Of a stretch of 64,000 nucleotides of DNA, positions 1-64,000 are shown one piece after another. Position 1 is the first letter of the stretch, and each line of letters begins with the position of its first letter. Origin of the DNA: Cryobacterium sp. M96 (GTDB taxonomy: Bacteria; Actinomycetota; Actinomycetes; Actinomycetales; Microbacteriaceae); assembly GCF_002929845.1 (NCBI RefSeq), contig NZ_PJJS01000037.1:1-64000 (forward strand), given 5' to 3'. The notes under the pieces are model-generated. The model saw only the letters and a program-made list of their open reading frames with translations. It ran no database searches and was not told the origin of the DNA. A program made the translations under genes and the position numbers.

Positions 1-373
1 TAGGACACCGCCGGACTCAACGTAGCAACACACACAATGGCCACCCCAACGGGTGGCCATTGTGCGTTAACCACCACCACCCCGCCCGGCGCCCGGCGCC
101 CGGTGGCCACGCGTCCAACAGCGACGCCCCCGCCCCATCCACCCCGCGGCGCACATCCAGCAGCGGTCGTGGCCAACTCAGGAGATCCAGCCGGGCCGTG
201 CCGGGCATCCGCACCAATGCCGCACTAACCCGCGGCGGCCGTCTACTCCGGGCAACAGATGTCCTGAGTTAGCCACACACACACGGGCCCTGATGCGAGG
301 GCGCCCCGCGGGCGGCAGCGCCACATTCTTCGTCGGATACTTCGCGGGAACGGCCGGGGAGAGGTCCGTTGCC
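1..373. other. gene-free stretch at window start
   Basis: I find no convincing gene here. The short open frames have no ribosome binding site, no recognisable motif and proline/arginine-rich [12 protein letters not shown] typical of GC-rich noncoding DNA. It holds a strong hairpin (33-64), a GGCGCCC-type short direct repeat near 95-117, and a CA run near 273-284. No tRNA-like fold was seen. The right end is the 3' flank of the RDD gene. Confidence 0.6.
33..64. terminator. perfect 14-bp stem hairpin
   Basis: CACAATGGCCACCC (33-46) and GGGTGGCCATTGTG (51-64) pair perfectly around a four-base CAAC loop. No clear T-run follows on either strand, so it is an intrinsic-terminator-like hairpin of the kind common in GC-rich actinobacteria. 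It probably belongs to a gene left of the window or to the end of the RDD transcript. Confidence 0.55.
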
Positions 374-1228
374 CTACCGCTGGGGAAAACCGTGCGGGAG
401 GCTATGCAGAATGGGCAGCAGACGGTCGAGACGCTCCCGCTCGAGCTTCAGCGCCGTGGACTCCCGGCTTCGGCGCACCGCGGCGACCCCGGCCAGGAAG
501 ACCTCCGCCGGGGCCTCTGGCTTCGGCGACACGAACGGGGCGGCCTCGGTGGACAGGCTGTCTGCGAGGCGCAGCCGCGTAGCCGGAGTCAGCTTGTCGG
601 CCTGGCGGAGAAACTGCGCGATGCGGCGGGACAGGCGATCGGGGAGACGCACAATGTCGACCGTCTGGGCCCAGGCCTCGAGCACGGGCGGCAGCGGGAC
701 GGTTCGATCAGTGAGGCGGGGCACCCGCTCGTGCTGGCTGTACGTGCCGGCCAGCAGGTCGCCCAGGCGTTTGGACTTGCTGTTCAGAAGCGCAGTGGTG
801 GCGGCGATGCCGCCGAACGTCAAGTAGATCTCGATGATGCCCAGCAGGGCGCGGATGAACGCGTGGCGCAGCTGGATCGCGCCGCCGTCGTCGCGAACGA
901 TGCGGGCGCCGATGGCGAGCTTGCCCAGGGACCGTCCGCCGCTGGCCGTTTCGACGGCCATCGGCACGATGAGCAGGCAGACCACCAGGCCTGCGATCCC
1001 GAGCGCCCGTCCGAGTGCGTCGTCGATTGCCACGCCCGTGAGACCCGCCACAAGAAAGGCCACCCCCAGGAAGAGGAGGATGTAGGCAACATAATCGATG
1101 ATCGTTCCGGCGGCGCGCAGGATGATGCTGGCCGCCCTTACATCGAGGGCAACGGCCTCGCCGGTGACCAATTCCTGCTCGCTCCACGAATACTGGCCGT
1201 GATCGGCCACCTTGCCGGGCTGCTCCAT
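374..1228 (-). CDS. RDD-family membrane protein
   Basis: Integral membrane protein of the RDD family, whose role is not settled (transport or envelope functions have been proposed). The predicted product is 284 residues. The RDD domain spans about residues 28-165: an Arg/Asp-bearing first helix (RAAGTIIDYVAYILL), a second helix near 72-90, the conserved GRSLGKLAIGARIV loop, a third helix near 127-148, and the closing SKRLGDLLAGT motif. The C-terminal 110 residues are charged and probably cytoplasmic. I chose the ATG at 1228 because the longer frame (to 1261) would run into the divergent SpoIIM-like gene. It starts 17 bp from that gene and lies beside the MoxR/DUF58 operon, an association frequently seen in actinobacteria. 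Confidence 0.9.
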   Translation of the reverse strand: MEQPGKVADHGQYSWSEQELVTGEAVALDVRAASIILRAAGTIIDYVAYILLFLGVAFLVAGLTGVAIDDALGRALGIAGLVVCLLIVPMAVETASGGRSLGKLAIGARIVRDDGGAIQLRHAFIRALLGIIEIYLTFGGIAATTALLNSKSKRLGDLLAGTYSQHERVPRLTDRTVPLPPVLEAWAQTVDIVRLPDRLSRRIAQFLRQADKLTPATRLRLADSLSTEAAPFVSPKPEAPAEVFLAGVAAVRRSRESTALKLERERLDRLLPILHSLPHGFPQR

Positions 1229-1245
1229 GTCTACTATTAGAGCAG
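1229..1245. promoter_or_regulatory. 17-bp divergent start region
   Basis: Only 17 bp separate the two divergent start codons. On the plus strand TACTAT (1232-1237) lies 8 nt before the SpoIIM ATG, the spacing expected for a leaderless transcript. The complementary strand carries an AT-rich TAATAG. Both -35 regions would fall inside the opposite gene. This is inference from spacing only. Confidence 0.4.
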
Positions 1246-2241
1246 ATGGACCTTGACGCATATTCAGCGGCGCACCGCGCCGAGTGGGACCGCCTGGCTG
1301 AGCTCGGTTCGCAGCGGCGGCTCTCCGGCGCGCAGGCCGACGAGCTGATCGAGCGGTATCAGTCCGGCGCGACCCAGCTGTCCGCGATCAAGTCGACCGC
1401 CGGTTCGACGCTGGAAGGTGACCGGCTCTCGGTGGCGCTGTCCCGGGCGAGGCTGCGGTTCACGGGGGCGAGCGCGAACGTTGTTTCCCAGATCCCGAGC
1501 TTTTTCGTGCTGCAGTTGCCAGCCGCCCTCTACCGCCTGCGGTGGCTGACCCTTGCCGTGGCGGTGGTGACGATTGTGGTCGCGGGCCTCTACGGTTTCT
1601 GGATCTCCGGCAACCCTGAGGCCCTGGCCGCCGTCGGCTCCGACGCCGAGCTGCAGAAACTCGTCAACGAGGATTTCGTCAACTACTATTCGGAGAATCC
1701 CGCGGCATCCTTCACCGGCTTGGTCTGGACCAATAACGCGTGGATCGCCGCCCAGGCCATCGCCTTTGGGATCCTCGGCGTCTACGTGCCCTACATCGTG
1801 CTGCAGAACGCGCAGAACGTCGGCATCACGGCCGCGGTTATGTTCGCCTACGGCAAGGGCGACGTGTTCTTCCTGTACATTGCACCGCACGGCATGCTCG
1901 AACTGACCGCTATTTTCGTGGCCGCGGCAGGTGGACTGCGCATCTTCTGGGCCTGGATCGCCCCGGGGGCCCGCACTCGCGCGCAGGCTTTGGCCGAGGA
2001 TGCCCGCGCCCTCTCGACGGTGGCCATCGGTCTGGTCTTCGTGCTCTTCGTCTCCGGGGTGATCGAGGGTTTCGTCACCCCGGCCCCGTGGCCGTGGCCG
2101 GTGAAGATCGGGATCGGCGCGGCCGCCCTCCTCGCCTTCCTCGCCTACATGCTCGTGCTCGGCCGGCGTGCCGTGCGGGCGGGTGAGACCGGCGATCTGG
2201 CCGAATTCGAGGCCGGCAGCACTCGGATCTACGCGGCCTAG
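1246..2241 (+). CDS. SpoIIM-like (stage II sporulation M) membrane protein
   Basis: Product of 331 residues with the layout of actinobacterial SpoIIM-domain proteins. A soluble N-terminal segment of about 85 residues is followed by a first membrane helix (RLRWLTLAVAVVTIVVAGLY). A lumen-side segment precedes the family core, where AFGILGVYVPYIVLQNAQNV and the PHGMLELTAIFVA motif contain the conserved HG/E residues, and two more helices end the protein. Despite the name the host is not expected to sporulate; in these genomes the gene travels with RDD, DUF58 and MoxR genes. It ends 3 bp from the convergent DUF58 stop codon. The ATG is preceded at leaderless distance by TACTAT. Confidence 0.9.
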   Translation: MDLDAYSAAHRAEWDRLAELGSQRRLSGAQADELIERYQSGATQLSAIKSTAGSTLEGDRLSVALSRARLRFTGASANVVSQIPSFFVLQLPAALYRLRWLTLAVAVVTIVVAGLYGFWISGNPEALAAVGSDAELQKLVNEDFVNYYSENPAASFTGLVWTNNAWIAAQAIAFGILGVYVPYIVLQNAQNVGITAAVMFAYGKGDVFFLYIAPHGMLELTAIFVAAAGGLRIFWAWIAPGARTRAQALAEDARALSTVAIGLVFVLFVSGVIEGFVTPAPWPWPVKIGIGAAALLAFLAYMLVLGRRAVRAGETGDLAEFEAGSTRIYAA

Positions 2242-2244
2242 CAC

Positions 2245-3552
2245 CTAGAGCCGGCCGGCGGCCTTGAGCGCGATATAGCGGTCGGCCAGTGCGGGTGGCA
2301 GGTCGGCGGGGGAGCCGGTGACGACCTCGGCGCCCTGGCGTCGGATGGCGGCCGAGACCCTGGCCACGTCGAGCAGTGCCCGTTCGGCGGCCGCCGCCCG
2401 GTAGATCTCCTCCCGGTTGCCGCGCGGGCGCGTGGCCTCCAGGGTGGTTGGGTCGGTGACGGATGCGACGATCACGGTGTTTCTGCGGGTCAACTGGGGG
2501 AGCACCGACAGCAGGGCGCTCGAGGCTCCGGCCGCGTCGATCGACGTGATCAGTACGACCAAGGCCCGGCGGCTCGTCACCGCGCGCACCTCCCCGGGAA
2601 CGGCCGACCAGTCAGTCTCGATCAGCTCCGGTTCGATCAGGGCCATGGTGTCGACCATGCGCGAAAGGAGCTCCGCTCCCTGCGCACCCTGCACGCGGCC
2701 GCGCACCCGACGGTCGTAGGCGATGAAGTCCACGTGGTCGCCGGCCCCGGCCGCCAGCGCGGCGAGCAGCAGCGACGCCTCGAAAGCCGTGTCGAGGCGC
2801 GGCTCGTCGTCGATGCGCGCGGCTGAGGTGCGGCCGCTGTCGATCAGGATGACCACCCGGCGGTCCCGTTCGGGGCGCCAGGTGCGCACCATGACGTCGT
2901 TGTGCCGGGCCGTGGCCCGCCAGTCGATCGAGCGTACGTCGTCTCCGCGCACGTATTCGCGAATGGAGTCGAACTCGGTGCCCTGGCCGCGCACGAGCAG
3001 GCTGGTGCGCCCGTCGAGCTCCTTGAGTCGGGTCATGCGCGACGGCAGGTGCTTGCGCGAGTTGAAGGGCGGGAGCACCCGAATCTGGCCCGGTGCCCGG
3101 AGGGTGGCCTGACGGGCCCACAGCCCGAGCGGCCCGAACGAGCGCACCGTGACCTGGTCCACCCGGCGTTCACCGCGCCGGGTGGGCGTCATTCGCAGCG
3201 ACACCAGCCGTCGCTCGCCAGGAGGCAGCACCAGCGGCGTGCGGTTGTTGCCCGTCCCGGCTGACGGCTGCCAGGCATCCCGCACCACCATGGTCAGTCG
3301 TCGACCCCCGGTGTTGGTCAGGTACAGGTCGCTCGTCACGCTTTCGCCCAGGCGCACCCGGGAGGGCATGCTGCGGGAGAGCACGATCTTCCGCGGCGAT
3401 CCGGCCTGGGCCAGGTCCAGGATGCCGAGACCCACCAGGGCGAGCACCCATAGTCCCAGCACGGCCGTCGCCATCCCCGGGGTACTCCCGAGTATCACGA
3501 TCGGCACGACGCCGAGCGCGAGGAGGGCAACGAACCGACCGGTGAGCGTCAC
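2245..3552 (-). CDS. DUF58 protein (MoxR partner)
   Basis: A 435-residue DUF58 protein. Two N-terminal membrane helices (about 5-22 and 28-45) are followed by a beta-rich region. The DUF58 signature lies at 190-240: GTEFDSIREYVRGDD, then SIDWRATAR, then RRVVILIDSG, the last resembling the start of a von Willebrand A-like fold with a DxG motif. MoxR ATPases and DUF58/VWA proteins are generally thought to act together in maturing or remodelling protein complexes; the substrate here is unknown. The GTG start at 3552 directly abuts the TAA of moxR with no gap, which implies [13 protein letters not shown] coupling. It is the last gene of the five-gene minus-strand operon. Confidence 0.9.
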   Translation of the reverse strand: MTLTGRFVALLALGVVPIVILGSTPGMATAVLGLWVLALVGLGILDLAQAGSPRKIVLSRSMPSRVRLGESVTSDLYLTNTGGRRLTMVVRDAWQPSAGTGNNRTPLVLPPGERRLVSLRMTPTRRGERRVDQVTVRSFGPLGLWARQATLRAPGQIRVLPPFNSRKHLPSRMTRLKELDGRTSLLVRGQGTEFDSIREYVRGDDVRSIDWRATARHNDVMVRTWRPERDRRVVILIDSGRTSAARIDDEPRLDTAFEASLLLAALAAGAGDHVDFIAYDRRVRGRVQGAQGAELLSRMVDTMALIEPELIETDWSAVPGEVRAVTSRRALVVLITSIDAAGASSALLSVLPQLTRRNTVIVASVTDPTTLEATRPRGNREEIYRAAAAERALLDVARVSAAIRRQGAEVVTGSPADLPPALADRYIALKAAGRL

Positions 3553-4521
3553 TTAGATCGGCACCTGCACCTGGGCGAGCACGGCACGCAGGATCGCGTC
3601 CACGGACACGCCCTCGAGTTCCGCCTCCGGCCGCAGCTGCACGCGGTGCCGCCAGACCGGCAGCACCATCGCCTGCACATGGTCGGGGGTGATCGAGTCA
3701 TAGCCGCTCAGCCAGGCCCACGCCTTGGCCGCGGCGAGGAGCGCGGTCGTGCCGCGCGGGCTGACGCCGAGCTTGACCGACGGACTGCTTCTCGTTGCGC
3801 GGGCCAGGTCGACGATGTAGGCGAGAACGTCCGGACTGGCGCCCACGGATGCCACGGCGGCCTGGGCCGTCTTCAGCTCCTCCGCGCCGAGAACCGCGGT
3901 GACGCCCGCACCGGCCAGATCGCGGGGGTTGAAGCCCTCAGCGTGGCGCCGCAGCACCTCGAATTCCGCGTCGCGCTCCGGCACGTCGAGCACGAGCTTG
4001 AGCAGGAACCGGTCGAGCTGGGCCTCGGGCAGCGTGTAGGTGCCCTCATATTCGATCGGGTTCATGGTCGCCGCGACGATGAACGGGTCCGGTAGCGGGA
4101 GGGAGCGCCCGTCGACGCTGACCTGGCGTTCCTCCATCGCCTCAAGGAGGGCCGACTGGGTTTTCGGCGGGGTGCGGTTGATCTCGTCGGCCAGCAGGAT
4201 GTTGGTGAAGACGGGGCCCTTGCGGAACTCGAAGTCGCCCACCCGGGCGTCGTAGACGAGTGAGCCGGTCACGTCGCCCGGCATCAGGTCCGGCGTGAAC
4301 TGCACCCGTTTCGTCTCCAGGCTGAGCGAGTGGCTCAGGGACCGCACCAGGAGGGTCTTGGCGACGCCCGGCACACCCTCGAGCAGCACGTGGCCGCGGG
4401 CGAGCAGCGCGATGATCAGCCCGGTTACCGCGCCGTCCTGTCCGACGACGGCCTTGCCGACCTCGGTACGGACTTGGGCGAGGGAGCCTCGCAGGGTATC
4501 GACAGGGGTATGAGTGCTCAT
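3553..4521 (-). CDS. MoxR-family AAA+ ATPase
   Basis: A 322-residue MoxR/RavA-type AAA+ ATPase. Walker A is GVPGVAKT (residues 49-56), Walker B is ILLADEIN (108-115), and [18 protein letters not shown] is the typical following segment. A sensor region ([16 protein letters not shown]) and the lid domain with [16 protein letters not shown] are both present, so the family is complete. The ATG overlaps the stop codon of the DUF4350 gene (ATGA, 4518-4521), and the DUF58 gene starts immediately after the stop. The order DUF4129-DUF4350-MoxR-DUF58 is a recurrent actinobacterial operon. The likely role is a chaperone-like remodelling ATPase working with DUF58 at the membrane. Confidence 0.95.
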
Positions 4522-5753
4522 GAGTCCATTCTTCCGGGTGGCAGGGGCGTGGTCGCGCGGGCCGTGGCCCGCTCAATTTCCTGGATGCGGTCGGAGAGGG
4601 CGACGAGATCGGAGTCGGATGCCGGAACGGCGTCCACCAGCACGGTCCGAACGTCGGCCGGCGGCCGGTCGACCACGGTGGCCACCATGGCGATCACATC
4701 GTCGAGGCTCGCCAGCCGCGACAACCCGACCTGGCCGGCGAGGCGCTGCACGGCGCCCACCCGCAGTGCGTCGAGGGCGCGCAGACGGGCGTTGCTGCGC
4801 GCGTAGAGCCGGGCCCGTCCTTCCATCGTCTCGCTGGCCCGCACGGTGACCGGCAGGTTCTCGGCGACGAGAGGCCCGAAGCGCCGCCCACGCCAGACGG
4901 CCGCGGCCACGGTGACCAGCACCAGCAGGATCAGGGTCGGGGTAACCCAACCGGGCGTCAGTTCGCCGAGCGACGGCGTTCCGGTTCCCGGCACATCGGC
5001 GATCGTTGGCAGGTACCAGACGAGGTCGTCCCCCGCGCCCAGCAGGTTGAGTGCGAGAGCGGCATTGCCGGCCTGGCCGATCTTCTCGTTGCTGAACAGG
5101 GTGCCGTCGGCGAGCAGGGTGAGGGTCCGGTCGGCGGTTGCCTGTTCGACCAGGGCGAAGGCGTTCTCTCCCGAGGTGAAGCATCCGCTCAGCTCGGCGT
5201 CGTCGGCCGGGATCGTGAGTGTGGAGCCGCCGGGGGAGAGCTTGTCGGCCTTGACCGCGGCCGCGACCGTGCAGGCGGCACGGGACACCGCGGTCTGGGA
5301 CACGCCGCCGAAGCCCACCGAGGGGATCAGCGTCTGCAGCGCCAGGAAATCGGGGGAGGCCACCACCGTGCGCGGGGCCAGGGCGGACATCGCGCTCAGC
5401 TGGTCGTCGGTGAGGTAGCCGCTCTCGTCGAAGAAGAACACGGTGGGGTTGGCGGCGGCGCCGGCCAGGCTCCGCGCCTCCGCGAGGGTGTCGGCGGCGG
5501 TGACGTTGACACCCTGTCGGCGGAGTACCTCGACGAGCGCCCGCGCGCCGGCTGGGGCCGCGCTGTCGGCCTCGAGGGGCTTACCGCCCACGCCGCCGCC
5601 CGCAGCGAGGACGGTGCTGACGACGGCGACGATCAGTGCGCTGACGCCGGCGAGCAGCCAGTACCGCGCCCGGCGTCCGGCTTCGCGCAGGGTTGGTGTG
5701 GAGGAGACGGCGTTTTCGGCCGACTGTGAGGCCGTTTCGATGAGAAGACTCAT
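4518..5753 (-). CDS. DUF4350 membrane protein
   Basis: A 411-residue protein with a short cytoplasmic N terminus and one membrane helix (about 31-52). A DUF4350 region follows, with the characteristic start GARALVEVLRRQGVNVT, which resembles a GATase-like Rossmann fold. A second helix lies near 265-285 (ILLVLVTVAAAVWRGRRFG), ahead of an Arg-rich cytoplasmic tail containing ARSNARLRALDALR. The ATG at 5753 overlaps the stop of DUF4129 (ATGA) and its own stop overlaps moxR, so [11 protein letters not shown] is probably coupled along the operon. Function is unknown; the protein may present or sense a ligand for the MoxR/DUF58 machinery. The start at MSLLIETASQ was chosen because the open frame further upstream only shadows the DUF4129 gene. 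Confidence 0.88.
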   Translation of the reverse strand: MSLLIETASQSAENAVSSTPTLREAGRRARYWLLAGVSALIVAVVSTVLAAGGGVGGKPLEADSAAPAGARALVEVLRRQGVNVTAADTLAEARSLAGAAANPTVFFFDESGYLTDDQLSAMSALAPRTVVASPDFLALQTLIPSVGFGGVSQTAVSRAACTVAAAVKADKLSPGGSTLTIPADDAELSGCFTSGENAFALVEQATADRTLTLLADGTLFSNEKIGQAGNAALALNLLGAGDDLVWYLPTIADVPGTGTPSLGELTPGWVTPTLILLVLVTVAAAVWRGRRFGPLVAENLPVTVRASETMEGRARLYARSNARLRALDALRVGAVQRLAGQVGLSRLASLDDVIAMVATVVDRPPADVRTVLVDAVPASDSDLVALSDRIQEIERATARATTPLPPGRMDS

Positions 5754-6430
5754 GGCTGCTTCGTCGGGGCTGGGTCCTCGAGGTGCGGCGGCCGGGCGGC
5801 CCGCAGGTCGCTCTCGAGCGCCGCCAGGGCCAGGAAGCGCTGCTCGGTGCCGTCGACCCCCAGGTAGCGCACCCCGTCGAAGAGCTCGGCCGCCTCGCTC
5901 AGTCGCACCCGTTCGCCGGGAAAGGCCTCGGCGGCCCGCGCCGCGAAGGAGTGCGCGGTGGTGCCCGGCGTCACGATCAGGATGGTGCGCTCGGACAGTC
6001 CGCGCGCCAGCGCCCGGAACATCTCGGCACTCGCCAGATTCCAGTCCCGGTGGGAGGCGGCGGCCAGCGCGGCACGACGCAGGTCGGCGGCGCCGCGACG
6101 GTCGTCGACGCCGAAGAGGTCGGACGCGAGCCGGCTGCGCCGGTTGAGCCGGGGCAGGCCGAAAATGAGGAGGGCGGCGACGACCAGGACCACCACGGCC
6201 ACGGTCAGGAGCAGGGGCACCCAGGCGGCGAAACCGTCGGCCGAGGGCGCGGTGAGGGAGGCGAACCAGTCCAGAATCGATGTCGACAACCGGTCGAACC
6301 AGGTGGGCTTGGCGGCCTCGTACGGAGCCTTGGCCAGCTCTTCCCGCAGCCACTTCCGCGCTTCGGGCGCGCCGGGATCGACCGGTATCGCCGCCCGGAT
6401 CACCGTGTGGATGTGCGACCCTGCGATCAT
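5750..6430 (-). CDS. DUF4129 membrane protein
   Basis: A 226-residue protein with one strong membrane helix near residues 66-95 (WVPLLLTVAVVVLVVAALLI). The DUF4129 domain follows at about 130-205, including ASHRDWNLASAEMFRALAR and LSEAAELFDGVRYLG. DUF4129 domains occur at the C terminus of some transglutaminase-like membrane proteins and as stand-alone proteins beside MoxR; here it is stand-alone. The ATG at 6430 lies 2 bp after the stop of the upstream membrane-protein gene, and the stop overlaps DUF4350. I assign no enzymatic role. Confidence 0.88.
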   Translation of the reverse strand: MIAGSHIHTVIRAAIPVDPGAPEARKWLREELAKAPYEAAKPTWFDRLSTSILDWFASLTAPSADGFAAWVPLLLTVAVVVLVVAALLIFGLPRLNRRSRLASDLFGVDDRRGAADLRRAALAAASHRDWNLASAEMFRALARGLSERTILIVTPGTTAHSFAARAAEAFPGERVRLSEAAELFDGVRYLGVDGTEQRFLALAALESDLRAARPPHLEDPAPTKQP

Positions 6431-6432
6431 GC

Positions 6433-7620
6433 TCAGGCAGTCTCCGAGGCGTGTGCCGGCTTCGACCGGTAGGGGTCTACACCGGCGCCGGCGGCCGATT
6501 CGACGAATCGGGCCAGCTCGAGGTCGAGGCCTTCCTTGCGCATCCGCAGATCGATGTAGATCAGGGCGGTCGCGGCCGACTGCACCACGGCTGCTACGGC
6601 GCCGAGCACCAGGCCGATGAGGATGGTCAGAACGTACAGGATCACTGACGGGAGGTACGCATCGAAGGCGGCATTCGGGTCGACCACGGAGATGGCGGCA
6701 CCGAACAGGAGCGACAGCGGCGTCGTCACAATCTGGGAGACGACGTTCACGACCGTCGCCACCAAGAACTGCACGCCGAACGTGCGCCAGAAGTAGCCGC
6801 GGGTCAGCGACCAGGACCGCCCCACCGCCGCCCGGATGCCGAGCCGTTCCAACACGATCATGCTCGGCACGAGCGAGGTCTTCGTGAACAGCCAGATGCC
6901 GAGCACGAGAAGGGCGACCGTACCGAGGATGCCGGTGACCACCGCCAGACCCACGCCCGCTCCGCCGAGGGAGACGAAGAACACCACCAGTCCGGCCACG
7001 AGGGCGATGGCCGCGATCAGGGCCGAACTCAGCATCAGGGTCCAGAGCACCAGCGGCCAGAGGCGCGGCAGCACGGCGCGCCACAGGGCGCCCAGCCGCA
7101 GCTTCTCTCCGAGCGTGGCCCGGGCCACCTCGATCACGATGACGCCCTGCAACAGAGCGGATGCGACCACCGCCAGAGCCAGCGGCACGATGGCCGAGAG
7201 CACAATGCTGAGGGTCGCGCCGGCCTCGAGCGCGTCGCGGTCCTCCAGTGGAGAGTTCTCCACCCGTGCGAGCGCGAAGTAGGAGACCAGACCCACGATG
7301 ACGACGGCGATCAGGGCGACGCCCGCCTGAACGAGCAGCGCGCTGCCGAAGGTCGCCTTCGGGTTGCGACGCAGAACCTGGAACGGCGCCCACAGCAGGG
7401 TTCCGAAACCCAGCGGGCGCAGAGGGATCAGTCCCGGTCTGGGTGGGGGCGTCCAGGTCGGTGGGGGACCCCAGACCGGCGGCGTATTCGCGCCGGGAGC
7501 AGCGGTCGGTTTTGCCGGGGGCATAAAACCGGCGGGCGCGAGGGGCGGTTTTTGCTCGTCGCCGACCGGGATGCTGCGCCCGTCATCGGTCGGGGAGTGC
7601 CAGTTCTGCGGGTCGGTCAC
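6433..7620 (-). CDS. GPDPase-type membrane-domain protein
   Basis: A 395-residue protein resembling the membrane domain of glycerophosphoryl diester phosphodiesterases, without a catalytic TIM barrel. The first 75 residues are a Pro-rich linker (PPPTWTPPPRPGLIPLRPLG). About six hydrophobic helices follow, and the C terminus contains YIDLRMRKEGLDLELARF, a segment typical of this family. I chose GTG at 7620 (VTDPQNWHSP) because the longer frame to 7761 would cross the mtrA promoter and start. It is the first gene of the DUF4129-DUF4350-moxR-DUF58 operon and is divergent from mtrA, so the two operons share a 131-bp regulatory region. Confidence 0.85.
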   Translation of the reverse strand: MTDPQNWHSPTDDGRSIPVGDEQKPPLAPAGFMPPAKPTAAPGANTPPVWGPPPTWTPPPRPGLIPLRPLGFGTLLWAPFQVLRRNPKATFGSALLVQAGVALIAVVIVGLVSYFALARVENSPLEDRDALEAGATLSIVLSAIVPLALAVVASALLQGVIVIEVARATLGEKLRLGALWRAVLPRLWPLVLWTLMLSSALIAAIALVAGLVVFFVSLGGAGVGLAVVTGILGTVALLVLGIWLFTKTSLVPSMIVLERLGIRAAVGRSWSLTRGYFWRTFGVQFLVATVVNVVSQIVTTPLSLLFGAAISVVDPNAAFDAYLPSVILYVLTILIGLVLGAVAAVVQSAATALIYIDLRMRKEGLDLELARFVESAAGAGVDPYRSKPAHASETA

Positions 7621-7751
7621 GAAACCTATGCTGGCATACCTCGGTGTGGAATGAGCGCGTTGAGCTTTCCTGCGGCGCCGTCGACTACTCTTGAGCCAGT
7701 GATTGCATGACTCACCGGGGTATTTTGGGTGACTGAGTGGAAAACGGTTTG

Positions 7752-8432
7752 ATGAACGCACGCATTCTAGTCGTAGACGACGACACCGCGCTGGCCGAGA
7801 TGATCGGCATAGTGCTGCACGCGGAGAGCTTCGAGCCGGTCTTCTGCGCCGACGGCTCCCTGGCCCTGGAGGTCTTTCGCGCCGTCAAGCCCGATCTGGT
7901 CCTGCTGGACCTGATGCTGCCCGGCCTCGACGGCATCGAGGTCTGCAGCCTGATCCGCGCCGAATCCGGCACGCCCATCATCATGCTGACCGCGCGAACC
8001 GACACGACGGATGTCGTGAAGGGCCTCGAGTCCGGCGCTGACGATTACATGGTCAAGCCGTTCAACCCGAAGGAACTGGTCGCCCGGATCCGCACGCGCC
8101 TGCGCCCGATTTCATCGGAGACCCCCGCCAACCTGCAGATCGGGGACCTGGTCGTCGATGCCGCCGGGCACGAGGTGCGGCGCGGTTCGCGGCAGATCAA
8201 CCTCACCCCGCTCGAATTCGACCTGCTGCTGGCACTTGCGTCCAAGCCCCAGCAGGTCTTTACCCGGGAAATGCTCCTGGAGCAGGTCTGGGGCTACCAC
8301 TACAAGGCGGACACCCGCCTCGTCAACGTGCACGTGCAGCGTTTGCGCGCCAAGGTCGAAGACGACCCGGACAACCCGCGCATCGTCATGACGGTGCGCG
8401 GGGTCGGCTATCGGGCCGGCGCGGCCGGCTAG
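7752..8432 (+). CDS. mtrA: response regulator MtrA
   Basis: OmpR-class DNA-binding response regulator, the essential MtrA of actinobacteria, which links cell-wall homeostasis and division. The 226-residue product has a receiver domain with acidic pocket D9-D10 and phospho-acceptor D53 in LVLLDLMLPG. The conserved TAR and KPF segments are present. The winged-helix domain contains LTPLEFDLLLALASKP and the invariant RLVNVHVQRLRAKVE helix. Length and sequence match the mycobacterial protein closely. A GTG at 7737 would add five residues; I prefer the ATG at 7752. mtrB follows 7 bp downstream and lpqB overlaps mtrB. Confidence 0.96.
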   Translation: MNARILVVDDDTALAEMIGIVLHAESFEPVFCADGSLALEVFRAVKPDLVLLDLMLPGLDGIEVCSLIRAESGTPIIMLTARTDTTDVVKGLESGADDYMVKPFNPKELVARIRTRLRPISSETPANLQIGDLVVDAAGHEVRRGSRQINLTPLEFDLLLALASKPQQVFTREMLLEQVWGYHYKADTRLVNVHVQRLRAKVEDDPDNPRIVMTVRGVGYRAGAAG

Positions 8433-8439
8433 GTTCCTC

Positions 8440-10089
8440 GTGTTCGGTGGCACCGGTAACGACCGCAGCGTGTGGCGGGACTGGCGGGACTGGCGGGACT
8501 GGCCGGCCAGGATCGGCGGACTGTGGCGTTCCTCGCTGCAGTTCCGCACGGTGACCATCACGGTGGCGCTGTCCGGGATGGCCATCATGGTGGTCGGGGT
8601 CTACATCTCCGCGAGTGTGGGCAACGACCTGTTTCAATCAAGACTGAACCAGGTGCTCGTCGACTCGAACCGGGCCACGACCGCCGCCCAGGGCATCTTC
8701 GACGCCTCCGACGCCGCGGACCGGGTGGAGGTGCAGACCCTGGTGGGCTCCGCCCGCACCCTGATTACCGCGGCATCCTCGTCCCAGATGATCGCCATCT
8801 TCCGGTCTCCCGGGCAGGACGCCTCCACTGTGGCGCCGCAGGACTCCTCGTCATTCGGTGATTCGACCGGCGTGATCACGCCCGCTCTCCGCCTCCAGGT
8901 GCAGGAGAAAGCCGGGGAGCAGTTTTGGCAGTCGGTGACGCTTGCGACGGATGACGGCGCGCTGGTTCCCGGCATCGTCGTCGGTTCCCAGCTCACCGTG
9001 CCGGTCGCCGGCCGGTACGAGCTGTACATCGGGTACAGCCTGGCCGACGCCGAGGCAACCCTGGCTTTCGTGCAGCGAACCCTCGGCATCGCCGGCCTGG
9101 TGCTGATCCTGCTGATCGGTGGCGTGACCTGGATTGTAGTGCGCTTCGTGGTCACCCCGATCCGCGTGGCCGCGGCCACCAGCGCGCGGCTGGCCTCCGG
9201 TGACCTCGGCGTGCGCATCCCGGAAAAAGGTGAAGACGTCATCGCGACGCTGGCCCGTTCCTTCAACGGCATGGCGGACAGCCTGCAGAGCCAGATCAAG
9301 GAACTCGCCGACCTGTCCGAGGTGCAGCAGCGCTTCGTGTCGGACGTCTCGCACGAGCTGCGCACCCCGCTGACGACGATCCGGTTGGCCGGCGACGTTC
9401 TCTATGACCACCGTGCCACGTTCCCGCCGGCGGTCGAACGCACGGCCGAGCTCCTGCACACGCAGGTCGAGCGCTTCGAGCTGCTGCTGAGCGACCTGCT
9501 CGAGATCAGCAAATACGACGCCGGGTCGGTGCAGCTGGAGACTGAGCCCACGAACCTGGTGCACCTGGCCGAGGACGCCATCGAAGGGTTGCGCTCGCTC
9601 GGCGACTCCAAGGGCACGGTGCTGACCCTGGTGGCACCGGGCGGGCACCTCGACGCGGACGTCGATCCCCGCCGCATCCGCCGCATCATGCACAACCTGA
9701 TCGGCAATGCCATCGAGCACGGAGAGGGCAAGCCGATCATCGTGTCCGTCGACAGCAACGAGAGCGCGGTGGCCCTGTCGGTGCGCGACTACGGCATGGG
9801 TATGAGCCAGGCCGAGATGGCCCACGTTTTCGACCGGTTCTGGCGGGCCGACCCGTCGCGCAAGCGCACCATCGGCGGCACCGGCCTCGGCCTGTCGATC
9901 TCCCTCGAAGACGCCGTCGTGCACGGCGGCTGGCTGCAGGTCTGGTCGCACCCGGGGGAGGGGTCGTGCTTCCGGCTGACCCTGCCGCGCAGCGCGAACG
10001 GAACGCTGTCGAGCTCGCCGAGCCCGCTGCCCCCGGCCGATGCAGGCGGCGGCACGGCCGCCGGAGAAACGGGAGGGCACTATGCGTAG
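8440..10089 (+). CDS. mtrB: sensor histidine kinase MtrB
   Basis: Membrane histidine kinase that phosphorylates MtrA. The 549-residue product has a membrane helix at 37-58, an extracytoplasmic sensor of about 150 residues, a second helix at 213-235, and a HAMP domain to about 287. The HisKA motif DVSHELRTPLTTIRL carries His305. The ATPase domain shows the N box (HNLIGNAIEHG), G1 (VRDYGMGM) and G2 (GGTGLGLSI). The GTG start lies 7 bp after mtrA. An odd feature is a perfect in-frame 9-bp repeat, three copies at 8473-8499, that encodes Trp-Arg-Asp three times ahead of the first helix. The C terminus is Ser/Pro/Gly-rich and the last codons overlap lpqB. Confidence 0.96.
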   Translation: MFGGTGNDRSVWRDWRDWRDWPARIGGLWRSSLQFRTVTITVALSGMAIMVVGVYISASVGNDLFQSRLNQVLVDSNRATTAAQGIFDASDAADRVEVQTLVGSARTLITAASSSQMIAIFRSPGQDASTVAPQDSSSFGDSTGVITPALRLQVQEKAGEQFWQSVTLATDDGALVPGIVVGSQLTVPVAGRYELYIGYSLADAEATLAFVQRTLGIAGLVLILLIGGVTWIVVRFVVTPIRVAAATSARLASGDLGVRIPEKGEDVIATLARSFNGMADSLQSQIKELADLSEVQQRFVSDVSHELRTPLTTIRLAGDVLYDHRATFPPAVERTAELLHTQVERFELLLSDLLEISKYDAGSVQLETEPTNLVHLAEDAIEGLRSLGDSKGTVLTLVAPGGHLDADVDPRRIRRIMHNLIGNAIEHGEGKPIIVSVDSNESAVALSVRDYGMGMSQAEMAHVFDRFWRADPSRKRTIGGTGLGLSISLEDAVVHGGWLQVWSHPGEGSCFRLTLPRSANGTLSSSPSPLPPADAGGGTAAGETGGHYA

Positions 10090-11764
10090 TCGAACCCGGA
10101 TGTTCGCTGGCCTGGTCGCGCTCGCGGTGGCCCTGACCGGATGCGCGGGAATCCCGCGCGACGGAGGCGTGCGCGCGGGGCAGACCGTGCAGCCCGGCGC
10201 CACCCCGGCACCCGTGTTCCTGCCCTCGCGACCGCAGAAGGACGCCACCCCCGAGGCGATCCTGCGCGGCTTCATCGACGCGGCGACGAGCCCCGACAAC
10301 GACTACGCGATAGCGCGGGAGTTCCTGGCTCCGAACTACAGCAGCTCCTGGGAGCCCGACTCCGGGGTGACCATCGACGACGCCACCGGGCGCAGCATCG
10401 TCTCCGTCGGCGAGGGTCAGATGCAGTTCTCGGTGAATCCGGTCGCCGAGGTGGATGAGCGCGGCGAGTACCGCGAGGTCGAGTCGCCCACCGCGGTGGC
10501 GTTGCGCTACCAGTTCGTGCAGGTCGGCGGCCAGTGGCGCATCGGCGCGGCCCCGAACGGCACGGTCGTCGATCGGAATATCTTTCAAGATGTCTTCACC
10601 GCCCAGGCGCTCTACTTCTTCGACCCGGGCTTTAGCTACCTGGTGCCCGATCTGCGCTGGTACCCGCGCAGTGGGGCTACTCTGACGAAGATCGTCAACG
10701 GACTGCTCGACGGCCCGAGCCCCTGGTTCACCGGAGCCGTCGTGACGGCGTTCCCCGACGGCACCAAGCTCACCGCCGATGCCGTGCAGGTCATCGCCAG
10801 GGACGCCAAGGTCGACCTCAACAGCGAAGCGCTGAACGCCGACCGGGTCACCCTGCAGCGAATGAAGGCCCAACTGTCCAACAGCCTTCCGCCCGGGCTG
10901 TCCGCCACCATCACCGTCAACCGCAACCTGCAGGACATCGCCGAGTTGAGTGCGAACGCCCCGACCGCGAATTCCCGCGTCGACGCCCGGGCGCTGATCC
11001 TGCGCGAGGGCGAATTCGGATTCCTGGCGGCAAGCGGTTCCTCGATCAGCCCGATCGCCGGATTGTCCGGCTCGATCGTCGCCCTGGACCCGACCTCCGT
11101 CACCCTCTCGCCCGGTCAGACCGCGGCCGCCGTGCTGACGGGAACGGGAGTGTACGGCGTCAGGGTCGGTGACGACCCGGTGCAGCTCGATCCCCGCCAG
11201 GGGTTGATCGCGCCTGCCATCGACAATTACGGCTTCGTCTGGTCGGTGCCCGCCGCCCGCCCCGGTGAACTGTTCGTGTACGGCCCGAACGGCGAAGCGA
11301 CCGCCGTCCCTACACCGTGGCCGGAAGTCTCGGCGATCCAGTCGTTGCGCGTGTCGCGGGACGGCACTCGGCTGATCGCCCTGCTCCAGTCGGGCAAGGA
11401 CAGCCGATTTGTCGTCAGCGCCATCACCCGGGACAAGAGCACTCCGGTCGCGCTGGGCGACGCGGTGCTTCTGGCCGCGCCGGGAGGCACGGCCGTGGAC
11501 GCGGCCTGGATCGACGAACTCACCGTGGCCTGCCTGACCCGCCTCCCCAGCGGTGAGGGACGGATCGTGGCCTTGCAGCTGGGTGGACTCACCACGCGCC
11601 TCGAGTCCGCGCCGGACAGCGTCACCATGGTCGGCAGCAACAACCTGCGCGACCTGCGTGCGCTCTCGTCCACGGGCGGTCTCCTGGTGCAGCGCGGTGC
11701 CGGCTGGCAGGAACGACTCGGCGGTGTCACCCTCCTGGCCACCCAGCAGGGCATCGGCGGGTAG
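10082..11764 (+). CDS. lpqB: lipoprotein LpqB
   Basis: Secreted lipoprotein that works with the MtrAB two-component system. The 560-residue product starts with a lipoprotein signal peptide and a lipobox (LAVALTGCAG) with Cys21. A GerMN-type domain follows in the first half (for example FFDPGFSYLVPDLRWYPR). The C-terminal half is beta-rich and propeller-like (DGTRLIALLQSG, DAAWIDELTVACL). I chose the ATG at 10082, which overlaps the final 8 bp of mtrB and has a purine-rich GGGAGGG just upstream; the open frame from 10040 lacks a signal peptide. The mtrA-mtrB-lpqB order is the standard actinobacterial arrangement. Confidence 0.95.
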   Translation: MRSRTRMFAGLVALAVALTGCAGIPRDGGVRAGQTVQPGATPAPVFLPSRPQKDATPEAILRGFIDAATSPDNDYAIAREFLAPNYSSSWEPDSGVTIDDATGRSIVSVGEGQMQFSVNPVAEVDERGEYREVESPTAVALRYQFVQVGGQWRIGAAPNGTVVDRNIFQDVFTAQALYFFDPGFSYLVPDLRWYPRSGATLTKIVNGLLDGPSPWFTGAVVTAFPDGTKLTADAVQVIARDAKVDLNSEALNADRVTLQRMKAQLSNSLPPGLSATITVNRNLQDIAELSANAPTANSRVDARALILREGEFGFLAASGSSISPIAGLSGSIVALDPTSVTLSPGQTAAAVLTGTGVYGVRVGDDPVQLDPRQGLIAPAIDNYGFVWSVPAARPGELFVYGPNGEATAVPTPWPEVSAIQSLRVSRDGTRLIALLQSGKDSRFVVSAITRDKSTPVALGDAVLLAAPGGTAVDAAWIDELTVACLTRLPSGEGRIVALQLGGLTTRLESAPDSVTMVGSNNLRDLRALSSTGGLLVQRGAGWQERLGGVTLLATQQGIGG

Positions 11765-11850
11765 CCCCTCCACCGATCGTGCGGAAGCCGGTTCTGCACC
11801 GGTTCGAGCCCCGCGCCCGGGCCGGCCGGGCCTGGCCCCACGATGGCGGG

Positions 11851-12531
11851 ATGCGCCCTCCAGCCGGCCTCTCCCGGGCTGCCCTCGACGCGTGGGCAGT
11901 TCTGATGCCCACCGAGTGCAGCGGCTGCGGCATGCCCGACCGGGCCCTGTGCGGGGTCTGCCGGGCAGCCCTGGCACCGCGGGCGCACAGCTCCGAACGA
12001 TCGGGTGTCCTGGTGTGGTCCGCTTTGGACTACTCCGGCGTGGCCAGGCGGGTCCTGGGAGCGTTCAAGGACGGTGGCCGAACGGATGCCGCCGGCGCGC
12101 TGGCCGGTCCGCTCCGGGTCGCCGTGGCTGCGGCGCTGGCCACCATACCGGAGGGTGCCGGGGTGCACCTCGTGACCGTCCCCTCGTCACAGCAGGCGTG
12201 GCGCATCCGTGGCTATCACCCGGTGGAGCTGCTGCTCCGTCACTCGGGGCTCCGGCCGACTCGGTTGCTCCGTACCGTGGGCGAGACGCAGGACCAGGTC
12301 GGACTGGGCAGCGCAGAGCGAGGCCGGAATCGAACGGGTTCGCTGGTCGCGAACCGGTCGCTGTCCGGCCTCCGTATCCTGGTCGTCGACGACATCCTGA
12401 CCACTGGGGCAACCGTGCTCGAGGTGCGACGTGCCCTGCTCGCTGCGGGCGGCGAGGTCGTCGGCGTGGCCACTCTGGCGGAAACACGGCGTCGTTTCCC
12501 CGTTGCCGAAAGTACATCGAAAACAGATTGA
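11851..12531 (+). CDS. ComF-family phosphoribosyltransferase-like protein
   Basis: A 226-residue ComF-type protein. The N-terminal four-cysteine zinc motif (CSGCG then CGVC) is followed by the phosphoribosyltransferase fold, with the PRPP-binding loop ILVVDDILTTGATVLEV near the C terminus. Members act in DNA uptake in competent bacteria, but in actinobacteria between lpqB and hpf the role is undefined. I chose the ATG at 11851 (MRPPAGLSRA); a GTG at 11779 would add 24 Arg-rich residues. It lies 86 bp after lpqB and about 100 bp before hpf, matching the order in mycobacteria (lpqB, comF-like, hpf, secA). Confidence 0.88.
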   Translation: MRPPAGLSRAALDAWAVLMPTECSGCGMPDRALCGVCRAALAPRAHSSERSGVLVWSALDYSGVARRVLGAFKDGGRTDAAGALAGPLRVAVAAALATIPEGAGVHLVTVPSSQQAWRIRGYHPVELLLRHSGLRPTRLLRTVGETQDQVGLGSAERGRNRTGSLVANRSLSGLRILVVDDILTTGATVLEVRRALLAAGGEVVGVATLAETRRRFPVAESTSKTD

Positions 12532-12631
12532 CAAAAGGCTGTGACTTATCCGGCGCGCACGGCTACGGTGGGTCGTGAAGGCGCGTAATAATCGCCCAGA
12601 TACGGGCGGTTCGCCAGATCTGGAGGTCGTC

Positions 12632-13336
12632 ATGGAAATTAACATCGTTGGACGAAACCTAGGGATCACTGATCGTTTCCGCGAGTATGCCACCGAGAAG
12701 GCCGAGAAGGTCGCCGGTCTTGCCGAGAAGGCGCTGGCTCTCGAGATCAAGCTGAGTCGCCACCGGGAGAAGAACGGTGCCACGGGCAACGACCGGGTCG
12801 AACTGACCCTGATCGGCAAGGGGCCGATTGTTCGAGCCGAAGCCGACGGCTCCGACAAGTACGCGGCGTTCGACGTCGCCCTGGGGCGGTTGCTCGAACG
12901 GGTGCGCCGTGCCAAGGACCGCCAGAAGCTGCACCGCGGCGGGGCCCACCGTCCCATCTCGTTGCACGACGCGGCATCCGTCGATTTCAGCGTGGTCGAC
13001 ATCAAGCCGGCCGACGCCGAGGTGCTCGAGCGGGTGCGCACCGGAGCAATCCCCGTCGTGAACGCGGAGACGCCGGCAACCGAAGAACCGGACGACGTCT
13101 ACAACCCCGTCGTCATCCGCCGCAAGGTTTTTGCGGCCGCACCGATGACCGTCGACGACGCCCTCTACTTCATGGAACTCGTCGGCCACGACTTCTACCT
13201 GTTCCAGGATGCCGTAACCAAGCGTCCGAGCGTCGTCTACCGTCGCAAGGGCTGGGACTACGGCGTGATCGAACTTGACGAGAACGCCGATGAGGCCGGG
13301 GAGGTCGTGCCGCCCTCCCGGGAGCGCAGCAACTGA
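12632..13336 (+). CDS. hpf: long-form ribosome hibernation promoting factor
   Basis: A 234-residue long-form HPF (S30AE family), which dimerises 70S ribosomes into inactive 100S particles in stationary phase. The N-terminal S30AE domain starts with EINIVGRNLGITDRFREYA. A linker joins it to the C-terminal dimerisation domain, whose signature is VVIRRKVFAAAPMTVDDAL followed by LVGHDFYLFQDA. I chose the ATG at 12632 because it is preceded by a good GGAGG at 12622-12626. The upstream region holds TTGACA (12528-12533) and a possible GTGACT/TACGGT pair (12541-12569) as promoter candidates. secA follows about 100 bp downstream under its own promoter. Confidence 0.95.
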   Translation: MEINIVGRNLGITDRFREYATEKAEKVAGLAEKALALEIKLSRHREKNGATGNDRVELTLIGKGPIVRAEADGSDKYAAFDVALGRLLERVRRAKDRQKLHRGGAHRPISLHDAASVDFSVVDIKPADAEVLERVRTGAIPVVNAETPATEEPDDVYNPVVIRRKVFAAAPMTVDDALYFMELVGHDFYLFQDAVTKRPSVVYRRKGWDYGVIELDENADEAGEVVPPSRERSN

Positions 13337-13347
13337 CCATCTAGCCT

Positions 13348-13356
13348 TGTTATAGT
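13348..13356 (+). promoter_or_regulatory. extended -10 promoter of secA
   Basis: TGTTATAGT is an extended -10 element (TGn plus TATAGT, hexamer 13351-13356). No good -35 hexamer lies 16-18 bp upstream. The expected transcription start near 13363 gives a secA leader of about 75 nt. Confidence 0.55.
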
Positions 13357-13390
13357 TGCCGCATGCCGGACGCTGTGAGCGTGCGGCAAC
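13355..13390 (+). promoter_or_regulatory. inverted repeat in the secA leader
   Basis: GTTGCCGCA (13355-13363) pairs with TGCGGCAAC (13382-13390). A smaller hairpin, ACGCT-gtg-AGCGT (13370-13382), lies inside. The left arm overlaps the -10/start region, so this could be a DNA operator, or a leader structure if transcription starts slightly upstream. A 10-bp palindrome GTGTGCACAC follows at 13401-13410. Confidence 0.4.
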
Positions 13391-13436
13391 GACGACAGGC
13401 GTGTGCACACGCCGTGACGACAAGTGGAGTGCATTC

Positions 13437-16247
<2,811 letters not shown>

Positions 16248-16357
16248 CCCGGTCAGGTCCGTGCGCCTTCATCGAACGATGGAGGCGCTCCCGGGGCCCA
16301 GAGCCGCCCGCACCGCGTGGATGCCGTTCATCACGGCGGGGCTCCGCGTCCGGTAAG

Positions 16358-16438
16358 CGAATTCGACGGAGATTCTCGGATGAAACTGCCTTTTCGGAGT
16401 TTTTAGAGTCGATTCCGGCGAAATCTCCGTCGAATTCG
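16358..16438. repeat. palindromic intergenic element, copy 1
   Basis: Arms CGAATTCGACGGAGATT (16358-16374) and its exact reverse complement (16422-16438) enclose a 47-nt loop. The loop contains the TTTTTAGAG motif seen in shorter form in copies 3, 5 and 6. It lies between the convergent ends of secA and the Rv3235-type gene. No flanking target duplication is visible and no T-run follows the second arm. Confidence 0.9.
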
Positions 16439-16691
16439 TTCGGGCTGCGCGGCGGAGTTCGACGGGGATCCGAACCGCTCGAGCGCCGCCGCGCATCCGG
16501 CGGGTCTTGTGGCCAGCATGGGAGAATCGACCCGCCGGGCCGGACCTCCGCGCTGGTCCCGCACTGGTCCGCAGCGGTCACACACGTTCGAGTCGCGTCG
16601 CGGTTCACTGCGCGCCTACCTCGGCAGTGGGAACAATCCCCTTGGAGCGCGCCCCCGGGGCGAGGGCTCATTTCTCCCGCGGAGCCGGTTG
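16439..16691. other. gene-free DNA between secA repeat and Rv3235-type gene
   Basis: About 250 bp with no supported gene. Open frames that cross it lack start signals and run antisense through the downstream gene. A solitary TTCGACGGGGAT near 16458 resembles half an arm of the palindromic element. Nothing else is recognisable. Confidence 0.5.
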
Positions 16692-17132
16692 TCACAACAC
16701 GTTGATAGCGCTGGCCCGCCAGCGTTGGTCCATCCCTTCCAGGCGCAGGGCCACGGCGCGAACGCGAACCTTACTGTGCACCATCACGACGGCCTCGATC
16801 ACGCCGTCTCGCGGCTCGGAAATCGTGACCCGCCCGATCGTGAACGCGGGCCGCTGGGCCTTCTGCCCCTTGACGGCGCGCGCCCGTGCCGAGAGCACCA
16901 CCCGTTTCAGCAGGTGCCGGTAAACGTCGTCGCTGACCCACCGGGCGAGCTGGTCGAGCTCTCGGGCGCCGGCAAGCACCTCGATCACGCAGCGGGTGAG
17001 GTTGATCAGCAGTGGCTCCGGGTCTGGCAGCTGGTCCCTGCTGCTCGGTTGGTGGCCGAAGAAGTCGTCCTGGACGAACTTGTTGTCCCTTGACCGGGGT
17101 TGGCGTGCCGGGGTGTTGGCTGGATCGCTCAT
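16692..17132 (-). CDS. Rv3235-family protein
   Basis: A 146-residue protein matching the Rv3235 family, a small actinobacterial group of unknown function found near secA. The N-terminal 45 residues are hydrophilic. The conserved C-terminal domain has LINLTRCVIEVLAGARELDQLARWVSDDVYRHLLKRV, then FTIGRVTISEPRDGVIEAVV, ending in LRLEGMDQRWRASAINVL. I chose the ATG at 17132 because GGAGGAG lies about 4 nt upstream. It is convergent with secA and divergent from the next gene. The synteny with secA, hpf, comF and lpqB supports the assignment. Confidence 0.85.
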   Translation of the reverse strand: MSDPANTPARQPRSRDNKFVQDDFFGHQPSSRDQLPDPEPLLINLTRCVIEVLAGARELDQLARWVSDDVYRHLLKRVVLSARARAVKGQKAQRPAFTIGRVTISEPRDGVIEAVVMVHSKVRVRAVALRLEGMDQRWRASAINVL

Positions 17133-17362
17133 GACTCCTCCGAGGTGCGTGAGTCCGCTGCCGGCGGCACACCTGCCGTGGCAATCGGGTGGTTCAAGGG
17201 GTTCGGGTGGATCCGGCGTGCGATGGAGCAGACATTCGGTGGAGCAGGTGTTGGCGAGGGTCAGGCACCCCCACGCGGGGGGGTACGGGCCGTGCTCGAC
17301 ACTCAATCAGCCGGGGACGGTGGTGTCGAGTGCTTTTAAGACCTGTGGATAACCCGGGCAGG

Positions 17363-18037
17363 ATGTTGGTCGTGCGGGCTAACTTCGGGACTGTGCGCTG
17401 GGACAACCTTTTCGACGACCTCGAGGGGCAGCTCGAACACGAGTTGCACGCCGAGGAGATCGACCTGCGCGCCGAAGAAGAACGGTTGCGGCTGGGTCGG
17501 CTGTCTCTGCGTAACCGATTGACCAACCTCGCGCGCACTCCCGCCGTCGCCGCAGATCCCCGGAAAGGATCAGAGCCCTGGACCGGGTCGGTCCCCGGTG
17601 CGGGTGTGCTGCGGATCGTGCTCGCGACGGGGGAGACGATCGCCGTGCGGCCGACCACATTCGGGCGGGATTGGCTGGCGGGTGACCTGCTGGACTCCGT
17701 CTCCGCCGGTTCCCAGTGCGTGCTCCCGCTGGCCGCCGTGGCCGGGGTCGTCCTGCGCCGGGGGGAGATCCCCGGATCGCTCGGCACCGAGCCCGAATCC
17801 GCAGCCCGGGTCGTGGACCGCATCGGCCTGGCGTTTGTGTTGCGAGACCTCTGCCGACGGCGCTCCAACTTGGAGGTGCACACCCGTGCGGGTGTGCTCC
17901 CCGGCACCATCGACCGGGTGGGCCGGGACCACATCGACCTGGCCCTGCACGCGCCGGGTACCCTGCGCCGCGAAGCGGAGGTGCACCAGTACCGCATCGT
18001 GCCGGTAGGCGAGATCCAGCTCGTACGGCTGGCCTAA
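17363..18037 (+). CDS. conserved hypothetical protein, unknown function
   Basis: A 224-residue soluble protein I do not recognise. The N terminus is acidic and probably helical (TVRWDNLFDDLEGQLEHEL, then EEIDLRAEEERLRLGRLSL). A mostly beta-strand region follows with PGAGVLRIVLATGETIAV and VRPTTFGRDWLAG, ending in YRIVPVGEIQLVRLA. No membrane segment or signal peptide is present. I chose the ATG at 17363; a GTG three codons later is possible. GTGGATAAC lies about 10 nt upstream as a -10-like element. A GC-rich hairpin (17267-17284) sits in the divergent spacer. The stop codon lies inside the first unit of the 13-bp tandem array that follows. Confidence 0.75.
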   Translation: MLVVRANFGTVRWDNLFDDLEGQLEHELHAEEIDLRAEEERLRLGRLSLRNRLTNLARTPAVAADPRKGSEPWTGSVPGAGVLRIVLATGETIAVRPTTFGRDWLAGDLLDSVSAGSQCVLPLAAVAGVVLRRGEIPGSLGTEPESAARVVDRIGLAFVLRDLCRRRSNLEVHTRAGVLPGTIDRVGRDHIDLALHAPGTLRREAEVHQYRIVPVGEIQLVRLA

Positions 18038-18251
18038 CCCTCTGGCCAAACCCTCTGCCCTAACCCTCTGGCCTAACCCTCTGGCCTAACCCTCTGGCCT
18101 AACCCTCTGCCCTAACCCTCTGGCCTAACCCTCTGGCCTAACCCTCTGGCCTAACCCCCTGGCCAAACCCTCTGGCCTAATCCTCTGCGCCAACGCTCTG
18201 CGCCAACGCTCTGCGCCAACCGTCTGCGCCAACCGTCTGCGCCAACCGTCC
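18031..18251. repeat. 13-bp tandem array, 17 units, over a stop codon
   Basis: Seventeen consecutive 13-bp units, exactly in register. Units 1-12 (18031-18186) are variants of GGCCTAACCCTCT, and units 13-17 (18187-18251) are variants of GCGCCAACGCTCT or GCGCCAACCGTCT. The first unit contains the last Ala codon and the TAA of the upstream gene. The period is not a multiple of three and the array is noncoding. Palindromic element copy 2 begins 50 bp further on. Confidence 0.95.
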
Positions 18252-18301
18252 GCGCTGAGCCGCCGTGCCTTTCGCATTCACAGCCCGCAGCAACTCGTCC
18301 G

Positions 18302-18386
18302 AACGAATTCGACGGAGATTTGAGTCTGAACAGCCCGTTTGGGCTCGAGAACGGTGGTTTGACCAAGAATCTCCGTCGAATTGGTT
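18302..18386. repeat. palindromic intergenic element, copy 2
   Basis: Arms AACGAATTCGACGGAGATT (18302-18320) and AATCTCCGTCGAATTGGTT (18368-18386) pair at 18 of 19 positions around a 47-nt loop. It lies between convergent genes. Like copy 4 it has the TTGG variant at the right end. The two also share flanks: CCGCCGTG(C/T)CTTTCG about 45 bp to the left and TTGGTTC(A/G)ACGCCGGG running off the right arm. Confidence 0.9.
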
Positions 18387-18497
18387 CAACGCCGGGGACA
18401 GCGGTCCGCCTGGATGAGCAGCGTGCCCCCGTGTGGTCAGCCCTGACCCTCCGGGAGTGGCACAACCACACGACGAGGATGCATCAATCTAGCCGGG

Positions 18498-18830
18498 TCA
18501 GTCGTCGGGACGGATGATCGTGCCGCCGGACAGCTCGGGGATGTTCCCGAAGTCCGACTGCTGCCACAGCGACATGCGCCGGGCCTCTTCGTACTTGGCC
18601 TCGATGAAAGACTCGAGCACGATCCGTTCGACCCGCCACACGCCCGCGCTGCCGGCCCCGATCGTGCCTGCGCCGCCCGCCGGGGTGCTCTGGGTGCCGA
18701 GCCGGATGGCCGGCAGCTCACCGGTGCGCACCAGCTCCAGCACCTCGGCCACCGTCAACGAGAGGATCTCCGCGGTGTCGGCCAGGGTGAGGAACCGGCC
18801 CACACTGGAAGCAGCCCCGGAATCGTTCAT
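18498..18830 (-). CDS. small excisionase/BldC-like HTH protein
   Basis: A 110-residue protein with an N-terminal MerR/excisionase-type helix-turn-helix: FLTLADTAEILSLTVAEVLE then LVRTGELPAIRLG, followed by a wing that ends WRVERIVLESFIEAKYEEA. In this family (BldC-like) the domain binds DNA as single or tandem units. The wing holds an unusual Gly/Ala/Thr-rich insertion (TPAGGAGTIGAGSAG). The C-terminal 25 residues are polar. The ATG lies 6 nt after GATAAT (complement of 18837-18842), so the mRNA is probably leaderless. The divergent SAF protein/ATPase pair is a plausible but unproven target. Confidence 0.8.
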   Translation of the reverse strand: MNDSGAASSVGRFLTLADTAEILSLTVAEVLELVRTGELPAIRLGTQSTPAGGAGTIGAGSAGVWRVERIVLESFIEAKYEEARRMSLWQQSDFGNIPELSGGTIIRPDD

Positions 18831-19041
18831 GGATCGATTATCCGTCGGCGGGCGGGCCCTAATCGGGGCGGAGTGAGGCTGTGGATAACTTTCCCGCGTG
18901 GGGGCGAAGACGACCACGATGGACGTCGAGGCGGATTCCCGGGTCAAACGGAGTTTCGAGTCGAAACTATTGAGTCGGCACCATCGATCCGGCTCCATCG
19001 AGTCAGCACCAATTGAGTCAGTATTGGGGAGGCAGGCGCCC

Positions 19042-19674
19042 GTGAGCAAGACCGCCAGGAACGCACGACCGAAATTCTGGTTCGATCCGCGATTCGCGAT
19101 CGGGCTGGCGCTCGTGGTCGCCGCCGTCGGAGGCGTCTATCTGATCGTCTCCGCCGCCGACCGGTCCACGGCGGTGTTCACCGCGCGCTCGGCGCTCGCC
19201 GTCGGGGACCGAGTGGAGGCATCCGACCTCGTGGCCACGCAGGTGCGGCTTGGTGTAACGGGAGACCTGTACGTGACCCCCGACGGGCTGCCGGATGACG
19301 GGCTGGTCGTCACCCGCACGATCGCCGCCGGGGAACTCGTGCCTGCGTCCGCGGTCGGGCGCACCGCCGGCACCGAGGTCACGAGCGTGGTCGTTGAGCT
19401 GACCAGCGCCCTGGCCTCGAACATCGGTCCCGGCTCCGTGGTCGACGTCTGGTCCGCCCGCAAAACGGACCCGAACACGTTCGGGCCGCCGACGGTGCTC
19501 GTCGACCAGGCCGCGGTCGTGCGTCTGGTCGAGCCCACGGGGCTCGTGGCGGGAGGCGGCATCCGAACACTTGAGATCCTGGTGCCGAAGGGAGCCGTCG
19601 CGGCGGTGCTGGAGTCCATCGCGAACCGCGACGCCATCGCGGTTGTGCCCGTCAACGCACCGCTGGAGAAGTAA
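19042..19674 (+). CDS. SAF-domain membrane protein (CpaB-like)
   Basis: A 210-residue protein with one N-terminal membrane helix (FAIGLALVVAAVGGVYLIVS). An SAF domain follows (TARSALAVGDRVEASDLVATQ through RTIAAGELVPASAVG) and then a C-terminal beta region, as in CpaB pilus-assembly proteins and related periplasmic proteins. I prefer the GTG at 19042 (VSKTARNARPKFWFDP), which has GGGAGG about 9 nt upstream. A GTG at 18898 would add 48 residues, but codons 23-44 of that extension are poor in third-position G/C, unlike the rest. The stop is 2 bp before the ATPase gene, so the two form an operon. No other tad pilus genes are visible. Confidence 0.82.
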   Translation: MSKTARNARPKFWFDPRFAIGLALVVAAVGGVYLIVSAADRSTAVFTARSALAVGDRVEASDLVATQVRLGVTGDLYVTPDGLPDDGLVVTRTIAAGELVPASAVGRTAGTEVTSVVVELTSALASNIGPGSVVDVWSARKTDPNTFGPPTVLVDQAAVVRLVEPTGLVAGGGIRTLEILVPKGAVAAVLESIANRDAIAVVPVNAPLEK

Positions 19675-19676
19675 AC

Positions 19677-20933
19677 GTGGCCACCATCGCACTGGCACTC
19701 GACCGGAACACCGAAGACCGTCTGCTGATCGACATCATCGAGCAGGGCCATGTGATCGTGGCGCGTTCGACGACTGCGGGCGAAGTGATCCTCGCCCTGC
19801 GGCAGTGCGCGCCCGAGGTGGTGATCGTCGGAGCCGGCCGCAGCACGCTCACGGCCGAGCTGATCACCGCCTGCGACGCCCACGGCGCCCGGGTGATCGC
19901 GCTCGCCGCCAACGACCAGGACCGACGCAATGCGGCCGGGCTCGGCCTCTTCGACGTGGTCGACGCCGCCGCCGACTGGGCCGAGACTGAGGCGCTGATC
20001 GGCGCCGGGGTCGCCATTCCGCTGCGGGTCGGCGATCCGGCGGGCTTGCCCGGCACAAAACGGCAGGGCACGGTCATCGCCGTCTGGGGGCCGGCCGGCG
20101 CCCCGGGGCGCACCACTCTGGCGATCAACATCGCGGCGGAGATCGCCGCTGCCGGGCATACCGTCGCCCTGGCGGACATCGACACCTACAGCGGTTCGGT
20201 GGCGCCGAGCCTGGGGATGCTCGATGAGGCGCCGGGCTTCGCCGCTGCGTGCCGCCTGGGCGGCTCGGACAGCTTCACCCGGTCCGAATTTGAGCGCATC
20301 GCGCAGCGCTACAACTCACCGCAGGGAGCCTTCTGGGTGCTCACCGGCATCGGGCGGCCGTCGCGCTGGCCCGAGCTCTCCACCGAGCGGGTGACGCGCA
20401 CCATCAACGCGCTCCGTATCTGGGTCGACTACGTCGTGCTCGACACCGGGTTCAGCCTTGAGAGCGACGAGGAGATCTCCAGTGACCTGTTCGCCCCGCG
20501 CCGCAACGCGGCCACCCTGACGGGCCTCGGACTGGCTGACCACGTCGTCGCCTGCGGCCTCGCCGACCCGGTCGGGATGGCCCGGTTCCTGCGCGCCTGG
20601 GTGGACCTGGCCGAGGTGGTCACGACCGATCAGGTCAGCGTGGTCATGAACCGGGTGCGCCGGGGCGCGGTCGGGCTGGATGCGAACGGGCAGGTCGTAT
20701 CGGCGCTCCGCCGGTTCGGCGGCATCGAGTCGCCGATCCTGGTGCCGCAGGACCAGGTGTCCACGGATGCGGCCATCGTCGCCGGGCGCACGCTGCGGGA
20801 TGCCGCGCCGAAGTCCCCGGCGCGCACCAGCATCCGTCGCTTCGTGCGCACGGAGCTGCTGCCGGTGCCCGCGCCCGCCACGGGGCGACGGCGCCGGGAA
20901 TCGAGATGGCGACGGCCAGCGGTGGCCACCTGA
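19677..20933 (+). CDS. CpaE-like MinD/ParA ATPase
   Basis: A 418-residue protein. An N-terminal receiver-like region of about 120 residues (EVVIVGAGRSTLTAELI) is followed by a MinD/ParA-type P-loop domain. The nucleotide loop reads GPAGAPGRTTLAINIA, with Arg in place of the usual Walker Lys; this deviant form is familiar in actinobacterial CpaE-like proteins. LADIDTYSGSVAPSLGM and WVDYVVLDTGF are the switch and Walker B-like segments. The C-terminal tail is strongly basic (GRRRRESRWRRP). It follows the SAF gene by 2 bp. In pilus systems CpaE localises assembly; here the role is unassigned. A 12-bp tandem repeat starts 11 bp after the stop. Confidence 0.85.
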   Translation: MATIALALDRNTEDRLLIDIIEQGHVIVARSTTAGEVILALRQCAPEVVIVGAGRSTLTAELITACDAHGARVIALAANDQDRRNAAGLGLFDVVDAAADWAETEALIGAGVAIPLRVGDPAGLPGTKRQGTVIAVWGPAGAPGRTTLAINIAAEIAAAGHTVALADIDTYSGSVAPSLGMLDEAPGFAAACRLGGSDSFTRSEFERIAQRYNSPQGAFWVLTGIGRPSRWPELSTERVTRTINALRIWVDYVVLDTGFSLESDEEISSDLFAPRRNAATLTGLGLADHVVACGLADPVGMARFLRAWVDLAEVVTTDQVSVVMNRVRRGAVGLDANGQVVSALRRFGGIESPILVPQDQVSTDAAIVAGRTLRDAAPKSPARTSIRRFVRTELLPVPAPATGRRRRESRWRRPAVAT

Positions 20934-20944
20934 GCCCACCGTCG

Positions 20945-20992
20945 GCGTCGAATCCCGCGTCGAACCCCGCGTCGACTTGCGCGTCGACCCTT
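20945..20992. repeat. 12-bp tandem array, 4 units
   Basis: Four in-register 12-bp units: GCGTCGAATCCC, GCGTCGAACCCC, GCGTCGACTTGC, GCGTCGACCCTT. A fifth, degenerate unit (GTGCCGACCCCG) extends to 21004. The array fills most of the 93-bp gap between two convergent genes, starting 11 bp after the ATPase stop codon. Confidence 0.8.
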
Positions 20993-21026
20993 GTGCCGAC
21001 CCCGATGCGGAAGGCCGCACCGGCGC

Positions 21027-22733
21027 TCATTCCTGAAGCGGGATCACCTCAACCCGGTCGCCGGGGCCCGTGACGACCAGCACCCGCTTTCCGGTTACGC
21101 CGGTGAGGGCCTGGGCGAGATGCTCCACCGTTGCCGAGCTACCGGCGCCGTCGGCGCGCTTCAGCACGAAGACGGCCGCGCCTCCGGTCGCTGCGCCGAT
21201 TGCGAGGCTGAGGGGTTCCGGGTCGGCGTCCGTTACCAGGAGCACGCGGCCGATGGTGCGCGCCGGCTGCGGGGCCTCTGCACTCACGGAGCGGTCTCGT
21301 CGCCAGACAGCGAAATGATACCCAGCGGCGAGGCCGGTGGCTACCAGCAGCCCCAGCGAGGCCCGCACCCGGTCGATCACGCTGTCCCCGGTGAAGTCGC
21401 CGAGGGCGAACTCGAAGAGCCGGTAGCCGATCACCAGAAGCGTCACGATGGCAACGACCGCGCTCACGCCGAACACCAGGATCAGGTACACCCTTCGTCC
21501 CGTGGAGCGGACCTCCGCGGGGGAGAGCGGCGTCGTAGGCTGCCAGGCCAGCCACCAGACCGGGCCGCCGACGACGAGGGCGCTGATGCCGCCCAGCAGG
21601 AGGGTTCGGGTTCCTGAACCGGCGAGCGGGGTGGTCGTGGCGGCGAGGATCGCGTTCACGACCACGCCCAGCCCGGAGGCCGCGGCCACGAGACCCACGC
21701 CGGAGGTCACAAGCTTCGTCGCCACCCTCGTCGTGTCCGACCGGGCCAGGGTCAGGCCCCGGTGGTAGCTCCAGACGAGTGCGCCGATGAAGGCGACCGA
21801 GACGCCGAAACCCAGTAGGTCGAGGATGTCGGTGACCGGGTCGGTGCGGTCGAAGGCCAGTCTGAGCAGCAGGAACACCACGGTTCCGATCCCGCTCAGC
21901 GTCAGGATGGCCGCCCCGGCCACGCCGACGGCCACGACCATTAGATCGGCGAGGCCGCCGCGCAGGTCGCAGGCCTGGCTGCGGATCCAGTGCCACCACC
22001 AGATGACCAGCCCGCCGGCGAACCAGATGAGCGCCTGGAGGGTCAACTCCCACCAGGGTTCGCCCGGGGTGAGGCTCGGTGCGGCGTCGACGGCGGCGTC
22101 GACGGCGGCGTCAAGAAGAGAGCTGAGGGCCGTGACGGCGCCGCCCACCGCGATCACGAGACCGAAGACGGAACCGAGGATCGGGGCCACGGTGACCAGC
22201 TGGGTGGGGCTCTTCTCCTCGTGCCGGGACATCCACAGGTGCCAGACCCACACGCCGGCCCAGACCACTCCGGTGGCGAAGAGACGCGGTTGCCAGTCCC
22301 CGCGCACGAGCACGGCCGCCGTGGTCAGCAGGGCGGTGCTGAACGTGACAAGGGAGACCGTATACAGGCCGGCCAGGTAGAGCCCCCAGGCGACGGATGA
22401 GCGTTCCGCGCCGTCCATTCGGCGCCACAGCACCCACCAGAGTACGGCCGCGAACGGGCCGGCGATAAGGGTGAACGCGAGCGAGCGGGCGAGCCCGGTG
22501 ATGTCGCTGGAGGCAAGTGCGTTGCCGGTGTCGAGGAGGCGCCCGAGCAGTCCGCTCACTCCGATGGCGGCAATCACGACCAGGGCGAAGAGCAGAATGT
22601 ATACGATCACCCGGCGTACCGTGGGCTGTGCCGCGCTCTCCCCGGATGGCGTCGATTTGCGCACCGCGATCACGATGCCGGCGATACCGCCGCCGATCAC
22701 CAGGACGGCAACCAGCAGCACCACGCTGACCAT
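21027..22733 (-). CDS. polytopic membrane protein (DUF5671-like)
   Basis: A 568-residue integral membrane protein with roughly 14 hydrophobic helices in a repeated organisation (WGLYLAGLYTVSLVTFSTAL, AAILTLSGIGTVVFLLLRLA, LVVGGPVWWLAWQPTTPL). This resembles DUF5671 proteins. The last 90 residues are soluble (ARTIGRVLLVTDADPEPLSL, LTGVTGKRVLVVTGPGDRVE). An in-frame 12-bp repeat encodes DAAVDAAVDAA around 22080-22110. The ATG at 22733 overlaps the upstream stop codon (TGATG), so the two genes are [15 protein letters not shown] coupled. The longer frame to 22760 was rejected because of that overlap. Function unknown. Confidence 0.82.
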   Translation of the reverse strand: MVSVVLLVAVLVIGGGIAGIVIAVRKSTPSGESAAQPTVRRVIVYILLFALVVIAAIGVSGLLGRLLDTGNALASSDITGLARSLAFTLIAGPFAAVLWWVLWRRMDGAERSSVAWGLYLAGLYTVSLVTFSTALLTTAAVLVRGDWQPRLFATGVVWAGVWVWHLWMSRHEEKSPTQLVTVAPILGSVFGLVIAVGGAVTALSSLLDAAVDAAVDAAPSLTPGEPWWELTLQALIWFAGGLVIWWWHWIRSQACDLRGGLADLMVVAVGVAGAAILTLSGIGTVVFLLLRLAFDRTDPVTDILDLLGFGVSVAFIGALVWSYHRGLTLARSDTTRVATKLVTSGVGLVAAASGLGVVVNAILAATTTPLAGSGTRTLLLGGISALVVGGPVWWLAWQPTTPLSPAEVRSTGRRVYLILVFGVSAVVAIVTLLVIGYRLFEFALGDFTGDSVIDRVRASLGLLVATGLAAGYHFAVWRRDRSVSAEAPQPARTIGRVLLVTDADPEPLSLAIGAATGGAAVFVLKRADGAGSSATVEHLAQALTGVTGKRVLVVTGPGDRVEVIPLQE

Positions 22734-23197
22734 CAGGAACCGGCCTTCGGATTCGGGCAAATGTTGAGTTCGTAGGGGGCGTCATCGATCAACCACGTGC
22801 CCTCGACGGCCACCAGGTCGAAGACACCCTGGGTCTCGTACTCGTCGGCTCCGAAGGGGCCGCTGCCGTAGGAGGTGACGATGGACACCTTCACGTCGGC
22901 CGACTCGGCCCGCTCGGTGGTCGACACGAGAGTGACCCGCATGTTGTCGGTGGGGCCCCGGTCGAAGTCCTCGCAGCCATTGAAAGCGTCCTCGGTGAGG
23001 TACGCGCCAGCGGCCTGCTCGTCGCCGTCGATGACGGCCGCGGAATAGTCCTGGACGAGGCCTTCCGGGGTGTCGGCGTCAAGCTGTTCGGGTTCGCCGC
23101 CGGTGAAGACGACGACGAGGGCGATGACCACCAGCGCTCCGATCACGGACAGTAGGACAACCAGGGTCCGATCGGGCTTTCCATTTGCTGTGCTCAT
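22733..23197 (-). CDS. membrane-anchored small extracytoplasmic protein
   Basis: A 154-residue protein with a short N-terminal tail, one membrane helix (LVVLLSVIGALVVIALVVVF) and an extracytoplasmic domain with a DUF4878/NTF2-like look: TPEGLVQDYSAAVIDGDEQ, then YLTEDAFNGCEDF, ending GTWLIDDAPYELNICPNPK. It has two cysteines that could form a disulfide. The ATG at 23197 fits the family pattern of a short cytosolic N terminus. It is the first gene of a two-gene operon with the polytopic protein and diverges from the PdtaS-type kinase. The domain may bind a small ligand, but no function can be assigned. Confidence 0.78.
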   Translation of the reverse strand: MSTANGKPDRTLVVLLSVIGALVVIALVVVFTGGEPEQLDADTPEGLVQDYSAAVIDGDEQAAGAYLTEDAFNGCEDFDRGPTDNMRVTLVSTTERAESADVKVSIVTSYGSGPFGADEYETQGVFDLVAVEGTWLIDDAPYELNICPNPKAGS

Positions 23198-23261
23198 CTG
23201 TTCAGCATGGCCCAAACTACGAGACGGCACCACGACGGCGGTGGCACGTGTCCGGGGGACC

Positions 23262-23267
23262 TAGGCT
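23262..23267 (+). promoter_or_regulatory. -10 element of the leaderless kinase gene
   Basis: TAGGCT lies 6 nt before the GTG start at 23274. That spacing places transcription initiation at the start codon. Confidence 0.5.
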
Positions 23268-23273
23268 ATTGCT

Positions 23274-24767
23274 GTGTCGACGCTCAGTAATCTCGTACTT
23301 GCCCAGGGCCGCAGCAGTGCGGAGGATGTGGACTGGCTCCATATGCTTGTCGCGGATGGCCAGCTCCTGGCCGATCTCGCCTTCGCGGACATCGTCGTGT
23401 GGGTGCCCAGCAGCACCGGGAGCTTCGTGGCCGTCGCCCACGCCAGGCCGTCGAGCGCCGCCACCCTCTTCTATCGTGACTTCGTCGGGCAGAGCATCAA
23501 GGTCGAGTGGCGACAGCAGGTCACCGAGGCTTTCGAAACGGCGAAGATCGTCGACACCACGGCCCCCGACTGGTACGAGGAGACCCCTACCCGGGTGCGC
23601 GCGATCCCGGTGCGGCGGCGGCTCAGTTCCACGGGTTCCCAGATCTCGGACACGCCGGTGGCGGTGCTCACCCGGCACACCAACCTGAGTGAGGCGCGCA
23701 CGCCGAGCCGGCAGGAGCTGACCTTCAACGACTGCGCCAATGACCTCTTCGCCATGATCGCGTCCGGCGATTTTCCCGATCTGGGCGCCCCCACCGGCCC
23801 GAGGCGCGGCGCCCCGCGCGCCTCGGACGGACTCATCCGTCTCGACGTCGACGGCGTGACCACGTTCGCGAGCCCGAATGCCCTCTCCGCCTTCAACCGA
23901 ATGGGGTTCGCCGACGAGCTGGAGGGCGAGTCCCTCGCCGAGGTGACCACGAGCCTGCTCACTGGAACGGCGGTTGTCGACGAGACCCTGCCGCTCGTGG
24001 TCACCGGCCGGGCGCCATGGCGCACCGACGTGGAGGCCCGCGGCGTGACGGTCTCGCTGCGTGCCATCCCGATCCGCAACCGGGGCGAACGGATCGGAGC
24101 CATCGTGCTCTGCCGGGACGTCACCGAGCTGCGGCACCAGGAACGTGAGCTGATCACGAAGGATGCCACCATCCGGGAGATTCACCACCGGGTCAAGAAC
24201 AACCTGCAGACGGTGGCCTCGCTCCTGCGGATCCAGGCGCGCCGCACGCATTCCGACACGGCCAGGGAAGCGCTCAACCAGGCGATGCGCCGCGTGGCCG
24301 CCATCGCCGTCGTGCACGACACACTGTCCGAGGGCCTCAGCCAGAAGGTCGACTTCGACGTGGTGTTCGACCGGGTGTTGCTGCTGATCATGGAGGTGGC
24401 GTCCGCGCACAACACGACGGCGCATCCGAAGTCGTCCGGCAGTTTCGGCATTCTTCCCAGCGCCTACGCGACGCCGCTCGCCCTCGCGCTGACAGAGCTC
24501 GTGACGAACGCCGTCGAGCATGGGCTGGCCGGACGCGAGGGGGAGGTGTCGATCGAGGCCGAGCGTAACGAGGAGACCCTCACCGTGCGGGTGCGGGACA
24601 ACGGCACGGGCCTGCCGGAGGGCAAGGTCGGGTCGGGACTCGGAACCCAGATCGTGCGCACCCTGATCCAGGGAGAGCTTAGCGGCAGTATCGACTGGCA
24701 CACCATGATGGGCAGCGGCACCGAAGTGACCATCGAGATCCCGCTGCGGTACATGCGCGAAGCGTAG
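23274..24767 (+). CDS. pdtaS: PdtaS-type cytosolic sensor histidine kinase
   Basis: A 497-residue soluble kinase of the HWE/HisKA_2 group, like mycobacterial PdtaS, which pairs with an ANTAR response regulator that acts on RNA. An N-terminal GAF-type domain covers about 1-155. A PAS domain covers 180-290 (GLIRLDVDGVTTFASPNALS). HisKA_2 follows with REIHHRVKNNLQTVASLLR (His304/305), then the HATPase domain (ALTELVTNAVEHGL, VRDNGTGLP, GSGLGTQIVRTL). No membrane segments are present. The GTG start lies 6 nt after TAGGCT and is probably leaderless. The cognate PdtaR is not in the window. Confidence 0.92.
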   Translation: MSTLSNLVLAQGRSSAEDVDWLHMLVADGQLLADLAFADIVVWVPSSTGSFVAVAHARPSSAATLFYRDFVGQSIKVEWRQQVTEAFETAKIVDTTAPDWYEETPTRVRAIPVRRRLSSTGSQISDTPVAVLTRHTNLSEARTPSRQELTFNDCANDLFAMIASGDFPDLGAPTGPRRGAPRASDGLIRLDVDGVTTFASPNALSAFNRMGFADELEGESLAEVTTSLLTGTAVVDETLPLVVTGRAPWRTDVEARGVTVSLRAIPIRNRGERIGAIVLCRDVTELRHQERELITKDATIREIHHRVKNNLQTVASLLRIQARRTHSDTAREALNQAMRRVAAIAVVHDTLSEGLSQKVDFDVVFDRVLLLIMEVASAHNTTAHPKSSGSFGILPSAYATPLALALTELVTNAVEHGLAGREGEVSIEAERNEETLTVRVRDNGTGLPEGKVGSGLGTQIVRTLIQGELSGSIDWHTMMGSGTEVTIEIPLRYMREA

Positions 24768-24830
24768 GGCCGGGCGCGGGGTGACGCCGTGGGGTGTCGC
24801 CTCGGGTTCCGAGCGCGTCGCGCGCAACGA

Positions 24831-24862
24831 AGAAAGGCCCGGCCGTTCAGCTAGGCCTTTCT
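24831..24862. terminator. bidirectional terminator
   Basis: AGAAAGGCC (24831-24839) pairs with GGCCTTTCT (24854-24862) around a 14-nt loop. A T-rich tail exists on both strands. It sits between the convergent ends of the kinase gene and whiB and could stop both. Confidence 0.75.
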
Positions 24863-24892
24863 CTGTGATCCCGTGGTGCGGGGGGGGGCGTG

Positions 24893-25141
24893 CTAGGACG
24901 CGCGCCGGGCCCGGGCCGCGCGTCGCTTGAGCGCGCGACGCTCGTCTTCGCTCAGTCCACCCCAGACGCCGGAGTCTTGTCCGGTTTCGAGGGCGTACTG
25001 CAGACACACCTCGGTGACGTTGCAACGGGCGCAGACCGACTTGGCCTTCTCGATCTGGTCCACAGCGGGGCCAGTATTACCGACCGGAAAGAAGAGTTCC
25101 GGGTCGGCGGTGAGGCAGGCAGCTTTGTCGCGCCAGTCCAT
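24893..25141 (-). CDS. WhiB-family iron-sulfur regulator (WhiB1-like)
   Basis: An 82-residue WhiB transcription factor. The four [4Fe-4S] cysteines are Cys9 (DKAACLT), Cys37 and Cys40 (CARC) and Cys46 (EVCLQYA). The GVWGG turn (SGVWGGLSEDERRALKRR) and basic C terminus (AARARRAS) follow. Length and sequence fit WhiB1, which binds the primary sigma factor and responds to nitric oxide. AAAGGAG lies about 7 nt before the ATG. The upstream intergenic region contains two palindromes. The gene converges with the kinase on a shared terminator. Confidence 0.94.
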   Translation of the reverse strand: MDWRDKAACLTADPELFFPVGNTGPAVDQIEKAKSVCARCNVTEVCLQYALETGQDSGVWGGLSEDERRALKRRAARARRAS

Positions 25142-25214
25142 AGGGGTGCTCCTTTATTGCAGGGATGCCTGGCCGATTGGCCGAAGATGAAAGGCTGCCG
25201 ATTGCAGGAAGGGT

Positions 25215-25254
25215 AGTAGATCTACTCGTTCAGATCGACTCACGTCCCTGTGAG
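25215..25254 (-). promoter_or_regulatory. two palindromes upstream of whiB
   Basis: AGTAGATCTACT (25215-25226) is a perfect 12-bp palindrome. CTCAC-N6-GTGAG (25239-25254) lies just upstream, next to a minus-strand TTGACG (complement of 25255-25260). They occupy the position of the whiB promoter and look like operators. The orientation is opposite to a CRP site (GTGA-N6-TCAC), so I do not call CRP. Confidence 0.45.
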
Positions 25255-25324
25255 CGTCAACCGGGCCTCAAAAATGATCGCATAATGGTGGAGTCAAATC
25301 AATAGTTTTGAATGGGATATCTCT

Positions 25325-25780
25325 GTGAATGCACGGTCAGACCACAGCGGCGACGACGAGAACCAGGCCGGCCGGGTGCGTCGGCCGGGGGCCGTGCTGC
25401 TCCTCGCCGCGATCCTCTGCGCGGAGGCGGCCCTCCTCTGGGTCGCGGTCGCGTGGCTCATTCTCGAGTTGCTGATCGCGACGCCGACCTCCCTGGCCAC
25501 GGCCCTCGCCATCCTGGTGCTGGTGCTGATCGCCGCGTCCTGGGTAACCGCCATCGCGGTCAACTCCCTGCGGCGCCGGTCCTGGATCCGGGGCGCTGCC
25601 GTCACCTGGCAGATGGTGCAGATCGCCGTCGCCATCGGCTCCTTCCAGGGGTTCTACGCCCGGCCCGACCTCGGCTGGGCGCTTCTTCTGCCGTCGGTCG
25701 TGGTCCTCGTGCTGCTGTTCCAGCGGCGCGTAATCGCAGAAACGACGTCAGCGCGCTCCGAGGACGGCTTGCCGCAGTAG
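25325..25780 (+). CDS. small four-helix membrane protein, unknown
   Basis: A 151-residue integral membrane protein with four predicted helices: [40 protein letters not shown], a shorter [14 protein letters not shown], and [16 protein letters not shown]. The N terminus is polar and charged. Small proteins of this type are common in Microbacteriaceae, and I cannot assign a function. The start is GTG at 25325. It is divergent from whiB and ends on a TAG that lies inside the first unit of an 11-bp tandem array. Confidence 0.75.
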
Positions 25781-25817
25781 CGGCGCAGTAGCGGCGCAGC
25801 AGGGCCGCAGCTGGGCC
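25774..25817. repeat. 11-bp tandem array, 4 units, over a stop codon
   Basis: Four in-register 11-bp units: GCAGTAGCGGC twice, GCAGCAGGGCC and GCAGCTGGGCC. The TAG stop of the membrane protein (25778-25780) is part of the first unit. The remaining gap to bcp (25818-25956) has no recognisable feature. Confidence 0.85.
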
Positions 25818-25956
25818 GCTCCGGCTTCGGCAGCGGCGGGGTGGGTAAGACGTTTGTTCGAGCGCTCCGGGGGCCGGTAGGGGCCACCTGCGGCCGGTGG
25901 GGGCAGCGCAGGGACCGTGCCGGGACTGTGCCGGCCGCGTGGCGGCATCCGTTTGG

Positions 25957-26436
25957 TCAGGCCGGCAGGCCGAGCTTCTTGCGCAGGCTCGCGACATGGC
26001 CGGTGGCCTTCACGTTGTAGAGGGCTAGCTCGACCATGCCGGTCTCGTCGATCACGACGGTGGAACGCAGCACGCCCGTGACGGTCTTGCCGTAGAGGTT
26101 CTTCTCGCCCCAGGCGCCGTAGCCCGTGTGCACCGCGAGGTCGGTGTCGCTGAGGAGCGCGAACGTGAGCTGCTCGGTCTCCTGGAACTTCTTCAGCTTG
26201 ACCGGGGCATCCTTCGACACGCCGAGCACCTGGTAGCCGGCCGATGCCAGTGAGCTGAGGTTGTCGCGGAAGTCGCAGGCCTGCTTCGTGCAGCCGGGCG
26301 TCATCGCCGCCGGGTAGAAGTACACGACGACCTTCGAGCCGGCGAAATCGGCCAGCGACACGGCGTTCCCGTCCTGGTCGGACAGGGTGAACGGAGGGGC
26401 TTGGTCGCCGGTCGCGAGCCGCGTGGAATCGGTCAT
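25957..26436 (-). CDS. bcp: thioredoxin-dependent thiol peroxidase Bcp
   Basis: A 159-residue peroxiredoxin of the Bcp/PrxQ group, which reduces hydroperoxides with thioredoxin. The peroxidatic cysteine Cys49 lies in MTPGCTKQACDF, with the probable resolving Cys54 five residues later (PrxQ arrangement). The conserved Pro-x3-Thr-x2-Cys and a downstream Arg (GVLRSTVVID) complete the active site. It is cytosolic. The ATG at 26436 is followed by the usual short lead (MTDSTRLATGDQAPPFTLSD). Palindromic element copy 3 separates it from rsgA. Confidence 0.95.
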   Translation of the reverse strand: MTDSTRLATGDQAPPFTLSDQDGNAVSLADFAGSKVVVYFYPAAMTPGCTKQACDFRDNLSSLASAGYQVLGVSKDAPVKLKKFQETEQLTFALLSDTDLAVHTGYGAWGEKNLYGKTVTGVLRSTVVIDETGMVELALYNVKATGHVASLRKKLGLPA

Positions 26437-26485
26437 CCCCCCACGCTACTGGTCCCGCCTGTACCCATTTTCCGCCCATCCCTGA

Positions 26486-26568
26486 CGAATTCGACGGTGA
26501 TTTGGGGTCAGGCACCCGTTTTTTGGCCCTGCACGGCTTTCTAGAGCAAAATCTCCGTCGAATTCGTT
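26486..26568. repeat. palindromic intergenic element, copy 3
   Basis: Left arm ACGAATTCGACGGTGATT (26486-26503) pairs with the right arm (26550-26568) with a single mismatch. The 46-nt loop contains CCCGTTTTTTGGCCC and CTAGAGCAA, both shared in part with copy 5. It lies between codirectional bcp and rsgA, downstream of rsgA. Confidence 0.9.
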
Positions 26569-26609
26569 CAATGCAGGGGCTGCTGGCTCGGGGTGGTGGG
26601 TGACAGGGG

Positions 26610-27659
26610 CTAGTGGGTGGGGGCGGCGGCGAAGGTGGCGAGCAAACGCTGCAGCGAGTCCAGGCGCACCTTGCCGGTCTCGCCGAGCTTGCCGGCGCTA
26701 ACGGCCTCATTGATCGCGCAGTCGGGCGAGTTCGGCAGGTGGGTGCAGCCGCGCGGACACTTTTGGGAGATCAGGGCCAGGTCGGTGAAGGCCTTGAGGA
26801 TGTTGTCGGTGTTGATGTGGCCGAGACCGAAGGAGCGCACGCCGGGGGTGTCGATGACCCAGCCCCGGCCGGCATCCGTTTGCAGTCGCAACGAGATGGT
26901 CGACGAAGACGTGTGCCGGCCGCGGCCGGTCACCGTGTTGACGACTCCGACGGCGCGGTGGGCGCCCGGCACCAGGGCGTTGACGAGAGTGGACTTGCCG
27001 ACGCCGGAGTGACCGACGAAGACCGTGTCGTGGCCGACCAGGGCCGCGGAGATCTCCGCCAGCGGCATGGCGTCGTCGCGGCTCTCGAAGACGGGCAGGT
27101 CGAGGCCGGCGAAGTTGCGGAGGAAGGCGGTGGGGTCGGCCAGGTCGGTCTTGGTAATGCAGAGAATGGGATTCACGCCCGCGTCGTAGGCGGCGACGAG
27201 GTAGCGATCGACGAGACGGATGCGCGGCTCCGGGTTGGCGGCGGCCACCACGATCAGCATCTGGTCGGCGTTGGCGACGATCACTCGCTCCACGGCGTCG
27301 GTGTCGTCTGCGCTGCGGCGCAGCAGCGTCGTGCGCGGCACGATCCGCACGATCCGGGACAGGCTGCCCGGTGCTCCGGTCGTGTCGCCGACGATGTCGA
27401 CGCGGTCGCCGGTGACGACGGCCTGCTTGCGCAGTTCGCTCGCCCGGGCGGCGGTCACTCGGCGCTCGGCAGGCAAGTTCTCGTCGAGCATGACGGTGTA
27501 CCGGCCCCGGTCGACCGAGAGGATGCGCCCGGTCAGCGCGTTCTCGTGGTCGGGGCGGGTCTTGGTGCGCGGTTTGCTGCCCTTGCGGTTGGGGCGCACA
27601 CGCACGCTCGACTCGTCGAACTCGGGCTCATCGTCGTCGGCACTCGCCCACCACGTCAC
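26610..27659 (-). CDS. rsgA: ribosome small-subunit GTPase RsgA
   Basis: A 349-residue circularly permuted GTPase that tests 30S maturation. An N-terminal OB fold follows a basic extension rich in Arg and Lys. The G motifs appear in permuted order: G4 near ILCITKTDL, G1 GHSGVGKS (216-223), G3 DTPG (270-273). The C-terminal zinc finger is CPRGCTHLPNSPDC (Cys301, Cys305, His307, Cys314). The GTG start at 27659 overlaps the aroA stop codon (GTGA), so the genes are [15 protein letters not shown] coupled. The much longer open frame upstream is only a shadow of aroA. The aroA-rsgA pairing is usual in actinobacteria. Confidence 0.95.
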   Translation of the reverse strand: MTWWASADDDEPEFDESSVRVRPNRKGSKPRTKTRPDHENALTGRILSVDRGRYTVMLDENLPAERRVTAARASELRKQAVVTGDRVDIVGDTTGAPGSLSRIVRIVPRTTLLRRSADDTDAVERVIVANADQMLIVVAAANPEPRIRLVDRYLVAAYDAGVNPILCITKTDLADPTAFLRNFAGLDLPVFESRDDAMPLAEISAALVGHDTVFVGHSGVGKSTLVNALVPGAHRAVGVVNTVTGRGRHTSSSTISLRLQTDAGRGWVIDTPGVRSFGLGHINTDNILKAFTDLALISQKCPRGCTHLPNSPDCAINEAVSAGKLGETGKVRLDSLQRLLATFAAAPTH

Positions 27660-29014
27660 GACGGGGCTCCGGAAACGAGCGTCGACCAGAGGTCGGTGAA
27701 CTGGGGAAGGGTCTTGGCGGTCGTGTCGATGTTCTCGATCAGCACGCCGGGAACGAGGAGACCGATCAGCGCGCCTGCGGTCGCCATCCGGTGGTCGTCG
27801 TAGGTGTTCCACGGCCCACCGTGCAGCGGGCGCGGGTCGATCCGCAACCCGTCGGGCAGCTCGGTGACGGAACCGCCGAGCCCGTTGATCTCCGCGGCGA
27901 GGGCCGCCAACCGGTCGGTTTCGTGGTGCCGGATGTGCCCGATCCCGGTGATCGTGCTCGGGGACTCGGCCAGGGCGGCCAGGGCCACGAGCGTGGGCGC
28001 GAGCTCTCCGCCGGTCGACAGGTCGAGCTCCACGCCCCGGATGCGGCCGGTCCCGGAGACCGTGAGCCGTTCGCCCTCCCGAGACACCTCGGCGCCGAAG
28101 CGCGGCAGCAGGTCGGCCAGGTCGGCGCCGACCTGGGTGGTGGTCTCGGGCCAGCCGGAGATGGTGACGCTGCCCCCGGCCACGAGGGCCGCGGCGAGGA
28201 ACGGCGCCGCGTTCGAGAGATCGGGTTCGATGTCGACCTCGGCGCCCTGGATCGGGCCGGGAGCCACGATCCACTCGCCGACGGCCGGGCTGTGCACCGT
28301 GACGCCGCGCCGGGCCAGCGTGGCGATGGTCATCTCGATGTGCGGCAGGCTGGGCAGGCGCTCGCCGGAATGGCGCAGGTGCAGGCCCTGCCCGAAGCGC
28401 GGCGCGGCGAGCAGCAGGCCGGAGACGAACTGGCTCGACGTGGACGCGTCGATGGTGATCTCCCCGCCGACTAGCGTGCCGGTGCCGTGCACGGTGAAGG
28501 GCAGGGCGCCGCGACCGTCGTCGTTGATGTCGGCGCCGAGGGCCCGCAGGGACGAGATGGTGGTGCCCATCGGGCGGCGGCGTGCGCCGGCGTCCCCGTC
28601 GAAGGTGGTCGGCCCGAGGCCGAGCGTCGCGACCGGCGGCAGGAAACGCATCACGGTGCCGGCGAGACCGCAGTCGACGGTCGTCGACCCGAGCAGCTCC
28701 CCGGGGGTGATCCTCAGGTCGGAACCGAACTCCCCGGCGCCGGGGACCTCCTCGATGACGGTGCCCAGTTGACGCAGCGCCGCGACCATCAAGTCGCTGT
28801 CCCGCGAGTGCAGCGGGGCACGCAACAGCGACGGATGCGCGGCGAGGGCGCTGAGCACCAGCTCCCGGTTGGTCAGCGACTTCGACCCCGGCAGGGATAC
28901 GGACGCTGAAAGCGGGCCGGCGGCCGTCGGAGCGGGCCAGCGGGCATCCGTCACCTCGGGCGACGTGTCGCCGTAGGGATCGAACTCAGGCTTGGAATAT
29001 CTCGAGATCAACAT
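27656..29014 (-). CDS. aroA: 3-phosphoshikimate 1-carboxyvinyltransferase (EPSP synthase)
   Basis: A 452-residue EPSP synthase, sixth step of the shikimate pathway. The first domain carries the phosphate-binding [18 protein letters not shown] and the substrate loop [28 protein letters not shown] and [18 protein letters not shown] follow, and [16 protein letters not shown] and [15 protein letters not shown] are the C-terminal signatures. All are intact, so the enzyme should be active. The first 25 residues are an extension common in actinobacteria. TATTCT (complement of 29023-29028) lies 8 nt before the ATG, suggesting a leaderless start. The gene is divergent from sigR and [15 protein letters not shown] coupled to rsgA. 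Confidence 0.95.
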
Positions 29015-29124
29015 CGGTTATCAGAATAGTCGGTGATGAAAAAAAGAGGGAGGCCAGGGTGACGCTGTCCATGGTGCTGGAGCGACCTGCGGTCGTTTCA
29101 CGCGACGGCTTAGGATTGTCCGTG

Positions 29125-29730
29125 ATGACAACCGATGCGATCGAAATGCGAGACCTGTTCGAAGAGCAGGCGCTGCCCTTTATCGACCAGCTGTACGCCG
29201 CGGCCATGCGCATGACGCGCAACCCCTCCGACGCCCAGGATCTGGTTCAGGAAACGTTCGTGAAAGCGTTCGCTGCGTTCAAACAGTTCGAGCAGGGCAC
29301 GAATCTCAAGGCCTGGCTGTACCGCATCCTGACCAACACCTTCATCAACACGTACCGCAAGAAGCAGCGTGAGCCGTTCCAGGGCACCATCGACGATCTC
29401 GCGGACTGGCAGCTCGGCGGCGCGGAGTCCCGCACGGCGATGGCGAATCGTTCGGCGGAGGCCGAGGCCATCGACCACCTGCCGGACAGCGCCGTCAAGG
29501 ACGCTTTGCAGTCCATCCCGGAGGACTTCCGGCTGGCTGTCTACTTCGCCGACGTGGAGGGGTTCTCTTACCAGGAGATCGCCGAAATCATGAAAACACC
29601 CATTGGCACCGTGATGAGTCGCCTGCATCGTGGCCGGCGCCTCCTGCGCGACCTGTTGGCCGGTTACGCCCTTGAGCGCGGCCTGGGAACAGCGGCGGGC
29701 CAGACTCGAACCGGGAGCACACCAGCATGA
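29125..29730 (+). CDS. sigR: ECF sigma factor SigR/SigH
   Basis: A 201-residue ECF sigma factor of the SigR (Streptomyces)/SigH (Mycobacterium) group, which controls the thiol-oxidative stress response. Region 2 includes [20 protein letters not shown] and [20 protein letters not shown]. Region 4 is [31 protein letters not shown]. The rsrA gene overlaps its stop codon, which confirms the identity. I chose the ATG at 29125 ([10 protein letters not shown]); a GTG three bases earlier lies 5 nt after TAGGAT and may be the true leaderless start. I did not find a convincing GGAAT-N18-GTT autoregulatory promoter upstream. Confidence 0.94.
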
Positions 29731-29969
29731 CCGATTATGGCTGCGAGAAGGCCAAGGCCGAACTCGAGGAATACCTGCACAACGAACTGTGCGGCGAAGA
29801 CGCGTCTGACATTCAGGAGCACCTCGCCCACTGCAGCGACTGCAGCGACGAGCACCTGGTCGGGCGCACACTGACCGAGGCTGTGCAGCGCGCATGCCGT
29901 GAAATGGCCCCCGAAGACCTGCGCGACCAGGTGTTGCTGAAGCTGCGCACCATCCAGTCCGCCCACTAG
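29727..29969 (+). CDS. rsrA: zinc-binding anti-sigma factor RsrA
   Basis: An 80-residue ZAS-family anti-sigma factor that holds SigR inactive until disulfide stress. The zinc motif is His32-x3-Cys36-x2-Cys39 (HLAHCSDC), with additional Cys6 and Cys22 that may act in redox sensing. The N-terminal helix [14 protein letters not shown] fits the family. Its ATG overlaps the sigR stop (ATGA), ensuring coupled synthesis. The TAG stop lies in a CTAG tetramer (29966-29969) shared with the stop of the convergent VOC gene. Confidence 0.95.
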
Positions 29970-30802
29970 CCGATCGGCAGGTCGGCGTCCTCCTCACCGG
30001 CGTCGTCGATGTTCTTCTCCTCGGGGAGCGGCTCGTCGACCGAGCCGAGCACGAACAGGGCCCCGGTCGGGTCGGTGACCAGCGCGAAGGTGCCGAACTC
30101 CGCCGTCCACGGCTCACGGACGACCGTGCCGCCGAGCTCTGTCACGGTCGTGACGGCCGCGTGCACGTCAGGCACCCCGAGATAGAGCTGCCAGTGCGAG
30201 GGCACGCTGTCGGGCAGGTGTTCCGCGGCGTCGAAGACGCCCGTCACCATCTCACCCTCCGCCCCGATCGTGCTGTAGCGGAAGTCCTCCGTGTCGCTCA
30301 GGACGACCGGTTTCCAGCCGAACACCTCGGTGTAGAAATCGAGAGCGGCGGAATAGGAGCGGGTGTTCAGCTCGTGCCAGACCGGTGAGCCCGCCTCGCC
30401 GAAGACGTCGAAGCCGGTGAACTCGTCGGCCTGCCACACCCCGAAGGGCGCACCCGTCGGGTCCATCAGGATGGCCATGCGGCCCATGGTTCCCACCGTC
30501 ATCGGCTCGGCCAGCACGTCTGCGCCGGCCGCGCGGGCGGCGGCGACGGCGGCGTCGGCATCCGTCACCGACAGGTAGGTGGTCCACGCGTCGGGCAGTC
30601 GGGAACCCGGCTCCTGTGAGCTCATGCCGGCGACGTCCGCGTCGCCCTTCCGGAAGGTGACGTAGTTGCCGTACTCCGAACCGGAATCGCTGGCCGTCCA
30701 GCCGAACAGCCGTGTGTAGAACTCCCGGGCGCGCGGCAGGTCGGAGGTCATCAGGTCGGCCCAGCAGGGCTGACCGGTTCGGTTCGCGTGCGGTGCGGGC
30801 AT
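29966..30802 (-). CDS. VOC/glyoxalase-like two-domain protein
   Basis: A 278-residue protein with two vicinal-oxygen-chelate domains in tandem. Domain one starts at PCWADLMTSDLPRAREFYTRLFGW and ends IMDPTGAPFGVWQADEF. Domain two starts at HELNTRSYSAALDFYTEVFGW and ends DPTGALFVLGS. This matches the glyoxalase/bleomycin-resistance-like family (27 kDa antigen Cfp30B-like proteins). No specific substrate can be inferred. The tail is acidic (EEKNIDDAGEEDADLP). I chose the ATG at 30802 because AAGGAG lies 8 nt upstream; the extension to 31177 crosses palindromic element copy 4. Confidence 0.88.
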   Translation of the reverse strand: MPAPHANRTGQPCWADLMTSDLPRAREFYTRLFGWTASDSGSEYGNYVTFRKGDADVAGMSSQEPGSRLPDAWTTYLSVTDADAAVAAARAAGADVLAEPMTVGTMGRMAILMDPTGAPFGVWQADEFTGFDVFGEAGSPVWHELNTRSYSAALDFYTEVFGWKPVVLSDTEDFRYSTIGAEGEMVTGVFDAAEHLPDSVPSHWQLYLGVPDVHAAVTTVTELGGTVVREPWTAEFGTFALVTDPTGALFVLGSVDEPLPEEKNIDDAGEEDADLPIG

Positions 30803-30849
30803 GGCGGAGCTCCTTGTCGGTGGCCGATGCGTCGGCGGGCGGTGCGGCC

Positions 30850-30855
30850 AGCCTA
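30850..30855 (-). promoter_or_regulatory. -10 candidate for the VOC gene
   Basis: TAGGCT on the minus strand lies about 47 bp before the ATG, which would give a 5' leader of about 40 nt with its own AAGGAG. There is no clear -35. The same hexamer precedes the PdtaS-type gene. Confidence 0.35.
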
Positions 30856-31012
30856 GATGAGTGAGTCCTGATAGCCGAGGGGCGATAGGGGTTCGCGGTT
30901 CCGAAACGGTTGTTCCCGGTGCTGACGCCGGGCGATCAGGGGACCGTGACGCTGGATGAAGTGTGGCCCGCCGTGTCTTTCGAGTCCGAAGCCGTGCAGT
31001 AGCGCTGTCCCG

Positions 31013-31096
31013 AACGAATTCGACGGAGATTCCGCCCCAATCAACCCAAAACGTCCGGAAATGCTGTTTTGGAAGAAAATCTCCGTCGAATTGGTT
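31013..31096. repeat. palindromic intergenic element, copy 4
   Basis: Arms AACGAATTCGACGGAGATT (31013-31031) and AATCTCCGTCGAATTGGTT (31078-31096) pair at 18 of 19 positions around a 46-nt loop. It shares the TTGG right end and flanking sequence with copy 2, so the two form a subfamily. It lies downstream of kgd and upstream of the VOC gene. Confidence 0.9.
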
Positions 31097-31246
31097 CGAC
31101 GCCGGGTCATGACCAGCGCTACGCGGTCGTCGCCTCTGATCTTGCGGGGGTGACACAGCCCGTCGATCAGGCCTCACCCGTCGAGGACTGGGCCGTAGCG
31201 TCCGGTGCGGCCCATTCTGTCGAACGGTTCTGCCGGTCGGCGCAGG

Positions 31247-34200
31247 TCACAGGGTAAGCGCCTGGCGTAGTAGTTCGGCCTGCTCGACCGCGTGACGCTT
31301 CGCCGAGCCCGCCGCCGGCGACGCCGACGCCGCCCGGGAGAACAGGGTCACCGGGCGCGGGCCCAGCTTGTTCGTCTCGAGGTAGAAGAACGGCCAGGCA
31401 CCCTGGTTCTCCGGCTCGTCCTGCACCCAGGCGAGTTCAGCGTCGGGGTACTGGTCTGCGACCTGCTTGAGTTCGACGGCGGGCAGCGGGTAGAACTGCT
31501 CCAGGCGAACCAGCGCGATCTCCGGGTTCGGGTTCTTGTCGAGTTCGGCGAGCAGGTCGTAGTAGAGCTTGCCGGCCAGGAACAGCACCCGCTTGACGCG
31601 CGGCTTGTCGGTGATCCGGGCGTCGTCGATGACCGGTTCGAACCGGCCGGTGGTGAAGTCGGCCACCTCGCTGGTCGCGCCGCGCAGGCGCAGCATCGAC
31701 TTCGGAGTGAAGACGATCAGCGGGCGCCGCGGGCGCATGTAGGCCTGACGGCGCAGCAGGTGGAAGTACGACGCGGGCGTCGACGGGCGAGCGACGGTCA
31801 TGTTGTCTTCCGCGCACAGCTGCAGGTAGCGCTCGATCCGGGCGGACGAGTGGTCCGGCCCCTGGCCCTCGTAGCCGTGCGGCAGCAGCAGCACAACGGA
31901 TGACCGCTGGCCCCACTTCTGCTCGGCGGAGGAGACGAACTCGTCGATGACCGTCTGGGCACCGTTGGCGAAGTCGCCGAACTGCGCCTCCCAGAGCACC
32001 AGGGCGTCGGCGCGTTCCACCGAGTAGCCGTACTCGAAGCCCATGGCCGCGTATTCGCTGAGCAGCGAGTCGTAGATCCAGAACCGGGCCTGGTCTTCGC
32101 TGAGGTTCGCCAAGGGCAGCCATTCCTGGCCGTTGATGCGGTCGTGCAGCACCGCGTGACGCTGCACGAACGTGCCGCGGCGGGCATCCTGGCCGGCGAA
32201 GCGCACCGGTGTGCGCTCGAGCAGCAGGGAGCCGAGGGCGAGGAGTTCGCCGAAGCTCCAGTCGATTTTGCCGTTGCGACTCATGTCGTTGCGCTTCTGC
32301 ATCAGCTGCTGCAGCTTATTGTGCACGGTGAAGCCGGCGGGCTTGTTCAGGAAGGCATCGCCGATCAGGTGCACGACCGCTTCGGGCACCCCGGTCGTGG
32401 CCGGTTCCCCGACCGCGTCGTCGTGCTTGTCGGTACCGTGCTTCTCGGCACCGATGCCCTGCGGCGCGGCACCGGCCGCGCTGACGATCGGGATCGACGA
32501 GGACTGCGCCGCGTGCGTCTCCATGAACGCGCGCTCGAGGCGGTCCTGGAAATCCGCGTGCGAGGCCTCGTATTCCTCCTGCGTGATGTCGCCGCGACCG
32601 ACGAGAGCCTCGGTGAAAAGCTTCCGGACGGAGCGCTTGGCCTCGATCAGGTTGTACATCAACGGCTGGGTCATCGAGGGGTCGTCGCCCTCGTTGTGCC
32701 CGCGGCGGCGGTAGCAGACGAGGTCGATGACGACGTCCCGCTTGAATTCCTGACGGTAGGCGAAGGCGAGCTCCGCGACCCGCACCACGGCCTCGGGGTC
32801 GTCCCCGTTGACGTGGAAGATGGGCGCCTGGATGGTCTTGGCGACATCCGTCGAGTACACCGAGGTGCGTCCGTCACCGGGCAGTGTGGTGAAGCCGACC
32901 TGGTTGTTGACGACCAGATGGATGGTGCCGCCGGTGCGGAACCCGCGCAGTTGGGACATCTGGAGCGTCTCCAGGACGATGCCCTGGCCGGCCATGGCCG
33001 CGTCGCCGTGCACGAGGACGGGGAGGGTGGAGAAGGTGCCGATCGGCTTGCGGTCCTGCTTGGCGCGCACGATGCCCTCGAGGACGCCGTCGACGGCCTC
33101 GAGGTGGGACGGGTTCGCGGCCAGGTAGACCGGCATCTCCGTGCCGTTGGTGGCACGGAAGGTGCCCTCGGTGCCCAGGTGGTACTTGACGTCGCCGGAG
33201 CCCTGCACGGTGCGGGGATCCTGCGTGCCCTCGAACTCGCGGAAGATCTGACCGTAGGTCTTGCCTGCGATGTTGGTGAGCACGTTCAGGCGCCCGCGGT
33301 GGGCCATGCCGATGCAGACCTCGTCGAGGCCGGCATCCGCGGCACCCTGCAGGATCGAGTCGAGCAGCGCGATGGTGGACTCGCCGCCCTCGAGGCTGAA
33401 CCGCTTCTGGCCGACGTACTTGGTCTGTAGGAAGGTCTCGAAGGCCTCCGCCTCGTTGAGCTTGCCGAGGATGCGCATCTGCTCGTCATGCGTGGGCTTG
33501 ACGTAGCTCTTCTCCATCTTTTCCTGCATCCACTTGCGCTGGGCAGGGTCCTGGATGTGCATGTACTCGATGCCGGTCGTGCGGCAGTAGGAGTCGCGCA
33601 GCACGCCGAGGATGTCGCGCAGGAGCATCAGGCGTTTGCTGCCGAACCCGCCGGTGACGAACTCGCGGTCCAGGTCCCAGAAGGTCAGCCCGTGGTTCGA
33701 GATTTCCAGGTCGGGGTGGGAGCGCTGCGTGTATTCAAGCGGGTCGATGTCGGCCATCAGGTGGCCGCGCACGCGGAACGCGTTGATGAGCTCCTGCACG
33801 CGGGCGGTCTTGTCGACGGCGCTGGCCAGGTCGACGCTGATGTCGGGCGCCCAGTGGATCGGGTCGTACGGGATGCGCAGGGCCGAGAAGATGTCCTCGT
33901 AGAAGTTGTGCTGCCCGATCAGGAGCTCGTGCACGATCTTGAGGAATTCGCCCGAGCCGGCACCCTGGATGACCCGGTGGTCGTAGGTGCTGGTCAGCGT
34001 GATGGTCTTGGAGATGGCGAGGCCGGTCAGGGTCTTGCCGCTGGAACCCTGGAACTCGGCCGGGTAGTCGAGGGCGCCGGCGCCGATGATGCAGCCCTGG
34101 CCCTTCATCAGGCGCGGCACGGAGTGCACCGTGCCGATGCCACCGGGGTTGGTGAGGGAGACCGTGGCGCCGGAGAAGTCATCCGCCGTCAGCTTGCCTT

Positions 34201-35059
34201 TGCGGGCCCGGGTGACGAGGTCTTCGTAGGAGGAGAGGTACTCGCCGAAGGTCATCGTGTCCGCGCGCTTGATGGCCGGGACCATCAGGGAGCGGGTGCC
34301 GTCGGGCTTGGGCAGGTCGATCGCGATGCCGAGGCCGACGTGCGCGGGAGCGATGACCGAGGGCTTGCCCTCGATCTCGTTGTAGTAGACGTTCTGGCTG
34401 GGGAACATCTTCAGCGCCTGGATCAGCGCCCAACCGATCAGGTGCGTGAACGACACCTTGCCGCCGCGCGAGCGCTTCATGTGGTTGTTCATCACGATGC
34501 GGTTGTCGATGAGGAGCTTCGCCGGGATGGTGCGCACGCTGGTGGCCGTGGGCACGGTCAGGCTGGCCGCCATGTTCGCCGCGAGGCTCTTGGACATGCC
34601 GCGGAGCGGGGTGACGACGTCGACCTCGGTGGCCTCGGTGGCGGTCGGCTGCGAGTTCGTGATCGGGATGTCGGCCGGCACGGGGACCCGCTTGGGCGCG
34701 CTGGACGTCGTGCGCGCGGTGCGCTGCCCGCCGACGACGGGGATGGGCGCCGTGATCGGGGCCGGCTCCGCCGCTGAGGCGGCCGGGGTTGCGGGGGTGC
34801 GTGCCGCGGGCGTGGTCACGTCGGGAGCGATCACGGCGGGCGCGTCGCCTGCGGGTGCGCTGCTCGCGGGAGCCTCTGAACCGTCGCTGCGGCCGTTCGC
34901 GGTCCGGTGGTAGCTCTCGAGGACGGGCCACCAGGACTCGTCCACCAGCTTCTTGTCGACGAGGTACCGTTCGTACAGTTCGTCGACGAGCCACTCGTTC
35001 GCTCCGAATTCACCCGACGTCGTCTCGTCGGATCCACTACCGGTCAACTGGCTTGACAC
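31247..35059 (-). CDS. kgd: multifunctional 2-oxoglutarate decarboxylase/dehydrogenase (Kgd)
   Basis: A 1270-residue fusion typical of Corynebacteriales and relatives: an E2-type succinyltransferase domain joined to the thiamine-diphosphate E1 of 2-oxoglutarate dehydrogenase. The N terminus (ANEWLVDELYERYLVDKKLV) is followed by a Pro/Ala-rich linker with no lipoyl domain. The E2 core ends with STYDHRVIQGAGSGEFL (catalytic His). The E1 part has GMAHRGRLNVLTNI, HGDAAMAGQGIVLETLQMSQ for ThDP/Mg, and a C-terminal transketolase-like region (LLPHGYEGQGPDHSSAR). I chose the GTG at 35059; upstream frame continues only as antisense of guaB1. It is divergent from guaB1. It closes the TCA cycle together with separate lipoyl-bearing partners. 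Confidence 0.95.
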   Translation of the reverse strand: MSSQLTGSGSDETTSGEFGANEWLVDELYERYLVDKKLVDESWWPVLESYHRTANGRSDGSEAPASSAPAGDAPAVIAPDVTTPAARTPATPAASAAEPAPITAPIPVVGGQRTARTTSSAPKRVPVPADIPITNSQPTATEATEVDVVTPLRGMSKSLAANMAASLTVPTATSVRTIPAKLLIDNRIVMNNHMKRSRGGKVSFTHLIGWALIQALKMFPSQNVYYNEIEGKPSVIAPAHVGLGIAIDLPKPDGTRSLMVPAIKRADTMTFGEYLSSYEDLVTRARKGKLTADDFSGATVSLTNPGGIGTVHSVPRLMKGQGCIIGAGALDYPAEFQGSSGKTLTGLAISKTITLTSTYDHRVIQGAGSGEFLKIVHELLIGQHNFYEDIFSALRIPYDPIHWAPDISVDLASAVDKTARVQELINAFRVRGHLMADIDPLEYTQRSHPDLEISNHGLTFWDLDREFVTGGFGSKRLMLLRDILGVLRDSYCRTTGIEYMHIQDPAQRKWMQEKMEKSYVKPTHDEQMRILGKLNEAEAFETFLQTKYVGQKRFSLEGGESTIALLDSILQGAADAGLDEVCIGMAHRGRLNVLTNIAGKTYGQIFREFEGTQDPRTVQGSGDVKYHLGTEGTFRATNGTEMPVYLAANPSHLEAVDGVLEGIVRAKQDRKPIGTFSTLPVLVHGDAAMAGQGIVLETLQMSQLRGFRTGGTIHLVVNNQVGFTTLPGDGRTSVYSTDVAKTIQAPIFHVNGDDPEAVVRVAELAFAYRQEFKRDVVIDLVCYRRRGHNEGDDPSMTQPLMYNLIEAKRSVRKLFTEALVGRGDITQEEYEASHADFQDRLERAFMETHAAQSSSIPIVSAAGAAPQGIGAEKHGTDKHDDAVGEPATTGVPEAVVHLIGDAFLNKPAGFTVHNKLQQLMQKRNDMSRNGKIDWSFGELLALGSLLLERTPVRFAGQDARRGTFVQRHAVLHDRINGQEWLPLANLSEDQARFWIYDSLLSEYAAMGFEYGYSVERADALVLWEAQFGDFANGAQTVIDEFVSSAEQKWGQRSSVVLLLPHGYEGQGPDHSSARIERYLQLCAEDNMTVARPSTPASYFHLLRRQAYMRPRRPLIVFTPKSMLRLRGATSEVADFTTGRFEPVIDDARITDKPRVKRVLFLAGKLYYDLLAELDKNPNPEIALVRLEQFYPLPAVELKQVADQYPDAELAWVQDEPENQGAWPFFYLETNKLGPRPVTLFSRAASASPAAGSAKRHAVEQAELLRQALTL

Positions 35060-35078
35060 AGCCGGTTCCCACTCTCTA

Positions 35079-35191
35079 CGTTGATTTTGAATGTCCCGAG
35101 CGGTCGTGCACGCCCGGTGCGGTCTGCCCGTCCAGCCTAATCCCCTCGGGCCTGGCTGCGGGCATCCCCGCGGGGCGCTAGCGTTATTTCC
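35079..35191 (+). promoter_or_regulatory. kgd/guaB1 divergent region
   Basis: The plus-strand TAGCGT (35179-35184) lies 7 nt before the guaB1 ATG, consistent with a leaderless transcript. On the minus strand a TAGGCT (near 35136-35141) is the best -10 candidate for kgd and would give a leader of about 70 nt. No operator-like palindrome was seen. Confidence 0.4.
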
Positions 35192-36631
35192 ATGCAGTTC
35201 TATGGAGCGGTACCCAGCCACGACCTCACGTATTCCGACGTCTTCCTTGTGCCGAGTCAATCGGATGTGAGCAGCCGCCTCGATGTCTCCCTCGCCCCGG
35301 GCGACGGCAGCGGCGCCACCATCCCCATCGTCTCGGCGAACATGAACTCGGTCACCGGGCCGCGCCTGGCGGCCGCGCTCGCTCGCCGCGGCGGGCTCGG
35401 CGTGCTGCCGCAGGACATGCACCTGCAGGAACTCGACGCCGCGATCCGCTGGGTCAAGGCCCAATCCACCCGCTTCGACACCCCCTTCAACTTCGCCCCG
35501 GGGGACACCGTGGCGCTCGCCCTGCGGCAGGTGCCGGCTGTGGCCGGCCAGGGATTGGTCATCAACGACCAGAACGGCGACTACCTGGGTGCCATCGACG
35601 CGTCCCGGCTGGCGACGGCGCTGCCCGACGCGCTCCTCGGAGACCTCCTGCACGGAACGATGACCTCCCTCGACGCCGACGATATCGAAGGCCCGCGCCG
35701 CGCTTTCGACGTGATGACCGCGGCCGAGCTCGACTTCGCCACCGTGCAGCACCACGGCCGGGTGATCGGCACCCTCAGCCGCAAGAGCGCGCTTCGCTCC
35801 ACCCTGTATCAGCCCGCGCTGGACGCGCAGGGCCGACTGCGCGTGGCCGCGGCGGTCGGCATCAACGGCGACATCGCGGCCAAGGCCCGGGCGCTCGTCG
35901 CCGCGGGGGTCGACGTTCTCGTGATCGACACCGCGCACGGCCACCAGGGCGGCATGACGCGGGCGATCGAGATCGTCGCCGACCTGGGCCTCGGCATCCC
36001 CATCGTGGCCGGCAACGTCGTGACCGCGGATGCCGTGGGTGACCTCGTCGGCGCCGGCGCCACCATCGTAAAGGTCGGCGTCGGCCCCGGCGCCATGTGC
36101 ACCACGCGCATGATGACGGCGGTCGGCCGCCCCCAGTTCTCGGCCGTGCTCGAGACCGCGGCCGCCGCCCGGGAACTCGGAGCGCACGTATGGGCCGACG
36201 GCGGGGTGCGCTACCCGCGCGACGTGGCGCTCGCGCTCGCCGCCGGCGCGGCATCCGTCATGATCGGATCCTGGTTCGCCGGCACGATCGAGGCACCCGG
36301 CCTGCTCGACCGGGACGCCGCCGGCGGCATTTACAAGGAGAGCTGGGGGATGGCCTCCACCAGGGCTGTGCGCCAGCGGTTCGACCGCCTCGACGCCTAC
36401 GGGCTGGCCCGCAAGACGCTCTTTGCCGAGGGGATCTCCAGCTCGAAGATCTACCTGGACCCGCTGCGGCCGTCCGTCGAGGACCTGCTCGACATGATCA
36501 CCTCCGGCGTGCGCAGCTCGTTCACTTATGCGGGCGCGACCTCGGTCGCGGAGTTCCACACCCGTTCGCTGGTCGGGATCCAGTCGGCGGCCGGCTACGA
36601 GGAGGGCAAGGCCCTGCCCGTCTCCTGGTAG
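35192..36631 (+). CDS. guaB1: GuaB1-family IMP dehydrogenase-related protein (GMP reductase)
   Basis: A 479-residue member of the IMPDH/GMP reductase superfamily, the actinobacterial GuaB1 clade. A mycobacterial GuaB1 has been characterised as a GMP reductase, so a purine-salvage role is more likely than IMP dehydrogenation. The TIM barrel starts LTYSDVFLVPSQSDV, with PIVSANMNSVTG. A CBS-like insertion covers about 105-210. The catalytic loop VGVGPGAMCTTRMMT carries Cys303. The flap region includes GGIYKESWGMAS, and SSSKIYLDPLRPSVEDLL is near the end. The full length is intact. Confidence 0.93.
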   Translation: MQFYGAVPSHDLTYSDVFLVPSQSDVSSRLDVSLAPGDGSGATIPIVSANMNSVTGPRLAAALARRGGLGVLPQDMHLQELDAAIRWVKAQSTRFDTPFNFAPGDTVALALRQVPAVAGQGLVINDQNGDYLGAIDASRLATALPDALLGDLLHGTMTSLDADDIEGPRRAFDVMTAAELDFATVQHHGRVIGTLSRKSALRSTLYQPALDAQGRLRVAAAVGINGDIAAKARALVAAGVDVLVIDTAHGHQGGMTRAIEIVADLGLGIPIVAGNVVTADAVGDLVGAGATIVKVGVGPGAMCTTRMMTAVGRPQFSAVLETAAAARELGAHVWADGGVRYPRDVALALAAGAASVMIGSWFAGTIEAPGLLDRDAAGGIYKESWGMASTRAVRQRFDRLDAYGLARKTLFAEGISSSKIYLDPLRPSVEDLLDMITSGVRSSFTYAGATSVAEFHTRSLVGIQSAAGYEEGKALPVSW

Positions 36632-36698
36632 AGGTGGGGGGCCTGACACCCGGGAACGACTCGTGGCCTCGGTGCCGGGCGGTAGACTGAGCGGAATA

Positions 36699-36818
36699 AT
36701 GGACGACCCCCCTCCTGCGCATGCGCCCGGTTTCTCGCCCGGAAATTCTTCCCGTCACCCGAACGGCGTCTCGGTCATGAACTTCGGCGCCGCCGTCGTC
36801 GAGGTCCGCCATGTATGA
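36699..36818 (+). CDS. possible 39-residue leader peptide coupled to CNNM gene
   Basis: A short open frame starts at ATG 36699 and ends on a TGA that overlaps the ATG of the next gene by 8 bp, an arrangement typical of [13 protein letters not shown] coupling. The peptide is Pro/His-rich at the start (MDDPPPAHAPGFSPGNSS) and has no membrane helix. TAGACT (36683-36688) lies 10 nt upstream as a -10 candidate, so [11 protein letters not shown] would begin almost at the mRNA 5' end. It may be a regulatory leader or chance; only the geometry supports it. Confidence 0.4.
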   Translation: MDDPPPAHAPGFSPGNSSRHPNGVSVMNFGAAVVEVRHV

Positions 36819-38244
36819 GTGGATCATGCTCGCCGCGGGGCTCCTCCTCACCATCGGCACCGGCCTGTTCGTCGCCAGCGAGTTCGCCCTGGTCAACCTG
36901 GACCGGTCGGAGCTCGAGGCCCGCCGCGATCGAGGAGAGACCCGACTCGGCCTGACCATCGCCGCACTCAGGATCACCTCGACGCACCTCTCCAGCGCCC
37001 AACTGGGCATCACCCTCACCACCCTGCTCACCGGTTACACCATGGAGCCGGCTCTGACCATGCTGCTGTCGCCGTCGCTGATCGGCCTGGGACTGTCCAC
37101 GGCGGTGGTGCCGGTCGTCGCGGTCACGACCGCGGTCATCGTCGCCACACTCGCCTCGATGATCATCGGCGAGCTGGTGCCGAAGAATTTCGCCCTCGCC
37201 CTGCCCGTGCAGACCGCGAAGCTGGTCATCCCGTTCCAGACACTGTTCACGACCGTGTTCAAACCAGCCGTCGTCGTGCTCAACGGCAGCGCCAACGGTG
37301 TGCTGCGGTCGATCGGGATCGAGCCGAAGGAAGAGCTGTCCGGGGCGCGCACCGCGGAGGAGCTGTCCTCCCTCGTGCGGCGCTCGGCCAGTGCCGGGCT
37401 GCTGGAGAAAGACACCGCCACACTCCTGCACCGCACGCTGCTCTTCTCCGGGCATACCGCCTCGGACGTGATGACGCCCCGCCCGCGGGTGGCCAGCATC
37501 GAGCGCACCGCCTCCGCCCAGGCCGTCATCGACCTCACCCGCCAAACCGGGTATTCGCGCTTCCCCGTCGTCGACGAGGGCGTCGACGACATCGTCGGGA
37601 TCGTGCACGTGAAGCAGGCCGTGGCCGTTCCCCGACGTCGCCGGGCGGATGTCCCGGTATCGGCCCTGCAGTCCGAGGCCATCCGGGTGCCCGAGACCAT
37701 GAAACTCGACGGACTGCTGGTCGAGCTGCGCGGCCGCGGTTACCAGATGGCCATCGTCGTCGACGAATACGGCGGCACGGCCGGAGTGGCCACGCTCGAG
37801 GACCTGGTCGAGGAACTCGTCGGAGAGGTTGCCGACGAGCACGACCGCACCCGCGCCGGTGTGGTGTTGTCTACCGACTCTCTGACATTCCCTGGCATGC
37901 TCCGCCCGGACGAGCTGCTCGACCGCACGGGCATCGTGATCTCGGAGGACGGCCCCTACGAAACCGTGGGTGGGTTCGTGATGAGCGAATTAGGTCGCCT
38001 GCCCGTGGTCGGCGACGTCGTGCAGCTGGCCGGCGGCGTGCTGTCCGTGGAACGCCTCGACGGCCGACGGATCGACCGGCTCCGCTTCACACCCTGCGGC
38101 GAGCCCGTCGAGCCCGAGGAGGGCGGCGAGCCTGCCCAGGGCGACCGCGGTACCAGGACCGACAAGAAATCCGAAAAAAAGTTGGACAAAAAGGGTGACC
38201 GCAAGAAGAACGGCACGGAGCGCACGGTGAGTGACCATGAGTGA
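36811..38244 (+). CDS. CNNM/HlyC-CorC family transporter with CBS domains (first copy)
   Basis: A 477-residue membrane protein of the hemolysin/CNNM (DUF21) family, members of which export or regulate Mg2+ and Co2+. DUF21 occupies about residues 1-190, with [37 protein letters not shown] and [18 protein letters not shown] pair follows ([19 protein letters not shown], then [27 protein letters not shown]). A CorC_HlyC domain follows ([20 protein letters not shown]), and the tail is strongly Lys-rich ([15 protein letters not shown]). GAGGT lies 7 nt before the ATG. The second copy overlaps its stop by 8 bp, so the two probably form a heteromeric pair. Confidence 0.93.
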
Positions 38245-39298
38245 CTGGGCGGGGCTGGTCTGGCTGGTCGTGCTGCTCGCGGCCAACGCCTTTTTCGTCG
38301 CCGCGGAATTCGCGGTCATCTCCGCGCGCCGGTCCCAGATTGAACCTCTCGCCGAGGCCGGCGAGAAGCGCGCAATCACAGCGCTGTGGGCGATGGAACA
38401 CGCCACCCTCATGTTGGCGACCACCCAGCTGGGCATCACGGTCTGCTCGCTGCTCATCCTGAACGTCTCGGAGCCGGCGATCCACCACCTGCTCGAGATC
38501 CCGCTGGGCCTGACCCCGCTACCGGAGGAGGCCATCGGCGTGATCGCCTTCGTGATCACGCTGCTGCTGGTCTCCTACCTGCACGTCGTGTTCGGTGAGA
38601 TGGTGCCGAAGAACCTGTCGTTCTCCATCCCCGACCGGGCCGTGCTCGTGCTCGCCCCGCCGCTCGTCTTCTTCGGCCGCCTGGTCAAGCCCGTGATCGT
38701 GACGCTCAACGCCACCGCCAACCTGGTGGTGCGAATGTTCGGGGTCCAGCCCAAGGAGGAGGCCACCAGCACCTACACGTTGGACGAGGTGGCGACCATC
38801 GTCTCCCAGTCGACCCGGGAGGGCGTGCTGCGGGACGGCACCGGGGCACTCAGCGCCACGTTCGAGTTCACCACCCGCAAGGTGCGGGACGTCGCGGTGA
38901 ACCTCGACGGCCTGATCAGCCTGCCCGAGGCGGCCACCCCCGCAGACGTGGAGAAGGCCGTCACCAGACACGGTTTCTCCCGCTATGTTCTGGTGAACGA
39001 GTCCGGTGAACCAACCGGGTACGTTCACCTGAAGGACGTCATCGACCTCGACGGCGACACGGCCACCTCGGTCGGGCAGGGCAGCTACGCGGAGCCGATC
39101 CCGGGCAAGCGCATCCGTTTGCTGGCGTCGATCTTCGAGGACACCGACCTCGAAGATGCCCTGGCCACCATGCGGCGTTCCGGCGCGCACCTGGCGCGCT
39201 CGTTCACCGCGACCGGTGAGACCGTGGGGGTGCTGTTCCTCGAGGACATCATCGAAGAGCTGGTCGGCGAAGTGCAGGACGCGACCCGCCGCCTGTAG
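38237..39298 (+). CDS. CNNM/HlyC-CorC family transporter with CBS domains (second copy)
   Basis: A 353-residue paralogue of the preceding protein. DUF21 is intact (FFVAAEFAVISARRSQIEPL, LATTQLGITVCSLLIL, VFGEMVPKNLSFSIP). The CBS region has VRDVAVNLDGLISLPEAAT and ends GVLFLEDIIEELVGEVQDAT. The C-terminal CorC_HlyC transporter-associated domain is missing, so it is about 125 residues shorter than copy one. The ATG at 38237 lies inside the end of the first gene (8-bp overlap), so expression is coupled. Tandem CNNM pairs of this long/short type are common in actinobacteria; a heterodimer is plausible. Confidence 0.93.
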   Translation: MSDWAGLVWLVVLLAANAFFVAAEFAVISARRSQIEPLAEAGEKRAITALWAMEHATLMLATTQLGITVCSLLILNVSEPAIHHLLEIPLGLTPLPEEAIGVIAFVITLLLVSYLHVVFGEMVPKNLSFSIPDRAVLVLAPPLVFFGRLVKPVIVTLNATANLVVRMFGVQPKEEATSTYTLDEVATIVSQSTREGVLRDGTGALSATFEFTTRKVRDVAVNLDGLISLPEAATPADVEKAVTRHGFSRYVLVNESGEPTGYVHLKDVIDLDGDTATSVGQGSYAEPIPGKRIRLLASIFEDTDLEDALATMRRSGAHLARSFTATGETVGVLFLEDIIEELVGEVQDATRRL

Positions 39299-39304
39299 CC
39301 GTTC

Positions 39305-40396
39305 TCAGGCGGCCGGCCACCGGGCGCGCAGGTACTGCGGCGGCCAGTAGTCCACGCCGGCGCCGAGCTCGTGGGCGGCCCGCAGCGGGAAGTGCGGGTC
39401 GCGCAGGAGTTCGCGGCCCAGAAGGACCGCGTCGGCCCGGCCGGATGCCACGATCTGCTCGGCCTGGTGCGCGGTGGTGATCAGCCCCACGGCGCTGACC
39501 CGCACGTCCGCCGCCGTTTTCACGTGCTCGGCGAGCGGCACCTGGTAGCCGGGACCCAGCGGGATGCGCACCCCGGTCACGTTGCCGCCGGAGGAGATGT
39601 CGAAGAAGTCGGCGCCGGCGGCCGCGGCCCAGCCGGCGACCTCGGCCGTCTCGTCTTCGGTCCAGCCGCCCGGGGTGTAATCGGTGGCGGAGAACCGCAC
39701 GAACAGGGCGCGCTCCTCGCCGATGGCCGCGCGCACGGCGGCCACGACCTGAAGCAGCAGGCGGGCCCGGTTCGGCAGCCCGCCGCCGAACCCGTCGGTG
39801 CGCCGGTTGCTCAGCGGGGACAGGAACTGGTGCAGCAGGTAGCCGTGCGCCGCGTGCAGCTCCACGACGTCGAACCCGGCCTCCACCGCCCGGAGCGCGG
39901 CGGACGCGAACCCGTCAACGATTCCCTGGATGCCCGCGGCATCCAGGGCCACGGGCGGTGCGTAGCCGGGGAACGGCACGGCCGAGGCCGACACGGTCGG
40001 CCAGCCGCCGTCATCCGTCGCCATAGTGCCGTGCCGGTCTCCGCCCCAGGCCGGCCAGACGGAAGCCTTGCGCCCCGCGTGGGAAAGCTGGATGCCGGCC
40101 TTCGCGCCCTGCGCATGAAGGAAGGCCACGATCGGTGCCCAGGCGGCGGTCTGTTCCGCGTTCCAGAGGCCGGTGTCGGCGTGGGAGATGCGGCCCTCCG
40201 GGCTGATCGCGGTTGCCTCGACCAGGATCAGGCCGGCGCCGCCCGCGGCCAGCGCGCCCAGGTGAACGAGGTGCCAGTCCCGCGGGACGCCGTCTTTCTC
40301 CCGCACCGCGTATTGGCACATCGGCGCCGCCCAGATGCGGTTGCGCAGTGTGACGTCGCGCACGGTGAACGGTTCGAACAGGGCGGCAACAGCCAC
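39305..40396 (-). CDS. old-yellow-enzyme family NADH:flavin oxidoreductase (YqjM-like)
   Basis: A 363-residue FMN-dependent ene-reductase of the YqjM/thermophilic-like class. Diagnostic features are Cys27 in APMCQY, QLSHAGRKAS for flavin contact, HAAHGYLLHQFLSPLSNRR for substrate binding, FVRFSATDYTPGGW, and the C-terminal phosphate loop near DAVLLGRELLRDP. Substrates are usually enones, and the physiological one is unknown. I chose the GTG at 40396 because GGGGGA lies 7 nt upstream and the family starts shortly before LFEPFTVRDVTLRNRI. It converges with the CNNM genes (6-bp gap) and diverges from nnrD. Confidence 0.93.
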   Translation of the reverse strand: MAVAALFEPFTVRDVTLRNRIWAAPMCQYAVREKDGVPRDWHLVHLGALAAGGAGLILVEATAISPEGRISHADTGLWNAEQTAAWAPIVAFLHAQGAKAGIQLSHAGRKASVWPAWGGDRHGTMATDDGGWPTVSASAVPFPGYAPPVALDAAGIQGIVDGFASAALRAVEAGFDVVELHAAHGYLLHQFLSPLSNRRTDGFGGGLPNRARLLLQVVAAVRAAIGEERALFVRFSATDYTPGGWTEDETAEVAGWAAAAGADFFDISSGGNVTGVRIPLGPGYQVPLAEHVKTAADVRVSAVGLITTAHQAEQIVASGRADAVLLGRELLRDPHFPLRAAHELGAGVDYWPPQYLRARWPAA

Positions 40397-40458
40397 GGAT
40401 TTCCCCCAAGGGTCGAGTGGGCGGGCGAAGCGGCCGGCCCGACGCACTCAAAACAACC

Positions 40459-40464
40459 TATCGT
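40459..40464 (+). promoter_or_regulatory. -10 element of leaderless nnrD
   Basis: TATCGT lies 6 nt before the ATG at 40471, the leaderless spacing seen at several other genes here. Confidence 0.45.
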
Positions 40465-40470
40465 GAGTGC

Positions 40471-41331
40471 ATGAGCGAACCACGGGGATGGCTGGAATGG
40501 GACGACGCACGGGCGCGCGAGCGGATCGCGGTTCCCCGGGCGGACGACGACAAGTACCGCCGCGGCGTGCTGGGCGTGCGCACGGGCTCCGACGAGTACC
40601 CCGGGGCCGCGGTGCTCGGAGTCGAGGCGGCCCTCCGCACCGGGGTCGGGATGGTGCGCTACCTCGGCCCGAGACGGGCGTCCGACCTGGTGCTGCAGCG
40701 ACGCCCGGAGGCCGTCACCGCCCCCGGGCAGGTGCAGGCCTGGCTGCTCGGCTCGGGCCAGGACGCCGCCGCGCGCGACCGGGTGACCGAGGCCGCGCTG
40801 CTCGGCGCCCTGGCCGAGGGGCTGCCCACGGTGTGCGATGCTGGGGCCCTCGACCTGGTCGGCCGGGCGACCGGGCCCGTCGTGATCACCCCGCACTACC
40901 GCGAACTCGCCCGGCTGCTTACCCGCCTGCTCTCCCCGCAGGGCGAGTCGGTGGCCGGCTCCGAGGTGGCCGCTGCGCCGGGAGAGTGGGCCGTGCGCGC
41001 CGCGTCCGGCCTGGGCGTCACGGTGCTGCTCAAGGGAAGCGTCACCTGGATCGCGGCGCCCGACGGCACCCGGCTGACGGTGTCGAAGGCGCCCTCCTGG
41101 CTGGCGACGGCCGGATCCGGGGACGTGCTCGGCGGCATCCTCGGCGCCCTCCTGGCTACGCATTCACGGGCGATCCAGACGGATGCCGCCGCGCCGGCCC
41201 ATCTCGCGGCGACGGCCGCCCTGGTGCACGCCCGGGCAGCGGCCCGGGCGTCCAACGGAGGTCCGATCACCGCGCTCGACATCGCCGGCGCGGTGCCGGC
41301 CACGATCGCGGACCTGCTCGGCTCGCGTTGA
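40471..41331 (+). CDS. nnrD: ADP/ATP-dependent NAD(P)H-hydrate dehydratase
   Basis: A 286-residue ribokinase-fold carbohydrate-kinase-related enzyme that dehydrates damaged NAD(P)HX. Features are KYRRGVLGVRTGSDEYPGAA, the substrate loop VVITPHYRELARLL, the nucleotide segment GVTVLLKGSVTWIAAP, and the catalytic/anion-hole motif ATAGSGDVLGGILGALLA. The epimerase partner domain (NnrE) is not fused here. The ATG at 40471 is leaderless-spaced. The next gene starts 71 bp later on the same strand. Confidence 0.92.
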   Translation: MSEPRGWLEWDDARARERIAVPRADDDKYRRGVLGVRTGSDEYPGAAVLGVEAALRTGVGMVRYLGPRRASDLVLQRRPEAVTAPGQVQAWLLGSGQDAAARDRVTEAALLGALAEGLPTVCDAGALDLVGRATGPVVITPHYRELARLLTRLLSPQGESVAGSEVAAAPGEWAVRAASGLGVTVLLKGSVTWIAAPDGTRLTVSKAPSWLATAGSGDVLGGILGALLATHSRAIQTDAAAPAHLAATAALVHARAAARASNGGPITALDIAGAVPATIADLLGSR

Positions 41332-41402
41332 CCGCCGCGCTGGGCCCCGCGCTGACTGTCCCGGTGCGGCGGCGGAGCCGTGGGGGTGTGCGAAGGTGGA
41401 GC

Positions 41403-42632
41403 GTGCCCCAATCCGTCGCAGAACACCTGGCCGCCGGAGCCGGCGTGCCGACATCGCGAACGCTGCTCTGGGCCGGCTTCGCACTGGTGCACGGCGTGCT
41501 CTGGTGGCTCTGTTTCGCGTCCCCCGGCTGGCCGCTGGGCGATGTGGAGGTCGTCTACCTCGGCTGGGCGACCGACGTGGCATCCGGTGCCGACGTCGTG
41601 GGCATCACCACCGGCTTCGTCTACCCGCTGCTGGCCCTCCTGCCCATCCTGGCGCCGCTCGCGTTCGGCCCCGACCTCTACGCCGCCGGCTGGCTCGGGC
41701 TCGTGACCCTGCTGAACGCCGGGACCTTCGCGCTGCTGCTCGGGCGGGGCCGCAACCGGCGTGCCCTGGCCGCGGCGGCCTGGTGGCTGGGTTTCCTGCT
41801 GCTGCTCGGGCCCGTCGCCCTCGCCCGGATCGATGCGGTCACCGTGCCGCTGGCGATCGCCGCGCTGCTGTTCGTCGGCGCCCGGCCGGTCTGGGGCACC
41901 GTGCTGCTGACTCTGGTCACCTGGGTGAAGATCTGGCCGGTGGCCCTGGTGATCGCGCTATTCGTCGTCTCGAAGGACCGCTGGCGGGTGCTCGTCGCCG
42001 CGGCCGGCACGAGCCTGGGCATCGTGCTGGTGGCGCTCGGGCTCGGCAGCGGGCCGAACGTGCTCAGCTTCGTCGGCGAGCAGACGAACCGCGGCATCCA
42101 GATCGAGTCCCCGGTCGCCGGCCTCTGGATGTGGCCGGCCGCGCTGGGTCTGCCGGGCAGTTACCTCTACTACGACCGGCAGATCCTCACCTTCCAGATC
42201 ATCGGCACCGGCACGAACGTCGCCATCGTGGCGATGACCCCCCTGCTCGCCCTCTGCGGGCTGGCCGTGGTGCTCCTGGCCTGCCAGCGGATGCGTGCAG
42301 GCGCCGAACCGGCCGGCCTGTTCCCGCCGCTGGCGCTGGCCCTGGTGCTGACCCTGATCGTCGTCAACAAGGTCGGCTCGCCGCAGTTCACGACCTGGCT
42401 GGCCGCGCCCATCATTTTCGGGCTGCTGGTGCGGGGGCGTGCCTGGCGGCTCCCGGCCGTGCTCGGGCTTGTCATCGCGGCCCTGACCCAACTCGTCTAC
42501 CCGCACTTCTACGACCTCTTGCTCGTGGCAGACCCGGCTCTGGTGCTGGTGCTGACCGTGCGCAACGTGCTGGAGGTCGTGCTGCTCGGCTGGGCCGTGT
42601 GGCAGATCCTGTTCCCACCCACCCCCTATTAG
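41403..42632 (+). CDS. GT87/DUF2029-like polyprenol-dependent glycosyltransferase
   Basis: A 409-residue polytopic membrane protein with about 10 helices. It resembles the alpha-mannosyltransferase families (DUF2029/GT87, GT-C fold) that use polyprenyl-phosphate sugars. The first extracytoplasmic loop carries an acidic pair after GDVEVVYLGWA, as GT-C enzymes often do. WVKIWPVALVIALFVVSKDR and NRGIQIESPVAGLWMWPAAL are the best-conserved segments. I chose the GTG at 41403 because a GGTGGA lies 4 nt upstream and the first helix (LLWAGFALVHGVLWWLCF) follows soon after. Precise sugar and acceptor are unknown. Confidence 0.8.
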   Translation: MPQSVAEHLAAGAGVPTSRTLLWAGFALVHGVLWWLCFASPGWPLGDVEVVYLGWATDVASGADVVGITTGFVYPLLALLPILAPLAFGPDLYAAGWLGLVTLLNAGTFALLLGRGRNRRALAAAAWWLGFLLLLGPVALARIDAVTVPLAIAALLFVGARPVWGTVLLTLVTWVKIWPVALVIALFVVSKDRWRVLVAAAGTSLGIVLVALGLGSGPNVLSFVGEQTNRGIQIESPVAGLWMWPAALGLPGSYLYYDRQILTFQIIGTGTNVAIVAMTPLLALCGLAVVLLACQRMRAGAEPAGLFPPLALALVLTLIVVNKVGSPQFTTWLAAPIIFGLLVRGRAWRLPAVLGLVIAALTQLVYPHFYDLLLVADPALVLVLTVRNVLEVVLLGWAVWQILFPPTPY

Positions 42633-42645
42633 AAGGAGTAACCCC

Positions 42646-42981
42646 ATGCTGGTTGCATTTTCCGTCGCCCCGTCCGGCTCCCACGATGACGAAGGGTCGG
42701 TGCACGACGCGGTCGCCGCGGCCGTGCGCATCGTGCGCGCATCCGGGCTGCCCAACCACACCGATTCGATGTTCACCACCATCGAGGGCGACTGGGACGA
42801 GGTCTTCGCGGTGGTCAAGGCCGCCACTGAAGCCGTCGGAGCCTGGGGGCCGCGGGTGTCCCTGGTGCTCAAGGCCGACATCCGGGGCCGCCGCACCGGG
42901 GAGCTGACCGGGAAGGTCGAGCGCCTCGAGGCGGCGCTGGCCGAGGCCGCAGCATCGACGGCCGCCACACCGGCCGCGTAG
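42646..42981 (+). CDS. MTH1187-family thiamine-binding protein
   Basis: A 111-residue protein of the MTH1187/YkoF-like family (DUF77), which binds thiamine or its precursors with a ferredoxin-like fold. Features are MLVAFSVAPSGSHDDEGSVH, then ASGLPNHTDSMFTTIEGDWD (substrate strand) and GPRVSLVLKADIRGRRTGEL. The last 15 residues are an Ala-rich tail. AGAAGGAG lies 8 nt before the ATG. It follows the glycosyltransferase gene by 13 bp and is probably in the same operon. No TPP riboswitch was seen upstream. Confidence 0.88.
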   Translation: MLVAFSVAPSGSHDDEGSVHDAVAAAVRIVRASGLPNHTDSMFTTIEGDWDEVFAVVKAATEAVGAWGPRVSLVLKADIRGRRTGELTGKVERLEAALAEAAASTAATPAA

Positions 42982-43080
42982 CCAGGTGAATCCCATCTGG
43001 TTGCATCGCTCTCCGGGAGTAAGAGCCGACCATACCGCGGGGCGCTGTTTGACCCCGGCGGAACGCCGTACCGGGCGTCT

Positions 43081-43165
43081 AATTAATTCGACGGAGATTC
43101 TGGGTCAAACCCTCGTTTTTGAGCCCAAACGCGCTGTTTAGAGCAATATCTCCGTCGAATTCGTT
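43081..43165. repeat. palindromic intergenic element, copy 5
   Basis: Left arm AATTAATTCGACGGAGATT (43081-43099) pairs with ATCTCCGTCGAATTCGTT (43148-43165) at 16 of 18 positions around a 48-nt loop. The loop has CTCGTTTTTGAGCCC and TTTAGAGCAA, close to copy 3. It lies between convergent genes. Confidence 0.9.
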
Positions 43166-43431
43166 CGGGCCACCGGCCCCGTACTCTGGAGGCAGACCTG
43201 CTCACGGCCTCGGCATCGCGGGCGACTTCGGCTACGTCGCCCCGGTCTGGATCGGCCAGGGCCAAAGCTTCTTCGGCCTGTTGCTCACCGTGGGGACGTT
43301 CCTCCTGGACCGCACCCGGCGCGGGAACGGTGTGGAGCTCCCGGATGGAACCCAGGCGATCCGCGTGGCCGGCGTGGTCGGCGCGAGGCAGCCGGGCCGT
43401 TCGGCAGCCGGGCTGTTCGGCAGCGCTGAAG
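43166..43431 (+). other. possible gene remnant between copy 5 and the response regulator
   Basis: 266 bp without a supported gene. In the frame starting at 43203 almost every codon ends in G or C for about 190 bp. The [11 protein letters not shown] is protein-like, with a hydrophobic stretch (FFGLLLTVGTFLL) and a charged follow-up (DRTRRGNGVELPDG). No in-frame ATG or GTG with a ribosome binding site exists, and the frame runs into the opposite-strand regulator. It could be a decayed membrane-protein gene or a chance open frame. Confidence 0.3.
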
Positions 43432-44118
43432 TCAGTCGCCCTGGAGCAGGATGCCGTCGTGGATGGCGCGCTTGCGCAGGGCGACCTTGGTTCCCACGTC
43501 GAAGCCCGCGAGGCGGTACTTCTCCCGGATGCGCTTGAGGTAACTCTTGGCGGTCTCCTCGGAGATGCCGAGCTGGTGCGCGACGGCCTTGACCGGCTCG
43601 CCCGCGCCGTAGAGGGCCATCACCCGACGCTCCTGCGCGCTGAGGCGGGGAGAACCGCCGTTCGCGCCGTTGTTGAGGGCCTCGTCCAGTTCGGCCGAGA
43701 TGAAGGAGTCGCCGTCATAGGCGGAGCGGATCGCTTCGACGATCATCGTTGCCTCTTCGCTCTTCACCAGGTAGCCGAGCGCACCGGCAGCCAGCGCCTC
43801 GCGCACGAGCCCGGCCTCGGAGTAGGTGCTCATCAACACCGTCTTCACGCCGGCCGTCTTGAGCGTCGAGATCTTCAGTGAGACCGGGATGTTGTCTTTG
43901 AGGTCGAGGTCGAGGAGCACGACGTCGACGGGAAATTCGGGGTGGGTGAGCAGCTCGGGCCAGGTGGTGACGGCGGCGACCATGTTGATGTCGTCCGCGG
44001 CCCCCCGGATCCACTCGGTGAGGGCCCCCAACAGCATGCGGTGGTCGTCGACGAGGGCCAACCGGATGGGGTTGTCCTTGCTCGGCGCCTCAGTGCTCAA
44101 CGTGGTCGTGTTCGTCAC
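43432..44118 (-). CDS. NarL/LuxR-class response regulator
   Basis: A 228-residue response regulator. The receiver domain begins about residue 18 (IRLALVDDHRMLLGALTEWI), with phospho-acceptor Asp70 in VDVVLLDLDLKDN, a Ser/Thr switch at VLMSTYS and the Lys of GYLVKSEE. The C-terminal LuxR-type HTH is RLSAQERRVMALYGAGEP followed by LGISEETAKSYLKRIREKY. It is encoded downstream of the unusual membrane protein and the histidine kinase on the same strand. AAGGAG precedes the GTG start by 7 nt. The targets are unknown. Confidence 0.93.
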   Translation of the reverse strand: MTNTTTLSTEAPSKDNPIRLALVDDHRMLLGALTEWIRGAADDINMVAAVTTWPELLTHPEFPVDVVLLDLDLKDNIPVSLKISTLKTAGVKTVLMSTYSEAGLVREALAAGALGYLVKSEEATMIVEAIRSAYDGDSFISAELDEALNNGANGGSPRLSAQERRVMALYGAGEPVKAVAHQLGISEETAKSYLKRIREKYRLAGFDVGTKVALRKRAIHDGILLQGD

Positions 44119-44178
44119 TTCTGTCTCCTTGTGCTTCTGGCCCCGAATGAGAAGCTCAACAGCGTAGTTCCACGGACC

Positions 44179-45477
44179 CTAAGCATCCGCGGGATTGTCG
44201 ATACTGCATTCGATTTCCAGATGCAGACTTCCGTCCCGGCTGGAATCGACGTGAGGGCCGACTATTCGGATAGCTTGCCACGTCTCGGGGTCCACTCGAC
44301 GTCGTGGCACACCCGTCGTGGTCAATTCGATCGGAAATCGTAACTTCTGGCGAGCGGAGACGCCGTGCGTGGGTCGGATCGGACCGAGAGAGAGCGAAAC
44401 GGATGCCTCGTCGCGGGTTGTGTCGCTGATCAGCAGCCAGATCGTGCGCAGAAGGGCATCGCGCTGGTCGGGGTTGAGCATGCCGGCCAGCCCCGCCGGG
44501 TCGTGCAGGCCGACGGACGGTCCCAGGAACTCGGACTCGGTGATCGCGTGGTGCAGCCAGGTCTCCCGGCGGCCCCGGATCAGGTGCAGCCGCAGTTGCG
44601 TGGCGAGGTCTGCCGCCGTCGTCGACTTCTCGGAACTCAGCGGCAGCGCCGTGCGACCCTTCGCGACGTCGTCGAGCAGAGTCTCCGCGTCGAGGTCGAT
44701 ACGGGCGAGTTCCTCGGAGGCGAACATCCCCACCGCGAACTGCGGCTGGGAGATGGTGCTCTGCACCAGCACCAGGTCGAGCTCACGCTGGGCCATCCGG
44801 CGGAATCCCCGCACCGTGGCGACGCCGAGCAGCGGAGGCAGGATGGCGAGGCTGATCGCAAGGAGGTCGGGGGCGAAGGTGAGCGGATCGGCGCGCTCCT
44901 CGGTGAGCGCCCCGAGGAAGAGAAGCAGGCCGAGCGCCATCGCGGCCGAGACGAGGTCGTGCCCGCGGCGCACGGTGGCCAGGGAGATGAGCAGGGTGCC
45001 GACGGCGGCGGCGGCGGTCGGGTAGACGCCGGAGTCGGTTTCGCCCCACGACCCGATCAGGTCGAGCGCCACCACGGCGGCGCCGGCGGCGATGGCCGCG
45101 GCGAACAGCCAGTCCGGCATCCGAGCCGAAAGGCGCTGCACCGTGATCAGTGCCAGGACCGTGGTCGCCATCAGGAGACCCCACGCGATGAGGCTGGGCG
45201 TCGGGTCGGGATATTCGGACCACTGCACGGCGAACTGCCCGAACAGGAACAGGGTGATGAAGCCGCCGCTGAACGTCAGGCCGATGCCGAGGTGGCGGCC
45301 ACCCAGGCCGCTCTGGTTGGCGCGCGTGGTCTGCTCGGTGCGTTCGGGGCGTCGGAAACTGCGCCGGTAAGCCCGGCGTTCCTGGCGGTCCTGATTGCTC
45401 GGCTGGTCGGACCCGCCCGCCGCCGCAGCGCGGCGCGCGTCACGGCGGCGGGCGTCGACGATGCCGGGGACGGTCAC
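44179..45477 (-). CDS. membrane protein with kinase-like C terminus, two-component locus
   Basis: A 432-residue protein I do not recognise by name. It has a basic, disordered N terminus (RRRDARRAAAAGG to RSFRRPERTEQTTRA). Six hydrophobic helices follow at about 65-215. The soluble C-terminal half is arranged like a histidine kinase: a helical LATQLRLHLIRGRRETWLHH, then LLRTIWLLISDTTRDEASVS in the place of an N box but without the Asn, and no G-box. It may be a degenerate, catalytically dead kinase relative that modulates its neighbour. The GTG overlaps the stop codon of the kinase gene (GTGA), so both are made together. Confidence 0.72.
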   Translation of the reverse strand: MTVPGIVDARRRDARRAAAAGGSDQPSNQDRQERRAYRRSFRRPERTEQTTRANQSGLGGRHLGIGLTFSGGFITLFLFGQFAVQWSEYPDPTPSLIAWGLLMATTVLALITVQRLSARMPDWLFAAAIAAGAAVVALDLIGSWGETDSGVYPTAAAAVGTLLISLATVRRGHDLVSAAMALGLLLFLGALTEERADPLTFAPDLLAISLAILPPLLGVATVRGFRRMAQRELDLVLVQSTISQPQFAVGMFASEELARIDLDAETLLDDVAKGRTALPLSSEKSTTAADLATQLRLHLIRGRRETWLHHAITESEFLGPSVGLHDPAGLAGMLNPDQRDALLRTIWLLISDTTRDEASVSLSLGPIRPTHGVSARQKLRFPIELTTTGVPRRRVDPETWQAIRIVGPHVDSSRDGSLHLEIECSIDNPADA

Positions 45478-46643
45478 TTGGGCACCTCGAGCACGACCGT
45501 GGTGCCGGAGCCGGGGGAGGAGAAGAGGCGGGCGTTGCCGCCCACGTCGCGCAGGCGGGCCACGACCGATTCGGCGAAACCGAGGCGTTCGGCGCTAACG
45601 CCGCTGAGGTCGAAGCCGACCCCTGCGTCGGTGACCATGGCGCGCACGGTTGTGTCGTCATCAGTGATCGTCACGTCGGCGCGGGCGACGCCGGCGTGAC
45701 GTCGCACGTTCTCGAGGCACTCGCCGAGGGCGAGGAGGAAGGAGTCGAGCACGTCGCTGGGCAGAAGAACCTGTCCGCTGCCGTGCCAGTCCACATCGAG
45801 TCCCATCCGCCCGAACCGCTGCTTGACCGATTCGAGGGTGCTTCCGAGCATTGACTCGGTGGCCGGCTCGAGCGTGTAGACCCCGGAGCGGCGCGGGGTG
45901 GGGAGGCCGCCGAGCCGTAGCTGCCGCAGCAACCGGGCGTCGTCGCCGGCCTGTTGGCGCAGTGCGGCCGGGCTGACGCCGACGCCGGAGTGCGCGAGGA
46001 GGGTGAGGGTGGCCAGCACGGTGTCGTGCAGCAGCCGGGCATCCTGCCGGCGTTGGGCTTCGAGCTCGCTGGCATGGCGCTCGGCGAGGTGGGCGCGGCC
46101 GATGAAGGCGATGCGCGCCATGACGCGCGGCACGCTCTGGGCCAGCCACCAGGCCACCAGGGCGATGGCAAGCCAGACGCTGAAGGTGAGCAGGAGGGGC
46201 ACGGTGGCGTCGGACGAGGCGCGGGTGGCGGCGAGCACGCTGGCAACGGTCGCACCGAATGCCAGGGACAGCACCAGCAGGCGGGCGGTGCTGACCACGA
46301 GCACGAGGGCGACGCAGCTCAGGGCTCCGGCGGCGATGTCGCCGATGATGGCCTGCTCGACGAGGTTCAGGCCGGTGGCACGCTGGCCCGACCAGCCCAC
46401 GAGCAGGATCACGGCGATGCCGGAGACCAGGATCAGAGCGACCCAGCGCATCCGGCCGGACCGGCCGAGCAGGTACTGGCCGGCCACCAGCAGCAGCAGC
46501 AGTGGCAGGCTCCGGGCCAGGGTGCTCACGGTCAAGCCGCCCGGGACAAGCATCGCGAGGAGCGCGGCGGCCGAGCCGGCCAATCCGCACAGGCGAGCCG
46601 CTCTGCGGAGCAGACGGTCACGTTCCTTGTAGATTCGTTGCAT
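45474..46643 (-). CDS. membrane sensor histidine kinase (HisKA_3 type)
   Basis: A 389-residue NarX/DesK-class kinase. It has about six membrane helices in the first 175 residues with almost no extracytoplasmic domain, so the signal is probably intramembrane or cytosolic. Dimerisation/phosphorylation segment: RRQDARLLHDTVLATLTLLA with His206. The ATPase domain has LGECLENVRRHAGVARADVT (N box), VTDAGVGFDLSG (G1) and SSPGSGTTVVLEVP. It is the first gene of the three-gene locus with the kinase-like membrane protein and the LuxR-class regulator. It is preceded by a 130-bp gap after the DUF4389 gene. Confidence 0.92.
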   Translation of the reverse strand: MQRIYKERDRLLRRAARLCGLAGSAAALLAMLVPGGLTVSTLARSLPLLLLLVAGQYLLGRSGRMRWVALILVSGIAVILLVGWSGQRATGLNLVEQAIIGDIAAGALSCVALVLVVSTARLLVLSLAFGATVASVLAATRASSDATVPLLLTFSVWLAIALVAWWLAQSVPRVMARIAFIGRAHLAERHASELEAQRRQDARLLHDTVLATLTLLAHSGVGVSPAALRQQAGDDARLLRQLRLGGLPTPRRSGVYTLEPATESMLGSTLESVKQRFGRMGLDVDWHGSGQVLLPSDVLDSFLLALGECLENVRRHAGVARADVTITDDDTTVRAMVTDAGVGFDLSGVSAERLGFAESVVARLRDVGGNARLFSSPGSGTTVVLEVPK

Positions 46644-46773
46644 AGCGGCGCTCTCACCCCATTTGCCCTCTATACAGAACCCTACCGGCCCGGTGTCCGT
46701 TCCCCCGCGCGCTCCGTGGCATCCGTCGGCGTCCGCGCGGCCGACGGCGTTACCGACGGGCGTGACCGGCGAC

Positions 46774-48249
46774 TCAGGGCGTGCTCGACACCGCTCCGCC
46801 GGCAGGTGCGGCGGGTGCGATCGGTGCTCGTGTGACCGCGGCCTCCGGGGTGTCGGCGCCGCCCTGGTCGAGGCGGAACGGCGGGTACTCGTCGCGGAAC
46901 AGGGCGGTGTAGACGGCTACCCGGAAGATCCAGCGGTCGATGCCGAGGATCAGATCGAACAGGCTGCGCCGGTACCGGCCGGTGAAGAGGAGGATGACCG
47001 CGGCGATCAGCACCAGGACCCCGATCAGGGACGGGACGGTGTTCAAGACCGAGTCGCCCTCGTCGTTCCGCCAGATCGTCGCACTTCCGGTCAAGGCCGC
47101 CACGATCAGCAGGTGCGGAATCGCCAATAGCCACCATTTGACCAGAACGAGCCCGTGCGAGAGGCGCTCCGGGTAATCGACCTGCAGATCGGCGGGATAG
47201 TCGGCCGACGCCGCCAGGCTGAAGGGGGGGTACCGGTCGGTGCCGAGCGCCGAGTAGGCGTAGAAGGACACCCGCCAGCTCCAGCGCAGCACCCCGACGT
47301 TGAACTGGAAGAGGGCCGTCGGGTATCGACCGGTGAACAGGATGGCGAACCCGGCGACGATGGTGGTGACGACAAACCCGAACCAGAGGAACAGCAGCAC
47401 CACCACGTGCGGGAAGATCAGGATCCACTTCACCAACCACAACCAGCGGGACAGCCCCTCGTCGAGGGTTCCGGTCAACCGGGCGGGAAACGTCCGCCCA
47501 CCGGGATGGGCAGGGACCGCGGTCGCCCCGGGTGGGCCTGCTCCGACGAAAGTTGCTGCTCCGAGCGGTGTGTCGGGCCCGGTTGCGGGCAGTGTGCCGC
47601 GGCCCAGGCCGATTGCCCCGAACACGGTCAGCACCAGGCCGATGAGAAGGATGAACAGGCCGACCAGAAGCAGCCCCACCGCCAGCGGGGCGAGGAACCC
47701 GAGGCGAATGCCGGCCTGCAGGGCGACTGAGACGCCGGAACTGGCATCCTCGTTCATGACGACGACCGCCCAGCTGCCGCTCGTCAGATCCCAGTCGATC
47801 TCCTGAGTGCCGGGACCCTCGGCGGAGGACACCCAGAAGTCCTGGGCGCCGGGAGCTTCGGGAGCGCGGCTGCCCGGAATGTCGCGGTACACCGCACGGA
47901 AGGGATTGATGTTCAGGTCACGCAGCTCGGTGCTATTCACTCCGGCCAGGTAGCGGTCGACGTCGGCCTGAGACGCGACGCCGATGAAGACGTCCGCTGT
48001 GGAGGTGGAGAGCGCGCGGAGTCGGAGAGTGCCGATGTCCGCCGGGACGTCCTGGAGCTCGATCGAGCCGATCCGGGGCGAGGTGAGCACGAACGACTGT
48101 ACCGAGAACGAGCGGGCGGGGCTGGTGATGTAGCCGTCCTCGCCCTGCGCGTTGACCACGGCGGTCATCGCCCCGGCCAGGGCCAGCGAGAAGCCGAGCA
48201 GGGAGAGGATCGCGCCAAAGATCAACATGATAACGGAACCGGGTTTCAT
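46774..48249 (-). CDS. DUF4389 membrane protein
   Basis: A 491-residue membrane protein. The N-terminal helix (IMLIFGAILSLLGFSLALAG) is followed by a beta-rich extracytoplasmic domain of about 150 residues (YLAGVNSTELRDLNINPF, WDLTSGSWAVVVMNEDAS). A helix pair leads to two DUF4389 repeats, marked LSRWLWLVKWILIFPHVVVL and LSHGLVLVKWWLLAIPHLLI. These are followed by GRYPTALFQFNVGVLRW and GRYRRSLFDLILGIDRW. The C-terminal tail is Pro/Ala-rich. Function unknown. I chose the ATG at 48249 (MKPGSVIMLI) with GAGAGGA about 9 nt upstream, rejecting the frame to 48297. Confidence 0.85.
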   Translation of the reverse strand: MKPGSVIMLIFGAILSLLGFSLALAGAMTAVVNAQGEDGYITSPARSFSVQSFVLTSPRIGSIELQDVPADIGTLRLRALSTSTADVFIGVASQADVDRYLAGVNSTELRDLNINPFRAVYRDIPGSRAPEAPGAQDFWVSSAEGPGTQEIDWDLTSGSWAVVVMNEDASSGVSVALQAGIRLGFLAPLAVGLLLVGLFILLIGLVLTVFGAIGLGRGTLPATGPDTPLGAATFVGAGPPGATAVPAHPGGRTFPARLTGTLDEGLSRWLWLVKWILIFPHVVVLLFLWFGFVVTTIVAGFAILFTGRYPTALFQFNVGVLRWSWRVSFYAYSALGTDRYPPFSLAASADYPADLQVDYPERLSHGLVLVKWWLLAIPHLLIVAALTGSATIWRNDEGDSVLNTVPSLIGVLVLIAAVILLFTGRYRRSLFDLILGIDRWIFRVAVYTALFRDEYPPFRLDQGGADTPEAAVTRAPIAPAAPAGGAVSSTP

Positions 48250-48267
48250 GGCGCGTGTCCTCTCATC

Positions 48268-48318
48268 GGGTACGTCTCGAGTCAGGGTACGTCTCATTCA
48301 CGGGCACGACTCGGTTCA
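48268..48318. repeat. degenerate 16-18 bp direct repeat, 3 units
   Basis: GGGTACGTCTCGAGTCA, GGGTACGTCTCATTCA and a weaker CGGGCACGACTCGGTTCA lie in tandem between the DUF4389 start and the metX stop. They could be operator half-sites for the DUF4389 gene or another short post-gene repeat. Confidence 0.4.
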
Positions 48319-48374
48319 CGAGGGTGTCGCGTTCCGTGGCCTGCCGGTCGACGTCGTCTTGATCCGGGACCGTG

Positions 48375-49601
48375 TCAAGCTCGATGCGAGGGAGCGGGAC
48401 GGCTCAGAACGCGCAGAAGTTGCGCGCCGATGGCCTCGTTCTCGATCAAAAAACCGTCGTGGCCGAAGCCGGAGTGGAGCGTGACGGCATCCGTGTCGTC
48501 GATGTTGCCCTGCAGGTGGGCGGCGATGACCTGTTGGCCCTCGAGGGGGAAGAGGCGGTCACTGTCGATGCCGACGACGACGCTGAGCGCATCGATGCGG
48601 GAGAGGGCGGATGCGACACCGCCGCGGCCGCGGCCGATGTCGTGTGAGTTCATGGCCTCGACCAGCACGATGTAGCTGTTCGCGTCGAACCGCCGGGTGA
48701 ACTTGTTGCCGTGGAAATCGAGGTAGGACTCGACGGCGAACCGGCCGCCCGCGCCGAGCGGACTGATCTCGCTTTGCCAGCCGCGCTCGAAGCGCAGGTT
48801 GAGCTCCTCGGAGCTGCGGTAGTTCAGCAGCGCCATCCGCCGGGCCAGGGCGAGGCCGCGGGTCGGGCCGTCGCCGTCCGCGGCGTCGTAGTAGTCGCCG
48901 GAGCGGAAGAGCGGGTCGCTGCGGATGGCTTCGATCTGCACCGAATTCAGCGCGATCTGGTCGGCGGTCGTCACCGGCGGTGCCGCGAGGATTGCCAGGC
49001 GGGCGACCCGGGACGGATGCTCGATGGCCCACTCGAGCGCGTGCATCCCGCCCATCGAGCCGCCGACGACGGCGGCCCAACGGTCGATGCCGAGATGGTC
49101 TGAGAAGGCGACCTGCGCGGCGACCTGATCGCGAATGGTGAGGTAGGGAAAGCGGGTGCCCCATTCGGAGCCGTCCGGGGCGAGGGAGGCCGGACCGGTG
49201 CTGCCCTGGCAGCCACCGATCATGTTCGGGGCAACCACGAACCAGCGGTCGGTGTCGATGGCCAGGCCGGCGCCGACGATCCTGCTCCACCAGCCCGCGG
49301 TCGGGTGGCCGTGGCCGGCCGGGCCGACCAGGTGGCTGTCGCCGGTGAGGGCGTGCAGCACGAGCACGGCGTTGTCGCCGCTCGGGGACAGTTCGCCCCA
49401 CGTCTCGTAGGCGATCCGCACGGCGCCGAGGCTGCTGCCCCCCTCAAAGTGCAGCGCACCGACGTCGAGGAAACGACGGTTCCCCACGGGGTCGCCGTCG
49501 CGCCACGCACCCGTCGCCGGGGGTTTGCCGAGCAGCGACCGCGCCTGGGCTTCGGTCACGAAGCTCGACGGGACGGTGTCTGCCGAATATTGCCAGTCCA
49601 T
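48375..49601 (-). CDS. metX: homoserine O-acetyltransferase MetX
   Basis: A 408-residue alpha/beta-hydrolase-fold acyltransferase, first step of methionine synthesis. The nucleophile elbow is VVGGSMGGMHALEW (Ser), with Asp in VGIDSDRLFPLEGQQ and His in SGFGHDGFLIENEA. VVAPNMIGGCQGSTGPAS and the lid segment HDIGRGRGGVASAL match the MetX family. Acetyl- rather than succinyl-homoserine is inferred from the neighbouring metY. I chose the ATG at 49601 (MDWQYSADTV) because GGGAG lies just upstream; the frame to 49763 lacks support. metY lies upstream on the same strand, separated by a repeat-filled 339-bp gap. Confidence 0.95.
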   Translation of the reverse strand: MDWQYSADTVPSSFVTEAQARSLLGKPPATGAWRDGDPVGNRRFLDVGALHFEGGSSLGAVRIAYETWGELSPSGDNAVLVLHALTGDSHLVGPAGHGHPTAGWWSRIVGAGLAIDTDRWFVVAPNMIGGCQGSTGPASLAPDGSEWGTRFPYLTIRDQVAAQVAFSDHLGIDRWAAVVGGSMGGMHALEWAIEHPSRVARLAILAAPPVTTADQIALNSVQIEAIRSDPLFRSGDYYDAADGDGPTRGLALARRMALLNYRSSEELNLRFERGWQSEISPLGAGGRFAVESYLDFHGNKFTRRFDANSYIVLVEAMNSHDIGRGRGGVASALSRIDALSVVVGIDSDRLFPLEGQQVIAAHLQGNIDDTDAVTLHSGFGHDGFLIENEAIGAQLLRVLSRPAPSHRA

Positions 49602-49705
49602 AGGCTCCCTATTCTGCCGGGTGAGCAGCCCTTCCGGCTTATTGTCACCGCACCGTCTGGTGAGCGCACCGCGCGCCCGGCCGCCGCCGCGGAGTACCCG
49701 GCCGG

Positions 49706-49782
49706 CACTCGGGCCGCACCCGATTTTCACTCGGGTTGCACTGGGTTTCCACTCTGTTCGCACTCTGTTCGCACTCGGCGGA
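49706..49782. repeat. 11-bp degenerate tandem array, 7 units
   Basis: Seven 11-bp units in register: CACTCGGGCCG, CACCCGATTTT, CACTCGGGTTG, CACTGGGTTTC, CACTCTGTTCG (twice) and CACTCGGCGGA. Each starts with CAC and the rest drifts. Palindromic element copy 6 begins 21 bp to the right. The remaining sequence of the metX-metY gap has no gene. Confidence 0.85.
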
Positions 49783-49803
49783 GCCGAATCAGCTCGCCAC
49801 CCG

Positions 49804-49888
49804 AACGAATTCGACGGAGATTTTGCCGATTTTGGCCTGAAACGGGCCGAAACCGGGTGTAGAGGGCAAAATCTCCGTCGAATTAATT
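49804..49888. repeat. palindromic intergenic element, copy 6
   Basis: Arms AACGAATTCGACGGAGATT (49804-49822) and AATCTCCGTCGAATTAATT (49870-49888) pair at 17 of 19 positions around a 47-nt loop with GTGTAGAGGGCAA. It lies downstream of metY and upstream of metX. Confidence 0.9.
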
Positions 49889-49940
49889 ACCCACCCGCCT
49901 GGGGGGATACCCATCCGGATTGGCAGCGGCTGGGGGCGTG

Positions 49941-51272
49941 TCAGGCGTTGGCGCGGGATGCCTGCACAACCGCGCGGGCGGCCGCCAGGCCGGTCTCGAG
50001 GTCGGCCTTCAGATCGGCGATGTTCTCGATGCCGACGGAGAGGCGCACCAGGCCCGGCGTCACACCGGCCGTGAGCTGCTGCTCCGGGGTGAGCTGCGCG
50101 TGCGTGGTCGAGGCCGGGTGGATGACGAGCGACCGCACGTCGCCGATGTTGGCCAGGTGGCTGAACAGGGAAAGGTTGTCGACGAGGGCGCGACCGGCAT
50201 CCACTCCGCCCTTCAACTCGAAGGACAGCACGGCGCCGACACCGCGGGGCGCGTAGGTGTTGGCGGCGGCGTACCAGGGGCTCGACGGCAGGCCGGCGTA
50301 GTTGACCGAGGCGATGTCGGGGTGGTTCTCGAGCCACTCCGCGATGTCCTGGGCGTTCTGCACGTGGCGTTCGATGCGCAGGCTGAGAGTCTCGATGCCC
50401 TGGATGAGCTGCCAGGCGCTCGCCGGGGCGATCGCGGATCCGAGGTCGCGCAGCAGCTGCACGCGCGCCTTGATGATGTAGGCGATGCCGTCGCCGACCG
50501 CGCCCGTGTAACTGACGCCGTGGTAGGACGGGTCCGGCTCGGTGAGGCCGGGGAACTTCTCCACGTTCTTGGACCATTCGAACGTGCCGCCGTCGACGAT
50601 GACGCCGCCGATGACGGCACCGTGGCCACCGAGGAACTTGGTCGCCGAGTGGACGACGATGTCCGCGCCGTGCTCGAACGGGCGGATCAGGTAGGGGGTG
50701 GCGATGGTGCTGTCGACGATGAGCGGCACCCCGCCGGCGTGCGCCACATCGGCCACGAGACGGATGTCGAGCACATTGATCTTGGGGTTGCCGATGGTCT
50801 CGGCGAAGAAGAGCTTGGTGTTGGGGCGCAGCGCCCGGCGCCACTCCTCGGGGTCGTCCTGGTTCTCGACGAAGGTCGTCTCGATGCCCAGCTTGGCCAG
50901 CGTGTACTTGAACAGGTTGTAGGTTCCGCCGTAGATTGAACTCGACGAGACGATGTGGTCGCCGGCCTGGGCGATGTTCAGCACCGCGAACGTGGAGGCG
51001 GCCTGGCCCGAGGCCAGGAGCAGGGCTGCGGTGCCCCCTTCGAGGGCGGCGACGCGCTCTTCGACGACGGCCTGGGTCGGGTTCATGATACGGGTGTAGA
51101 TGTTGCCGAATTCGGCCAGTGCGAACAGGTTCTGCGCGTGCTGGGCGCTGTCGAACACGTAGGACGTGGTCTGGTAGATCGGGGTGGCCCTGGCATTGGT
51201 GGTCGGGTCGGGCTGGGCACCGGAGTGCACCTGCTTGGTTTCAAACTTCCAGTCTGCAGCGTTGTCGCTCAT
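49941..51272 (-). CDS. metY: O-acetylhomoserine aminocarboxypropyltransferase/sulfhydrylase
   Basis: A 443-residue PLP enzyme of the Cys/Met-metabolism family that makes homocysteine directly from O-acetylhomoserine and sulfide. Markers are [33 protein letters not shown], the PLP-stacking [13 protein letters not shown], and the Schiff-base lysine Lys212 in [31 protein letters not shown] and [13 protein letters not shown] are present at the end. Length and motifs match MetY rather than MetB. A promoter with TTGCCA and TAGAAT lies upstream. The metY-metX pair gives the direct sulfhydrylation route. Confidence 0.95.
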
Positions 51273-51321
51273 GAGGTGATCTCCCGGGTGATCCTCGACG
51301 AGCGTGGACCTTCCAGCGCTC

Positions 51322-51359
51322 TGCCAGCGATTCTAGGCAGGGGGTTGTCGAGCTGGCAA
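51322..51359 (-). promoter_or_regulatory. metY promoter with flanking inverted repeat
   Basis: On the minus strand, TTGCCA (complement of 51354-51359), an 18-bp spacer and TAGAAT (complement of 51330-51335) form a good sigma-70-type promoter about 50 bp before the ATG. TGCCAGC (51322-51328) and GCTGGCA (51352-51358) form an inverted repeat across it, a possible operator. I see no SAM riboswitch. Confidence 0.5.
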
Positions 51360-51389
51360 CGGACACCGCAACACAGCGTCACGAAGCGG

Positions 51390-52586
51390 TCAGCGCGGCG
51401 TGTCGCGCGGTGTGCCGACGGCAGGGTCTGCGGGCGGTGCGTCTGCGGGAGGCTCTGCGGGAGGCTCGGCGGCGAGCGTGCCGGCAGGCGCGTCGAGGTG
51501 CGGAAGCACGATAGTGCCGGTGTCGGTGCGCGCCTTCTTGCGGAACAGCCAGCGGGCGCGCGGCTCGATCAGCGGGTGGAACACCCTGCGCACGATCCGC
51601 TGCGAGAGGGCGATGGAGATCAGCACGCTGAACCCGATCATCGCGGGCAGCACCCAGCCCGGCTGGGGTCCGCCGAGCACCCCGCTCTCGCGCAGGAGGA
51701 ACAGCACGAAACTGTGCAGCAGGTAGATGTACATCGTGGCCGCGCCGTAGGGCGTGAACCAGAGCCGTCGCCGGGGCATGAGCACCAGGAATGCCACGAT
51801 GAGGGCGAACGCGAGCAGCAGCAGACCCAGACGGATAACGCCGGCCCAGAGCTGGTCGTAGCCGAACGCCGGGTAGGCCTCGTCGTAGAGCAGGAACTGG
51901 CGCACCTGCGCCTCACGAAGGGCGTCGATGTTCGCCACGATCACGCCCAGCAGTGCCGTGAACAGGGTGAACGCGCCGGTCCGCCAGCGCCATACCGCGG
52001 TGGCGTGCAGCCCCAGCCAGCGGTCGGTGAGCTTCCACTGGCGTAGCTGCCAGCCGAAGACGAAGAACGGCAGCAGCCCGAGCGTGCGCGACAGCGCGAA
52101 GGTGCTGTCGATCGACGCGAAGTACCCGGCGCCGACGGAGATGATCAAACTGATCAGCAGCGGATGGCGCAGCAGCACGAGGAAGGGCAGGGCGAGGCGC
52201 CAGGCCAGGAGGGCGATCAGGAACCACAGGGTCCAGGAGGGGGACGAGTAGTCCAGGCGGAATTCGCCGCCGAGTAGCCAGTGCACGACTGTCCAGATCG
52301 TCTCGAAGATCACGTAGGGGAGCACGATGTCGGTGACCAGACGATGCAGCTGGCGGGTGCCGAGCGGGCCCGACCGGGCGAAGTACCCGCTGACGGCGAC
52401 GAACAGCGGAACGTGGAAGGCGTAGACGAACAGATAGAACTCGTAGGCGACATCCGACTCGGCGATGAGTTTCAGGATGGCGTGCCCGAGCACAACCAGG
52501 GCGATCGCGATCCAGCGCGCATTGTCCCAGAGCGGCACGCGTCGTTTCTGCACGTGCGGTATTCCGGCGGCGCGTGGGCTCATCAT
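51390..52586 (-). CDS. acyltransferase 3-family membrane protein (fucose 4-O-acetylase-like)
   Basis: A polytopic protein of about 398 residues with 10 or so helices, of the acyltransferase-3/OafA-like family that O-acetylates sugars. The first helix begins WDNARWIAIALVVLGHAIL, which includes the conserved His after the opening Asp-Arg-type segment. The family motif YEFYLFVYAFHVPLFVAVSGYF follows. Later helices include YLLHSFVLFLLRESG near the end. The C-terminal tail is Pro/Ala-rich with an in-frame 12-bp repeat (AAEPPAEPPADAPP). I chose the ATG at 52586 because GGAGAAG precedes it. It is divergent from the SDR gene. Confidence 0.85.
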   Translation of the reverse strand: MMSPRAAGIPHVQKRRVPLWDNARWIAIALVVLGHAILKLIAESDVAYEFYLFVYAFHVPLFVAVSGYFARSGPLGTRQLHRLVTDIVLPYVIFETIWTVVHWLLGGEFRLDYSSPSWTLWFLIALLAWRLALPFLVLLRHPLLISLIISVGAGYFASIDSTFALSRTLGLLPFFVFGWQLRQWKLTDRWLGLHATAVWRWRTGAFTLFTALLGVIVANIDALREAQVRQFLLYDEAYPAFGYDQLWAGVIRLGLLLLAFALIVAFLVLMPRRRLWFTPYGAATMYIYLLHSFVLFLLRESGVLGGPQPGWVLPAMIGFSVLISIALSQRIVRRVFHPLIEPRARWLFRKKARTDTGTIVLPHLDAPAGTLAAEPPAEPPADAPPADPAVGTPRDTPR

Positions 52587-52612
52587 GCTGCTTCTCCGAC
52601 CAGAATGGAACC

Positions 52613-53392
52613 ATGAGTACAAAAAGAGTCGTTGTGACCGGTGCGAGTTCGGGGATCGGTGCCGCCACCGTGCGCCTGTTCCGCCAGCGGGGCTGGGATG
52701 TGGTGGGGGTGGCTCGCCGCGCCGACCGCCTCGCGACGCTGCAGGCGGAGACCGGGGCGCAGGTCTTCACGGCCGACCTCACCCGGCAGGCCGACGTGGA
52801 CGCGCTGCGCGACTATCTCGCGGCGTCCGGGCCGGTGCACGCGCTGGTCAACAACGCGGGCGGCGCAGTGGGGCTGGACACCGTCGAGGAATCGAAGATC
52901 GAGGACTGGGCCTGGATGTTCGAGATCAACGTGCTCGCGGTCAAGCGGGTCACGAGCGCCGTACTGCCCTTGCTGCGCGCCGGGATCCGGGCGGAGGGCG
53001 GCGCCGCCGACATCGTCACGGTCACGTCCATTGCGGGTCATGTCGCCTACCTCGGAGGTGGAGGGTATAACGCGGCGAAGTTCGCCGCGCACGCCTTGAT
53101 GGAAGTCTTGCGCCTGGAATTGAATGGCGAGTCGATCCGGGTGATCGAGGTTGCCCCCGGGATGGTGCAGACCGAGGAATTCGGGCTGGTGCGCTTCAAC
53201 GGTGATGCGGAGAAGGCTGCCGCGGCCTACGCCGGGGTGCCGAATCCGCTCACCGCCGAAGATATTGCCGAGACGATCGTGTCGAGCGTCGAACGCCCGG
53301 CCCACGTCAATCTGGACCTGATCGTGATCAAGCCGGTTGCGCAGGCGGACCCCACGCGAGTCGCGCGGGGGCCGCTGGCACCCAAAGACTGA
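52613..53392 (+). CDS. short-chain dehydrogenase/reductase
   Basis: A 259-residue classical SDR. The cofactor motif is TGASSGIG (residues 9-16), with VNNAGG at 79-84. Catalytic Ser139 (TVTSIAGHVAYLGG) is followed by Tyr152 and Lys156 (GYNAAK). VVGVARRADRL after strand 2 has Arg residues at the position that usually marks NADP preference. The C terminus (VNLDLIVIKPVAQ) fits the serine 3-dehydrogenase/YdfG-like subgroup. The substrate is not known. I chose the ATG at 52613 (MSTKRVVVTG). A dehydrogenase remnant follows on the opposite strand. Confidence 0.92.
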   Translation: MSTKRVVVTGASSGIGAATVRLFRQRGWDVVGVARRADRLATLQAETGAQVFTADLTRQADVDALRDYLAASGPVHALVNNAGGAVGLDTVEESKIEDWAWMFEINVLAVKRVTSAVLPLLRAGIRAEGGAADIVTVTSIAGHVAYLGGGGYNAAKFAAHALMEVLRLELNGESIRVIEVAPGMVQTEEFGLVRFNGDAEKAAAAYAGVPNPLTAEDIAETIVSSVERPAHVNLDLIVIKPVAQADPTRVARGPLAPKD

Positions 53393-53410
53393 CGCACTCA
53401 AGCGTTCTGC

Positions 53411-53710
53411 CTAGGGGTGGACCAGGATCTTCACAGCGGTGTCGTTGTGGTTGATCAGGGTGTCGAAGCCCTCGCTGGTGAGGTCGAACTCGTGGCCCAT
53501 AGTGACCGGGAGGGATTCATGCGAAAGCGGATGCGGGTGCGGGTGGCCGGGCACCGAGGTGAAGATCGGGCCGTCGAGGTATTCATGAAGGTCGGTGCCG
53601 CAGATGCCGCACCAGGCGACTGCGATCTTCACTGTGCCGCTGCGGGTCTCCGGATCTTCGATGCTTTCAATGCGGACGTTTTTCTGGCCGTGGAAACGTG
53701 CAGCTTTCAT
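53411..53710 (-). pseudogene. internally deleted 2,3-butanediol dehydrogenase
   Basis: The 99-residue frame reads as the two ends of a zinc-dependent (R,R)-butanediol dehydrogenase joined in frame. Residues 1-75 are the normal start: MKAARFHGQKNVRIESIEDP, the zinc-ligand segment WCGICGTDLHEYLDGPIF, then VTMGHEF. Residues 76-99 (SEGFDTLINHNDTAVKILVHP at the end) are the normal C terminus. About 250 residues are absent: the rest of the catalytic domain and the whole NAD-binding Rossmann fold. No frameshift or stop is present, so a clean in-frame deletion is inferred. The product cannot be an active dehydrogenase. The start at 53710 matches the family. Confidence 0.85.
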
Positions 53711-53779
53711 TGAGAATCTTCTCCAGTCATGCGTCAAAGGCTCGGCGTCGGCGGATGGTCTGGCCCTCCGGCCCGCGGA

Positions 53780-53829
53780 ATGACACTACTCCCCCCGGCT
53801 GGGGTGCAACCGAGGGGAGTAGTGGTCAT
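53780..53829 (-). terminator. terminator hairpin after actP
   Basis: ATGACACTACTCCCC (53780-53794) pairs with GGGGAGTAGTGGTCAT (53814-53829) with one bulged base. The loop is about 19 nt and can itself fold through CGGCTGGGGTGCAACCG. It lies 20 bp past the actP stop and can also serve the opposite strand. Confidence 0.75.
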
Positions 53830-53848
53830 GCGGGTCGTACGGTTTCGA

Positions 53849-55492
53849 TCAGTGCTCGGAGGCCTTCTCGGCGCCGAAGCCGGTCATGGACCGCACGGAC
53901 ATTTCCGCGGCCAGCAGCGGGTCTTCCTTGCGAGTGCTGGTGACCGAGCCGAGCCAGCCCAGGAAGAACCCGATTGGGATGGAGATGATGCCGGGGTTGC
54001 TCAGAGGGAACCAGGCGAAGTTGACGTCTGCACCGAACATCGACGTCTCCGTGCCGGAGAAGACCGGCGAGAAGATGATCAGACCGACGGTGACCGCAAG
54101 GCCGCCGTACATGCTCCACACGGCGCCGCGGGTGGTGAAGCCGCGCCAGAAGAGCGAGTACAGGATGGTCGGCAGGTTGGCGCTCGCCGCGACGGCGAAG
54201 GCCAGGGCCACCAGGAAGGCGATGTTCTGCCCCTGCACGCCGATGCCGCCGGCGATCGAGAGGATGCCGATGATGACGACGGTACGACGTGCGACCTTGA
54301 CCTCGGCGTCGGGGTCACCCTTGCCCTTCTTGATCACGCTCATGTAGATGTCGTGAGCGAAGGAGGTCGCGGCGGTGATCGTGATCCCGGCCACCACGGC
54401 CAGGATCGTGGCGAACGCAATGGCCGAGATGAAGCCGAGCAGCAGCGGTCCGCCGAGCGCGAGGGAGAGCAGCGGCGCGGCCGAGTTCACTCCGCCGGGA
54501 GCGGCGAGGATGACATCTGCTCCGACGAGCGCGGCGGCACCGAAGCCGAGCACCAGCGTGAACAGATAGAACGCACCGATCAGCCAGATCGCCCAGACGA
54601 CCGAGCGACGGGCTTCCTTGGCGCTGGGCACCGTGTAGAAGCGCATCAACACGTGCGGCAGGCCCGCGGTGCCGAGCACCAGGGCGATGGCGAGCGAGAC
54701 GAAGTCGAGCGGGTTCTCGCCGTATTTCAGGCCGGGCACCAGGATGGCGTCGGCCGGCACACTCGTCGAGGCGGCGATGGCCGAGTCGAGAAGCGCCGAG
54801 AAGTTGAAGCCGTTGATGGCCAGCACCCAGACGGTCATCGCGAATGCGCCGATGATGAGCAGGAACGCCTTGATGATCTGCACCCAGGTGGTGCCCTTCA
54901 TGCCACCGATGAGCACGTACATGATCATCAGGCCGCCGACCACGGTGACCACGACGGACTGCCCGACCTTGTCGTTGATGCCGAGGAGCAGCGACACGAG
55001 GCCGCCGGCTCCGGCCATCTGGGCGAGGAGGTAGAAGAAGCAGACGGCAAGGGTGGTCGTCGCCGCGGCCACGCGCACGGGACCCTGACGCAGGCGGAAG
55101 GAGAGCACATCCGCCATGGTGTACTTGCCGGTGTTGCGCATGAGCTCGGCCACCAGCAGCAGGGCGACGAGCCAGGCCACGAGGAAGCCGATCGAGTACA
55201 GGAAGCCGTCGTAACCGCTGACCGCGATCGCCCCGACGATGCCGAGGAACGACGCCGCGGAGAGGTAGTCGCCGGCGATGGCGAACCCGTTCTGCGGGCC
55301 GGTGAAGGACCGGCCGCCGGTGTAGTAGTCGGCCGCGGTCTTGTTGTTGCGCCCGGCGCGAATGACGACGATCAGGGTGACCGCCACGAAAGCGAGGAAG
55401 ATCGAGATGTTCAGCACGGGGTTGTTTTCCGCGGGTTCGACGGCTTGGGCCAGGCGGCCCGGCAGGGACTGCAGAATGCTGGTTGCGATCAT
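53849..55492 (-). CDS. actP: acetate/propionate-type sodium:solute symporter ActP
   Basis: A 547-residue SSS-family cation:monocarboxylate symporter with 13 predicted helices. Family features are AADYYTGGRSFTGPQNGFAI, AGDYLSAASFLGIVG, MRNTGKYTMADVLSFRLRQ, KGTTWVQIIKAFLLIIGA and TAGLPHVLMRFYTVPSAKEA. E. coli ActP carries acetate, and relatives carry propionate. Its ATG overlaps the stop of the DUF485 gene (ATGA), the usual arrangement. Because the same transcript direction starts with prpE, propionate is a likely substrate here. A strong hairpin follows the stop codon. Confidence 0.95.
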   Translation of the reverse strand: MIATSILQSLPGRLAQAVEPAENNPVLNISIFLAFVAVTLIVVIRAGRNNKTAADYYTGGRSFTGPQNGFAIAGDYLSAASFLGIVGAIAVSGYDGFLYSIGFLVAWLVALLLVAELMRNTGKYTMADVLSFRLRQGPVRVAAATTTLAVCFFYLLAQMAGAGGLVSLLLGINDKVGQSVVVTVVGGLMIMYVLIGGMKGTTWVQIIKAFLLIIGAFAMTVWVLAINGFNFSALLDSAIAASTSVPADAILVPGLKYGENPLDFVSLAIALVLGTAGLPHVLMRFYTVPSAKEARRSVVWAIWLIGAFYLFTLVLGFGAAALVGADVILAAPGGVNSAAPLLSLALGGPLLLGFISAIAFATILAVVAGITITAATSFAHDIYMSVIKKGKGDPDAEVKVARRTVVIIGILSIAGGIGVQGQNIAFLVALAFAVAASANLPTILYSLFWRGFTTRGAVWSMYGGLAVTVGLIIFSPVFSGTETSMFGADVNFAWFPLSNPGIISIPIGFFLGWLGSVTSTRKEDPLLAAEMSVRSMTGFGAEKASEH

Positions 55493-55848
55493 TTCTTGTC
55501 CATCTCCTCAAGCTCGGCACGCAGCTCGGCCCCGAGGGGGTCGAGACGGCGGTTCGAGTACGACACGTACCACATGGTGATGGCGAAGGTGGTGACGAAC
55601 TGGCCGAGGCCGAGCACCAGTCCGAGGTTGAACTTGCCGAAGACCGGGATTGCCATCACGTCGGGCAGGTAGGCCGCGACGAGCACGAAGGCGAAGTACC
55701 AGATGAAGAAGAAGGCGGCCAGCGGCAGCACGAACCCGCGGCGCTGCTTCTTCAGCTGGATGAACTTCGGCGTCTTCTCATACGCGATGTAGTCGATGGT
55801 GGACGGTTTTACTCCGTCCGGGAGTTTGTCTTTCAGTGATTCCGCCAT
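55489..55848 (-). CDS. DUF485 membrane protein (symporter partner)
   Basis: A 119-residue DUF485 protein with two membrane helices (FVLPLAAFFFIWYFAFVLVA and GLVLGLGQFVTTFAITMWYV). SNRRLDPLGAELRAELEEMD forms a charged C-terminal helix. DUF485 genes accompany actP-type symporters nearly always and are presumed accessory subunits. AAAGGAG precedes the ATG by 6 nt. The stop overlaps actP. It lies 78 bp downstream of prpE on the same strand, so the three genes may be cotranscribed. Confidence 0.92.
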   Translation of the reverse strand: MAESLKDKLPDGVKPSTIDYIAYEKTPKFIQLKKQRRGFVLPLAAFFFIWYFAFVLVAAYLPDVMAIPVFGKFNLGLVLGLGQFVTTFAITMWYVSYSNRRLDPLGAELRAELEEMDKK

Positions 55849-55926
55849 GCGGGCTCCTTTGCTCCGGTGAAGGGATGTGACTGTGTGGGATGGTGCTGGG
55901 GTGATCTGTGGGGGTCGACTGGTGCT

Positions 55927-57861
55927 TCAGGCGTTCGGGCCGACTCCATGCACGGCCTGCTTGAGGGCGTCGAGAACCGTGGGATCCTCGATCGTCGGCG
56001 GTACGGTGTAGGCCTCGCCATCGACGATCTGCCGGATGGTCTTGCGGAGAATCTTCCCCGACCGGGTCTTCGGCAGCCTGTCCAGGATGGTCACGTCTCG
56101 GAACGCGGCCACCGGCCCGACATGCTCCCGCACCAGCGCGATGAGCTCTGCGCCGAGAGTGTCGTGGTCGATCGTGGCCCCGGACTTGAGCGTGACGAAG
56201 CCGGCCGCGCGCTGCCCCTTGAGAGGGTCGCGCACGCCGAGCACCGCGCACTCGGCGACCGCGGGGTGCAGGGTGAGCACCTCCTCGAGCGAGCCGGTGG
56301 ACAGTCGGTGCCCGGCAACGTTGATCACGTCGTCGGTGCGGCCCATCACATAGAGGTAGCCGTCCTCGTCGAAGTGGCCGGAATCTCCGGTGGCGTAGAA
56401 GCCGGGGAAAGCCGACAGGTAGGAGCTTTCGAAGCGGTCTTCGCTGCCCCAGATCCCGAGCAGGGCGCCGGGCGGCAGCGGGAGGCGGATGGCGATGTTG
56501 CCGTCCTTGCCGGCCTTCGTGACCGGCTTGGCCTGGGAATCGAGGATGGCGATGTCGTAGCCGGGGACCGGGAACGTGGCCGAGCCCGGTTTCGTCGGGA
56601 TGTCGGCGATGCCCCGCGGGTTCGCGCAGATCGCCCAGCCGGTCTCGGTCTGCCACCAGTGATCGACCACCGGGCAGTGCAGCCCGTCATTGGCCCAGTG
56701 GTATGTCTCCGGGTCGAGGCGTTCGCCGGCCAGGAACAGCCCGTGCAGGCTCTGGATGTCGTGCCCCGCCAGTTCGACCAGGTCAGGGTCGACGCGGCGG
56801 ATGGCACGGATGGCCGTGGGCGCCGTGAACAGGACTGACACCTGGTAGTCCTCCACCACGCGCCAGAACGCCCCGGCATCCGGGGTGCCGACCGGTTTGC
56901 CCTCATAGATGACCGTGGTGGCGCCGACCAGCAGCGGGGCATAGACGATGTAGGAGTGGCCGACCACCCAGCCGACGTCAGAGGCCGCCCAGAAGACGTC
57001 GCCGGGCTTGACGTTGTAGATGTTGGCCATCGACCAGGCCAGCGCCACGGCGTGGCCGCCGTTGTCGCGGACGATCCCCTTCGGATTGCCGGTCGTTCCG
57101 GAGGTGTACAGGATGTAGAGCGGGTCGTCGGAGCGAAGGCTGATCGGCGCGGCCGGGGAGGCCTCGTTCTCCTCGTGGGCCCAGTCCAGCCAGGCCACGT
57201 CGCTGGTGCCGGCGTAGTCGGCGGCGCAGCCGGGGACCATCTCCCGGTCGCGCACGATGACGGTGTGCACCGAGCCCTTGCTGCGAGCGAGGGCGCGTTC
57301 GACCAGAGGCAGGTATTCGACCGCCCGGCCCGGTTCGAGGCCGCCGGAGGCGGTCACGATCACGGTCGGTCGCGCATCGTCGATCCGCACGGCGAGCTCG
57401 CTGGCTGCGAAGCCGCCGAAGACGACGGAGTGGATGGCGCCGATGCGGGCACACGCCAGCATGGCGACGATGGCTTCCGGGATCATCGGCAGGTAGACGA
57501 TCACCCGGTCGCCCTGGCCGACGCCGCTGGCGCGGAGCACCCCGGCGAAGCGCTCGACGCGTCCCAGAAGTTCGCGGTAGCTCAGGCGCACCCGGGTGCC
57601 GGACATCGCCGAGTCGTAGATGACGGCCGTCTGTTCGCCGCGGCCGGCGAGCACGTGGCGGTCGAGCGCGTTGTAGCTGGTGTTGAGTTCGCCGTCCGGG
57701 AACCAGCGCCAGGCGCCGGGGAAGCGTTCCTCCAGCGCCACCGTCGGCGGAACGGTCCAGTCGATTGCCCGGGCTGCCTGCAGCCAGAACGCCGAACGCG
57801 TGCCGTCATCGATGCTTCTCTGCCACAGGTCGTGATACCCCGCCGAAGCTTTCCCTGACAT
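55927..57861 (-). CDS. prpE: propionyl-CoA synthetase
   Basis: A 644-residue acyl-CoA synthetase of the AMP-forming class. The P-loop-like LYILYTSGTTGNPKGIVRDN, the core WWQTETGW, YATGDSGHFDEDGYLYVMGR and the C-terminal catalytic lysine region LPKTRSGKILRKTIRQI are intact. Details favour PrpE over Acs: the segment DNGGHAVALAWSMANIY followed by FWAASDVGWVVGHSYIVYAP, plus the genomic neighbours prpD, prpB and prpC. GGAGAGG lies about 5 nt before the ATG at 57861; the upstream extension only shadows gntR. It diverges from gntR across an 87-bp operator region. Reaction: propionate + ATP + CoA to propionyl-CoA. Confidence 0.92.
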   Translation of the reverse strand: MSGKASAGYHDLWQRSIDDGTRSAFWLQAARAIDWTVPPTVALEERFPGAWRWFPDGELNTSYNALDRHVLAGRGEQTAVIYDSAMSGTRVRLSYRELLGRVERFAGVLRASGVGQGDRVIVYLPMIPEAIVAMLACARIGAIHSVVFGGFAASELAVRIDDARPTVIVTASGGLEPGRAVEYLPLVERALARSKGSVHTVIVRDREMVPGCAADYAGTSDVAWLDWAHEENEASPAAPISLRSDDPLYILYTSGTTGNPKGIVRDNGGHAVALAWSMANIYNVKPGDVFWAASDVGWVVGHSYIVYAPLLVGATTVIYEGKPVGTPDAGAFWRVVEDYQVSVLFTAPTAIRAIRRVDPDLVELAGHDIQSLHGLFLAGERLDPETYHWANDGLHCPVVDHWWQTETGWAICANPRGIADIPTKPGSATFPVPGYDIAILDSQAKPVTKAGKDGNIAIRLPLPPGALLGIWGSEDRFESSYLSAFPGFYATGDSGHFDEDGYLYVMGRTDDVINVAGHRLSTGSLEEVLTLHPAVAECAVLGVRDPLKGQRAAGFVTLKSGATIDHDTLGAELIALVREHVGPVAAFRDVTILDRLPKTRSGKILRKTIRQIVDGEAYTVPPTIEDPTVLDALKQAVHGVGPNA

Positions 57862-57883
57862 TCGAACCTCTCCGTTGAAGTTC

Positions 57884-57897
57884 CTATGTATACATAG
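57884..57897. promoter_or_regulatory. GntR operator site 1
   Basis: CTATGTATACATAG is a perfect 14-bp palindrome with the core TGTATACA (57887-57894), 23 bp upstream of the prpE start codon. It is AT-rich against a GC-rich background and fits FadR/FCD-type GntR operators. Confidence 0.75.
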
Positions 57898-57945
57898 AAT
57901 TCGTGAAGTCTGGCACATAACCCGCGATAAGGGAATAACATGTGA

Positions 57946-57961
57946 TTTGTGTATACAGAAA
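57946..57961. promoter_or_regulatory. GntR operator site 2
   Basis: TTTGTGTATACAGAAA is palindromic at seven of eight base pairs and contains the same TGTATACA core (57950-57957). It overlaps the GTG start codon of gntR. The two cores are 63 bp apart, about six helical turns. Confidence 0.7.
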
Positions 57962-58665
57962 CCCCAACGACGGGGACCACGGCTCCGGTTCGCGCAAGTG
58001 AACGCGCCTACCGGCAGCTGCGCGGCGAGATTCTCGACGGCCTCCTGGCGCCCGGCACGGGGCTGCTCGAGGTGGAGCAAGCCGCCCGGATCGGGGTGTC
58101 GCGCACCCCTCTGCGCGCGGCGATCGCCCGGCTGATCGCCGACGGTCTGGTGGCCGGCCGCACCGGCCGTGGGTTCATGGTCACCGAGATGAGCGTGGAC
58201 AGAATCGGGGAACTCTACGAGGTGCGACGGGCGTTGGAGGAACACGCCGCCCGGATCGCCGCCGAGCGCCGCGACCCGGCGGTCTTCGAGGCTCTCCGCA
58301 CGCAGTTCCTTGCGGCCCCGGAGCTGCTCCGGCACGGCAAGGCGGGACTACGGCGCTACTACGAGCTGATCGACGAGTTCGACCTGGCCCTCGACGTGGC
58401 CGTGGCGAACCCCTTCCTCGTGGGTGCGCTCGCCGGGGTGCGCACGCACCTCGCCCGCATCCGTCGCCTGGCCCGGGACAACCCGGACCGGCTCCGAAGC
58501 GCCGCCGCCGAGCACCTGCTCATCGTGGACGCCGTTCTGGCGGGCGATTCGTCGCTGGCCGCCCACGCCACGCACGTGCACCTCCACCAGAGCCTCACCA
58601 GCGTTCTCGCGACCCTCCGGGGATCGTCGGCCGTTCCGGCCGACCCATCGCCTCCACCGCGCTGA
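57949..58665 (+). CDS. GntR/FCD-family regulator of the propionate island
   Basis: A 238-residue FadR-type regulator. The winged HTH is RQLRGEILDGLLAPGTGLLE followed by AARIGVSRTPLRAAIARLIA and AGRTGRGFMVTEMS. An FCD ligand domain follows from about residue 80 (YEVRRALEEHAARIAAERR). The usual metal-binding His of the second FCD helix (FHxAL) is replaced by Asp (DEFDLAL), though later His residues remain (EHLLIVDAVLAG, ATHVHLHQS). Ligand sensing may thus differ, with 2-methylcitrate or propionyl-CoA as guesses. The GTG start lies within operator site 2, suggesting autoregulation. prpD starts 60 bp downstream. Confidence 0.88.
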   Translation: MYTETPTTGTTAPVRASERAYRQLRGEILDGLLAPGTGLLEVEQAARIGVSRTPLRAAIARLIADGLVAGRTGRGFMVTEMSVDRIGELYEVRRALEEHAARIAAERRDPAVFEALRTQFLAAPELLRHGKAGLRRYYELIDEFDLALDVAVANPFLVGALAGVRTHLARIRRLARDNPDRLRSAAAEHLLIVDAVLAGDSSLAAHATHVHLHQSLTSVLATLRGSSAVPADPSPPPR

Positions 58666-58674
58666 CCGCACTAT

Positions 58675-58715
58675 TCGAACCAATCGAACCAATCGAACCA
58701 ATCGAACCAATCGAA
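58675..58715. repeat. 9-bp tandem array, 4.5 units
   Basis: TCGAACCAA is repeated four times perfectly from 58675 to 58710, followed by TCGAA. It starts 9 bp after the gntR stop and ends directly at the GAAGGG ribosome binding site of prpD, so it forms the whole gntR-prpD spacer. Confidence 0.92.
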
Positions 58716-58725
58716 GGGATCCACC

Positions 58726-60261
58726 GTGCAGCTCCACCACGTTCGTGTTCACCGCAGCGACGAGAACCTTGCCCGCACCGACCAGCTGGCCTGGAAGATC
58801 GCCGAGGTCGCTTCCGACCCGGTCGGGGTGAGCGACGAGGTGACCGAGATGATCGTCAACCGGGTGATCGACAACGCCGCCGTCGCCGCGGCGTCGCTGA
58901 CCCGGCGCCCGGTGGTGTCGGCCCGCTCGCAGGCGCTGGCGCACCCGCGTTCGTTCAACGGCGTCGGGGCGACCGTGTTCGGTGAGCAGCGCTCCCGCCG
59001 GGTGTCACCTGAGTGGGCGGCCTGGGCCAACGGGGTCGCTGTGCGTGAGCTCGACTACCACGACACGTTCCTCGCCGCCGAGTACTCACACCCCGGCGAC
59101 AACATCCCGCCGGTCGTCGCGGTCGCCCAGCACCTCGCCACCGCCCGCGGATTGACCGGTCGCGACCTCGTGCGCGGCATCGCCACGGGCTACGAGATCC
59201 AGATCGACCTGGTCAAGGGCATCAGCCTGCACGCGCACAAGATCGACCACGTGGCCCACCTCGGCCCGTCGGCGGCCGCCGGCATCGGCACCCTGCTCGG
59301 GCTCGACCCCGAGACCATCTTCCAGGCGGTGGGGCAGGCGCTGCACACCACGACGGCCACCCGGCAGTCCAGGAAGGGCGAGATCTCCAGCTGGAAGGCA
59401 CACGCCCCGGCCTTCGCCGGCAAGATGGCGGTGGAGGCGGTCGACCGCGCGATGCGCGGCGAAACCAGCCCCACCCCGATCTACGAGGGTGAAGACGGCG
59501 TGATCGCCTGGCTGCTCGACGGGCCGGATGCCGCCTACGAGGTGTCGCTGCCGTCGAATGGTGAAGCCAAGCGCGCCATCCTGGACAGCTACACGAAGGA
59601 ACACTCGGCGGAGTATCAGGCGCAGGCGTGGATCGACCTGGCCCGGAAGCTGCACCGGGAGCACCCGGCCCTGTCCGATCCGGCCAACGTCGTATCCGTC
59701 GTCATCCACACCAGCCACCACACCCACTACGTGATCGGCTCGGGCGCGAACGACCCGCAGAAGTACGTCCCCACGGCCAGCCGGGAGACCCTCGACCACT
59801 CCATCCCGTACATCTTCACGGTCGCCCTGCAAGACGGCAGCTGGCACCACGTGGATTCCTACCGGCCCGAACGCGCCGGCCGGGCCGACACGATCGCCCT
59901 CTGGAACAAGGTGACCACCACGGAAGACAGCGAGTGGACCCGCCGGTACCACTCGCTCGACCCGGCCGAGAAGGCCTTCGGCGGTCGAGTCGAGATCGAG
60001 CTCACCGACGGCAGCCGGGTCGTTGACGAGATCGCCGTCGCCGACGCCCATCCGCTCGGCGCGAAGCCATTCGGGCGGGCCGAATACGTGCACAAGTTCC
60101 GCACCCTCGCGGCCGACGTGGTCGAGGAGGGCGAGATCGTGCGCTTCCTCGCCGCGGCCGAACGCCTGCCGCGGCTTGGCGCCGGGGAGCTCGGCCAGCT
60201 CACCATCGTGGGCCGTAACGGGTTGCTCGCCTCACTTCCCACCCCGAACGGAATCTTCTGA
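58726..60261 (+). CDS. prpD: 2-methylcitrate dehydratase PrpD
   Basis: A 511-residue MmgE/PrpD-family enzyme that dehydrates 2-methylcitrate without an iron-sulfur cluster. Typical segments are [20 protein letters not shown] with [18 protein letters not shown], then [19 protein letters not shown] and [10 protein letters not shown]-like [20 protein letters not shown]. Later come [30 protein letters not shown]-like [19 protein letters not shown], and [19 protein letters not shown]. The GTG at 58726 has GAAGGG 10 nt upstream. Its stop overlaps the ATG of prpB (TGATG), so prpD and prpB are coupled. Confidence 0.94.
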
Positions 60262-61172
60262 TGTTGTACTCGAAAGTCAGCCCGGCCGCCAAGCGGGCCG
60301 CGTTCCGCAAGGACCTGGCGAGCGGCCGGCTGCTGCGCTTCCCCGGTGCGTTCAACCCGCTCTCGGCCCGACTGATCGCGGCCAAGGGCTTCGAAGGGGT
60401 GTACATCTCCGGCGCGGTGCTCTCGGCCGACCTGGGTCTGCCCGACATCGGCCTGACCACTCTCACCGAGGTGGCCGGCCGGAGCCAGCAGATCGCCCGG
60501 ATGAGCGACCTGCCCACGATCGTGGACGCCGACACCGGCTTCGGCGAGCCGATGAACGTGGCACGCACGATCCAGACGCTCGAGGATGCCGGCCTGGCCG
60601 GCATGCACATCGAGGACCAGGTCAATCCGAAACGCTGCGGTCACCTCGACGGCAAGCAGGTCGTCGACGACGACACGGCGGCCAAGCGCATCCGGGCGGC
60701 CGTCGACGCCCGGCGCGACCCGAACTTCCTGATCATGGCGCGCACGGACATCCGTGCCGTCGACGGCCTGGCTGCCGCGGTCGACCGGGCGAAGAAGCTC
60801 GTCGACGCCGGGGCCGACGCGATCTTTCCGGAGGCGATGGCATCCCTGGCCGAGTTCGCGGCCATCCGCGCCGCCGTGGACGTGCCGGTGCTGGCGAACA
60901 TGACCGAGTTCGGCAAGGGCGAGCTCTACACGACCCAGCAGCTGGCGGATGTCGGCATGAACATCGTCATCTTCCCGGTGTCCCTGCTGCGCCTCGCGAT
61001 GGGGGCGGCCGAACGCGGCCTCGACACCATCGAGGCGCAGGGCTCACTGACCGGCTTGCTGCCGGAGATGCAGCACCGGGCGAGGCTCTACGAGCTGCTC
61101 GACTACGAGTCGTACAGCCACTTCGATTCCGGCGTCTTCAACTTCACCCTCAACCCGGATGTTGCCTCGTAG
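60261..61172 (+). CDS. prpB: 2-methylisocitrate lyase PrpB
   Basis: A 303-residue lyase of the isocitrate-lyase/PEP-mutase superfamily that splits 2-methylisocitrate into pyruvate and succinate. The catalytic motif is KRCGH (residues 124-128, Cys126). Metal-site segments are IVDADTGFGEPMNVARTI and MHIEDQVNPKRCGH. MARTDIRAVDGLAAAVDRA, FPEAMASLAEF and NMTEFGKGELYTTQQLADVG agree with PrpB and not with isocitrate lyase. It is cytosolic. The ATG overlaps the prpD stop, and prpC follows 46 bp later. Confidence 0.95.
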   Translation: MLYSKVSPAAKRAAFRKDLASGRLLRFPGAFNPLSARLIAAKGFEGVYISGAVLSADLGLPDIGLTTLTEVAGRSQQIARMSDLPTIVDADTGFGEPMNVARTIQTLEDAGLAGMHIEDQVNPKRCGHLDGKQVVDDDTAAKRIRAAVDARRDPNFLIMARTDIRAVDGLAAAVDRAKKLVDAGADAIFPEAMASLAEFAAIRAAVDVPVLANMTEFGKGELYTTQQLADVGMNIVIFPVSLLRLAMGAAERGLDTIEAQGSLTGLLPEMQHRARLYELLDYESYSHFDSGVFNFTLNPDVAS

Positions 61173-61218
61173 CAGCCCGGCCCCGCACGCAGATCCAGTC
61201 TCAACGCAAGGGAGCGAC

Positions 61219-62349
61219 ATGAGTCAGAACGAACCGACCATTTACAAGGGCCTCGCCGGCGTCGTGGTCGACCATACGCAGGTGTCCAAGGTCAACCCCG
61301 AATCGAACTCGCTGCTGTACCGGGGCTACCCGGTGCAGGAACTCGCGGCACAGAAGAGCTTCGAGGAGGTGGCCTACCTGCTCTGGCACGGCGAGTTGCC
61401 GACCGACGTCGAGCTGGGCGAATTCGAAGAGCAGGAACGCTCCCTCCGGCACCTGACTCCTGCGGTGAAGCGCGTCATCGACGAGCTGCCGATGACGGCG
61501 CACCCGATGGACGTCGTGCGCACGGCGGTCAGCCTGATCGGCGCGAACGACCCCGATGCGGCCGACGCGTCGCCGGCGGCCAACCGTGCCAAGGGCCTGC
61601 GGCTCTGGGCCCAGATGCCGGCGATCGTGGCCTACGACCAGCGCCGCCGCCACGGCCTCGAGCTGATCGAACCGCGCAGCGACCTCGGCTACTCGGCCAA
61701 CTTCCTGTTCATGACGTTCGGCGAGGTGCCCGAACTCGTGGTCGTGAACGCGTTCGATGTGTCCATGATCATGTATGCGGAGCACTCCTTCAACGCGTCG
61801 ACGTTCACCGCCCGCGTGATCACCTCGACCCTGTCCGACCTGCACTCCGCGGTCACCGGAGCGATCGGGGCTCTCAAGGGCGCGCTGCACGGCGGGGCGA
61901 ACGAGGCCGTGATGCACATTTTCGACGAAATCGGGCTCGGCCTGGGCGCCGGGAAGCGCGCCGAGGCGTGGCTGAATGAGACCCTCGCCGCAAAGCGGAA
62001 GGTGATGGGCTTCGGCCACCGGGTGTACAAGCACGGGGACTCGCGGGTGCCGACCATGCGCACCGCGCTGGTCACCCTGGTCGAGCATTATGACCGGCCG
62101 GACCTGCTGGAGCTCTACGAATCCCTCGAGGCGGGGATGACGACGCGCACCGGCATCCTGCCCAACCTGGACTACCCGTCGGGACCGGCGTACAACCTGA
62201 TGGGATTCGACACCCTCACTTTCACGCCGATCTTCGTCGCGGCGCGACTGACCGGGTGGACCGCGCACATCATCGAGCAGACCGCATCGAATGCCCTGAT
62301 CCGGCCGCTCTCGCTCTATAACGGCCACGAGGAGCGGCACCTGGCCTGA
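61219..62349 (+). CDS. prpC: 2-methylcitrate synthase
   Basis: A 376-residue short-form citrate synthase homologue. Catalytic residues are the His in LKGALHGGANEAVMHIFDEI, the His in GFGHRVYKHGDSRVP and the Asp in GFDTLTFTPIFVAARLTG. The length of about 375 residues fits 2-methylcitrate synthase, not the long type I citrate synthase. Context (prpD, prpB, prpE) makes propionyl-CoA the likely substrate. The ATG at 61219 is preceded by AAGGGAG. It ends the prpDBC operon; the next gene starts 36 bp further with its own -10. Confidence 0.94.
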   Translation: MSQNEPTIYKGLAGVVVDHTQVSKVNPESNSLLYRGYPVQELAAQKSFEEVAYLLWHGELPTDVELGEFEEQERSLRHLTPAVKRVIDELPMTAHPMDVVRTAVSLIGANDPDAADASPAANRAKGLRLWAQMPAIVAYDQRRRHGLELIEPRSDLGYSANFLFMTFGEVPELVVVNAFDVSMIMYAEHSFNASTFTARVITSTLSDLHSAVTGAIGALKGALHGGANEAVMHIFDEIGLGLGAGKRAEAWLNETLAAKRKVMGFGHRVYKHGDSRVPTMRTALVTLVEHYDRPDLLELYESLEAGMTTRTGILPNLDYPSGPAYNLMGFDTLTFTPIFVAARLTGWTAHIIEQTASNALIRPLSLYNGHEERHLA

Positions 62350-62373
62350 GCTCATCGTGACCGCGCCGTGACC

Positions 62374-62379
62374 TACCAT
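62374..62379 (+). promoter_or_regulatory. -10 element of the phosphoribosyltransferase gene
   Basis: TACCAT lies 6 nt before the ATG at 62386, consistent with a leaderless transcript and a promoter separate from the prp operon. Confidence 0.45.
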
Positions 62380-62385
62380 TGGGAA

Positions 62386-63003
62386 ATGGGATTCGACGCG
62401 GACGACGCTGCACGTGATGTGACCGGAATTGAGCGGGAAGTGCTGGGCTGGGACGTGTTCGCGGACGCGTCCCGCCAGCTGTCGAAGGCGGTGCTGTCGA
62501 GCGGCTTCCAGCCGGATGTCGTGATCGCCATCGCCCGCGGCGGGCTGCTGCTCGCCGGCGCCATGTCGTATGCGCTGGGCACCAAGAACTGCGGCAGCAT
62601 CAACGTGCAGTTCTACACCGGCGTCGACGAGCGCCTCCCCGTGCCGGTCCTGTCGGGACCGATGCTCGACGCGCCGTCACTGACCGGCCTGCGGGTGCTG
62701 CTCGTCGACGACGTCTCCGACTCCGGGCACACCCTCGCGATGGTCGTCGCGCTGCTGCGGGAAACCGCCTGCGAGGTGCGCACCGCCACCCTGTACACGA
62801 AGCCTCGCACCGTGCTGGTGCCCGATTTCACCTGGTGTGAAACGGACCGCTGGATCGTGTTCCCCTGGTCCTCGCTGCCTCCCGTAGCGGAGAGCCTCAC
62901 CGGTGCGAGCCTGCCGGGCGGCGCACAGCTCGATGACGACCTGCCTGTCGCGAGCCTGCTCGCCGCCAGCCTGCCCCTCGTGGCCCGGGGCGCCCTGCTG
63001 TGA
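62386..63003 (+). CDS. phosphoribosyltransferase-family protein
   Basis: A 205-residue type I phosphoribosyltransferase-fold protein. The PRPP loop is LRVLLVDDVSDSGHTLAMV. The N-terminal half has VLSSGFQPDVVIAIARGGLL, the hood/dimer part typical of xanthine/hypoxanthine-type enzymes, and YTKPRTVLVPDFTWCETDRW. The tail of about 45 residues is Ala/Leu-rich. The substrate is not clear (xanthine or hypoxanthine-like). I chose the ATG at 62386 (MGFDADDAAR), 6 nt after TACCAT; a GTG at 62368 is also open. Its stop overlaps the next gene (GTGA). Confidence 0.85.
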   Translation: MGFDADDAARDVTGIEREVLGWDVFADASRQLSKAVLSSGFQPDVVIAIARGGLLLAGAMSYALGTKNCGSINVQFYTGVDERLPVPVLSGPMLDAPSLTGLRVLLVDDVSDSGHTLAMVVALLRETACEVRTATLYTKPRTVLVPDFTWCETDRWIVFPWSSLPPVAESLTGASLPGGAQLDDDLPVASLLAASLPLVARGALL

Positions 63004-63719
63004 GCGTGCACCTGGTCGGCGGCGGTTGGAACCCCCGGACAGACGCGGCCGTCTTCGGACCCTTCCTGGCCGAGGCCACGGCGCGCGGAGTCGTGGCAGG
63101 CCGCGCGGAGCCTGGCATCGCGATCCTCGTCGTGCGTTCCGAAGACGCCGCCGACCACGCCGCGAACCTGGTCGCCGCCGTTTCCGCGGCCGGCGAGTTC
63201 GAGCCGAAGGTCACCGTCGTCGCCCCGGGCGACGTCTTCGCCCTGACCGCTGTGTCCGAGGCCGACGGAATCCTGGTCGGCGGCGGAGTCACCCCCGCCT
63301 ACCTGGTCGCCGTGGCCCCGATATTCGGTGAGATCCGTCGTCAGGTGGCCGCCGGCATCCCCTATCTCGGATTCTCTGCCGGCGCGATGATCGCGGCCGA
63401 GCGTGCCCTGATCGGCGGCTGGCGCATGGGCGGCGTCGAGGTCAGCGGCGAACACGCCGCCGAGGGGCTCGACGAGATCACCGTTGAACCCGGCATCGGG
63501 CTGCTCGACGTCACCGTGGAGGTGCACGCCGCCCAGTGGGGCACGCTGTCCCGGTTGGTCGCGGCCACCGAGGCCGGCCTGATCGACGGCGGCCTGGCCG
63601 TCGACGAGAACACCGCGCTGGTCGTCGGCGAGGGCGCGCTCAGCGTCGTCGGAGCCGGCAGTGTCTGGCGGGTCAGCGAGGCCGACGGCGGGGTGCTCGT
63701 GAGCACCTTCGGGGCCTGA
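63000..63719 (+). CDS. S51 peptidase-like/class I GATase-fold protein
   Basis: A 239-residue protein with the fold of dipeptidase E (peptidase S51) and related proteins. The nucleophile elbow is [12 protein letters not shown] (Ser), preceded by [20 protein letters not shown]. The N terminus [20 protein letters not shown] fits the family. The possible His partner is in [17 protein letters not shown] do not see enough to specify peptide hydrolysis or cyanophycin-type activity. GTG at 63000 overlaps the upstream stop codon, so expression is coupled. ung starts 10 bp downstream. Confidence 0.82.
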
Positions 63720-63729
63720 GCCGAGCATC

Positions 63730-64000
63730 ATGCCCGTCACCCTCGCGGCGCTGACCGAGAGCCGGGCCATCGATCTTGGCTGGGCCCAGGCGCTGGCGCC
63801 GGTGGGGCCGGAGATCGACCGGATGGCGGAGCTCCTGCGCGCCGAGACTCTGGCCGGCCGTATCTGGCTACCGGCCCCGGAGAACGTCTTCCGCGCCTTC
63901 GCCGAGCCGTTCGATGCCGTGCGGGTGCTCATCGTCGGCCAGGACCCGTACCCGACCCGGGGACATCCGATCGGGCTCGCCTTCGCGACCGAGGCACACG
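63730..64000 (+). CDS. ung: uracil-DNA glycosylase, 5' part (runs off the window)
   Basis: The first 90 codons of a family 1 uracil-DNA glycosylase, open to the window edge. The start [20 protein letters not shown] is followed by [20 protein letters not shown]. The diagnostic catalytic motif [20 protein letters not shown] (Asp that activates water) is present. The enzyme removes uracil from DNA to start base-excision repair. The C-terminal two thirds, including the HPS-type leucine loop, lie beyond position 64000. The ATG is 10 bp after the S51-like gene, so the genes are probably cotranscribed. Confidence 0.93.

Follow-up and report, generated by a model that had tools for sequence, protein, structure and literature searches.

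Two palindromes between prpE and gntR

The region between the divergent prpE and gntR genes of the window (the whole 64-kb stretch of DNA that was analysed) contains two palindromes with a common core, which raises the question of whether the adjacent GntR-family regulator holds both sites together or whether each site serves its own gene. The features concerned are the following:

53849-55492, minus strand, mctC, monocarboxylic acid transporter (SSF family; mctC/actP-like); NCBIfam NF058657, 868.9 bits, cut-off 670
55489-55848, minus strand, DUF485 membrane protein
55927-57861, minus strand, prpE, acyl-CoA ligase; propionate-CoA ligase models fit best, yet below their cut-offs
57884-57897, putative operator site 1, CTATGTATACATAG; core 57887-57894, perfect 14-bp palindrome
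57911-57916, plus strand, candidate -35, TGGCAC; weak, spacer 19 bp
57936-57941, plus strand, candidate -10 of gntR, TAACAT
57946-57961, putative operator site 2, TTTGTGTATACAGAAA; core 57950-57957, perfect 8-bp core
57949-58665, plus strand, gntR, 238 aa, GTG start; Pfam GntR 1.6e-13, FCD 2.1e-20
58726-60261, plus strand, prpD, 2-methylcitrate dehydratase; NF042438, 840.5 bits, cut-off 950
60261-61172, plus strand, prpB, methylisocitrate lyase; TIGR02317, above cut-off
61216-62349, plus strand, prpC, 2-methylcitrate synthase/citrate synthase; NF010636, above cut-off

The gntR product is composed of an N-terminal wHTH and a C-terminal FCD domain, both above the Pfam gathering scores, and its gene adjoins prpD, prpB and prpC, as for a methylcitrate-cycle repressor. 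MctC, PrpB and PrpC passed their curated cut-offs; the names of PrpE and PrpD are those of best hits below theirs. Among 80 named loci, prpD was found downstream of gntR in 79. In the window, a perfect 9-bp tandem repeat, TCGAACCAA (58675-58715, 4.6 copies), takes up the greater part of the DNA that separates gntR from prpD; among ten other loci of the same genus, some carry partial or diverged copies and several carry none.

The core TGTATACA was found exactly twice in the window, at 57887-57894 and 57950-57957, with an expectation from shuffled sequences of 0.01 per window and two copies in none of 100 shuffles. The GT...AC palindromic core expected of GntR/FCD operators is present upstream of the cognate gntR in this form, and site 1 contains the 10-mer ATGTATACAT, the sequence bound by Atu1419. 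The core centres lie at 57890.5 and 57953.5, so that the distance of 63 bp given in the preliminary description, six turns at 10.5 bp, is borne out. Its statement that two palindromes share one core stands for the cores, both of which are perfect, but not for the full 16 bp of site 2, where the flank has one broken pair (G against G). The positions that it gave, one site near prpE and the other over the gntR start codon, were found as described: there are 22 bp between the site 1 palindrome and the start codon of prpE, which is at 57861 on the minus strand, and site 2 overlaps the GTG at 57949-57951, which is the sole possible ATG, GTG or TTG start of gntR ahead of the HTH. Between the prpE start and the gntR start (plus strand, 57949) there are 87 bp.

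Spacing of the pair at orthologous loci

Named relatives assign the window to the genus Cryobacterium (Microbacteriaceae). Regulator orthologues were found in 54 of 57 genomes of the genus, 66 of 150 of the family and 35 of 149 of the order, these samples overlapping. They gave a first set of 145 distinct loci, two rows (L099, with the place and genome of L036, and L176, with the place of L141) having been dropped before the counts; the second match of G039 and five order-level matches were left out. A second set, from another collection and found after the spacing rule had been noticed, comprised 64 named loci (80 fetched, 16 duplicates dropped). A pair was defined as two TGTATACA-type cores with at most one mismatch in each.

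The results showed that the pair is present at 179 of the 209 gntR-orthologue loci (118/145 in the first set and 61/64 in the second), and that all 54 same-genus loci carry a site 1 core (at most one mismatch) paired with site 2. At 118 loci, the upstream region of the orthologue contained 1.9 cores with at most one mismatch, compared with 0.06 in mononucleotide shuffles. The spacing was 52 bp in 57 pairs, 53 bp in 5, 62 bp in 25, 63 bp in 77, 64 bp in 7 and 73 bp in 4, with 74, 75, 76 and 84 bp once each, which forms classes of 52-53 bp (n = 62), 62-64 bp (n = 109), 73-76 bp (n = 7) and 84 bp (n = 1); none of the 179 pairs was spaced by 54-61, 65-72 or 77-83 bp. Altogether 177 of the 179 lie within 1 bp of five, six, seven or eight turns at 10.5 bp, against about 25% for evenly spread spacings. 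The two off-phase pairs, at L180 (76 bp) and L236 (75 bp), were kept in the counts, as was the 84-bp pair at L207. Three loci with more than two sites were counted once each: L198 (three sites; 52 and 71 bp) as 52, L196 (three sites; 63 and 85 bp) as 63, and L244 (four sites; 53 and 63 bp) as 63.

Outside the genus, the identity of the DNA between the sites was 0.30-0.35, against 0.25-0.26 in shuffled sequence, and since this is near chance, it is the length that has been kept and not the letters. The phase of the pair spacing there gave R = 0.95 (n = 125). As an internal control, the length of DNA between site 1 and the start of prpE gave R = 0.34 outside the genus (n = 13) and 0.61 inside, where the sequences are alike. 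Because the loci are related, the raw counts make them look more independent than they are; parsimony on a quick protein tree gave about 20 switches of turn class, and for 18 of 20 falling in phase a rough binomial estimate, which depends on that tree and on parsimony, is about 1e-9.

We also searched for the DNA pattern without reference to the regulator, at spacings of 42-72 bp. Matches, not all at places confirmed to be beside gntR, were found in 60 of 299 family genomes, and within this range 59 of the 60 had a spacing of 52, 53, 62, 63 or 64 bp. The exact pair was present in 6 of 394 genomes of the class sample, three of the six outside the family. A spacing of 47 bp was found by the DNA-only search in three matching family genomes, including the 60th. 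Three genomes belonging to a single genus (L092, L093 and G332:C2:218521-218575) carry two TGTATACA copies 47 bp apart with TGTACA between them; in G135 and G197 this place lies on a different contig from gntR or a long way from it, so that the 47-bp pair probably belongs to a different regulator.

The pair tracks the regulator gene, and its spacing is limited to whole turns while the DNA between the sites drifts. We put at about 0.72 the probability that the two TGTATACA copies are a phase-locked operator pair of the adjacent GntR/FCD protein, which would be co-bound on one face of the DNA, probably by a tetramer with a short loop, and would repress gntR-prpDBC until a methylcitrate-cycle intermediate releases it. 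This comparison of sequences strongly favours what had been proposed from the window alone, that the regulator encoded next to the sites binds them on one helix face, cooperatively or with a loop: the phase is kept in 177 of 179 pairs in spite of changed operator letters and intervening DNA.

Relation of the pair to prpE

In the first set, a divergent prpE lies within 400 bp at 50 of the 54 genus loci and at 15 of the 91 loci outside the genus, where 51 loci have an in-phase pair without divergent prpE (at one of them, L143, 289 bp upstream were covered). For eight of these outside-genus loci without prpE, the longest ORF upstream was assigned to other families, and all eight keep an in-phase pair:

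L038 and L039, ABC-2 membrane protein
L047, LtrA
L051, ABC transporter
L052, Rce1-like
L053, helicase
L054, epimerase
L063, alpha/beta hydrolase

Since the pair is kept beside other genes, it belongs to gntR-prpDBC, with prpE as an added partner. The coordination of the prpE side with prpDBC that the preliminary description suggested is plausible in Cryobacterium, given its many divergent prpE genes, but it is not the general role of the pair, as the 51 outside loci show. A missing prpE does not prove a missing divergent promoter.

These data bear on the possibility of two independent operators, in which a dimer at site 1 would serve prpE and site 2 would serve gntR-prpDBC with no mutual contact. 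Such an arrangement would suit the position of site 1 near prpE and of site 2 at the gntR start, the frequent divergent prpE of Cryobacterium, and the operon-specific double sites of GntR divergons described in the available text of a comparative study (PMC4494728). Independent operators, however, need no phase, whereas nearly every pair is in phase, and they do not account for the pair being kept where no prpE is adjacent; we consider them unlikely.

With regard to the turn number, five-turn spacing was found at none of 78 loci with divergent prpE and at 62 of 101 without (Fisher p about 2e-21, a value that ignores ancestry). An independent-contrast test of prpE against turn number pointed to the same relation and gave no contrary case, yet the contrasts were too few for significance. 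A tentative extension of the phase-locked pair, which we hold to be possible, is a modular loop cassette in which the FCD repressor requires rotational phase only and the promoters between the sites set the turn number, five turns enclosing one promoter and six or more enclosing a second, divergent one of prpE. Consistent with this, the divergent ORF at L105, a seven-turn locus without prpE, contains the first part of a symporter-family domain; the divergent ORF of the seven-turn Cryobacterium locus L109 had no Pfam match.

Natural changes of distance and of operator letters

Two loci of the genus, L105 and L109, have a spacing of 73 bp, compared with 62 bp in their tree neighbours; 11 extra bp lie between site 1 and the promoter, apparently by tandem duplication. 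The L109 regulator matches that of L106 (62 bp) at 221 of 231 residues, and the L105 regulator does so at 192 of 220. These loci are informative about a rigid protein ruler, that is, a stiff tetramer that would bind only at a set distance and form no loop. For BusR, a GntR-family tetramer, the available part of the report describes a required separation of 22 bp, with binding abolished by adding 5 or removing 10 bp (PMC8517857). The use of five, six, seven and eight turns argues against a BusR-type rigid ruler, for which a single distance would be permitted, and the closely related regulators of L106 and L109 indicate that phase matters and distance much less, so that this explanation seems very improbable.

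The letters of the operator have also changed. In a clade of the same order (L158, L162, L163, L164, L166, L171 and L175), the operators read TGCATGCA at 52, 53 or 64 bp, with two exact copies at six loci and one at L162; this clade changed its operator letters yet kept the spacing rule. At L173, GGTATACC cores stand 52 bp apart. Because the recognition helix of the TGCATGCA clade differs at several positions while its SRTP core is unchanged, we claim no specificity residue.

At one mismatch per core, 30 of the 209 loci lack the pair (27 in the first set, 3 in the second). At thirteen loci that have one core only, a partner with two mismatches stands 52 or 53 bp from it. In the first set, looser or variant motifs gave no in-phase pair at L129, L134, L135, L149, L151 and L154, of which L129 and L135 have three sites at other distances; in the second set, the loci without a pair at no more than one mismatch per core are L208, L225 and L235.

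Additional copies were observed at some loci. A third TGTATACA stands 22-25 bp from another site at L040, L043, L044, L129, L135 and L196, which suggests that a further dimer may be bound there. L244 (Arthrobacter) has, beside its 63-bp pair, an extra TGTATACA pair of 53 bp further upstream, near positions -268 and -215 relative to the start of gntR. Three loci, L228, L249 and L255, are titled Acidobacteria bacterium, Stenotrophomonas maltophilia and Vibrio cholerae, respectively; they are gntR-prp loci with a regulator 49-56% identical to that of the window, and are probably contaminating actinobacterial contigs.

Occurrence elsewhere in the genome

Five exact copies of TGTATACA were counted in the 3.3-Mb genome, and two of a control pattern. 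The genome scan for further palindromes that the preliminary description had proposed turned up three exact cores outside the pair, each inside an open reading frame (including frames of 537 and 131 aa), and across the 3.3 Mb there was no excess of one-mismatch copies (121 vs 131 for the control). The pair is thus specific to the gntR/prp place. A genome-wide regulon was rejected on these counts.

The palindromes could also be those of another regulator or of a nucleoid protein, merely standing beside gntR, and TGTATACA does fit the general FCD-type core as given in the accessible text of the divergon study (PMC4494728). Against this, the pair accompanies gntR across families and varied neighbours, and the remaining exact cores of the genome are inside reading frames; this origin of the sites has very little probability. 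Chance palindromes, or common ancestry without function, would draw on the 54 related and much alike genus sequences, but with 0.01 copies expected and with length and cores kept outside the genus where the intervening DNA is near random, they can be dismissed.

Candidate promoters and proposed mechanism

A strict scan of the prpE–gntR intergenic region gave no match to a sigma70-like promoter, and no clear prpE promoter was recognised. TANNNT stands at -14 or -13 from the site 2 core at 53 of the 54 same-genus loci, and the candidate -10 at 57936-57941 would place the gntR transcript start near the GTG, giving a leaderless mRNA. At the position of the weak candidate -35, many relatives have TTGCAT or TTGCAC, and a TTGCA block is conserved in the genus alignment. 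Outside Cryobacterium, no shared promoter motif was found between the sites and none was confidently recognised.

In the proposed mechanism of the phase-locked pair, the two sites would be occupied from one side of the DNA by two dimers, most likely of one tetramer, and the 52-84 bp between the sites would form a small loop. This loop would enclose the promoter of gntR-prpDBC and, at Cryobacterium loci, that of the divergent prpE as well. With the predicted transcript start at about the GTG, site 2 would also block the gntR promoter directly. Transcription would stay repressed until 2-methylcitrate or 2-methylisocitrate frees the regulator, an effector that we infer from Pseudomonas PrpR (PA0797) as described in the available portion of its report (PMC9765439). 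The LacR loop series in the accessible text covers 57.5-155.5 bp (PMC1762422); a 52-bp loop is tighter than these and may therefore depend on assisted bending or on direct contact.

Comparison with known systems

The monomer model of the gntR product had a mean pLDDT of 88.6, and in the fold search two chains of the Brucella GntR protein 7u5q ranked first and PmiR third, with Atu1419 and AlkR (VanR) also high. The model has about seven main effector-domain helices after the wing; VanR-type FCD regulators have six rather than seven. PmiR was the best PDB sequence hit (6.3e-20), and its fold match gave TMq 0.70-0.71 at about 30% identity.

PmiR of Pseudomonas aeruginosa, which we take to be the same protein as PrpR (PA0797), is a GntR/FCD regulator of methylcitrate-cycle genes (PDB 7xp0, 7xp1), the role predicted for the protein of the window. 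In the available part of its report, PrpR represses the prp/methylcitrate genes with 2-methylcitrate proposed as effector, and a palindrome, ATTGTCGACAAT, is predicted at one site 84 bp upstream of prpR (PMC9765439). It differs in this single predicted site, and that part of the paper reports no phase-locked pair (PMC9765439). Atu1419 (VanR, Agrobacterium fabrum; 6z74, 6za0, 6za3, 6za7) shares the FCD domain, the fold and the bound sequence ATGTATACAT and, according to the portion of the paper available, is a tetramer that can bind two palindromes, with DNA looping seen between sites 190 bp apart (PMC7797058). Two cognate palindromes per regulatory region, an Atu1419-type feature, are present in the window and at the 179 loci described above. 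Atu1419 differs from the putative prp regulator in that it controls a region for the degradation of hydroxycinnamic acids; 190 bp separate its sites, with a degenerate one at 109 bp, and the accessible text reports no spacing rule (PMC7797058).

BusR of Streptococcus agalactiae is likewise a GntR-family tetramer with two sites on one DNA face, but in the sections available it responds to c-di-AMP and has one fixed 22-bp gap, a deletion of 10 bp abolishing binding (PMC8517857). The GntR divergons described in 2015 resemble our pair in their cooperative double sites at a roughly constant distance, found by comparative genomics in the FadR and HutC subfamilies; the part of that report at hand contains neither whole-turn steps nor pairs kept without a divergent operon (PMC4494728). 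In a full-text search of the open-licence PMC literature, we recognised no description of a propionate GntR/FCD system with operators spaced by whole turns.

The Lac repressor belongs to a different protein family. What is known of operators in helical phase comes mostly from engineered lac constructs and from individual cases. In the accessible text on the Lac repressor, two operators give phase-dependent repression as in the arrangement proposed here, but the spacings were engineered, not natural (PMC1762422). Here, natural variation over actinobacterial families amounts to a phasing experiment with 179 data points, in which the phase was kept, the distance shifted by whole turns and the operator letters were replaced in one clade, a pattern suggesting that a common class of repressors binds cooperatively. 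Whole-turn spacing offers a simple rule for finding operator pairs, and the methylcitrate cycle of Microbacteriaceae and their relatives gains a defined, putative regulatory switch. Compared with the systems above, what appears to be new, as read from the genomes, is that the twin operators of a putative FCD repressor are phase-locked and stand at distances that change from locus to locus by whole turns.
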